DNA from: Oscillospiraceae bacterium
GTDB taxonomy: Bacteria; Bacillota; Clostridia; Oscillospirales; Acutalibacteraceae
Reading direction: 5' to 3'
Length of the DNA: 34,999 nt
NCBI GenBank assembly: GCA_902792985.1
Contig: CADBBT010000014.1
Span: 1-34,999 of the forward strand
The notes beneath the pieces are model-generated. The model was not told where the DNA came from. It ran no database searches and saw only the letters and a program-made list of their open reading frames with translations. Numbering within the stretch: the stretch's first letter is position 1; each line of letters opens with the position of its first letter. A program made the position numbers and the translations under genes. Positions 1-34,999 of this stretch are shown here, piece after piece.

Positions 1-1035
1 GCTTATCTTGAAAAGCTCAGCCGTTATTGGGTGGCGCGATTCAATGCGTTCCCGACGATCTGGACACTCGGACAGGAGATCGACAACGACCCCTATCAGG
101 ACGACACGTCCCCCTGGAATACGATCAACAATCCGTATAAATATGTTGCGGAATACCTTGCAAAATATGACCCCTACGCTCACCCGGTTACGGGACACAT
201 GGAGAGCACGGGCGATACCGTGGCCTACGGTAACGGTCGCGGCACAGGTGAACTGCACATGATGTTTTATCCCAATGGTGCGCCGTCTGCGTTTCGCAAT
301 GTGAAAGCACATTCGATGTATGCCGCGCAGTGGCATCCGCATTTTAACAAGCGCGACGATTTTGCTTCGGCCAAAGATTTCTGGTACAACGGGCAAGGTA
401 AGCCTGTTGTGAACTATGAAGGTCTTTACTGTTATCTTTGGACAAAGAACTATGGCGCGCGCGCACAGGCCTGGGCGTCCTTCCTGACCGGCCTTTACGG
501 CTGCGCCTGGGGCGGTCAACCCACTTGGGCGTTTGAAAACGGCTTTGAGCGGGACATCAAATCTGATGACGGCGTGGATGTGATACGACCGGAAGAAAAG
601 CAGGCCGCTACCTGGCAGGACGCGCTGGAATATCCTTCGACCTATCAGATGGGCTACCTGCGTTCCTTCCTTGAGGATGCCGAATGGTATAACCTGATCC
701 CGCGATTCAACAATTATGCCTATTTTGTCCCGTGTTCCAACGTGTTCAGATACTATGCGAGCAACAAGGATAATTCCAATATCGTTGTATACTTCTACTC
801 TTTCTCCGATGCAAGCGTTGCCGAAAGGATCAACGCAAAAGGTTACGGCGGAATTCTGACCGGCACGGTCGGTTCGTTGAAGCCGTTTGCAGAATATACC
901 TATCAATGGTACGACCCGATCAACGGGAAGTATGTTGCGGAAGGATCCTTCCGCGCCTCGGCGCTCGGCACATGGTTTGCCGGTGCGCGTCCGGGACAGA
1001 CGGATATGGTACTGCATATCCAGAAGGCCGATTGA
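1..1035 (+). CDS. DUF4038/apiosidase-like glycoside hydrolase, 3' part only
   Basis: The reading frame is open from the first base and ends at TGA 1033-1035, so the N-terminal part of the protein lies outside the window; 344 residues are visible. The fragment reads as the second half of a TIM-barrel hydrolase of the DUF4038 type, some members of which cleave branched pectin side chains (apiosidase, GH140). Visible signs are a 'WTLGQEID' segment (E26 of the fragment, a candidate acid/base) and 'VVNYEG' (E140, a candidate nucleophile). The C-terminal strand-rich tail contains 'YQWYDPINGKY', as in the small domain that often follows DUF4038. Family assignment is from these motifs; the substrate is unknown. 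A two-way terminator follows and separates it from the convergent aromatic operon. No other carbohydrate enzyme is in the window, though a GPH-type sugar transporter lies about 13 kb away. Confidence 0.7.
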   Translation, partial: AYLEKLSRYWVARFNAFPTIWTLGQEIDNDPYQDDTSPWNTINNPYKYVAEYLAKYDPYAHPVTGHMESTGDTVAYGNGRGTGELHMMFYPNGAPSAFRNVKAHSMYAAQWHPHFNKRDDFASAKDFWYNGQGKPVVNYEGLYCYLWTKNYGARAQAWASFLTGLYGCAWGGQPTWAFENGFERDIKSDDGVDVIRPEEKQAATWQDALEYPSTYQMGYLRSFLEDAEWYNLIPRFNNYAYFVPCSNVFRYYASNKDNSNIVVYFYSFSDASVAERINAKGYGGILTGTVGSLKPFAEYTYQWYDPINGKYVAEGSFRASALGTWFAGARPGQTDMVLHIQKAD

Positions 1036-1046
1036 AATTGAAAAAC

Positions 1047-1080
1047 AAAAAGGCATCCGCTTTTTGGACGGGTGCCTTTT
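1047..1080. terminator. Bidirectional rho-independent terminator between convergent genes
   Basis: The arms AAAAGGCATCCG (from 1048) and CGGGTGCCTTTT (1069-1080) pair with one G-T pair. The A-run on the left and T-run on the right make it usable from both sides. It sits in the 59-nt gap between the hydrolase stop and the aroQ stop, so it can end both transcripts. Confidence 0.85.
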
Positions 1081-1094
1081 GATTTTCTTTCTTA

Positions 1095-1523
1095 TTATTC
1101 GCGGTTTACAAGATACTCCAGCGCCATGCAGTAGCCTTCAAAGCCAAAGCCGGCGTAGCGCTGTTCGGCGTAAAGCCCGACGTAAGAGATCTGCCGGAAC
1201 TCTTCTCGCTTGTCCACATCGGAAATGTGGACCTCCACCGTCGGCAGCGCGACCGCCTTGAGCGCGTCAAGAATGGCGACGCTCGTGTGCGTATAGCCGC
1301 CGGGATTGATGACGATGCCGTCCGCCGTACCGTAGGCCGCCTGAATTTTGTCGATCAGCGCGCCTTCGTGGTTGGACTGAAAACACTCCACGCTGATGCC
1401 GAGCGCATCGGCTTTTTTTTGAATCTTTTCACAAAGCGCGGCATAGGTGCCGCTGCCGTAGATATCGGGTTCACGGATGCCGAGCATATTGAGGTTCGGT
1501 CCGTTGATTACGAGAATATGCAT
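1095..1523 (-). CDS. aroQ: 3-dehydroquinate dehydratase, type II
   Basis: Dehydrates 3-dehydroquinate to 3-dehydroshikimate, the third shikimate-pathway step, in the cytoplasm. The 142-residue length is normal for the small dodecameric type II enzyme. The N-terminus has 'INGPNLNMLG'. The expected catalytic residues are present: R17, Y22, N73 and H79 in 'NPGGYTHTS', and H99 in 'VHISDV'. It is the last gene of the aromatic operon. Its ATG at 1523 lies inside the end of aroE-aroK (16-nt overlap) and is preceded by AAGGA, so it is probably translationally coupled. The terminator at 1047-1080 ends the operon. Confidence 0.95.
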   Translation of the reverse strand: MHILVINGPNLNMLGIREPDIYGSGTYAALCEKIQKKADALGISVECFQSNHEGALIDKIQAAYGTADGIVINPGGYTHTSVAILDALKAVALPTVEVHISDVDKREEFRQISYVGLYAEQRYAGFGFEGYCMALEYLVNRE

Positions 1524-2740
1524 GAGAGGATCCTTTCCGCCGTTTCGTTTGCGTCGTCGTCCACATCGACCGTGTAATCGGCAAAGCTTTCATAGATGGC
1601 TTTTCGTTCGTTAAAGATTGCCTGCAGCGCTGCCTTGTCTTTGGATAGCGGCCGTCCTTCGCGTGCAAGCGCGTCTATGCTTCGTTTCAAATAAACAACC
1701 GTGCCGTTTTGCCGCAATGCGTTTCGGTTGCGTTCGCGCAAGATCGCGCCGCCGCCCGTGGCGATGACGGTGCCGAGCTGTTTTCCGAGTGCTTCACATG
1801 CGGCGGATTCCGCGTCACGAAATGCTTTTTCCCCGTGTTCGGCAAAAATCTGCGGGATGCTTTTGCCTGTTTGCGCTTCCACTTGCGCATCGGTGTCAAG
1901 CACCGTCCGTCCGAGCCGCGTTCCGAGCAGCGTGGCAACGGTGGATTTTCCGCAGCCGGGCATGCCGATGAGCACAAGGTTCGTCTGCATCTGCAGCATT
2001 TTTTGCGTGACGAGCGCAATGATGCTGTCATCGAGCGGCTGGCCCAAAAACAGCTCTGCGCTGCGCTTGCCCTGCGCCACAAGCATCGCCATGCCGTTGG
2101 TATTGGGCAGACCGAGTGATTGTGCCTGCAGCAGCAAGGCTGTGCGGCGCGGATTATAGATCAGATCGAGTACTGCCGGTCGGTTCTTGAACTGCAAAAG
2201 ATCAAGCGGCGCTTCTAAATTCTTCGGAAACATACCGACGGGCGTCGTGTTGACGATCACGTCCGCGTCTGCGTGGCGAGAAAGGTTTTGATAGTTGTTT
2301 TCTCCGCTGCGGCTGACGAGGATGATCTCCTTTGCGTCGCCGTCGCTTGCAACCGTCTGCACCGTTTTGCTTGCGCCTCCCGTGCCGAGGATGAGCACTT
2401 TCTTCCCTTGAAAAGCCACGCCGCACTGCGCTGCCATATAGGAAAACCCGAACGCGTCCGTGTTGTCGCCGAAGAGCGTACCGTCTGCACGCCGGATCAC
2501 GGTGTTGACCGCGCCGATCCGCTTTGCTGTTTCCGAGAGCGCGTCGCAGCGCCGCAGTGCCTCGAGCTTATAGGGAATCGTTACGTTAAAGCCCGCAAGT
2601 GATGTGTCAGCGAAGAAAGCGTCAAGGTCTTCCGGTTCACGTTCAAACAGTTCGTAGCTGTAATCGCCGAACATTGCGTGGATCTGCGGCGAGAGCGAAT
2701 GAGATAGTTTGCGGCCAAGCAGGCCGAAACGCTGTTCCAT
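1508..2740 (-). CDS. aroE-aroK: Fused shikimate dehydrogenase - shikimate kinase
   Basis: A single 410-residue frame joins two shikimate-pathway enzymes. Residues 1 to about 245 are shikimate 5-dehydrogenase (NADPH-dependent): 'SHSLSP' 13-18, 'NVTIPYK' 52-58 with catalytic K58, 'GDNTDAFGF' 91-99, the nucleotide loop 'GTGGASK' 119-125, 'NTTPVGM' 164-170 and Q223. Residues about 252-410 are shikimate kinase: Walker A 'GMPGCGKST' 259-267, 'DTD' 282-284, 'GGG' 329-331 and the lid 'EGRPL' 361-365. Both catalytic sets look intact, so the fusion should be bifunctional. An in-frame TTG exists at 2746, but GGAGG sits 7 nt before the ATG at 2740 and would overlap the TTG, so the ATG is chosen. The gene starts 2 nt after the pheA stop. 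Fusions of these two activities are less common than separate genes; a sequencing error is unlikely because both halves are in one uninterrupted frame. Confidence 0.95.
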   Translation of the reverse strand: MEQRFGLLGRKLSHSLSPQIHAMFGDYSYELFEREPEDLDAFFADTSLAGFNVTIPYKLEALRRCDALSETAKRIGAVNTVIRRADGTLFGDNTDAFGFSYMAAQCGVAFQGKKVLILGTGGASKTVQTVASDGDAKEIILVSRSGENNYQNLSRHADADVIVNTTPVGMFPKNLEAPLDLLQFKNRPAVLDLIYNPRRTALLLQAQSLGLPNTNGMAMLVAQGKRSAELFLGQPLDDSIIALVTQKMLQMQTNLVLIGMPGCGKSTVATLLGTRLGRTVLDTDAQVEAQTGKSIPQIFAEHGEKAFRDAESAACEALGKQLGTVIATGGGAILRERNRNALRQNGTVVYLKRSIDALAREGRPLSKDKAALQAIFNERKAIYESFADYTVDVDDDANETAERILSCIFS

Positions 2741-2742
2741 AG

Positions 2743-3879
2743 TCAATCCTCCGTGTAAGAGCCGAGATAGGTGAACAGTTGCGATTCCGCTTCCAGCTCC
2801 GTAATGAGCGTGCGCAGCGCAGGGGAGTATACCGAGGCTTCCACGTCAAAATAAAACATAAACTCAAAGTTGGAACCGGCGATCGGTCGGCTTTCCAGCT
2901 TAGTCAAATTCAGATCCAGCGCGGCAAAGCGTGAGATCGTGTGATAGAGCGAGCCGGGACGGTGCGCCAGCGTGAGCATGATGCTGGTTTTATTTGCGCC
3001 GGGATAGATCTCAAGATCCTTGGAGATGCAGATAAATCGCGTGTAGTTGTTTTGCGTGTTCTGCACAGCGGTGGAAAGCACGTTCAAATCATAAAGCTCT
3101 GCATTGTCCTTGGAACCGATGGCGGCAACGTCCTTCCGGTCGCTTTCGGCAACCAGTTTTGCTGCTTCGGCAGTATTTTTACAGGGATGTACCTTCCATT
3201 GGTTTTTCGCAATGAATTCCGAACACTGCGCAAGCGCCTGCGGATGAGAGTAGACCTCTTTGATGTCCTTCAAACAAACGCCGTCCGGTGCAAGCAGAGC
3301 ATGACCGATGAACAGCTTTAAGCTGTGCGTGATATAAAAGCGGTATTTGCGCATGAGGTCGTAAACTTCGTTTACTGAACCGGCGGTACTGTTTTCCACT
3401 GGCAGAATACCGTAGCGGCAAAGTCCGCTGTCCACAGCCTTGAATACCTCTTCAAAGCCGGAAAAGTAGAGAATAGAAGGATATTTGAACATTTTGTCTG
3501 CGGCGTGCTGAGAGTAAGCACCCTCCACACCCTGACAGGCGACAACGGCACGTTCTGGACGCTCTTTCGGCGTTGTTTCAATCACACGGTCCATTTGCGC
3601 GCACAACGAGGACAACGCGTGATTTCCGCTGTGCTGATAGGAACGGCTGACATCAAACAGTGTCTGATAGAGCACCTTGGTATATCCGGCAAGGGCGGGA
3701 GGCACATTGCCGGTTTGCTTGTTGATGATCTCCCGCTCGCGCGACGTATCGGTTACAGCGGTCTCATGCTCTTTTTTCCATTGCGCAATTTTTTGCGCGT
3801 CCTCCATGCGTCGCACGAAAAGCGAGGTGATCTGATCGTCGATGCAATCGATATCTTTCCTGAGTTCTTTTAAATCCAT
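2743..3879 (-). CDS. pheA: Bifunctional chorismate mutase / prephenate dehydratase (P-protein)
   Basis: Converts chorismate to prephenate and then to phenylpyruvate, the committed route to phenylalanine. Of 378 residues, about 1-85 form an AroQ-type helical chorismate mutase ('MDLKELRKDIDCIDDQI'). About 110-283 form the prephenate dehydratase domain with 'QGVEGAYSQ' 116-124, 'PVENSTAGSV' 160-169 and the TRF motif at 280-282. About 297-373 form an ACT domain with 'ESRP' 329-332, the usual phenylalanine feedback site. A longer frame begins at 3936, but the ATG at 3879 has AAGGAGG just upstream and the chorismate mutase fold begins right there. It lies 11 nt after the aroC stop and 2 nt before the aroE-aroK start, in the aromatic operon. 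Confidence 0.95.
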   Translation of the reverse strand: MDLKELRKDIDCIDDQITSLFVRRMEDAQKIAQWKKEHETAVTDTSREREIINKQTGNVPPALAGYTKVLYQTLFDVSRSYQHSGNHALSSLCAQMDRVIETTPKERPERAVVACQGVEGAYSQHAADKMFKYPSILYFSGFEEVFKAVDSGLCRYGILPVENSTAGSVNEVYDLMRKYRFYITHSLKLFIGHALLAPDGVCLKDIKEVYSHPQALAQCSEFIAKNQWKVHPCKNTAEAAKLVAESDRKDVAAIGSKDNAELYDLNVLSTAVQNTQNNYTRFICISKDLEIYPGANKTSIMLTLAHRPGSLYHTISRFAALDLNLTKLESRPIAGSNFEFMFYFDVEASVYSPALRTLITELEAESQLFTYLGSYTED

Positions 3880-3890
3880 ACCGTGCCTCC

Positions 3891-4961
3891 TTACTTTAAA
3901 TTCATGAGCGCAATCGCCATCACTGCTTCCATACACGGAACAGCTCGCGGCACGATGCAGGGATCGTGCCTGCCGCCGACTGTGATCGTTTCTTCCTGCA
4001 GCGTTTGCAGATGGACCGTTGTCTGCGGCTTTGCGATCGACGGCGTCGGTTTGATCGCCGTGCGGAAGATGAGCGGCTGTCCGCTTGTGATGCCGCCGAG
4101 GATACCGCCGTGCCGGTTCGTTTTTGTTGTGATTACGCCGTCTTTAAGCGCGAATGCGTCGTTGTTTTCGCTTCCGCGCAGATCAGCGCCTGCAAAGCCG
4201 CTGCCGAATTCAATGCCCTTGACCGCCGGAATGCCGAAGGCGAGATGGGCGATCACGCTTTCTGCGCTGTCAAAGATCGGTTCACCCCAGCCGACAGGCA
4301 CACCGACCGCCGCGCATTCGATCACACCGCCGACGGAGTCACCGTCTGCTTTCGCAGCGGCAATCGCAGCGAGCATGGGCGCTTTCTCATCGTCGCAAAA
4401 CACCGGGAAGTCCTTCTCGGTAATCTGTCTGAGTGTTTGCGCGTCAATGCCGACCGGATCAAACGGCGCGTCGTCGATTTTCGCCAGCCGTGCGATGTGT
4501 GCGCCGATGGTGATGCCTTGATCTGCAAGGATCTGTTTTGCAACTGCGCCGGCAAAGCAAAGCGGTGCGGTCATGCGGCCGGAAAAATTGCCGCCGCCGC
4601 GTGTGTCCGCGTAGCCGTCGTATTTTTCAAAAGCGGTAAAATCCGCGTGTCCCGGTCGCGGCAGGTTTTTCAGCGCGTCATAATCGCCGGAGCGGCGGTT
4701 TTCGTTTTGAATAATTGCGCAAAGCGGAGCACCGCAGGTGACGCCTTCCACAACGCCGGAAAGGATCTGCGGCGTGTCCGTCTCTTTGCGTGCCGTTGTG
4801 TGTGCACCTGTGCCCGGTGCGCGGCGGCGCATGAAGGCAGAGATCGCATCCATGTCCAAACGGATACCTGCCGGTACGCCGTCGATGACAACGCCGATGC
4901 AGTCGCTGTGGGACTGGCCGAACACGGTGATTTTGAATTTGGAACCGAAACTACAGGACAT
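3891..4961 (-). CDS. aroC: Chorismate synthase
   Basis: Makes chorismate from EPSP; the enzyme needs reduced FMN although the net reaction is not redox. The 356-residue length is normal. Signatures seen are 'GQSHSD' 15-20, 'RRAPGTGAHTTARKETD' 46-62, 'RPGHADFT' 102-109 and 'RGGGNFSGRMTA' 121-132. The frame extends to 4994, but the ATG at 4961 has GGAGG 8 nt upstream and gives the canonical start 'MSCSFGSKFKITVFG'. It overlaps the 3' end of aroA by 11 nt, which suggests coupled translation. Confidence 0.96.
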   Translation of the reverse strand: MSCSFGSKFKITVFGQSHSDCIGVVIDGVPAGIRLDMDAISAFMRRRAPGTGAHTTARKETDTPQILSGVVEGVTCGAPLCAIIQNENRRSGDYDALKNLPRPGHADFTAFEKYDGYADTRGGGNFSGRMTAPLCFAGAVAKQILADQGITIGAHIARLAKIDDAPFDPVGIDAQTLRQITEKDFPVFCDDEKAPMLAAIAAAKADGDSVGGVIECAAVGVPVGWGEPIFDSAESVIAHLAFGIPAVKGIEFGSGFAGADLRGSENNDAFALKDGVITTKTNRHGGILGGITSGQPLIFRTAIKPTPSIAKPQTTVHLQTLQEETITVGGRHDPCIVPRAVPCMEAVMAIALMNLK

Positions 4962-6183
4962 GGGGTGCACCTCCGATGGATTGCAGTGTTTCAAAAAACG
5001 TAGGGTAGGATTTGTTGATTGCCTGCGCGTCTGTTACAACAACAGGGGAACAACATTTTTGGGCGAGCACGGCGGCAGCCATGACGATGCGGTGGTCGCC
5101 GAAGGAAGAGACCGTGCCGCCGGAAAGCATTGGTTTTCCGCGAATGATCAGTCCGTCATCGGTCGCTTGCGCAAAGCCGCCGAGTGTGTTGATCAATGCA
5201 CAGGTACTTTCAATGCGGTCGCTTTCTTTCAGCCGCAGCCGCATCGCGCCGGTGATGTGCGTTGTGCCGTCGGCTGTGGCGGCAACAGCGGCGAGCACAG
5301 GCACAAGGTCGGGAATATTTGCCACGTTAAGGTCTATTCCATGCAGTGCAGAAAGGTTTGCTTGAAAAACGCAGTCTTTCCTGGAAATCTTTGCGCCGAA
5401 CGCTCTAAGCACGTCCAGCACCTTTCGGTCTCCCTGTGCGCTGTTTTCATCAAGTCCCTGCACCGCAGCACCGAGACAGAGCAGGGCAGCAGCGTTCGAC
5501 CAGTCGCCCTCCACAGCATAATCGCCGCTTTTCGTCATGGTGGGTTCCATGGTGTAGGTGTGATCGTTTTGTTCAACGGGAACGCCGAACCGGCGCAACG
5601 TATCCAGTGTCAGGCGCATATAGGATTCTGATTCGACCGGCGGTGTGATTTGAACCACACTTTTTTCGCTTGTGCGTGTGAGCGCCAGCATCAGCCCTGT
5701 GAAAAACTGCGAGCTGACATTGCCGGGCAGCGTAAAACTACCGCTTTGCAGCTTGCCGCTGATCTCGATAGGGAATCCGTCGTTGACGGTCACGCCGCTT
5801 TTTTTCAACGCATCTTTCAGCGGTTCCATGGGGCGAAACGGCAGTCTGCCGCGTCCCATGAATGTTGCGTTTACACCCAGCGCTGCGGCAACAGGCACAA
5901 GAAAGCGCAGCGTGGAGCCGCTTTCGCCGCAGTCGAGCACAGCCGATTCACGGGGCAAAGCGATCGGTTTGACCGACCAACCGCTGTCTGTGCGTGTGAT
6001 GGTCGCGCCGAGCTGCTGCAGACAGCGCACCGTTGCGTCGATATCTTCGTTCGACGTTTTCATATGGATGTGGCTTTCGCCGTCAGCCAGCGCGGCAAGG
6101 ATCAGCATGCGATGCCCGGCCGATTTGGAGGGCGGCGCGTCGGCAATGCCTTTGGGTGAAAACGCCGATAGTCTTACGTCCAT
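4951..6183 (-). CDS. aroA: 3-phosphoshikimate 1-carboxyvinyltransferase (EPSP synthase)
   Basis: Joins shikimate-3-phosphate and PEP to form EPSP. The 410 residues include 'PPSKSAGHR' 17-25 (K20, S21 and R25 bind substrate), 'GESGSTLRFL' 86-95, 'GRGRLPFRP' 110-118, and near the C-terminus 'LKESDRIES' and 'FGDHRIVMA'. The loop at 86-95 differs from the enterobacterial 'NAGTAMRP' form, so this is not the standard enterobacterial type; glyphosate sensitivity cannot be read from this alone. The frame reaches a GTG at 6204, but the ATG at 6183 is preferred: AAGGAG lies 11 nt before it and the native start 'MDVRLSAF' fits. It overlaps aroB by 10 nt. Confidence 0.96.
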   Translation of the reverse strand: MDVRLSAFSPKGIADAPPSKSAGHRMLILAALADGESHIHMKTSNEDIDATVRCLQQLGATITRTDSGWSVKPIALPRESAVLDCGESGSTLRFLVPVAAALGVNATFMGRGRLPFRPMEPLKDALKKSGVTVNDGFPIEISGKLQSGSFTLPGNVSSQFFTGLMLALTRTSEKSVVQITPPVESESYMRLTLDTLRRFGVPVEQNDHTYTMEPTMTKSGDYAVEGDWSNAAALLCLGAAVQGLDENSAQGDRKVLDVLRAFGAKISRKDCVFQANLSALHGIDLNVANIPDLVPVLAAVAATADGTTHITGAMRLRLKESDRIESTCALINTLGGFAQATDDGLIIRGKPMLSGGTVSSFGDHRIVMAAAVLAQKCCSPVVVTDAQAINKSYPTFFETLQSIGGAPHVL

Positions 6184-7226
6184 GTGCCGAGCAGCTCCTT
6201 CCACGCAGCGAGTGAAACGGTTTTCAAATAGCAGCGTCCGATCTCATTCGGCAGCACAAGCGTCAGCGTGTTGCCGCTGCGCTTTTTGTCGCCGATGGAA
6301 GCTTCATACAGCGCTTGCAGCGCAAAGGGCGACGCAGCGCAAAGCCCGTTGGCCTCAACAGCCGCCTTGACCGCAGGAAGCGTCAGCGCATCGCTGAGCC
6401 CGTTTGCGTCCGCAACGGCGCAGATGCCTACCATGCCCATAGCGACGGCCGCTCCGTGTGAAACAGCAAAGCCGCTCTTTTTTTCAATGGCGTGCGCAAG
6501 CGTGTGGCCGAAATTGAGCTTTGCGCGCTCCCCGGTGTCGAATTCATCCTTTGCCACCACATCGCGCTTGATGCGCACACAGGCGGTGACGATCTCTTCC
6601 AGGTTGTTTTGCACGTCGCCGTCTTTGACAAGCTCAAACAGCGCCCTGTCGGCGATCACGCCGTATTTGATGACCTCAGCCATCCCGTCGGCAAAATCCT
6701 TTTGCGGCAGCGTGGACAGATAATCGAGGTCGCAAATCACCAGCTCCGGCTGGCAGAACACGCCGGCAAGGTTTTTTCCGGCGTTTAAATTGACGGCGGT
6801 TTTTCCGCCCACAGAAGAGTCCACCATGGCCAGCAGTGACGTCGGCATTTGAACGAGGTGCATTCCGCGCATGAACAGTGCCGATGCAAGGCCGGTCAGA
6901 TCCCCCGTAACGCCGCCGCCGAGCGCGACGAGCACGTCTTTTCTGGAAAACTGCTTTTCTGCGAGAAATTCAAGAAGTGAAAAAAGCGTAGCGGGACTTT
7001 TACTTTGCTCTCCGGCGGGAAAAACAAAGTTTTCCACGGAAAAGTCCTGTGCTTTCAGCGCAGACAGCGCATCCTTTGCGTGCAAGGGCGCAACATTGCT
7101 GTCGCAAACAAGGCAGACCTTCGCTTTCCCGAACAGTGCCGATAGCTTTTCGGCAAGCAGCTCGCGCACGCCGTGCCCGATACAGATGTCATACACGCGC
7201 GAAGCGTTGACGGTGAGTTGTTCCAT
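6174..7226 (-). CDS. aroB: 3-dehydroquinate synthase
   Basis: Cyclises DAHP to 3-dehydroquinate using NAD and a divalent metal. The 350-residue length is normal. The NAD loop 'GGGVTGDLTG' is at 103-112 and 'DSSVGGKTAVN' at 136-146. Metal ligands are E184 in 'MAEVIKYG', H241 in 'NFGHTLAHAIE' and H257 in 'SHG'. The ATG has AAGGAG 6 nt upstream and lies 13 nt after the tyrA stop. Its 3' end overlaps the start of aroA. Confidence 0.96.
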   Translation of the reverse strand: MEQLTVNASRVYDICIGHGVRELLAEKLSALFGKAKVCLVCDSNVAPLHAKDALSALKAQDFSVENFVFPAGEQSKSPATLFSLLEFLAEKQFSRKDVLVALGGGVTGDLTGLASALFMRGMHLVQMPTSLLAMVDSSVGGKTAVNLNAGKNLAGVFCQPELVICDLDYLSTLPQKDFADGMAEVIKYGVIADRALFELVKDGDVQNNLEEIVTACVRIKRDVVAKDEFDTGERAKLNFGHTLAHAIEKKSGFAVSHGAAVAMGMVGICAVADANGLSDALTLPAVKAAVEANGLCAASPFALQALYEASIGDKKRSGNTLTLVLPNEIGRCYLKTVSLAAWKELLGTWT

Positions 7227-7239
7227 ACCGTACTCCTTT

Positions 7240-8094
7240 TCAGCGGTTGGTGAGCGTTTTCTTTTTTAGTGCCGCTCCGTCTTCCAAAAGGGCGGAAAGC
7301 GTTTTTGCGTCCTGCGCCTTGATCGCGTTTGAAAACGCCTGCAATTGTTCGGTCAAAAGGTCGATCTCTTCAGCTAAATAGTCGCCGTTTTCCAAAAACA
7401 ACTCCGTCCACATCGGAATATTCAGCCGCGCCACACGGGTCATGTCGCGGAACGAGCCTGCGGAAAATCCGCTGCGTTGCTGTGCGGTCGGACTTTTGAT
7501 GTATGCGTTGGAAACCACATGCGCGAGCTGCGACGTATAAGCGATGATGCGGTCGTGCTCCTGCGGGGTGGTGATCGTCAGCTTTTCAAAGCCGAGCGAG
7601 GTGAAAAACCGCTTGATCTGTTCGAGCAGTAAAATATCGTTGATCTCTCCGGCGGCAAGGATCATGGACGCGCCTTTAAAAAGGTTTTCGCGCGCATGGG
7701 AAAAACCGGAAAACTGTGCGCCCGCCATCGGATGTCCGCCGAAAAAGCGAAAGCCGAATTGCTGCGCAAGCGGCTCTGCGCGTTCGCAGACGAAGCGTTT
7801 GACGCCGCAGCAGTCGAATACAAGGCACCCTTTCGCGATTGCAGCCGCGTGCGAGGTCAAATAGTCCACGGTCGCCTGCGGATAAAGCGAAAGCAGCAGA
7901 ACGTCACATTGATCGATCGTGTCGTCGGTCAGCGCGCCGTCAATGTCGCCGGTCATCTGCGCGGCGAGCAGAGTCGTTTGGTCTTTGTCGTGCGCGAGTA
8001 CACGGTGCGCTGTATGCGCTTTGAGCGCTTTTGCAAACGAACCGCCGATCAGACCGAGACCGACGATGCCGACCGTCAAAACCTGCTCAGTCAT
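7240..8094 (-). CDS. tyrA: Prephenate dehydrogenase
   Basis: Oxidatively decarboxylates prephenate to 4-hydroxyphenylpyruvate, the precursor of tyrosine. It has 284 residues, with an N-terminal Rossmann fold ('GLGLIGGS' 12-19), 'CCGVKR' 95-100, 'GGHPMAGAQFSG' 119-130 and a helical C-terminal half with 'EHDRIIAYTSQLAH' 179-192. It lacks the C-terminal ACT domain of the longer Bacillus enzymes, so feedback control, if any, must use another site. The start ATG overlaps the aroF stop by 8 nt. Whether it prefers prephenate or arogenate cannot be decided by eye. Confidence 0.92.
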   Translation of the reverse strand: MTEQVLTVGIVGLGLIGGSFAKALKAHTAHRVLAHDKDQTTLLAAQMTGDIDGALTDDTIDQCDVLLLSLYPQATVDYLTSHAAAIAKGCLVFDCCGVKRFVCERAEPLAQQFGFRFFGGHPMAGAQFSGFSHARENLFKGASMILAAGEINDILLLEQIKRFFTSLGFEKLTITTPQEHDRIIAYTSQLAHVVSNAYIKSPTAQQRSGFSAGSFRDMTRVARLNIPMWTELFLENGDYLAEEIDLLTEQLQAFSNAIKAQDAKTLSALLEDGAALKKKTLTNR

Positions 8095-9094
8095 TGTCCA
8101 TCACCTTCCAAATCTCGTTTGCGCGCTTGACCACCTGCGCAAACTGCGGCGGTGTGAGTGCCTGCGGGCCGTCGCAAAGAGCGTGCGCCGGATCGTTATG
8201 AACTTCTATCATGACGCCGTCTGCTCCTGCTGCCACAGCGGAAAGCGCAAGCGGTTCCACCAGCCGTGCAATGCCGCCGGCGTGGCTCGGATCGGCAATG
8301 ACGGGCAGGTGGGTTTTTTCTTTCAGTAAAGGGATAGCGGAAACGTCAAAGGTGTTGCGCGTGTATTTTTCAAAGGTGCGGATGCCGCGCTCGCAGAGAA
8401 TGACTTTGCTGTTGCCGCCGGCCATGATGTATTCCGCGCTCATGAGCAGCTCCTCCATCGTTGCGGAGAGTCCGCGCTTGAGCAAAATCGGTTTGTCGCA
8501 GTGACCAAGCTCTTTGAGCAGTTCAAAGTTCTGCATGTTTCGTGCACCGACCTGAATGATGTCTACATCCTCGAAAAGATCCAGATGGGAAAGATCCATG
8601 ATCTCCGTGACGATGGGCATTCCTGTTTTCTCTTTGGCAATCTTCAGCAGTTCCAGTCCTTCGGCGCGCATGCCCTGAAATGCGTAGGGCGAAGTGCGCG
8701 GTTTGAACGCGCCGCCGCGCAAGAACGCAGCTCCGGCTTTTTTGACTTCTTCGGCGATAGACGTGATCTGTTCGGGCGATTCGACCGAACAGGGACCGGC
8801 AAAGAACTGCAGTGTGCCGCCGCCGATCTTGATCCCGCCGACGTCGATGACAGTGTCGTCGGGGTGAAATTTGCGGTTCGCGCTTTTGTAGGGCTCCGAA
8901 ATGCGGGTCACGGAATCCACAATGCCCAAGCCTTCGATCAGATCGATATCGATCCGGCTGGTATCACCGATCAGACCGAGCACGGTGTCATAGGCGCCTT
9001 CGCTGCGGTTGACGGTGATGTCCATGGAATGCAGCCATTCCACAAGGGTGGAGAGTTGATGTTCATCGGTTCCTTTTTTAATAACAACGACCAT
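8087..9094 (-). CDS. aroF: 3-deoxy-7-phosphoheptulonate (DAHP) synthase, type I-beta with N-terminal regulatory domain
   Basis: Catalyses the first shikimate step, condensing PEP and erythrose-4-phosphate. Of 335 residues, about 1-70 form a small ferredoxin-like domain as in Thermotoga maritima DAHP synthase, where it mediates aromatic amino acid feedback. The barrel follows with metal ligands C102 ('GPCSVES'), H271 ('PSHAGG'), E297 ('MIEVH') and D308, plus 'KPRTS' 131-135; this spacing matches the Thermotoga enzyme almost residue for residue. It is the first structural gene behind the leader peptide and attenuator. The start has AAGGAGG at 9104-9110. Feedback by Tyr or Phe is inference from the family. 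Confidence 0.95.
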   Translation of the reverse strand: MVVVIKKGTDEHQLSTLVEWLHSMDITVNRSEGAYDTVLGLIGDTSRIDIDLIEGLGIVDSVTRISEPYKSANRKFHPDDTVIDVGGIKIGGGTLQFFAGPCSVESPEQITSIAEEVKKAGAAFLRGGAFKPRTSPYAFQGMRAEGLELLKIAKEKTGMPIVTEIMDLSHLDLFEDVDIIQVGARNMQNFELLKELGHCDKPILLKRGLSATMEELLMSAEYIMAGGNSKVILCERGIRTFEKYTRNTFDVSAIPLLKEKTHLPVIADPSHAGGIARLVEPLALSAVAAGADGVMIEVHNDPAHALCDGPQALTPPQFAQVVKRANEIWKVMDND

Positions 9095-9112
9095 GATAAT
9101 AATCCTCCTTGG

Positions 9113-9147
9113 ATAAGAAAACCCCGCAGCGTTCGTTCACTGCGGGG
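9113..9147 (-). terminator. Attenuator terminator in front of aroF
   Basis: On the minus strand, CCCCGCAG (9140-9147) pairs perfectly with CTGCGGGG (9122-9129) around a 10-nt loop, followed by TTTTCTTAT. It lies between the leader peptide and the aroF ribosome site, so it must be read through for the operon to be expressed. It ends no other gene except possibly the flavodiiron gene reading from upstream. Confidence 0.88.
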
Positions 9148-9185
9148 ATTGTGTACATTGTCCTCTTTTACAGCATGCGTGAACG
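9134..9185 (-). promoter_or_regulatory. Candidate antiterminator pairing of the aro leader
   Basis: In the leader RNA, CGTTCAC-GCA-TGC (9173-9185) can pair with GCAGTGAACG (9134-9143), giving 10 bp with a 3-nt bulge. This takes GCAG away from the terminator stem (4 of its 8 bp). A competing partner is TGAACG at the leader start codon (9242-9247), which can pair with CGTTCA and so free the terminator. The three-way competition is the layout of trp-type attenuators. Pairings were found by eye; energies were not computed. Confidence 0.65.
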
Positions 9186-9191
9186 CCTCTA

Positions 9192-9248
9192 TTAACTTTT
9201 GTTAATAAAGGTAAAATAGTAGTAAACAATTGCAAATGTTCCGTTCAT
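9192..9248 (-). CDS. Aromatic operon leader peptide (Tyr/Phe-rich, 18 aa)
   Basis: The short frame encodes MNGTFAIVYYYFTFINKS and stops at TAA 9192-9194. It has AGGAGG at 9259-9264, 10 nt before the ATG, and lies between a consensus promoter and the attenuator. Six of its 18 codons are Tyr or Phe, with the run YYYFTF in the middle. A ribosome held at these codons when Tyr- or Phe-tRNA is short would cover the start region and let the antiterminator form. The peptide itself probably has no function beyond this. There is no Trp codon, in line with the absence of trp genes from the operon. Confidence 0.82.
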   Translation of the reverse strand: MNGTFAIVYYYFTFINKS

Positions 9249-9279
9249 CGTTCGGACGCCTCCTGTAAATGTTGGATGT

Positions 9280-9308
9280 ATTTTATCACTTTAAACACCT
9301 AAAGTCAA
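9280..9308 (-). promoter_or_regulatory. Promoter of the aromatic amino acid operon
   Basis: On the minus strand, TTGACT (9303-9308) and TAAAAT (9280-9285) are separated by exactly 17 nt, a near-consensus vegetative sigma promoter. The leader peptide ATG follows about 30 nt downstream of the -10 box. The -35 box starts about 30 nt beyond the flavodiiron stop. Confidence 0.85.
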
Positions 9309-9337
9309 TACATTGCACACGTTTTAATTTTTCTTAA

Positions 9338-11128
9338 TTATTCGATCGGCTCAAAATCGGCAACGCCGTGTTTGCACAGCGGGCAGATGTAATCATCGGG
9401 CAGTTCGTCGCCTTCATAGACATAGCCGCAGATCTTGCACACGAAGCCTTTCTTACCTTCGGTTTTTGGCTTCGGCTTCACGCTGTTCTGATAATAAGTA
9501 TAGGTCATGGTCGGCTTGTCGGAGATCACACGCGCTTCCGTAACGGTGCAGATGAACATACCGTGCGTGTCAAGGTCAACATAGTCCTCCACTTTGAGTG
9601 AAAGCATGGCGTTGATGTATTTCGGCAAAAACACCAGTCCGTTGTCGGAACGCAGGGGAGCGCAGTCCTTGAACTTGTCAACCCCGCGGCCACTCTGGAA
9701 CCCGAAGGTTTCAAACACTTTGAACGGCGCTTCTTCGCTGAGCACATTGACGTTCATTTTTCCGGTCTGTTTGATCACATGGTGGGAATAGTTTTCCTTA
9801 TTGATCGTTACTGCGATACGGTTGGGTGTATTCGTCACCTGTGTGACGGTATTGACGATCAGACCATTGTCTTTTTTGCCGTCATTGGACGTGACAACAT
9901 ACAGACCGTAGCCGATGCTGAACAGGGCAGAGAGGTCGTTCTTGTTTGCAGTCTCGTCGTGCTGGGCAAGATAATCCTTGCAAAGCTCGTCAGCGAGTTT
10001 TTCGATCTGCTCCTTGCTCGTATCATTGAGCGCCGAGGTGAGGCGTACATCGTTCTCGGCGTAGCTCAGGTTCTTGCAGCCTTCGAGCATCTTTTTCATC
10101 GTCTTGGTGGCCATCGGCGCCCAGGAGCCGTTTTCAATGAACGCAACGGTCTTGTTCTGGAAATTACGTTCGGTCAGATGATCGATGAATTCACGCATGA
10201 ACGGGAAAATGTCTGCGTTATATGTTGTTGTTGCAAAAACAAGCCGGCCGTAGCGGAACGCGTCTTCCACACATTCTGCCATATCTTCACGCGCAAGATC
10301 GTTGACAACGACCTTCGGGCAGCCTTTTTCTTTCAGTTTCTGCGCAAGCAGTTCAACTGCTTTTTTCGTGTTGCCGTAAACGGAAGTGTAGCTGATGAGG
10401 ATGCCGTCGCTTTCCACACCATAGGAGGACCAGGTGTTGTAAAGTCCTAGATAGTAGCCGAGGTTTTCCTTGAGTACGGGACCGTGCAGCGGGCAGATGG
10501 TCTGAATATCGAGCGCGGCGGCTTTTTTGAGCAATGCCTGCACCTGTGCGCCGTATTTGCCGACGATGCCGATATAGTAGCGCCGCGCTTCGCAAGCCCA
10601 GTCTTCCTCCACATCCAGCGCGCCGAATTTGCCGAAGCCGTCCGCGCTGAACAGCACCTTATCCGTGGCGTCATATGTGACTATGACCTCCGGCCAGTGG
10701 ACCATCGGCGCAGCGACAAAATGCAGTTCATGCAGGCCCAGCGGGAGCATGTCGCCTTCCTTGATCACGATGCGGCGTTCGGAAAAATCTTTGCCGAAGA
10801 AGTTGTTCATCATGGTGAACGCTTTGGCAGAGGAAACGATCGTTGCGTCGGGGTAGGTGTTCATGAAGTTGACGATATTCGCGGAATGATCCGGCTCCAT
10901 GTGCTGTACGATCAAATAGTCGGGCTTGCGGCCTTCAAGGGCTTTATCGAGGTTGTCGAGCCACTGATGAGTAAAGTTTTTGTCAACTGTATCCATTACG
11001 GCGATCTGCTCGTCAAGGATGACATAGGAGTTATATGCCATGCCGTTGGGGACGATGTACTGTCCTTCAAATAAGTCGATCTGGTGATCGTTCACGCCGA
11101 TATAACGAATATCTTTGGTAATTTCCAT
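9338..11128 (-). CDS. Flavodiiron protein with flavin reductase and rubredoxin domains
   Basis: A soluble reductase of oxygen (to water) and/or nitric oxide, used by anaerobes to survive air. The 596 residues hold four modules. A beta-lactamase-like diiron domain (about 1-245) has ligands H76, E78, D80, H81, H144, D163 and H215. A flavodoxin domain (about 242-390) has the FMN loop 'TSVYGNT'. A flavin-reductase-like domain spans about 400-540. A C-terminal short rubredoxin has C564, C567, C582 and C585; the 14-residue gap between Cys pairs is of the short, rubrerythrin-like kind. The ATG at 11128 has AAAGG at 9 nt, while the in-frame TTG at 11137 abuts it and is rejected. Having both electron-entry domains suggests one polypeptide can take electrons from NAD(P)H down to the diiron site; that is inference. 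It lies just upstream of the aro promoter with no clear terminator between. Confidence 0.92.
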   Translation of the reverse strand: MEITKDIRYIGVNDHQIDLFEGQYIVPNGMAYNSYVILDEQIAVMDTVDKNFTHQWLDNLDKALEGRKPDYLIVQHMEPDHSANIVNFMNTYPDATIVSSAKAFTMMNNFFGKDFSERRIVIKEGDMLPLGLHELHFVAAPMVHWPEVIVTYDATDKVLFSADGFGKFGALDVEEDWACEARRYYIGIVGKYGAQVQALLKKAAALDIQTICPLHGPVLKENLGYYLGLYNTWSSYGVESDGILISYTSVYGNTKKAVELLAQKLKEKGCPKVVVNDLAREDMAECVEDAFRYGRLVFATTTYNADIFPFMREFIDHLTERNFQNKTVAFIENGSWAPMATKTMKKMLEGCKNLSYAENDVRLTSALNDTSKEQIEKLADELCKDYLAQHDETANKNDLSALFSIGYGLYVVTSNDGKKDNGLIVNTVTQVTNTPNRIAVTINKENYSHHVIKQTGKMNVNVLSEEAPFKVFETFGFQSGRGVDKFKDCAPLRSDNGLVFLPKYINAMLSLKVEDYVDLDTHGMFICTVTEARVISDKPTMTYTYYQNSVKPKPKTEGKKGFVCKICGYVYEGDELPDDYICPLCKHGVADFEPIE

Positions 11129-11159
11129 AGTATTCAACCTTTCTGCTTGATTTGGCGGT

Positions 11160-11188
11160 ATTATATCATATTTTTAAAAAGAATGAAA
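11160..11188 (-). promoter_or_regulatory. Probable promoter of the flavodiiron gene
   Basis: On the minus strand a perfect TATAAT lies at 11160-11165. The hexamer 17 nt upstream, TTTCAT (11183-11188), is a poor -35 match, so the promoter may need an activator. An inverted repeat lies further upstream at 11206-11228. Confidence 0.5.
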
Positions 11189-11205
11189 GCCTAAACTGAA
11201 GGATT

Positions 11206-11228
11206 GCGAAAAAAATCTGGTTTTTCGC
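11206..11228. repeat. Inverted repeat in the divergent flavodiiron/trkA spacer
   Basis: GCGAAAAA (11206-11213) and TTTTTCGC (11221-11228) are perfect 8-bp arms around a 7-nt loop. No T-run follows on either strand, so an operator is as likely as a terminator. It lies about 40 nt upstream of the flavodiiron -10 box. The rest of the 269-nt spacer shows only A/T-rich promoter-like sequence. Confidence 0.35.
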
Positions 11229-11313
11229 GTCTTTCGGCAAAATCGAACAAAATTCTCCCGTATTTTTCTACATCCAACAACGCCTCAAGCTGGGTGAAAA
11301 CTTGAAAAAGATA

Positions 11314-11345
11314 TGGAAAAAAAGTCAAAAATATGTTAATATAAA
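11314..11345 (+). promoter_or_regulatory. Possible promoter of trkA
   Basis: TGGAAA (11314-11319) and TAATAT (11337-11342) have 17-nt spacing; the overlapping TATAAA (11340-11345) is an alternative -10. Both are imperfect, and the assignment rests mainly on position about 55 nt before the trkA start in an A/T-rich stretch. Confidence 0.35.
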
Positions 11346-11397
11346 CCATTGAGAAAGCCTCTTTTTATCAGTAGGCACTTCAACGAGAGGAAATCCT

Positions 11398-12756
11398 ATG
11401 AACATTATCATTGTCGGCTGCGGTAAAGTCGGTGCAGCCCTGGCGGAACAACTCATCGCCGAGGGACACGACATCACCGTTGTGGATCAGGACCCCAGAC
11501 AGGTGACGGCGGTCACGAACCGTTGTGATGTGATGGGTGTGATCGGCAACGGCGTTTCCCACAGCATTCAGAAAGATGCCGGTATCGAGTATGCCGATAT
11601 GTTGATCGCCATGACCGGCTCAGACGAACAGAATCTGCTGTGCTGTCTGATTGCAAAAAAAGCGTCAAACTGCATCACGATCGCGCGCGTGCGCAATCCG
11701 GATTATATCACCGAGCGAGGTTTTATCAAAGAAAAGCTCGGCATCTCCATGATCGTCAATCCCGAATTGGAGACAGCCGCCGAGATCACGCGTCTGTTCT
11801 CCATCCCTTCCGCCATGGAAGTGGACACCTTTGCACGCGGACGCATCGAACTGCTGAAAACAATGCTTCCGCCGGATTCGCCGCTGCTCGGCGTCCCGCT
11901 GAAAAACGCGCTCGGCAAGCTTTCCGGTAAGGTCCTCATTTGTGCGATCGAGCGCGGGAATGAAGTGATCATCCCTTCGGGCGACGATATTCTGCAGCCC
12001 GGCGACGCCATCTCGTTTGTTGCGTCACGGCGTGAAGTGGGGCAGTTCTTCAAAAAAGCCGGCTTCTCAAAAGGACACATCAAGTCCATTCTGATCGTCG
12101 GCGGCAGTAAAATCGGGTTTTATCTTGCGCGAAGACTGTCGGAAATCGGTTTTCGCGTCAAGCTCATTGAAAAAGACAAGGAGCACTGCGAATTTCTTAA
12201 CGCCGCGCTGCCGGATAATGTTGTGATCATCAACGGAGACGGCAGTGATCAGAATCTGCTGCTTGAAGAAGGCGTCGAGGATGCGGACGGTTTTGCGGCG
12301 CTGACGGATATCGACGAAGAAAACCTGATGCTTTCGCTGTTTGTACGCTCCCATTTTCGTGCAAAAACCGTGACGAAAGTGAATAAGATGAATTTTGAAG
12401 GACTCATTGAACGGCTGTCGGTCGGCTCGGTGGTGTATCCGAAATTCATCACTTCGGAAATGATCCTCAGCTATGTTCGCGCACTGGAAAACTCTACCGG
12501 CAGCAATGTTCAGACCTTGTATAATATTGTCGGCGGAAAAGCGCAGGCGCTGGAGTTCAATATCCGCTCCGAGAGCCCGGCGGTCGGAAAACCGCTGATG
12601 GAATTGCGGCTGAAGAAAAATCTTCTGCTTTGCTGTATCAGCCGCCATGGAAAAATCATCGTTCCCTCCGGCCGCGACAGCGTGCAGCTCGGTGATACGG
12701 TGGTCGTTGTAACAACGGATCGCTCCCTTGCCGATTTTAAAGACATCTTGGCATAG
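11398..12756 (+). CDS. trkA: Trk potassium uptake system, NAD-binding regulatory subunit TrkA
   Basis: A cytoplasmic gating subunit that binds NAD(H)/ATP and controls the TrkH channel. The 452 residues hold two RCK halves, each an NAD-binding Rossmann fold plus a TrkA_C domain. The first fold begins at residue 1 with 'IIIVGCGKVGAALAE'; the second begins near residue 228 with 'ILIVGGSKIGFYLARRL'. The second glycine motif is degenerate (GGSKIG), so the two halves may bind different nucleotides. GAGAGG lies about 8 nt before the ATG. trkH follows 11 nt after the stop, so the two subunits are co-transcribed. Confidence 0.95.
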   Translation: MNIIIVGCGKVGAALAEQLIAEGHDITVVDQDPRQVTAVTNRCDVMGVIGNGVSHSIQKDAGIEYADMLIAMTGSDEQNLLCCLIAKKASNCITIARVRNPDYITERGFIKEKLGISMIVNPELETAAEITRLFSIPSAMEVDTFARGRIELLKTMLPPDSPLLGVPLKNALGKLSGKVLICAIERGNEVIIPSGDDILQPGDAISFVASRREVGQFFKKAGFSKGHIKSILIVGGSKIGFYLARRLSEIGFRVKLIEKDKEHCEFLNAALPDNVVIINGDGSDQNLLLEEGVEDADGFAALTDIDEENLMLSLFVRSHFRAKTVTKVNKMNFEGLIERLSVGSVVYPKFITSEMILSYVRALENSTGSNVQTLYNIVGGKAQALEFNIRSESPAVGKPLMELRLKKNLLLCCISRHGKIIVPSGRDSVQLGDTVVVVTTDRSLADFKDILA

Positions 12757-12767
12757 CAGGTGGCGTT

Positions 12768-14285
12768 ATGAATTATCGAATGATTCTGTATCTGCTCGGC
12801 TGGGTGCTGAATATTCAGGGCTTATGCTTTCTCTTGCCGGTGGCGGTCGGGTTGTTCTACGGCGAAGCGCAGTGGCAGTTTTACGCGCTGATGACGCTGA
12901 TGTGCCTTGTCTGCGGCGTGCTGCTGATTTTGAAAAAGCCGAAGCGCACGGTGTTTTATACGAAGGAAGGCTTTGTCACTGTTGCGCTGTCGTGGCTGCT
13001 GATGAGTTTGACCGGCGCGTTGCCGTTTTATCTTTCCAAAGAGATTCCGCGTTTTTTGGACGCCTTATTCGAAATGGTGTCCGGCTACACCACGACCGGT
13101 GCAAGCATTCTTACAAATGTGGAAGCCCTGTCGCACTGCGCGCTTTTTTGGCGCAGCTTTTCCCACTGGATCGGCGGTATGGGCGTGCTTGTGTTTTTGA
13201 TCGCCATCGTTCCTTTGACCGGCGGCCATGTCATGTCGCTGATGAAAGCGGAAAGCCCCGGTCCCTCCGTTGAAAAATTCGTGCCTCGCGTGCGTCAGAC
13301 GGCGTTTATTCTGTATTCGATCTATTTTGCCATGACCGTACTGGAGATCATGTTGCTGCTTGCAGGCGGTATGCCGTGGTTTGACGCGATTACAACGGCG
13401 TTCGGCACTGCCGGTACCGGCGGTTTTGCGGTTCGTAACGCAAGTATGGGTTTTCCGTATCTGCACGCACATTATCTGCAGACGGTTGTAACGGTCTTTA
13501 TGCTGCTGTTCGGCGTGAACTTTTCCGTTTATTATCTTCTACTTTCCAAAAACATCAAAAAAGCGTTGAAAAGTGAAGAACTGCGCTGGTATTTCGGCAT
13601 TGTCGCATTTTCGATCCTATGCATCACATGGAACATCTGTATGCAACCGAACAGCGGAAAATGGTACGATGTTATGCATGATGCTGCGTTTACCACCGCG
13701 TCTGTGATTTCAACCACCGGCTTTGCTACCGTGGATTTTTCCAAGTGGCCGACCATGTCGCATTTCATTTTGTTCGCGCTGATGTTCATCGGCGCATGTG
13801 CCGGCAGCACCGGCGGCGGCATCAAGGTTTCGCGCATCATCTTGCTTGTAAAAAGCTCGTTTCGTGAAATCCTTTCCATTGTTCATCCCCGCGGTGTCAA
13901 TGTTGTAAAACTTGACAAAAAACGCGTGAACGAGGAAGTGGTCAAGGGAACGCTCTCTTATTTCGTTCTCTGCATCCTTATTTATGTGATCTCGGTTCTG
14001 ATCGTCAGCTTCGATCATTTTGGGCATAATCCGCTCTATGATCTGCAGACGTCGATGACTGCGGTCGCTGCCACGCTCAACAACATCGGCCCCGGACTCG
14101 GTCTTGTCGGCCCGGCGGGCAATTATTCTGCGTTTTCGCCGCTGAGCAAGCTTGTGCTGATTTTTGACATGCTTGCCGGACGGCTGGAACTGTTCCCAAT
14201 GCTCATTCTCTTCAGCCCACACACATGGAAGGGGAGTCTGGGCGCAATCAAAAGGAGGCTATCATGGAAGAAAGAAAGTATGTAA
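12768..14285 (+). CDS. trkH: Trk potassium uptake system, membrane subunit TrkH
   Basis: A potassium-translocating membrane protein of 505 residues with four repeated membrane-pore-membrane units. Pore loops with the filter glycine are visible as 'SGYTTTGAS' (105-113), 'GTAGTGGF', 'STTGFATVD' and 'NNIGPGLG'. The C-terminal end 'LFSPHTWK' is typical, followed by a short basic tail. AGGTGG precedes the ATG. The last 22 nt overlap the start of the following transporter gene in another frame. Confidence 0.95.
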   Translation: MNYRMILYLLGWVLNIQGLCFLLPVAVGLFYGEAQWQFYALMTLMCLVCGVLLILKKPKRTVFYTKEGFVTVALSWLLMSLTGALPFYLSKEIPRFLDALFEMVSGYTTTGASILTNVEALSHCALFWRSFSHWIGGMGVLVFLIAIVPLTGGHVMSLMKAESPGPSVEKFVPRVRQTAFILYSIYFAMTVLEIMLLLAGGMPWFDAITTAFGTAGTGGFAVRNASMGFPYLHAHYLQTVVTVFMLLFGVNFSVYYLLLSKNIKKALKSEELRWYFGIVAFSILCITWNICMQPNSGKWYDVMHDAAFTTASVISTTGFATVDFSKWPTMSHFILFALMFIGACAGSTGGGIKVSRIILLVKSSFREILSIVHPRGVNVVKLDKKRVNEEVVKGTLSYFVLCILIYVISVLIVSFDHFGHNPLYDLQTSMTAVAATLNNIGPGLGLVGPAGNYSAFSPLSKLVLIFDMLAGRLELFPMLILFSPHTWKGSLGAIKRRLSWKKESM

Positions 14286-15736
14286 CCAAAAAAGAATCCG
14301 TGACCTATGCCATAGCGGCGCTCGGACAGGGCTTGGTCTATAGCTGTATGAGCAGCTATATCACGGATTTCTACATGAACGTGCTGATGCTGACCCCGTG
14401 GTTTGTCATCATGCTCATGCTGCTCGCGCGTGTCTGGGACGCGATCAATGACCCGCTCATGGGTATGATCGTTGACCGCCACACAACCAAATGGGGACGT
14501 ATGCGTCCGTACCCTGTATTTACGGCCATTCCCATCGCTGCGCTGACGATCCTTATGTTCATGCGGCCGATCGGCTTTGAACCGGGCAGCCAGAGCAAGC
14601 TGCTGTATGTGTATGTTGCTGTTGTCTATGTGCTTTGGGGCATGATCTATACCTCGTCCGACGTGCCGTTCTGGAGCATGCCGAACGTGATGACGCCGAA
14701 TCCGGCGGAACGCGGCGTGATCATCTCCTACGGCCGCACCGTCGGCGGCATCGGTTCCGCCGTTACGGTTGCGCTGCCGATCATTGTCGGCTTCTTCATC
14801 AGCGATTCTGCAACGAAGTATGCGATCATGGCGATCTCCATGTCGGTGATCGGTATGCCGCTGTTTGTTCTTTCCTCGTTCAATATTAAAGAGCGCATCG
14901 TCCACCCGAACGCACAAAAACGCGCTCCGGGCGAACCCTCCACGCTTTCACGCATCTTCAAATGCAAGCCGCTCATGCTCGTTGTGCTTTCCGGCTCGCT
15001 TTCCTTCGGCCGTTACATGCTGCAGTCCGCTGCGCCGCACGTTGCGCGCTATGCCGGTTTTTATATCGGTCAACAGCCCACAACCGCCGAAGCGTTCAGC
15101 GCAAACATGAGCAAGATCCAGATGATCATTCAGATCTGCGCTGCCATCGGTATGTTCGGCGCCATGATCTTCCTGCCCAAGCTGTTCAAAAAGTTTGAAT
15201 ATCGCACGCTGATGATCGCGTCCTGCCTTGGCGGTTTCGGAGCGTCTGTGCTGAGCTTGCTGGTCGGCTGGTTCACCAAGAACCTGCTGCTTTGCATCCC
15301 GTTTATGATCATTGCTGCGATCCCGCTCGGCGTTATCAACAATGTTTCGGGTGCAATGGTGTTCGACTGTATCGACTATATGGAGTGGCAGACCGGCCAC
15401 CGCGACAACGCGCTCGGCTCTGCGTGCCAGTCGTTTGTCAACAAGCTCGGCAACGCATTTGCGACCGTGATGATCATTGCCATGTACCTGATCGTCCACA
15501 TTGACCCGAAGAACCTCAACGCTGCCGATCCCACCGCGGCACTTGCCATTGCACAGTCAATGAGTGTCGGACAAAACTTCGGCATGTATGCGCTGGTCTC
15601 TATCGTTCCGGGCATCAGCCTGCTGCTTTGCGCGATCCCGCTGTTCTTCTATGACATTGTCGGCGAAAAGAAGCATAAGATTACTGCCGAGCTCGCTGTG
15701 ATGCGCAAGGAGCGCGGCATCGAAATTTCGGATTGA
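14264..15736 (+). CDS. GPH-family sugar:cation symporter (MFS)
   Basis: A 490-residue membrane protein with about 12 hydrophobic segments. The glycoside-pentoside-hexuronide:cation signature is at 56-83: 'RVWDAINDPLMGM' followed by 'DRHTTKWGRMRPY'. It should import a sugar or glycoside with Na+ or H+; the substrate cannot be read from the sequence and no glycosidase lies next to it. The start was chosen at ATG 14264, with AAGGAGG 5 nt upstream, rather than the frame opening at 14225; this makes a 22-nt overlap with trkH. The C-terminus 'RKERGIEISD' is cytoplasmic. Confidence 0.9.
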   Translation: MEERKYVTKKESVTYAIAALGQGLVYSCMSSYITDFYMNVLMLTPWFVIMLMLLARVWDAINDPLMGMIVDRHTTKWGRMRPYPVFTAIPIAALTILMFMRPIGFEPGSQSKLLYVYVAVVYVLWGMIYTSSDVPFWSMPNVMTPNPAERGVIISYGRTVGGIGSAVTVALPIIVGFFISDSATKYAIMAISMSVIGMPLFVLSSFNIKERIVHPNAQKRAPGEPSTLSRIFKCKPLMLVVLSGSLSFGRYMLQSAAPHVARYAGFYIGQQPTTAEAFSANMSKIQMIIQICAAIGMFGAMIFLPKLFKKFEYRTLMIASCLGGFGASVLSLLVGWFTKNLLLCIPFMIIAAIPLGVINNVSGAMVFDCIDYMEWQTGHRDNALGSACQSFVNKLGNAFATVMIIAMYLIVHIDPKNLNAADPTAALAIAQSMSVGQNFGMYALVSIVPGISLLLCAIPLFFYDIVGEKKHKITAELAVMRKERGIEISD

Positions 15737-15787
15737 TGTTCCAATCGGAACCAATAATATATCAATCAGTTGAAAGGAGTTTTTGGC

Positions 15788-16501
15788 ATGACTATCTATT
15801 TGACCATGGCACTTGGTGTTGTAGCGTTTATCCTGTTTGTTGTACGCTGTAAAAACGGACGCAGCGTGCAGGGCGTATTCACAAAGAACGCGACGAGCTT
15901 GTTCTTTGTGGGAACAGCCGGTATCGCCGTTTTAAAGAACCCTTCTGCATATGAATACGGTGTGATGATTTTGCTGGGCCTTGTCCTTGGCATGCTCGGC
16001 GACATTTATCTCGATCAAAAATGGGTCTATCCCGACGATTCGGATAAATACTTGTATGCCGGATTTGCTTCCTTTGGCATCGGTCATCTGTTCTACATTC
16101 CTGCCATCTATTATTGTGCGCACCAGTTCGGCCTGTCCTATTCCTTCGTTTGGATCCCCATCGTTTTTGCTGCTGTCGTCTGCGGATTTGTTCTGCTCAC
16201 TGAAAAGCCGACCAAGCAAAACTTCGGAAAATTCCGCGTGATCGTTGCCGTCTATGGCATGGTCGTTGCCGGCATGGCGGGCACAAGCATCCTTGCTGCG
16301 ATCGTGACAAAGCAGCCGACGTTTATCGTTTGCGCTGTCGGCGGCGTGATGTTCCTGATCTCCGATCTCATTCTCTCTCCGATGTACTTCGGTCCGAAGG
16401 AAAAGAACAATTTCCCGAATTTCTTTGTCAACCATCTGACCTATTACATCGCGCAGTTCCTGCTGGCATATTCGATCTATATTCTGCCGGCACAGGGCTG
16501 A
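15788..16501 (+). CDS. YhhN/TMEM86-family membrane protein (lysoplasmalogenase-like)
   Basis: A 237-residue protein with about seven or eight membrane segments. It matches the YhhN family by 'LGLVLGMLGDIYLD' (63-76, D72), 'GFASFGIGHLFYI' (92-104, H100), 'GGVMFLISDLILS' and the final 'NHLTYYIAQFLLAY'. Characterised members hydrolyse the vinyl-ether bond of lysoplasmalogen. Many anaerobic Clostridia make plasmalogens, so that role is plausible here, but activity is inference. The ATG at 15788 has AAAGGAG 8 nt upstream. It lies 51 nt behind the GPH transporter and is closed by a strong terminator. Confidence 0.8.
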   Translation: MTIYLTMALGVVAFILFVVRCKNGRSVQGVFTKNATSLFFVGTAGIAVLKNPSAYEYGVMILLGLVLGMLGDIYLDQKWVYPDDSDKYLYAGFASFGIGHLFYIPAIYYCAHQFGLSYSFVWIPIVFAAVVCGFVLLTEKPTKQNFGKFRVIVAVYGMVVAGMAGTSILAAIVTKQPTFIVCAVGGVMFLISDLILSPMYFGPKEKNNFPNFFVNHLTYYIAQFLLAYSIYILPAQG

Positions 16502-16514
16502 TTCCGAAAAAACA

Positions 16515-16548
16515 AAGGCCGGGGCGTGTTCGCGCTCCGGCCTTTTTT
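16515..16548 (+). terminator. Terminator of the trkA-trkH-GPH-YhhN unit
   Basis: AAGGCCGGGGCG (16515-16526) pairs with CGCTCCGGCCTT (16533-16544) with one G-T pair, followed by a T-run to 16548. It begins 14 nt after the YhhN stop. Confidence 0.92.
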
Positions 16549-16553
16549 GATGC

Positions 16554-16584
16554 AAAAACGGGCTGCCGATGACAGTCCGTTTTT
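16554..16584. terminator. Second, bidirectional terminator ahead of the small-protein gene
   Basis: AAAAACGGGCTG (16554-16565) pairs with CAGTCCGTTTTT (16573-16584), with T-runs available on both strands. On the minus strand it ends the 51-residue gene 8 nt after its stop; on the plus strand it backs up the preceding terminator. Confidence 0.85.
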
Positions 16585-16591
16585 CAGTTTG

Positions 16592-16747
16592 TTATTCAGT
16601 AACGTCAGCTTCTTCGCTCTCTTCCTGCTTGAACAGGAACGGATAATGTTCTTTCAGAGAGCCGAAAACGATGTCGAGGAACTCTCCGAGATTGAATGCG
16701 AATTTCAGCAGCTCGATCGTGTTGCTGAGCAATGTCATGATATCCAT
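16592..16747 (-). CDS. Small amphipathic protein, 51 aa, unknown function
   Basis: A short frame from ATG 16747 to TAA 16592-16594. It starts 'MDIMTLLSNTIELLKFAFNL', continues with 'GEFLDIVFGSLKEHYPFLF', and ends in an acidic tail 'KQEESEEADVTE'. The first 40 residues look like one or two amphipathic helices rather than a clean membrane segment; no Cys or metal motif is seen. The gene is real by context: GGAGGTGG sits just before the ATG, a consensus promoter is 22 nt upstream of the start, and a terminator follows 8 nt after the stop. It is a monocistronic unit. I do not recognise the family. Confidence 0.75.
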   Translation of the reverse strand: MDIMTLLSNTIELLKFAFNLGEFLDIVFGSLKEHYPFLFKQEESEEADVTE

Positions 16748-16768
16748 TTTTCCACCTCCATGTTCGAA

Positions 16769-16797
16769 ATTTTACCAGTTTGGCAAAAAAATGTCAA
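16769..16797 (-). promoter_or_regulatory. Promoter of the 51-aa protein gene
   Basis: On the minus strand, TTGACA (16792-16797, perfect) and TAAAAT (16769-16774) are 17 nt apart. It lies just beyond the stop of the upstream membrane-anchored protein gene and drives the small gene separately. Confidence 0.85.
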
Positions 16798-16839
16798 TGA
16801 CATTAAGGCGATTCTAAGAAATCTTAATGCAATCTTAAT
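16796..16839 (-). repeat. Four phased 11-bp repeats abutting the -35 box
   Basis: Read on the minus strand, the units are ATTAAGATTGC, ATTAAGATTTC, TTAGAATCGCC and TTAATGTCATT, each exactly 11 nt. The first nine bases of the first two are identical and the match decays towards the -35 box, which the last unit overlaps by 2 nt. Direct repeats with an 11-bp period upstream of a promoter are the usual binding pattern of OmpR/PhoB-type activators; that reading is inference. The array overlaps the last codons of the upstream gene. Confidence 0.55.
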
Positions 16840-17500
16840 CAGGCTGTTCTGCGTTTTGCAGCGCACTGACAAAGTAACTGCCGTCAGGCGCAGTGCGCAG
16901 TGTGATCTTCATATACTTTGCCGGTTCGGGCGCAACGATGTTTCCGTTGCTGTCCTGCTGAAAGTCCTCGCCTGCGAGATAGCCGACGATGAGCGTGACA
17001 AGATCGCGCTTTTCTTCAGCGGAGATGATGCGCGGCGTGTAGATCGGCGTCACGCCGGTGATGGGGATCAGATAGCCCTTCTCGTTCTCACTGTAGCGGA
17101 ATTCGATGCCGCCGCCGTCCACATCTTCATGATGCACGGTCAGCTCCGTTCCGAACAAAGCGGCGAAGCTCTGTTCGACTTCGGTCTGCGGCAGCAGCAT
17201 ATCGCCTTCATAATAGTCGTAATCGTCAGGGTTCGGGTCGTTTTGCAAAATCTCCCAGATCGCAATGCTGATGAGCTGATTTGGATCCGCGCCGGTGATA
17301 TCGTCAAACGTGTCTGGATCGTTCATCACAACGGGGCTCAAAAACTTCTGATATTCCTGCAGCCGCGCCGTGTCGCCGGTGATGTCCCTGAGTTTGCCGC
17401 CGGCAAAACGCACGGTGGCAATGATGCCGATCACTGTAAAGGCGAGGATGAGCAGTCCGAGCACCATGTTTGCGGTTTTGCGTGCCGGTGATTGTTTCAT
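16835..17500 (-). CDS. Membrane-anchored protein of unknown function
   Basis: A 221-residue protein with a basic N-terminus, one membrane segment at about 12-32 ('MVLGLLILAFTVIGIIATV') and a soluble, acidic remainder that should lie outside the membrane. The outer part carries an acidic stretch 'NPDDYDYYEGD' and ends in a strand-rich region. It is the last gene of the M16 peptidase-proB-proA unit, starting 14 nt after the proA stop with AAAGGCGG before its ATG. I do not recognise a family; a link to proline synthesis is not implied beyond co-transcription. Confidence 0.75.
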   Translation of the reverse strand: MKQSPARKTANMVLGLLILAFTVIGIIATVRFAGGKLRDITGDTARLQEYQKFLSPVVMNDPDTFDDITGADPNQLISIAIWEILQNDPNPDDYDYYEGDMLLPQTEVEQSFAALFGTELTVHHEDVDGGGIEFRYSENEKGYLIPITGVTPIYTPRIISAEEKRDLVTLIVGYLAGEDFQQDSNGNIVAPEPAKYMKITLRTAPDGSYFVSALQNAEQPD

Positions 17501-17514
17501 GAAAGCCGCCTTTC

Positions 17515-18753
17515 TCAGCGCACCTGTCCGTTGCCGCTGATGATGTATTTTTCGCTCGTGAGCTGCTGCAGACCGAGCGGACCTCTGGCGTGGAGCTTTT
17601 GCGTGGAGATGCCGATTTCGGCGCCGAAACCGAATTCACCGCCGTCTGTGAAGCGTGTGGACGCGTTGACATAAACCGCGGCCGCGTCCACTTCGCGGGT
17701 GAATTTCTGCGCTGCGGCATAGTTCTGTGTGACAATGCATTCGCTGTGACCTGTGGTGTATTTCATGATATGCGCGATCGCACTTTCGATAGAACCGACC
17801 ACGCGCACGCTGATCTCATAGCCGAGATACTCCTTGCCGTAATCCTCTTCGGTTGCCGGAACAGCCTGCGGCAGCAGCGCGCAGACGGTCTCGTCGCCGT
17901 GGATCAGCACATTGGCTTGCTGCAGCTTTTGCGCAATCAGCTCCAGCGCTTTTTCGGCCACATCCTTGTGAATGACCAGACTTTCGCAGGCGTTGCAGAC
18001 GGAGGGACGCGACGTTTTTGCATTGAAAATGATATCCGCAGCCATCGTAAGGTCTGCGTCTTTGTCCACATATACATGGCAGTTGCCTGTGCCCGTTTCA
18101 ATCAGCGGCACTGTTGCGTTTTCCACACACGCACGAATGAGTCCTGCGCCGCCGCGCGGGATGAGCACATCCACATAATCGTTGAGCTTCATCAGCGCGT
18201 TTGCGCTTTCGCGCGAGGTGTCCTCCACAAGCTGGATGCAGTCCTTCGGCAGCCCAACGCTTTCCAGCGCGCCGCGCATGAGTCCGGCGATCGCTTTGTT
18301 GGAACGAAACGCCTCTTTCCCGCCGCGCAGAATTACGCAGTTGCCGGATTTCAAGCAAAGCGTTGCCGCCTCTGCGGTGACATTCGGGCGAGCTTCATAG
18401 ATGACGGCGATCACACCGAAGGGCACGGTCACTTTTTCAATGAACAGTCCGTTCGGACGCGTGGTGCCGGAGATCACTTTGCCCACAGGATCCTCCAGCG
18501 CGATCAGTTCCCGCGCCGCTTTGGAAAGAGCGGCAATGCGATCCGGATTCAGCGCAAGACGGTCAAGCATCGCTTTGGCCATGCCGTTTTCCTTTGCAGC
18601 GGCAAGGTCTTTTTCATTTTCTTCCAGCAGCAGCGACGCGTTTTGTTCAAACGCCTTTGCAATGGCTTCCAGTGCCGCATTTTTGCGCGCACTGTCGGTG
18701 TTCATCAGCACACGCGAAGCTGTTTTTGCGTTTTTTCCGAGTTCAGTCAGCAT
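17515..18753 (-). CDS. proA: Gamma-glutamyl phosphate reductase
   Basis: Reduces gamma-glutamyl phosphate to glutamate semialdehyde with NADPH, the second step of proline synthesis. The 412-residue length is normal. It has the aldehyde-dehydrogenase fold with 'PFGVIAVIYEARPNVT' (111-126), 'LRGGKEA' (142-148), 'PRGGAGLI' (199-206) and the catalytic Cys C253 in 'RPSVCNACESLV'. The start overlaps the end of proB by 11 nt. Confidence 0.96.
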   Translation of the reverse strand: MLTELGKNAKTASRVLMNTDSARKNAALEAIAKAFEQNASLLLEENEKDLAAAKENGMAKAMLDRLALNPDRIAALSKAARELIALEDPVGKVISGTTRPNGLFIEKVTVPFGVIAVIYEARPNVTAEAATLCLKSGNCVILRGGKEAFRSNKAIAGLMRGALESVGLPKDCIQLVEDTSRESANALMKLNDYVDVLIPRGGAGLIRACVENATVPLIETGTGNCHVYVDKDADLTMAADIIFNAKTSRPSVCNACESLVIHKDVAEKALELIAQKLQQANVLIHGDETVCALLPQAVPATEEDYGKEYLGYEISVRVVGSIESAIAHIMKYTTGHSECIVTQNYAAAQKFTREVDAAAVYVNASTRFTDGGEFGFGAEIGISTQKLHARGPLGLQQLTSEKYIISGNGQVR

Positions 18754-19534
18754 ATGTATCCCTCACTTCAAAATAGGTTCCGATTCTATGTCCGTCGATC
18801 ACACGGTAAAGATCCTGCGGCTCACTGCCGTTCATCACGATCACGGGAATGCCTTTTTCAGTTGCAATGCGCGCGGCAAACAGCTTTGTGACCATGCCGC
18901 CGGTGCCGCGGCTGCTTCCTGCGCCCCCGGCGAGCGCCAACAGTTCGTCTGTGATCTCTTCCACCACGGGGATCAGCCGCGCGTCTGGGTTCTCGTTCGG
19001 ATTGTCGTCAAACAGTCCGTCGATATCTGAAAGGATCACGAGCAGATCCGCGTCGACAAGCGATGCAACCACAGCGGAAAGGCTGTCGTTGTCGCCGTAA
19101 ACGATCTCTTCCGTGGCGACGCTGTCATTTTCGTTGATGATCGGGATCGCGCCGTATTCAAAGAGCTTTTCAAACGTGTTGCTCAAGTTTTCGCGGCGCT
19201 CCGTGTTTTCAAAGTCGGCTTTTGTAACAAGCATCTGCCCGATTTTTTGTCCGTATTCGCCAAAAAACTTATCATACATGAACATCAGCTCACACTGACC
19301 GACACACGCGGCGGCCTGTCTGCCGGGAATGTCCTGCGGCTTTTGGGCAAGGCCGAGCTTTCCCACGCCGACGCCGATCGCGCCCGATGTGACAAGCGCA
19401 ACGTCATGTCCGGCGTTATGCAGATCTGCAAGCACGGCGCAGAGTTTCATCATGCGGCGGATGTTGGTTTTTCCTGTTTCATAGGTGAGGGTGGAGGTGC
19501 CGACCTTCACCACAATGCGTTGAAAGTGTTGCAT
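18743..19534 (-). CDS. proB: Glutamate 5-kinase, short form without PUA domain
   Basis: Phosphorylates glutamate for proline synthesis. The 263 residues form a single amino-acid-kinase domain: 'VVKVGTSTL' (8-16), 'VTSGAIGVG' (48-56), 'INENDSV' and 'GTGGMVTKL' for substrate and ATP binding. The C-terminal PUA domain of the roughly 370-residue enterobacterial enzyme is absent, and the proA start follows directly, so the short form is natural and not a truncation. GGAGAAG before the ATG lies within the end of the M16 gene, 1 nt apart. Confidence 0.94.
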   Translation of the reverse strand: MQHFQRIVVKVGTSTLTYETGKTNIRRMMKLCAVLADLHNAGHDVALVTSGAIGVGVGKLGLAQKPQDIPGRQAAACVGQCELMFMYDKFFGEYGQKIGQMLVTKADFENTERRENLSNTFEKLFEYGAIPIINENDSVATEEIVYGDNDSLSAVVASLVDADLLVILSDIDGLFDDNPNENPDARLIPVVEEITDELLALAGGAGSSRGTGGMVTKLFAARIATEKGIPVIVMNGSEPQDLYRVIDGHRIGTYFEVRDTYAD

Positions 19535-19535
19535 G

Positions 19536-20795
19536 TTACTTCTCCTGAATTTGAAGGATCGCGCGGTAAAACGCTTCTTCTTTTGTCGTTCCCACAGCGG
19601 TAAACGCTGCGTTTGAAAATTGCAAATACTGTTTTGCGGCGCGGCGCACGTCGGAAAGCGTCACCGCTCGAATGGCATCGATGATCTCCTCGTCCTCGGT
19701 GCAGTCGCCGAACATCAAAAGGTCGTGCCCGAGCGAGGACAGCTTGGAGTGGGGTTGTTCCCGTTGCATGATCAAGGATGAAGTGAGTTTTTCCTTTGCG
19801 GCACAAAGCGCAGCGTCATCGATCGTTTCGCTCAGCGCGCAGATGATGCGCTTTATCTCTTCCAGTGCCTGCTGCTGCGTTTCCGGGGAAAGCGACATGG
19901 AAACGGCAATATAACCTGCGGCAAGGAAGCGACCCAGCCAGGCGTCGACGTTATAGACGAGACCCAACTCCTCGCGCAAACATTGCCAAAGCTGCGAGGA
20001 TGAGCCTGTGCCGAGCAGAAACATCAGCACCTGCAGCGTATAAAGATCACCGTGCCGCAGGGGAACGCCGGGAAAGCAAAGCATCAGATGCGTTTGCTCA
20101 AATGACCGTTCCAGCAGCGTGATGTGCTGATGGAACTGCGGCGCGCATGGGGTCAGCGGATTGTTCTTGCAGGGAAGAGCTCCAAACGCTGTTTCGATCA
20201 GCGCTTTCATTTCAGCTTTATCAAACTTGCCTCCAATGCCGATGACCATGCGCTCAGGTGTGTAGAACGCGGCGCGGTGCGCAATAAAATCGCTTTTTTG
20301 CAGTCGGCTGACGCTTTTCTTTGTGCCGAGGATCTGCAGCGAAAGGGGAGACGCCGCAAAAACAGCGCTTTCGTTCGCTTCATAGCAGACGTCGCCGGGA
20401 TCGTCTTCACACATGGCGATCTCTTCCAAAATCACGCCGCGCTCGGTGTCGATGTCGTTTTCGTCGAGCTTTGGATGCAGCACCATGTCAAAGAGCAGAT
20501 CCGCAGCATCGCGGATGCGGTGGGAGAGTGCGCGCACATAGAAAAAGGTGTATTCTTTTGTGGTGTAGGCATTGACCGAAGCGCCGATGGCGTCCATTCC
20601 GCGCGCGATGTCAAATGCAGAAAAGCGATCGGTGCCCTTAAACACGATATGCTCAATGAAGTGCGAGATGCCGTTGGTCTGTGCTGTTTCGTTGACACTG
20701 CCCGATGCGACCCATAAGCCGACCGTTGCGGAATGCAGATGGCTTTGCTCGTCAAACAGCACGCGCAGCCCGTTTTGTAATGTCCATTGTTCCAT
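19536..20795 (-). CDS. M16-family zinc metallopeptidase
   Basis: A 419-residue single-chain member of the mitochondrial-processing-peptidase-like group. The inverted zinc motif HFIEH is at 45-49, with the downstream Glu ligand expected at E124/E125 in 'RGVILEEIAM', so the protein should be active. The C-terminal half holds the second, inactive repeat with the usual 'GSSSQLWQCLREELGLVY'. Several in-frame ATGs exist upstream (20819, 20801); 20795 is preferred because GGAG lies at the proper distance. It leads the unit with proB and proA. The substrate is unknown. Confidence 0.9.
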   Translation of the reverse strand: MEQWTLQNGLRVLFDEQSHLHSATVGLWVASGSVNETAQTNGISHFIEHIVFKGTDRFSAFDIARGMDAIGASVNAYTTKEYTFFYVRALSHRIRDAADLLFDMVLHPKLDENDIDTERGVILEEIAMCEDDPGDVCYEANESAVFAASPLSLQILGTKKSVSRLQKSDFIAHRAAFYTPERMVIGIGGKFDKAEMKALIETAFGALPCKNNPLTPCAPQFHQHITLLERSFEQTHLMLCFPGVPLRHGDLYTLQVLMFLLGTGSSSQLWQCLREELGLVYNVDAWLGRFLAAGYIAVSMSLSPETQQQALEEIKRIICALSETIDDAALCAAKEKLTSSLIMQREQPHSKLSSLGHDLLMFGDCTEDEEIIDAIRAVTLSDVRRAAKQYLQFSNAAFTAVGTTKEEAFYRAILQIQEK

Positions 20796-20828
20796 GCGCA
20801 TTTCTCCATGATGATTCATTCGCTTTCT

Positions 20829-20856
20829 ATTATAACCATTGCGCAAAAAAATACAA
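20829..20856 (-). promoter_or_regulatory. Promoter of the M16-proB-proA unit
   Basis: On the minus strand, TTGTAT (20851-20856) and a perfect TATAAT (20829-20834) are spaced 16 nt apart. It faces away from the promoter at 20878-20906, forming a compact divergent pair. Confidence 0.65.
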
Positions 20857-20877
20857 GAGGAAGGACGAATTAAAGTG

Positions 20878-20906
20878 TTGATATTCTGCTTGAACTATGA
20901 TATAAT
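20878..20906 (+). promoter_or_regulatory. Promoter of the HD hydrolase-led unit
   Basis: TTGATA (20878-20883) and perfect TATAAT (20901-20906) are 17 nt apart, followed by AAAGGAG and the TTG start at 20930. Confidence 0.82.
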
Positions 20907-20929
20907 ACTTTTTAAAGGAGCTGATATAC

Positions 20930-21505
20930 TTGCAATATACAGTCTTGGAGCGTGCAATCCGCTTTGCGGTGGACGCGCATGCGGGGCAGACGCGCAAAGA
21001 CGGTTCGCCGTTCATTCTTCATCCGCTTGAGGATGCGTCCATCGTCGGCACGATGACCGACGACCTTGAAATCCTTGCCGCCGCGGTACTGCACGATACC
21101 GTGGAAGATACTGACACCACGGAAGAGGATATTCTGCAGACATTCGGTCCGCGTGTGCATGCGCTTGTGATGCATGAGACCGAAAACAAACGGCCTGCGC
21201 TCTTGCCGAAGGACACCTGGCGCGTGCGCAAGGAAGAGTCGCTGGAACTGCTTAAAGATTCAAACGATCCCGCGACGCTTATGCTCTGGCTGGGTGACAA
21301 ACTTGCCAATATACGCGCGCTCAAGCGCGACCACGATGTGCTGGGTGTCAAAGTGTTTGATCGTTTCAACAACAAAAACCCACGCGATCAGAAATGGTAT
21401 TACGGAACAATTCTGAAGCTGCTTTCTCCGCTTTCGGACACGGCGGCTTATCGGGAATACAGTATGCTTTATCATGCCGTGTTTGACGGCTACGAAGGAG
21501 AATGA
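20930..21505 (+). CDS. RelA/SpoT-like HD-domain hydrolase
   Basis: A 191-residue stand-alone HD phosphohydrolase resembling the N-terminal domain of RelA/SpoT and small (p)ppGpp hydrolases. Metal-site motifs are 'AHAGQTRKDGSPFILHP' (16-32), 'LHDTVEDT' (54-61) and 'GDKLANIRALKRD'. There is no synthetase or TGS domain. Cleavage of (p)ppGpp or a related nucleotide is inference. It starts at TTG, supported by AAAGGAG 9 nt upstream and the absence of a better codon. Its stop TGA precedes the next start by 2 nt, so it is co-transcribed with the STAS-kinase gene. Confidence 0.8.
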   Translation: MQYTVLERAIRFAVDAHAGQTRKDGSPFILHPLEDASIVGTMTDDLEILAAAVLHDTVEDTDTTEEDILQTFGPRVHALVMHETENKRPALLPKDTWRVRKEESLELLKDSNDPATLMLWLGDKLANIRALKRDHDVLGVKVFDRFNNKNPRDQKWYYGTILKLLSPLSDTAAYREYSMLYHAVFDGYEGE

Positions 21506-21507
21506 TT

Positions 21508-22686
21508 ATGATTCAAATCACAGCAAAGCAACAGCCGGACGCGCTCACAATCTTCCTTGCGGGACGCATTGATTCAAACAACGCCGCCGAAGCGGAAACG
21601 CAGATTAAGGCATATACAGACGGTTATGCAGGCACGGTGGTGCTAGACGCGGAAAAGCTCGAATACATCTCCAGCGCGGGTCTTCGTGTGGTCCTGCGTC
21701 TGAAAAAGGCCTTCCCGGACACCAAGATCATCAACGCCTCTTCCGATGTTTATGAGATCTTCGATATGACCGGCTTTACCGAGATGATGGATATTTCAAA
21801 AGCCTATCGTAAGCTCTCTGTGGAAGGCTGCGAGGTCATCGGCGAAGGTGCAAACGGCAAGGTGTACCGCATTGACGCGGACACGATCGTGAAGGTGTAT
21901 AAGAATCACGACGCGCTGGAAGAGATCCATAACGAGCGCGAGCTTGCCCGCAAAGCGTTTGTGATGGGTGTTCCGACCGCGATCCCGTATGATGTTGTGC
22001 AGGTCAGCGACCTTTACGGCTCTGTGTTTGAACTGCTCAATGCAAAATCCTTTGCAAAGCTGATGATTGCCGATCCCTCAAAAACGGAAGAGCTCGCAAA
22101 GGCGAGTGTGGATATTTTGAAAACCATGCACAGCACAATGCTCAAACCCGGTGAACTGCCCGATAAAAAAGCGGAAGCGCTCGTTTGGGCGGAATACTGC
22201 CGTGACCATTTGCCGCAGGATGTGGGCGAAAAGCTGGTTGCGCTTGTGAAAGCGATCCCCGATACCAATAATATGCTGCACGGCGATTATCACATTAAAA
22301 ACATCATGCAGCAAAACGGTGAAAACCTGCTTATTGATATGGACACCCTTGCCATGGGTCATCCGATTTTTGAATTTTCGGCGATCTATGCTGCTTACGT
22401 TGGTTTTTCCTGCATTGACAAAAACAACGTCTATAAATTCCTCGGCATTCCGTATGACCAGGCGCAATTGTTCTGGAAGGCGACGCTCAAATACTATTTT
22501 GGCACGGAAGATGAAGCCTACATGCGCGAGATCGAGGAGAAATCCGCAGTGATCTGTTTTGCGCGTCTTCTGCGCCGCACCTTCCGCAAGGCGAAGGAAG
22601 ACGAAGCATATAAAGCAAAGTTGATTGATTATTGCAAGACGACGCTGTGTGAATTGGTGCCGAAGCTGGACAACCTGGTATTTTAA
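21508..22686 (+). CDS. STAS domain fused to an aminoglycoside-phosphotransferase-like kinase
   Basis: A 392-residue protein of two modules. Residues 1 to about 100 are a STAS (anti-sigma-factor antagonist) domain with 'LEYISSAGLRVVL' (51-63); S56 aligns with the serine phosphorylated in RsbV-type proteins. Residues about 108-392 are a small-molecule/protein-kinase-like fold: a glycine-rich loop 'IGEGANGKVY' (111-120), catalytic 'HGDYHIKNIM' (258-267) with D260 and N265, and the metal motif 'LIDMDTL' (275-281). Known members of this layout have no assigned substrate. The start is taken at ATG 21508, 7 nt after AAGGAG, not the ATG at 21502 that sits 1 nt from it. A gene for an RsbW-like ATPase follows, which suggests shared signalling. 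Confidence 0.82.
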   Translation: MIQITAKQQPDALTIFLAGRIDSNNAAEAETQIKAYTDGYAGTVVLDAEKLEYISSAGLRVVLRLKKAFPDTKIINASSDVYEIFDMTGFTEMMDISKAYRKLSVEGCEVIGEGANGKVYRIDADTIVKVYKNHDALEEIHNERELARKAFVMGVPTAIPYDVVQVSDLYGSVFELLNAKSFAKLMIADPSKTEELAKASVDILKTMHSTMLKPGELPDKKAEALVWAEYCRDHLPQDVGEKLVALVKAIPDTNNMLHGDYHIKNIMQQNGENLLIDMDTLAMGHPIFEFSAIYAAYVGFSCIDKNNVYKFLGIPYDQAQLFWKATLKYYFGTEDEAYMREIEEKSAVICFARLLRRTFRKAKEDEAYKAKLIDYCKTTLCELVPKLDNLVF

Positions 22687-22737
22687 CGGCGTACGGTTTT
22701 GGATGTTTTGAAATGTCACGCTTTTTCTCTGCATTTT

Positions 22738-22758
22738 GAACCCCGGCGATCAGGGTTC
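22738..22758 (+). terminator. Weak hairpin after the STAS-kinase gene
   Basis: GAACCC (22738-22743) and GGGTTC (22753-22758) pair around a 9-nt loop, followed only by CTTTC. It could be a leaky terminator. No promoter is evident between here and 22873, so the genes downstream probably depend on read-through. Confidence 0.25.
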
Positions 22759-22872
22759 CTTTCACATAGAAGATGAGCCGGAACCAATCAACGCCGAAAA
22801 ACGAATGGGTACAACGTATGGAATGCTGTTGCTTATGGCAACAGCAGCGGTAAACCGCAGGAGATTTTGGAT

Positions 22873-23379
22873 ATGCTCTGGGATAATGTGAATACATCTG
22901 CAGGCGATGCCTCGCAGATTGATGATTCGACGAAGCCTTGTACGCAAGGCAACCTGGCGGATTCAGCAGATTATAAGACACTGACTGTGGAAGCAACAAG
23001 AGAAGCGTTCGCGCAGGTCAACGAGTTTGTTGACAGCTTCCTTGAAGCGCACGACTGTCCGCTGAAAGCGCAGATGCAAATTGACCTTTGCGTGGAAGAG
23101 GTGTTCGTCAACATTGCAAGCTACGCTTACGGTGACACGACCGGCACAGCACAGATCGATCTGTGCGGCAAAAACGGGGAAGTGACCCTGGTGTTCTCCG
23201 ACGAGGGTCAGCCGTATGATCCGCTCGCAAAAGACGATCCGGACATCACGCTTGACGCACAATCGCGTCAAATCGGCGGGCTGGGCATCTTCCTGGTAAA
23301 GAAAAACATGGATGAGGTTCGTTACCGCTACGAAAACGGAAAGAATATTCTGACTCTGCATAAGACTTGGAACAGCTGA
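22873..23379 (+). CDS. RsbW/SpoIIAB-like serine kinase (anti-sigma ATPase)
   Basis: A 168-residue GHKL ATPase of the anti-sigma-factor kinase type. The domain begins near residue 33 ('YKTLTVEATREAFAQVNEFV'). The N-box is 'DLCVEEVFVNIASYAY', then 'VFSDEGQPYDP' (G1 box) and 'QIGGLGIFLVKKNMDEVRY' (G2 box). Such kinases phosphorylate a STAS partner, here plausibly the STAS protein encoded just upstream; no sigma factor gene is in sight. AGGAG lies 9 nt before ATG 22873. The first 32 residues are unlike the family, and the same frame stays open upstream to a TGA at 22774 with protein-like content but no better start. Confidence 0.8.
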   Translation: MLWDNVNTSAGDASQIDDSTKPCTQGNLADSADYKTLTVEATREAFAQVNEFVDSFLEAHDCPLKAQMQIDLCVEEVFVNIASYAYGDTTGTAQIDLCGKNGEVTLVFSDEGQPYDPLAKDDPDITLDAQSRQIGGLGIFLVKKNMDEVRYRYENGKNILTLHKTWNS

Positions 23380-23382
23380 CGG

Positions 23383-24189
23383 ATGAAAACACAGGTAGAA
23401 CAAATCCTCGTCGGTGAAATAGAAATGCGATATTTCTCGTTCGGTCACGGCAAAGAAACCATGGTCATTTTGCCCGGGTTGAGCGTGCAGAGCGTGATGC
23501 TTTTTGCCGACGCTGTCATTGATGCTTATGCTCCGCTGACAGATGATTTTACAATTTATGTTTTTGATCGCCGCGAAGCACCGCCGCAGTCATATTCCGT
23601 TTTTGACATGGCCTGCGATACTGCAAAAGTGATGATGGCAATCGGTTTGAAAGACGTTTGTCTGTTTGGCGCTTCGCAGGGCGGGATGATCGCGATGGTG
23701 CTCGCCGCAGAATATCCGGCGCTTGTGAAAAAACTGGCGCTTGGCTCCACAGCGTCGCGCATCACAGACGCGCAGATGCAGCGTTTGGATCAATGGGTGA
23801 AAGCTGCACAGGAAAAGGACGGCGTGAAGCTATATCTTTCTTTTGGTGAGCTTGTGTATCCCAAAGCGGTGTTCAAAGCTGCCCGGGAAACGCTTGTGAG
23901 CGCCGGAAAAAGTGTGACAGACGGTGAATTTGCCCGCTTTGCGTTGCTTGCAAGCGCGATGAACGGCTTTGATTTTACCGCACGGCTTCCGGAAATTCAA
24001 TGTCCCGTGCTGGTGCTCGGCGCAACGGATGACGCTGTGCTCGGCGCCGACGCTTCCCGAGAGATTGCGCAGACGTTTGCGGGACGCGAGAATGTGGAAC
24101 TTCACATCTATGATGAGGGCTTCGGTCATGCGGCTTACGATACTGCGCCGGATTACAAGGAGCGTTTGCAGCGTTTCTTTTTGAAATAA
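23383..24189 (+). CDS. Alpha/beta hydrolase (RsbQ-like position)
   Basis: A 268-residue soluble alpha/beta hydrolase with nucleophile S98 in 'GASQGG', acid D216 or D217 in 'GATDDAV', and H249 in 'GFGHAAYD', a full catalytic triad. It starts 3 nt after the stop of the RsbW-like gene with no good ribosome site of its own (only GACGG), so translation is probably coupled. RsbQ, an alpha/beta hydrolase, acts in the Bacillus sigma-B partner-switching pathway; the shared setting here is suggestive, but orthology is not shown. An esterase or lipase on a small substrate is the neutral description. Confidence 0.82.
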   Translation: MKTQVEQILVGEIEMRYFSFGHGKETMVILPGLSVQSVMLFADAVIDAYAPLTDDFTIYVFDRREAPPQSYSVFDMACDTAKVMMAIGLKDVCLFGASQGGMIAMVLAAEYPALVKKLALGSTASRITDAQMQRLDQWVKAAQEKDGVKLYLSFGELVYPKAVFKAARETLVSAGKSVTDGEFARFALLASAMNGFDFTARLPEIQCPVLVLGATDDAVLGADASREIAQTFAGRENVELHIYDEGFGHAAYDTAPDYKERLQRFFLK

Positions 24190-24206
24190 GAAAAAAATGA
24201 AACAGA

Positions 24207-24238
24207 AAAAGGAACTGTTCGAACGAGCGGTTCCTTTT
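24207..24238 (+). terminator. Terminator of the HD-STAS-RsbW-hydrolase unit
   Basis: AAAAGGAAC and GTTCCTTTT are perfect 9-bp outer arms; further inner pairs extend the stem to about 15 bp with two G-T pairs. It lies 17 nt after the hydrolase stop. Confidence 0.88.
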
Positions 24239-24279
24239 GCATTTCTCACAAGATTTTACAATGATTTGAATTTGTTTTG

Positions 24280-24308
24280 TTGACTTTTCAGAATTCAAGT
24301 GGTAAAAT
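24280..24308 (+). promoter_or_regulatory. Promoter of the giant secreted protein gene
   Basis: TTGACT (24280-24285) and TAAAAT (24303-24308) are 17 nt apart. AAGGAGG then lies 9 nt before the ATG at 24344. The boxes are identical to those of the aro operon promoter. Confidence 0.85.
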
Positions 24309-24343
24309 TAAACTGTATATTTATAGCAAGGAGGAAACTCTCT

Positions 24344-27300
24344 ATGAAACGAACGAAAAGAACTTGCAAACGCGCCCTTTCGGTGGCTTTGAGCGTGCTC
24401 ATGCTGCTGACAGCGTGGGTGTTTGTTGCGCCGGACTCACTGCCGAAGGCGAGCGCCGCCGATACGTGGAGCGGCTCGATCAGCGACCCCGGTACGGAGT
24501 ACGTTACAAGCGGCAGCACGGTGCATCTTTATTCTGCTCGTGCGCTTGTATGGTTCATAAACCGTATCGCGAATGGAAACGATTTTAACGGCGTCACCGT
24601 CTATCTTGATACGGATGTAGACCTTGCCGGCCATGATTTCGGTAACACTGTGTTTCCTTATAATTCCGGCAGGCTGTTTAAAGGTACCTTTGACGGACAG
24701 AACCACACGATCTCTAACTTCAAGATGACGCACAGCGACCACCGTGTCGCCATGTTCCGTCAAACCTCAAACGCTACGTTTAGAAATCTGAAATTTGAAG
24801 GCGTATATATTGATGACTCAAGTGACAGCAACAAAAAGAACGGCTTTGCGGTGTTGGTCGGTTATCATGACTCCGGAAGTTTGACTTTTGAGAATGTGCA
24901 TGTCAACAGCGGCAATATCTACGGCTATAACTATGTTGGTGCATTGGTTGGTGAAGTTGGCGCAAACAGCAGCGGTAACACTGTGACGATGACAAACTGC
25001 TCCAATGCTGCGACGATCAACGCGATTAACGTCCGCATCGGTGGCCTTGTCGGCAGTTCTCTGCCTGCGGTTCATGCCACCAACTGCACCAATACCGGCA
25101 GTGTGACAGCCGGTTCAACAGACGTTGGCGGCATTGTCGGCTGGATCGAGGATGACCCGTCTTCATTTACCGGCTGCAGCAACTCCGGTAATGTTCAGGG
25201 TACGGACGCTGTCGGCGGTATTGTCGGTTACTTCGGCAAGGATGCTCAAGATCAAAAAATGACTTTGATCAACAATACCAACAGTGGTAACATTACCGCT
25301 ACAAACGGCAGAGCGGGCGGTATCGCCGGACACCTTGAAACTGATAATAACTACCATGAGATCACCGGCAACGTCAACCACGGCACGATCAGCGGCACGA
25401 CTGACGTCGGTGGCATCGTCGGACGTAACAAGGGCTACGGTGTTTGGACAAACAACAAAAACTACGGAGAAGTCTCCACGAACGGCGACAACGCCGGTGG
25501 CATCTGCGGTGAAGTTGAAGACGACAAGCAGTCTTTCGTCAACTGTATCAACGCGGGAGCAATCACCGGCAAAAATTCCACCGGCGGTATTGTCGGCTGG
25601 CTGAACAACGCGGCTGAAGATGAATTTAATCGCTGCTTTAACACAGGCGCCATTACATCCAGTAACTCATACGCCGGCGGTCTTGCCGGCCGAGGCAGTA
25701 AAATGGTTACCTGCATCGAAAGCTTCAATATCGGTACTGTTGGTGGCGGCGACGACAGCGGCGGCCTTGTCGGCAGTATCGACTATCACACGTTCTTTTA
25801 TCGCTGCTTCAATGCGGGTAATGTGACGGCTCCCAACAACAAGTCTGCCGGCGGCATGATCGGTTACACCAGCTACAACGGCGGTAACAATTCAGCACAG
25901 ATGGTCGTAGATTGCTTCAACTGGGGCACAATTTCAGCCGGTACTGCCGGTGGTTTGGTCGGCTACGTCAACGGCGGCAATGCAGCTTATCACGTTGCGA
26001 ATTCCTATAATGCAGGCAACAGCCCAACAAAAGCAATCGTCGGCAACGGCGGGTACATTGACAGCAATGTTTATTATAACACCGGCGCTTCTTACGGCAC
26101 TGCACAAGGCACCGGCAAATCATCAAACGATTTGGAAACCTTTGGTTTTACCCTGGGTTCCAACTTCTGCAAAAACACCTGGGGTGTGCGCATCGGCTCC
26201 ACGACATATAAATATCCGATCCATACGTGGTATCGCAATTTGTTCAGTTTCAACTTCAACTTTGTGGACAGCGCGACCGGCACCAACGCTTCTATTACGA
26301 AAACCTACGGCCAATCCTTTACCGTGCCCAACCCGACCCGCAGCGGCTACAGCGCCGGTCAGTGGCTTTCCGGCAACACCCATCGCCTTGTGCGCGGCGC
26401 GACGGTTACGGCTGGCAATACATATTTGACAAACACGAATTATGATAAATCTGCCGGTCCGGCCGACACCAACACCGTGGTGCAGTCATTTACGGAGCCG
26501 ACCGTGATTCGTTCCACGAAGACTTACGGCTTGACATGGAACGCCGGCGCAGCGGCAAATATGTATGCGACCTCATTGGCAAACGAAGAAAACAACACCA
26601 ACAACCGCTACAGAGCCGGTATTGACTACACAATTTATAATTTAACAACCGGGCATGATGTTTCCTATACTGACAACAGTGCGACAGATTACACCAGTGG
26701 CAACAGTCAGTATTTCAAGAGCTATCAGAAAAACGGCACCGGCAATGCGACCGCAACGCTTGAAGTTGACCGCTCCAAAATGGACGACATCAAGGACACC
26801 GGCATCTACATGGATTATTATCCGTTCATTTATACCGGTCCGGGCGGCGTGCGCTGGGGCGTTGAGATTTTCAACCCGAGCGATTCCGACAGCAAAGGCG
26901 TTTTGAACAATGATCACTGGACAGCGACTGTGACCGGCAGCAGCGGCAAGTCCTATACTTATGAGCAGCGGTTCAACGATGTCAACGGCAACGATCACCG
27001 CTGTGCCGAAACGAGCAGTGATTTCACACAGGAGCCCAGCGGTGCTGTGGCAACCGATCGCCGCTACGGTTCTTATAAGTGGTACTTCAAGGGTGCTGCG
27101 CCGGATGTCGGCGACAGCGTAACGCTGCGCATTACGGCAATCTGCGCCGCACGCTATAACAGCGGCAACCTGCAGATTTTGTCCGAGTGGACTGATCTCA
27201 CCATCACCGGCACCTGCTCGCACAGCCAGGGCTTTAACGATACAGTAACGCCGCCGACGTGCACGAAACAAGGCTTCACCACGCATGTTTGCAAAACCCC

Positions 27301-30300
27301 CGGTTGCGGCTACACTTATAAAGATAATTACGAAAATGCGCACGGACATGATTTCTCAGCGGCAGACGCACGCTATCATGACCTCGGCGACGGCACGCAC
27401 AACTGGGCGTGCGCCTATGGATGTGGCGGATACGGCACAGTTGAGAACGGCAGTCAGCGCGTGGACGGTTGGGTCATCAACACCTATAACGTCACTTTGA
27501 ACGCAGATGAAAACGGCTATGACGTGACAACTGCTCCGGCGGCGACGGTCAACCACAACGGTTCCGTCAGCTTTACAATCACGCTGGATGCCGCGCACAG
27601 TCAGGCTGAACCGACGGTGACCGCGACCAACGGCACAGTCAGCAGCAGTAAAACGGGAAATGCCGTGACCTATACGGTCTCGAACATCACCGCCGCGACG
27701 ACCATCAGCGTGTCCGCGCCCGCCATCAACACCTACACCGTCATTTTTGAGGATAAAGACGGCAACGAGCTGAAGCGTGCAACCGTTGCGCATGGATCTG
27801 ACGCTACGCCGCCTGCAGCGCAGGAAAACTACACCGACGCAACCAACCATTACACCTTTGACGGCTGGAGCGGCTACACAAACATTACCGCCGAAACCAC
27901 CATCCGTGCAACATTCACATCTGCGGCGCATGTGTTCGATCAGGAAGTCGTTGATGCAAATTATCTGAAGTCCGGTCCGACCTGCACCGAAAAGGCGAAG
28001 TACTTCAAATCCTGCGTCTGCGGCTACAAAGGCACCGAAACCTTTGAAAGCGGCGAAGCGCTCGACCATGATTATGTGGATCATTCTGCGCAGGCGCCTA
28101 CCTGCACGGCCGTCGGCTGGAATGCCTATCAGACCTGTACACGCTGCGATTATACATCTTATGTTGAAATCCCTGCCACGGGCCACAGGTATGCAGAGCC
28201 TGCCGAAACCGACTGGACATGGACGCCGAACGGTGACAGTTATGACGTTTTGGTATCTGTCTCCTGTGTCAAAGGCGACGATACGCAGACGCTGACCGCG
28301 AGCGTTGAAAAAACCGAAGATGTTGCCGCGCAGCATCTTGTAAACGGTCGAAAGGTATTCAAAGCGACCGCGACGATCGGTGATCAGACCTTTGTTGCAA
28401 CGAGAACTGACACTATTACCGCCGAAGGACACAGCATGCAGTTTGTGGCTGCTGTTCCCGGCACAGACTGCGAGCATTTCGGCACGGTTGCATATTACCA
28501 TTGCAGCGGCTGCAATAAGGATTTTGCGGACGAACAGGGCAACACGGAACTGACGAGCCTGAGCGACGACACCTACGGTGCGCATCAGCTCGGTGAACAG
28601 ACCCCGGCTGTGGCTGCGTCGAACTGCACCGAGACCGGCACTGTGGCGTATTACACCTGCACGGTCTGCGAAAAGCATTTCAGTGACGATGCGGCGCAGA
28701 ATGTATTGACCGACCTGAGCGACGGCGTCACCGGCTCGCACGATTTCAGCGTTGCGCAGAACGACGACACGAACCACTGGAACAAGTGTGCATACTGCAA
28801 CGAAACAGATACTCCTGTTGCGCACAGCTTTAACGCTGCGCCGACCTGGAGTGCCTGGACTGACGATCATAAAACAACTGCAACCTTCAAATGCGACGGC
28901 TGTGTCTTTACCGTCACACCGGAAGTGACTGTGACGCACGACTCGCATGAACCGACCTGCACCGCGGACGGTTCTACGGTTTACACCGCGAGCGTGAACT
29001 TCAATGATACGACCTATACCAATGAAACAACGCAAACGGTTCCCGGCGACCCCGCTACCGGCCACACCTATGCAGAACCCGGTGAAAATGATTGGACATG
29101 GACGCCGAACGGCGACGGCTACGATGTGAGCGTGACTGTCACCTGCGTCAAGAGCGACGACACGAAGGTATTGACCGCAAGCGTGGAAAAGGTCGCTGAC
29201 ATTGCAGTTCAGCACCTTGTGGATGGATATAAAACCTTCAAAGCATCTGCAACCATCGGCGCGCAGACCTTTATTTCCACCAGAACGGATACCATCACCG
29301 CTGACGGACACAGCATGCAGTTTGTGGCTGCGGTTCCGGGTGCTGACTGCGAGCATTTCGGTACGGTTGCCCATTATCACTGCAGTGTCTGTGAAAAAGA
29401 TTTTGCGGACGAGCAGGGGAATACGGAACTGACGAGCCTGAGTGACAACACCTACGGTGCACATCAGCTCGGTGAACAGAACGCGGCAGTCCCGGCTGAA
29501 AAATGTACAGAAACGGGAACCGTGGCTTATTACACCTGCGCGGTTTGCGAAAAGCATTTCAGTGACGCTCAGGCGCAGAATGAACTGACCGACCTGAGCG
29601 ACGGCACGTTTGGCAGCCACGATTTCAGCGATCTGCATTTCGATGGGAACGAGCACTGGTATGAATGCGCCAACGGCTGCGGTGAAACAAACGGCAGAGC
29701 GGCGCACACCGGCGGCAGTGCGACCTGTACCGCGAAAGCAAAGTGCAGCGTTTGCGATGCGGAATACGGCGAATTTGATTATAACAATCATTCCACGACC
29801 GAAACGATCTTGAAGAATCAGAAGGATGCAGGTTATACCTACACCGGCTATACCGGCGACACCTACTGCTTGGCGTGCGATCATCTGATTTCAGCCGGCA
29901 GCGTGATCGATAAGCTGAACATCAATGAGAATACAGTGTATACTACCGCCCAGGGAATCATGGCGGCGGCAGAAGCCGATCCGATGAAGTACGCGGCAAG
30001 CGATATCGAAGCGCTTGAAAGCAAGCTCGGCGCACTGGATGCAGCGCTGGCGATCGATGACAACGAAGAAGCTGTGAATACCGCTTTGAGCGAGCTCGCC
30101 GCACTGCTTGAAACGATCGCTGAACTGGAGTACTTCACCGTGACCTTCAAGGTTGACGGTGTGACTGTAAAAGAAGAACCCGTACTTTCCGGCGAAAGCG
30201 CCATAGCGCCGACACAGCAGGAACTGATCAACAACGGCGAGACGCATAAGCGTTTCTCCGGCTGGACCGGCGATTACACGAACGTGACGGCAGATGTGAC

Positions 30301-31090
30301 GATCACCGGCTCCTACATTGACGAACCCCACGCATGGGTGGATGGTACGGTGACGAAAAACGCGACATGCATGGAAACCGGCACGCAGAACCAGTCCTGC
30401 GCCTGCGGTGCGACAAATGTCAAGGAGCTTGCGATCGACCCGGAAAACCATACCGGCAACAACACAACAAGTCAGGCAAACGTGGTCCCGGCAAGCTGCG
30501 AAGCGGACGGCAGCTACGATGAAGTTGTGATCTGCGAATGCGGCGTCACCCTCAGCAGCACACCGCATACCACGCCTTCGCTCGGCCACAGCTTTGTGAA
30601 CTACGTGTTCAATGACGACGCGACCTGTGAAGAGGACGGCACCGAAACTGCAACGTGCGAGCGCTGCGACGCAACGGATACTCGCACAGTGGCCGGCACC
30701 GCGACCGATCACGCATGGAGCGCCTGGACCGTGACCAAGGCAGCAACGTGCACTGCGGCGGGCAGCAGAACGCGTACCTGTGCCAACGATGCTTCGCATG
30801 TCCAAACCGAAGTGATCCCGATGATCGACCATGTGGACGTGAACAACGACGACAAGTGCGACGTCTGCGGCAAGACGCTCGGCAAGCATCATCATAGTGA
30901 CGGCAACTTTGATAACGTCTGCGATGATTGCGGCCAGACGATCGACACCGGCTTCCGCTGCTCGATGTGCAGCAGCAATGCAAGAATGCAGGCAAGCGAC
31001 AACAATGGCTTTGTGAAATTTGTTTACACAGTTGTGCACCTGTTTGTCCATGCATTCCAAAGCTTCCGCAATTTTGTGATTCGTAAATAA
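24344..31090 (+). CDS. Giant secreted repeat protein (GLUG-like repeats, Cys-pair modules)
   Basis: At 2248 residues, this is the largest gene here. Residues 1-38 are a signal peptide (basic start, hydrophobic core, 'ASA' cleavage site). About 90-590 hold a run of 12 GLUG-like motifs of the form GG(I/L)(V/A)G. About 631-690, 1130-1200 and 1930-1995 look like InlB-type beta repeats ('FDGWSGYTNIT', 'FSGWTGDYTNVT'). About 957-1846 and 1996-2206 carry many Cys pairs of the form C..C with a preceding 'TCT..G', possibly metal- or disulfide-stabilised knuckles. About 1857-1930 is an Ala/Glu/Leu-rich helical segment like FIVAR. The end, 'FVHAFQSFRNFVIRK', is hydrophobic-amphipathic; no LPXTG, dockerin or SLH motif is seen, so the surface attachment mode is unknown. 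The longer frame start at 24299 is rejected for ATG 24344 with AAGGAGG. An adhesin or surface scaffold role is inference. Confidence 0.85.
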   Translation: MKRTKRTCKRALSVALSVLMLLTAWVFVAPDSLPKASAADTWSGSISDPGTEYVTSGSTVHLYSARALVWFINRIANGNDFNGVTVYLDTDVDLAGHDFGNTVFPYNSGRLFKGTFDGQNHTISNFKMTHSDHRVAMFRQTSNATFRNLKFEGVYIDDSSDSNKKNGFAVLVGYHDSGSLTFENVHVNSGNIYGYNYVGALVGEVGANSSGNTVTMTNCSNAATINAINVRIGGLVGSSLPAVHATNCTNTGSVTAGSTDVGGIVGWIEDDPSSFTGCSNSGNVQGTDAVGGIVGYFGKDAQDQKMTLINNTNSGNITATNGRAGGIAGHLETDNNYHEITGNVNHGTISGTTDVGGIVGRNKGYGVWTNNKNYGEVSTNGDNAGGICGEVEDDKQSFVNCINAGAITGKNSTGGIVGWLNNAAEDEFNRCFNTGAITSSNSYAGGLAGRGSKMVTCIESFNIGTVGGGDDSGGLVGSIDYHTFFYRCFNAGNVTAPNNKSAGGMIGYTSYNGGNNSAQMVVDCFNWGTISAGTAGGLVGYVNGGNAAYHVANSYNAGNSPTKAIVGNGGYIDSNVYYNTGASYGTAQGTGKSSNDLETFGFTLGSNFCKNTWGVRIGSTTYKYPIHTWYRNLFSFNFNFVDSATGTNASITKTYGQSFTVPNPTRSGYSAGQWLSGNTHRLVRGATVTAGNTYLTNTNYDKSAGPADTNTVVQSFTEPTVIRSTKTYGLTWNAGAAANMYATSLANEENNTNNRYRAGIDYTIYNLTTGHDVSYTDNSATDYTSGNSQYFKSYQKNGTGNATATLEVDRSKMDDIKDTGIYMDYYPFIYTGPGGVRWGVEIFNPSDSDSKGVLNNDHWTATVTGSSGKSYTYEQRFNDVNGNDHRCAETSSDFTQEPSGAVATDRRYGSYKWYFKGAAPDVGDSVTLRITAICAARYNSGNLQILSEWTDLTITGTCSHSQGFNDTVTPPTCTKQGFTTHVCKTPGCGYTYKDNYENAHGHDFSAADARYHDLGDGTHNWACAYGCGGYGTVENGSQRVDGWVINTYNVTLNADENGYDVTTAPAATVNHNGSVSFTITLDAAHSQAEPTVTATNGTVSSSKTGNAVTYTVSNITAATTISVSAPAINTYTVIFEDKDGNELKRATVAHGSDATPPAAQENYTDATNHYTFDGWSGYTNITAETTIRATFTSAAHVFDQEVVDANYLKSGPTCTEKAKYFKSCVCGYKGTETFESGEALDHDYVDHSAQAPTCTAVGWNAYQTCTRCDYTSYVEIPATGHRYAEPAETDWTWTPNGDSYDVLVSVSCVKGDDTQTLTASVEKTEDVAAQHLVNGRKVFKATATIGDQTFVATRTDTITAEGHSMQFVAAVPGTDCEHFGTVAYYHCSGCNKDFADEQGNTELTSLSDDTYGAHQLGEQTPAVAASNCTETGTVAYYTCTVCEKHFSDDAAQNVLTDLSDGVTGSHDFSVAQNDDTNHWNKCAYCNETDTPVAHSFNAAPTWSAWTDDHKTTATFKCDGCVFTVTPEVTVTHDSHEPTCTADGSTVYTASVNFNDTTYTNETTQTVPGDPATGHTYAEPGENDWTWTPNGDGYDVSVTVTCVKSDDTKVLTASVEKVADIAVQHLVDGYKTFKASATIGAQTFISTRTDTITADGHSMQFVAAVPGADCEHFGTVAHYHCSVCEKDFADEQGNTELTSLSDNTYGAHQLGEQNAAVPAEKCTETGTVAYYTCAVCEKHFSDAQAQNELTDLSDGTFGSHDFSDLHFDGNEHWYECANGCGETNGRAAHTGGSATCTAKAKCSVCDAEYGEFDYNNHSTTETILKNQKDAGYTYTGYTGDTYCLACDHLISAGSVIDKLNINENTVYTTAQGIMAAAEADPMKYAASDIEALESKLGALDAALAIDDNEEAVNTALSELAALLETIAELEYFTVTFKVDGVTVKEEPVLSGESAIAPTQQELINNGETHKRFSGWTGDYTNVTADVTITGSYIDEPHAWVDGTVTKNATCMETGTQNQSCACGATNVKELAIDPENHTGNNTTSQANVVPASCEADGSYDEVVICECGVTLSSTPHTTPSLGHSFVNYVFNDDATCEEDGTETATCERCDATDTRTVAGTATDHAWSAWTVTKAATCTAAGSRTRTCANDASHVQTEVIPMIDHVDVNNDDKCDVCGKTLGKHHHSDGNFDNVCDDCGQTIDTGFRCSMCSSNARMQASDNNGFVKFVYTVVHLFVHAFQSFRNFVIRK
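24850..25970 (+). repeat. GLUG-like repeat array within the giant protein
   Basis: Twelve copies of a G-[AG]-[ILM]-[VAIC]-G core (GALVG, GGLVG, GGIVG, GGIAG, GGICG, GGLAG, GGMIG) recur about every 25-45 residues, mostly with 'C.N.G' or 'CFN.G' strands between. The DNA copies are diverged. This pattern fits a right-handed beta-solenoid-like region as in other GLUG proteins. Confidence 0.75.
28181..28750 (+). repeat. 570-nt intragenic duplication, copy 1
   Basis: Residues about 1280-1469 of the giant protein. It is closely similar to 29060-29629 at a constant offset of 879 nt, with no indels seen at the landmarks checked (the 'AEP' start, 'GHSMQFVAAVPG', 'GSHDFS' end). Within it are two submodules of the type 'GTVAYY.C..C.K.F.D', so the region carries four such submodules in total. 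Confidence 0.8.
29060..29629 (+). repeat. 570-nt intragenic duplication, copy 2
   Basis: Residues about 1573-1762 of the giant protein, the partner of 28181-28750. The 309 nt between the copies are not part of the duplication. Confidence 0.8.
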
Positions 31091-31101
31091 AACAATAATA
31101 T

Positions 31102-31139
31102 AAACGGCTGCGATGTTGAAACGTCGCGGCCGTTTTTTA
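31102..31139 (+). terminator. Terminator of the giant protein gene
   Basis: AAACGGC (31102-31108) pairs with GCCGTTT, extended by GCGA/TCGC and GTT/AAC with two G-T pairs and a 2-nt apex, then a T-run to about 31137. It starts 11 nt after the stop codon. Confidence 0.93.
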
Positions 31140-31188
31140 TAGTTTACAAAATATTCACAAGTATATTTTCTCACAATGAATGAACTTG

Positions 31189-31197
31189 TGCTATAAT
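31189..31197 (+). promoter_or_regulatory. Extended -10 promoter of the DUF218-kinase-regulator unit
   Basis: TGCTATAAT gives a TGN extension and perfect TATAAT (31192-31197). No good -35 box is found 16-18 nt upstream, which the extended -10 can offset. GAGGAG and the ATG at 31226 follow. Confidence 0.65.
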
Positions 31198-31225
31198 AAT
31201 CGGGAATCAGAGAGGAGATGCGCAG

Positions 31226-32728
31226 ATGAAACCAAACAGTTTGAACCGCAGCCTGCTGATCGTTGCACTGTTCGGTCTGTGTGTTGGCGTGGCGGTGTTT
31301 GTACTTTTGCTTTTCTCGGCACGCACGTTCAATATCTATATGCGTGAGAGCAGCGATGGCTATCTTGACGTTAAAGCTGAATACTCCGAACCCGGGATCG
31401 TGGAGATGGTCGACACAAAAAAGCAAGATTCGATTTGGGTTGTGAAGTTCCGAGCTTTGAAGAGCGGTGATACGGCCGTTTCTGTTTTATTCAGCCATAA
31501 GAGTGAAAGCTATAAAGATCTGACCGATACTCATTATACGAACTTGCATGTTACCCGTTTTGGAACGATCGTGCAGCCGGGCGAACTTGATTTCAACGGT
31601 TTTCATATCCTATGTGTCGGCTTTATGCTGTTTTTCCTGTTTGCTGGGGTATACCTGTTTGTACAATATCGCCGCCGCAAAAAGCTCGATTTTTTCTCCT
31701 ATGAAACAGTGCTGAATCTTGGCTTATCCTTGCTCTTTTTGCTGCATACGCTGATTTTTCTTGTGGTTGACGTTTTTTGCCGATTTCGTCCGGATGATGC
31801 GACAGGGCGGCTGCTCTTTTTTGCGATGGAATATGCCATGACTGCCATGGTCGTCGTTGCTTTTCCGCTGGTGCTGCTGCTTGCTTTCAGCATGGCGGTC
31901 AGCAATGTGTGGCTGATCCGACACGAAGGAATGCGCAGAACGAATCTTTTGGCGTTTTTGCTGGCATCGCTTCTGACAGTAGGTGTTGCTGTTTGTCTTG
32001 TTGCGGGTTTTGTGAACACGCAGATTTTTGCGTTCGACCCGCGCTCCGTGTGGATCTCCTCAGCGCGCACGGTCATCTCCGCTGTTTTTCTTTATTTTGC
32101 TTGCATACTGTTTGCAACGCAGTATTGCTGTGTCATCGCTGCACACCGCAATCCGCCGCTGCGACAGGACTATGTGCTGATCCTCGGCTGCGCAATCAAA
32201 AAGGATGGCTCTCTGTATCCTTTGATTAAGGGACGCGCAGACAAAGCAATCGATTTTTATCATCGCCAGAAGAATGCCACGGGCGTTGCGCCGGTACTTG
32301 TCCCGTCCGGCGGGCAGGGAAGCGACGAAGTGATGGCGGAAGGCGAAGCGGTACGTCGTTATCTTCTTTCGCAAGGCATTCCTGAATCAGACATTCTTGC
32401 GGAAACGAAATCCGCCAACACGTTGGAGAACATGCGCTTTTCCAAAGCGCTCATTGACGAACGCACTGAAAATGCGCGCGTGATCTTTTCCACCACGAAC
32501 TACCATGTGTTTCGCAGCGGCATTCTTGCCGGTGACGTTGGATTGAAAACGGACGGCATCGCAGGTAAAACAAAATGGTATTTCTGGCCAAACGCGCAGA
32601 TTCGCGAATTTGTCGGTCTGCTTGTGCGCAACTGGAAGCTGCATCTGGGGATGCTTGTGCTGTTGGTTGGGCTTTCGTTACTGCTGTCCAATGCCAGCTC
32701 GATATTAAGCTTTCTTATTTCAAAATAG
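31226..32728 (+). CDS. Polytopic membrane protein with DUF218 (YdcF-like) domain
   Basis: A 500-residue protein. One membrane segment (about 9-31) is followed by an outer loop (32-125) that looks strand-rich. Then come about five membrane segments between 128 and 305, a cytoplasmic- or outer-face DUF218 domain (315-470) and a last segment (475-497). DUF218 signs are 'LGCAI' (320-324), 'GRADKA' (336-341), 'SGGQGSDE' (361-368), 'TLENM' (399-403) and 'NYHVFRS' (425-431). Family members such as SanA/ElyC act in envelope integrity, by unclear chemistry. GAGGAG lies 8 nt before the ATG. It leads a unit with a two-component system (28-nt gap), which may sense envelope state. Confidence 0.85.
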   Translation: MKPNSLNRSLLIVALFGLCVGVAVFVLLLFSARTFNIYMRESSDGYLDVKAEYSEPGIVEMVDTKKQDSIWVVKFRALKSGDTAVSVLFSHKSESYKDLTDTHYTNLHVTRFGTIVQPGELDFNGFHILCVGFMLFFLFAGVYLFVQYRRRKKLDFFSYETVLNLGLSLLFLLHTLIFLVVDVFCRFRPDDATGRLLFFAMEYAMTAMVVVAFPLVLLLAFSMAVSNVWLIRHEGMRRTNLLAFLLASLLTVGVAVCLVAGFVNTQIFAFDPRSVWISSARTVISAVFLYFACILFATQYCCVIAAHRNPPLRQDYVLILGCAIKKDGSLYPLIKGRADKAIDFYHRQKNATGVAPVLVPSGGQGSDEVMAEGEAVRRYLLSQGIPESDILAETKSANTLENMRFSKALIDERTENARVIFSTTNYHVFRSGILAGDVGLKTDGIAGKTKWYFWPNAQIREFVGLLVRNWKLHLGMLVLLVGLSLLLSNASSILSFLISK

Positions 32729-32756
32729 GACTGAAAACGGAAAGGAGCGTGAGCGG

Positions 32757-34031
32757 ATGCTGAAAAACCTGGCTTATTCGGGCGTACTCGTTGAGCTTAC
32801 TCTTTTGCTGCAGCTGATTGGACTGACTTTTGCGATCCTTCTTGATCCCTACATTCAAAAAAAGCATCGCAAGATCATGCTTTTGAACATTGCTGTCGGT
32901 TTCAGTCTGCTCGTGCAGAATCACTTGAATTATATGCTTGACGCTTCGGATGGCACGACCCTTGTGCGTACGCTTGTCAGTATTTACGGCTACTGTGTGC
33001 GACCGATCGTTCTTGTTCTGTTCTTCTATATTGTCGGGAATCGTCGTTCCTACTGGCCGGCCTGGGTGCTGATCGGTATCAATGCCGCAATCCATCTGAC
33101 CGCGCTGTTTTCCGACGTTTGTTTTGCCTTTGACGAAAACAACCATTTTTATCGCGGCCCGCTCGGCTTCAGTTGCCACATTGTCAGCGGAATCCTGCTT
33201 CTATGGTTGCTTTGGATCACGGCAAAATCCTATACTGTGGTCCGCAAACGTGAAATCCTGATTCCCGCGTGCAATGTGATTTTGATCGTTGCCGCGTTGC
33301 TGGCAGATACGTTTGCAAACTTTGAAGCGTTCCCGGTCACGTTTTTGACCATCGCCGTGGTGACGAGCAGTGTGTTCTATTATATCTGGCTGCATCTGCA
33401 GTTTGTGCGTGCGCATGAAAAAGCGTTGATGGCCGAGCAGCAGATCCAGATCATGATGAGTCAGATCCAGCCGCATTTTTTATATAATACGCTGTCGACC
33501 ATTCAGGCACTTTGCAAGATCGACCCGGAGAAGGCGTTTGATACAACTGAAAAATTCGGCACTTATTTGCGCCAAAACATAAATTCACTTCGCCAGCCGA
33601 GTATCATTCCCGTGCAAAAGGAACTCGAGCATGTGCGCATCTATACAGAGATCGAGCAGATCCGTTTCCCGTCTGTACATGTGACCTATGATACGCCGGA
33701 TCTTGATTTTCAGATCCCTGCGCTCACGATCCAGCCAATCGTGGAAAACGCGATCCGCCACGGTGTGCGCATCCGTGACAAAGGGCTTGTGACTGTTTCA
33801 ACGCAGCGCTTGCCGGAAATGCATAAGATCGTTGTGAAGGATAACGGCAAGGGTTTTGATGTTGCGGCGATTCAGGAAATGGATGATACGCATATCGGCA
33901 TCCGCAATGTGCGGGCACGGCTTGAACAGCTTTGCGGCGGCACGTTGACCGTGGAGAGCAGTCTCAACGAGGGAACGACCGTCACTATTTATATTCCAAA
34001 CACACCGAGAAAGGTGAATGAATCACGATAA
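32757..34031 (+). CDS. LytS/YesM-type membrane sensor histidine kinase
   Basis: A 424-residue kinase. Six or seven membrane segments fill residues about 8-212 with no large outer sensor domain, so it probably senses something in or near the membrane. The His_kinase (LytS-type) box 'QIQPHFLYNTLSTIQ' has phospho-acceptor H240. The ATPase domain has 'QPIVENAIRHG' (N box), 'VKDNGKGFD' and 'HIGIRNVRARL'. AAAGGAG lies 9 nt before the ATG. The partner regulator follows 15 nt after the stop. Confidence 0.92.
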   Translation: MLKNLAYSGVLVELTLLLQLIGLTFAILLDPYIQKKHRKIMLLNIAVGFSLLVQNHLNYMLDASDGTTLVRTLVSIYGYCVRPIVLVLFFYIVGNRRSYWPAWVLIGINAAIHLTALFSDVCFAFDENNHFYRGPLGFSCHIVSGILLLWLLWITAKSYTVVRKREILIPACNVILIVAALLADTFANFEAFPVTFLTIAVVTSSVFYYIWLHLQFVRAHEKALMAEQQIQIMMSQIQPHFLYNTLSTIQALCKIDPEKAFDTTEKFGTYLRQNINSLRQPSIIPVQKELEHVRIYTEIEQIRFPSVHVTYDTPDLDFQIPALTIQPIVENAIRHGVRIRDKGLVTVSTQRLPEMHKIVVKDNGKGFDVAAIQEMDDTHIGIRNVRARLEQLCGGTLTVESSLNEGTTVTIYIPNTPRKVNESR

Positions 34032-34046
34032 GATCAGGAGGGTATA

Positions 34047-34850
34047 ATGCAGATCATCTGTGTGGACGATGAAGCACTCGTGCTTGGGCTTACGGTTTCG
34101 CTTTGCAAGGAGCTGCCGCAAAAGCCGCAGGCCGAGGGCTTTCAAAAAGCGGGCGACGCGCTGGAATGGCTGAAGACCCATGAAGCGGACATAGCGATCC
34201 TTGACATCAACATGCCCGACATGGATGGCATCACGCTTGCTGCGAAGATCAAGGAGATGCGTCCTTATACTGCCATCATCTTTTTGACAGGACATACGCA
34301 ATATGCCGTAGATGCGTTCGGCTTGCACGCGTCGGGCTATCTGCTGAAGCCGGTCAGTGCACAGCGGCTTGCCGATGAAGTCAGCTACGCCATGTCCGAT
34401 CGACGGCTGACAAGCAAAAAAGCAACCATTGAAGCGCGCACCTTCGGCGAGTTTGACCTTTTGGTCAACGGGCAGCCGGTGGTGTTCGGACGTGCAAGAG
34501 CCAAGGAGCTGCTGGCATATCTGATCGACCGGCAGGGGAGCCTTGTTTCCCGCGCAAACGCGTTTGCAGCACTGTGGGAAGACACCTTTTATGACCGCTC
34601 GATGCAAAAGCAGTTTGACGTTGTTATCCGTTCTTTGCGCGACACGCTCGACCGCAACGGCATCGGCGACCTTTTGGAGCTGCACAAAGGCTATTTGCGT
34701 ATCCAGCCGGAGATGATCGATTGCGACCTTTATCGCTTTTTTGCCGGAGACAGCGACGCGGTCAACGCGTATCGCGGCGAATATATGAGCGCTTATGCCT
34801 GGGCGAGCCTGACGGAAAGCTATATGGAGCGTCTGCGTTCGGAGCATTGA
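34047..34850 (+). CDS. Response regulator with OmpR/SARP-like winged-helix and BTAD-like tail
   Basis: A 267-residue regulator. The receiver domain (1 to about 118) has D7, D8, phospho-acceptor D53 in 'LDINMPDMDG', T81 and K101. Residues about 130-205 read as a winged-helix of the OmpR/SARP type ('TFGEFDLLVNGQPVVFGRAR', then 'AKELLAYLIDRQG' and 'LRDTLDRNG'), ending in 'GYLRIQ'. The last 60 residues look like the start of a BTAD-type helical region. It does not show a LytTR domain, although its kinase is of the LytS type. AGGAGG precedes the ATG. Targets are unknown; the upstream DUF218 gene is the obvious candidate. Confidence 0.88.
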   Translation: MQIICVDDEALVLGLTVSLCKELPQKPQAEGFQKAGDALEWLKTHEADIAILDINMPDMDGITLAAKIKEMRPYTAIIFLTGHTQYAVDAFGLHASGYLLKPVSAQRLADEVSYAMSDRRLTSKKATIEARTFGEFDLLVNGQPVVFGRARAKELLAYLIDRQGSLVSRANAFAALWEDTFYDRSMQKQFDVVIRSLRDTLDRNGIGDLLELHKGYLRIQPEMIDCDLYRFFAGDSDAVNAYRGEYMSAYAWASLTESYMERLRSEH

Positions 34851-34868
34851 TAGAACAGCAGCAGAAAA

Positions 34869-34897
34869 AAACACCGGGGCGTCGCCTCGGTGTTTTT
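34869..34897 (+). terminator. Terminator after the two-component system
   Basis: AAACACCG (34869-34876) pairs with CGGTGTTT (34888-34895), with an inner GGC/GCC, a G-T pair and a GTC loop; a T-run follows. Confidence 0.92.
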
Positions 34898-34926
34898 GTG
34901 TTGGTGTCTTCAGACGTGGAAATAAA

Positions 34927-34994
34927 CCCCCGGTTCAACCGGGGGAGAAAAAAGGCTTTAGCAAAGCCAAAACGGGCGAGCTAAAAGCAAGCCC
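34927..34994. other. Chain of three hairpins at the window edge, nature unknown
   Basis: Hairpin 1 pairs CCCCCGG (34927-34933) with CCGGGGG (34939-34945) around TTCAA. Hairpin 2 pairs GGCTTT (34954-34959) with AAAGCC (34963-34968). Hairpin 3 pairs GGGC (34974-34977) with GCCC (34991-34994), with an inner GCT/AGC stem and a GA/AA internal loop. No T-run follows any of them and no protein frame is evident. It could be the end of an IS200/IS605-type element, a structured RNA, or part of the next transcription unit; the window ends before this can be decided. Confidence 0.35.
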
Positions 34995-34999
34995 AAGCA

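Follow-up and report, generated by a model that had tools for sequence, protein, structure and literature searches.

A probable ribosome-mediated Tyr/Phe attenuator in front of the aromatic operon of an Oscillospiraceae bacterium, with relatives at aroF loci in Clostridia

The eight-gene phenylalanine and tyrosine operon of an Oscillospiraceae bacterium is very probably controlled by a classical, ribosome-mediated transcription attenuator that responds to the charging of tRNA-Tyr and tRNA-Phe. We came to this reading by comparing sequences, starting from the 34,999-nucleotide stretch of contig CADBBT010000014.1 that holds the operon (here called the window). Sequence and comparison together give a leader frame with a Tyr/Phe run, a strand 2 behind the run that can pair with either strand 1 or strand 3, a terminator made of strands 3 and 4, and pairings that co-evolve between loci. 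An earlier note on this DNA had proposed a Tyr/Phe leader attenuator and had made the proposal depend on conservation of the short frame and of the pairing in close relatives. We found both to be conserved, which supports the attenuator reading.

The leader and the operon that follows it

The features of the window are collected in Table 1. As the earlier note had stated, a consensus promoter, an AGGAGG and an 18-codon frame with a YYYFTF run precede a terminator that lies just before aroF. A promoter scan of 1.2 kb gave 2 promoter-like sites compared to 0.9 in shuffled sequences, and the promoter call therefore rests on its position and on its conservation in relatives, with the same layout kept 5' of the leader in L001-L007 of the genus. 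The terminator hairpin has a predicted energy of −19.5 kcal/mol (shuffle z −5.7).

The claim of a whole aromatic operon downstream, from aroF to aroQ, also held, with eight genes named by NCBIfam and all on the minus strand. Starting from erythrose-4-phosphate and PEP, their enzymes together make prephenate and then the keto acids of Phe and Tyr. We searched the host genome (2.6 Mb, 89% complete) for the TrpE N-terminal domain and found none, in keeping with a leader that is set to Tyr and Phe only. The domain was found in only 3 of the 34 genus genomes, none of these 3 being among the AroF carriers. The aroE-aroK fusion is one 412-aa frame; it has an end-to-end match in genome G008 and partial or full matches in the sister-type operons described below.

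Table 1. Features of the leader region and operon in the window
Feature	Position	Strand	Basis or remark
Flavodiiron-type protein with rubredoxin-like end, gene upstream of the leader	9338-11137	-	
Sigma-70 type promoter TTGACT-17-TAAAAT, extended -10 (TG before the second hexamer)	9308-9280	-	10/12 matches
Inverted repeat ACTTTA-N6-TAAAGT within the promoter spacer, candidate operator	9305-9288	-	
Strand 1, outer part (Shine-Dalgarno and start region), partner 9168-9185	9268-9249	-	fold
Shine-Dalgarno AGGAGG of the leader frame	9264-9259	-	
Leader frame MNGTFAIVYYYFTFINKS, 18 codons, stop UAA then UAG	9248-9192	-	conserved in relatives
Leader codons ATG AAC GGA ACA TTT GCA ATT GTT TAC TAC TAT TTT ACC TTT ATT AAC AAA AGT TAA	9248-9192	-	
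Control codons Tyr-Tyr-Tyr-Phe-Thr-Phe (YYYFTF)	9224-9207	-	
Inner 1:2 hairpin, 9211-9201 with 9196-9186, covering the last leader codons and stop codon	9211-9186	-	fold; conserved in 11 aligned leaders
Strand 2, antiterminator 5' side	9185-9177	-	
Intrinsic terminator hairpin (3:4), 10 bp, CCCCGCAGTG AACGAA CGCTGCGGGG, then TTTTCTT to 9115	9147-9122	-	covaries in relatives
Strand 3, antiterminator 3' side, equal to terminator 5' arm and loop	9143-9134	-	
aroF, 3-deoxy-7-phosphoheptulonate synthase	9094-8087	-	NF006421 and TIGR01361 over cut-off
tyrA, prephenate dehydrogenase	8094-7240	-	best NCBIfam match below its cut-off
aroB, 3-dehydroquinate synthase	7226-6174	-	TIGR01357
aroA, 3-phosphoshikimate 1-carboxyvinyltransferase	6204-4951	-	TIGR01356
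aroC, chorismate synthase	4994-3891	-	TIGR00033
pheA, chorismate mutase-prephenate dehydratase	3936-2743	-	NF008865 over cut-off and chorismate mutase domain matches
aroE-aroK fusion, shikimate dehydrogenase and shikimate kinase	2746-1508	-	aroE and shikimate kinase models in two halves, below cut-offs
aroQ, type II 3-dehydroquinate dehydratase	1523-1095	-	TIGR01088

Competing pairings in the window

The 171-nt leader folds better than its shuffles (z −6.2, 0 of 200 as low) into two structures, a long 1:2 hairpin and the terminator. Outside the inner hairpin, the 1:2 fold continues with 9253-9249 on 9185-9181, 9259-9256 on 9180-9177, and 9268-9263 on 9173-9168. When strand 1 was removed, which is what a ribosome halted on the Tyr/Phe run would bring about, and the 3' arm of the terminator was not yet made, strand 2 folded onto strand 3 instead. 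The fold of the window thus holds 1:2, 2:3, and 3:4 pairings that exclude one another.

These results correct the earlier note in detail. It had proposed an alternative pairing that takes half of the terminator, and such a pairing is predicted; its 10 bp between 9173-9185 and 9134-9143 became 9 bp with one bulged A between 9185-9177 and 9143-9134. It had also proposed that an upstream strand competes for the same partner, naming the start-codon region at 9242-9247. The competition stood, and the competing bases are mainly GAACG at 9253-9249, just 5' of the ATG, extended by the two outer stems given above so that the Shine-Dalgarno region is included.

Judged singly against dinucleotide shuffles, the window reached p 0.02 for 2:3 and p 0.86 for 1:2 when the latter was limited to the run codons. 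We also folded the RNA left free by a ribosome at the stop codon. This remainder had an energy of −5.2 kcal/mol, no better than shuffles (z 0.4), and the terminator formed after its 3' arm became present.

Conservation within the genus

We found an AroF of the window type in 8 of the 34 genus genomes. The leader frame is present at all eight loci with upstream sequence (L001-L007 and L009); L008, a fragment lacking upstream sequence, was left out of the leader count. These frames end in variants of YYYF[TS]FINKS or YFYF[RY]FINKS, and the Tyr/Phe run carries synonymous third-position changes. A covariance model built from 11 leaders, termed R1, added a ninth genome, G008, in which the leader (L110/L127) stands before tyrA-aroB-aroA-aroC-pheA-aroEK-aroQ. 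This operon has lost aroF, and a search of G008 for an AroF of the window type found none. By aroC, ten genus genomes have a window-type operon, and in the tenth (G027) the contig begins inside tyrA. All 9 window-type genus operons with their 5' end on the contig carry the leader, including the one without aroF.

Scanning the 34 genus genomes with R1 gave no leader site beyond the aromatic operon. The same scan of 150 family genomes gave 17 places. One is the window, 13 precede an AroF match, and the remaining 3 are weak and have no AroF. One of the 13 (L118) precedes a 42-residue AroF match at a contig end. The three weak places (L121, L125, and L126) were weighed as second leader sites and were taken as chance. 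Two of the genomes, G142 and G134, seem to be repeats of L023 and L034, with the same match and leader.

The alignment of the 11 leaders covers the inner hairpin and the terminator, and 94.5% of its cells are paired. Six of 20 pairs changed on both sides, a count equaled in 3 of 500 shuffles, and none of the 500 matched the covariation score. For "further pair types", the count was not above that of the shuffles (344/500). A single antiterminator register across the alignment was rejected, as L001-L003, the window's branch of the genus, use a shifted 2:3 register. A locus-by-locus duplex test was used in place of an alignment-wide register.

The genus has two alternative aro operons, with 10 genomes of the window type, 23 of a divergent (sister) type, and 1 without an aroC match. 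Sister-type genes run pheA-aroB-aroC-aroEK-aroQ-aroA-tyrA, and the divergent type is led by a PLP aminotransferase and pheA (e.g., L128-L132). The aroC of the 23 sister-type genomes is 46-50% identical. In the 5 of 23 sister-type operons examined, neither a leader-like ORF nor a T-box was found before the operon.

Conservation beyond the genus

Genome contigs were scanned for aroF, and the best 80 of at least 595 loci made up the wider set. Within this set, 62 of the 80 loci have a Tyr/Phe leader no more than 500 nt from aroF. Sixty of these came from the ORF search, L074 and L086 were added, and two spurious ORFs (L062 and L081) were set aside. A leader-like frame at L081 lies further off, 1.2 kb upstream of aroF and ahead of a different gene, and has no recognised Shine-Dalgarno.

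Seventeen of the best 80 loci (of at least 595) have no leader before aroF. Three offer less than 200 nt of upstream sequence (L061, L083, and L087), and ten have a long ORF ending at most 119 nt from aroF (L020, L030, L041, L045, L058, L063, L066, L069, L079, and L085). The four without an obvious reason (L021, L027, L033, and L062) have enough upstream room, and no leader was detected there.

As a control, we counted ORFs with at least 6 F/Y in 10 codons at most 350 nt from aroF. Such ORFs occurred at 62 of 84 real loci and at 2 of 84 on the reverse strand, while 20 shuffled sets gave a mean of 1.05 and a maximum of 3 of 84. With a Shine-Dalgarno required, these counts were 50 real, 0 reverse strand, and 0.05 shuffled (of 84). 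A string test found no Shine-Dalgarno in 6 of 60 wider loci. Both Tyr and Phe, the two amino acids that the window operon serves to make, occur in the runs of 60 of 62 leaders, and the frame is conserved at the protein level with synonymous changes. A terminator follows the run in 62 of the 63 leaders searched, the exception being L054.

Five loci (L017, L028, L040, L050, and L053) make up a leader subtype with two aromatic clusters, the second part being GFYFFSAG-like, and with longer frames and different strands.

Co-evolving strands and the proposed mechanism

The pairings were tested in 62 leaders, taken from 70 loci with an ORF; 15 further loci had no ORF, and 4 had too little upstream sequence. 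We dropped L005, L006, L007, L040, L050, L062, and L081, whose frames fell short of 6 F/Y in 10 codons, and also L054, where no terminator was found. Strand 2 lies a median of 21 to 35 nt, and the terminator a median of 70.5 nt, after the last aromatic codon. The strand sequences are very different between loci, e.g., TTTGTGCTGC with GCAGCACAA in L088 and AAATACGGTTATTTTT with AAGATGACCGTATT in L032.

We then compared each leader's own strands with partners exchanged between the 62 leaders. The 2:3 energy was −13.5 kcal/mol for own partners compared to −9.8 kcal/mol for exchanged ones (z −12.2), and the 1:2 energy was −25.3 compared to −18.0 kcal/mol (z −15.5), with 0 of 5,000 permutations reaching the real value in either case. 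Among the 46 less similar loci, cross-locus permutation still gave z −11.0 for 2:3 and z −14.2 for 1:2. Reversing strand 2 nearly removed the effect (z −2.0, 58/2,000, and z −2.4, 13/2,000), so base composition explains only a little of it. Taken one by one against dinucleotide shuffles, 27 of 67 loci reached p < 0.05 for 2:3 and 22 of 67 did so for 1:2 (run codons only). In 59 of 62 loci, 1:2 and 2:3 share at least 4 nt of strand 2.

From these elements, the following mechanism can be proposed. With ample Tyr and Phe, the ribosome would read to the stop codon and leave; the 1:2 pairing would then form, and the terminator would stop RNA polymerase. With Tyr or Phe in short supply, the ribosome would stall on the run and block the inner 1:2 hairpin. 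Strand 2 would be free to pair with strand 3, no terminator would form, and the operon would be transcribed.

We examined these states with a fold model that stops before the 3' arm of the terminator and counts the expected pairs from upstream RNA to strand 3. Over the 62 leaders, the mean was 8.2 in the absence of a ribosome; it rose to 11.7 when one was stalled mid-run and was 5.8 when one stood at the stop codon. In the model, stalling added 2 or more pairs to the ribosome-free count in 39 of 62 leaders, leaving 23 of 62 with a smaller gain; compared to the stop state, it added that many in 49 of 62. For the window, the three values were 4.3, 10.8, and 9.4. This implies that masking by a terminating ribosome is weak here and that release of the ribosome and re-forming of 1:2 would have to act. 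For leuA in Shewanella, a release-and-refold model of this sort has been put forward (PMC2659441).

A leader of this kind might instead encode an arrest peptide, whose nascent Tyr/Phe-rich chain would detect a free small molecule within the ribosome tunnel, in place of codons that detect charged tRNA. Pre-run residues such as AAEY do recur in many leaders, as this explanation would have it. However, the leaders differ widely in how many F and Y they have and in how these are ordered and spaced, and we saw no fixed arrest motif. Furthermore, the DNA behind AAEY, GCAGCNGAATA, resembles the terminator arm GCAGTGAAAT, so the recurrence can be explained as strand 1 RNA. We regard an arrest peptide as very improbable.

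An inverted repeat in the promoter spacer

Within the genus, we identified ACTTTA-N6-TAAAGT between the -35 and -10 elements of L001-L007, with a variable N6. The copy in the window is the sole exact site in the host genome. The 34 genomes hold 28 exact sites, compared to 20 for a backward control pattern. Seven of the 28 are at window-type promoters, and 4 lie before sister-type operons without a leader, where they share a distance of 3453-3493 nt from aroC. In L130, the repeat (3859-3876) is 145 nt before the first gene of the sister-type operon. Chance would give about 0.005 operon-proximal sites if sites were independent, which sites in related genomes are not. One-mismatch repeats were present before the sister operons L129 and L131, and a search before L128 and L132 found none. 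Taken together, the repeat suggests a second, repressor-type layer of control, with the repeat as the candidate operator of a putative aromatic regulator.

These same sites would be expected if a DNA-binding repressor were the main control and the leader and terminator did no more than set a constant basal level. Yet L009, L010, and G008 all keep the leader and lack the repeat, and a fixed terminator would need no co-evolving 1:2 and 2:3 strands. Repression as the main control is, in our estimate, less probable still than an arrest peptide.

T-boxes and other known RNAs

T-boxes are in use in the host genome (9 matches, of which 5 are over the cut-off, including one before pheS and one before ilvB), and one could suppose that a T-box or a metabolite riboswitch works the terminator and that the small frame is incidental. 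Against this, the Rfam 15 covariance models gave no match in the window; at E up to 10, only RF02860 appeared, at E 0.31 and far under its gathering score. The search of 26 related loci (20 from L014-L063 and 6 from L128-L133) likewise returned only tRNA genes and no RF00230 match, and we rejected a T-box or other known RNA for the window and these loci. Conservation of the frame at the protein level, with synonymous changes, also contradicts an incidental frame. We consider this explanation very improbable, below that of the repressor. The T-box matches elsewhere in the genome imply that T-boxes and the Tyr/Phe leader coexist. In the window's own genome, they include L091, L090, and L098, and lie before pheS and ilvB and, below the cut-off, before a trpB-like gene.

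Least probable of all is a leader acting chiefly on translation, with 1:2 hiding its own Shine-Dalgarno, for while the 1:2 fold of the window includes 9268-9256 and overlaps AGGAGG, aroF carries an AAGGAGG of its own that is not part of the switch, and between the two stands a strong terminator followed by a U tract.

Relation to known leaders

Enteric attenuators (trpL, pheL, and hisL) have a leader frame with codons for the product of the operon, 1:2, 2:3, and 3:4 pairings, and a terminator before the first gene. The window leader shares all of these traits. It differs in having both Tyr and Phe in the run, in preceding the whole shikimate-to-Phe/Tyr pathway as one operon, in its occurrence in Clostridia, and in lacking an Rfam match.

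T-boxes are alike in sensing tRNA charging and in working a terminator before amino acid genes, and a Tyr T-box has been described before the tyrosine operon of the B. cereus group (PMC2494555). However, they bind tRNA directly and use no ribosome, and RF00230 is unmatched in the window though present elsewhere in the host genome.

The earlier note had set Phe and Trp attenuators in proteobacteria against T-boxes or TRAP in Firmicutes. This contrast has to be softened. Experimental evidence has been reported for ilv-leu leader peptides in S. aureus and L. monocytogenes (PMC6123439), and leader peptides are predicted for hisS/hisZ in bacilli (PMC2965389) and for hisZ in C. difficile (PMC4833913). 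As described there, these resemble the window leader in joining an amino-acid-rich leader to a terminator; they differ in being built on branched-chain amino acids or His, not Tyr/Phe, and in preceding other genes.

A mixed Tyr/Phe leader before aroF, which the note had called notable, is likewise less singular than it seemed. The aroF of C. glutamicum has a predicted leader peptide with Phe-Tyr-Phe, detected as a small transcript (PMC4046766). That case is an actinobacterium and a single species, and its description, as far as available, gives no cross-species pairing analysis (PMC4046766). The uORFC-13-1 motif, for which a translation-speed mechanism was proposed, places a predicted Phe-containing uORF directly upstream of a terminator before aroF (PMC8632094). 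It comprises 24 sequences, from Acholeplasma and the environment only; compared by its available description, it has at least one Phe codon, with no Tyr stated and no 1:2/2:3 switch described (PMC8632094). We found no published description of Tyr/Phe aroF leaders of Clostridia in the open-access literature searched.

Ribosome-mediated attenuation is therefore already known, Firmicutes included, and the Clostridia Tyr/Phe set is notable for its breadth and its clear co-evolving strands. The E. coli trp operon stacks attenuation on operator control. Judging from the loci compared here, we lean toward the view that the Clostridia leaders form an uncatalogued, Clostridia-wide attenuator class that is the standard control of aroF-led operons. 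The class would be kept despite changes in codon order, strands, and operon make-up (even loss of aroF), in lineages where pheS and branched-chain genes are under T-box control. In the genus, it would be stacked on a shared operator for a putative aromatic regulator, reaching the trp logic with other parts. Such a class would amount to a large family of Tyr/Phe attenuators, open to testing, among Clostridia of the gut and rumen, where one would expect to find T-boxes. It would make nutrient sensing of the aromatic pathway predictable from sequence. The co-evolving strands of the 62 loci should also serve as a benchmark for attenuator prediction and as a basis for an Rfam entry.

By record name, the carriers include members of Oscillospiraceae, Ruminococcus, Emergencia, Gallicola, Sporobacter, and Angelakisella. 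Cultured carriers include Angelakisella massiliensis, Sporobacter termitidis DSM 10068, Yanshouia hominis, Ruminococcus sp. zg-924, and Emergencia sp. 1XD21-10. Single carriers are labelled Treponemataceae (L042) and Lentisphaerae (L070), which may reflect transfer or mis-binning.
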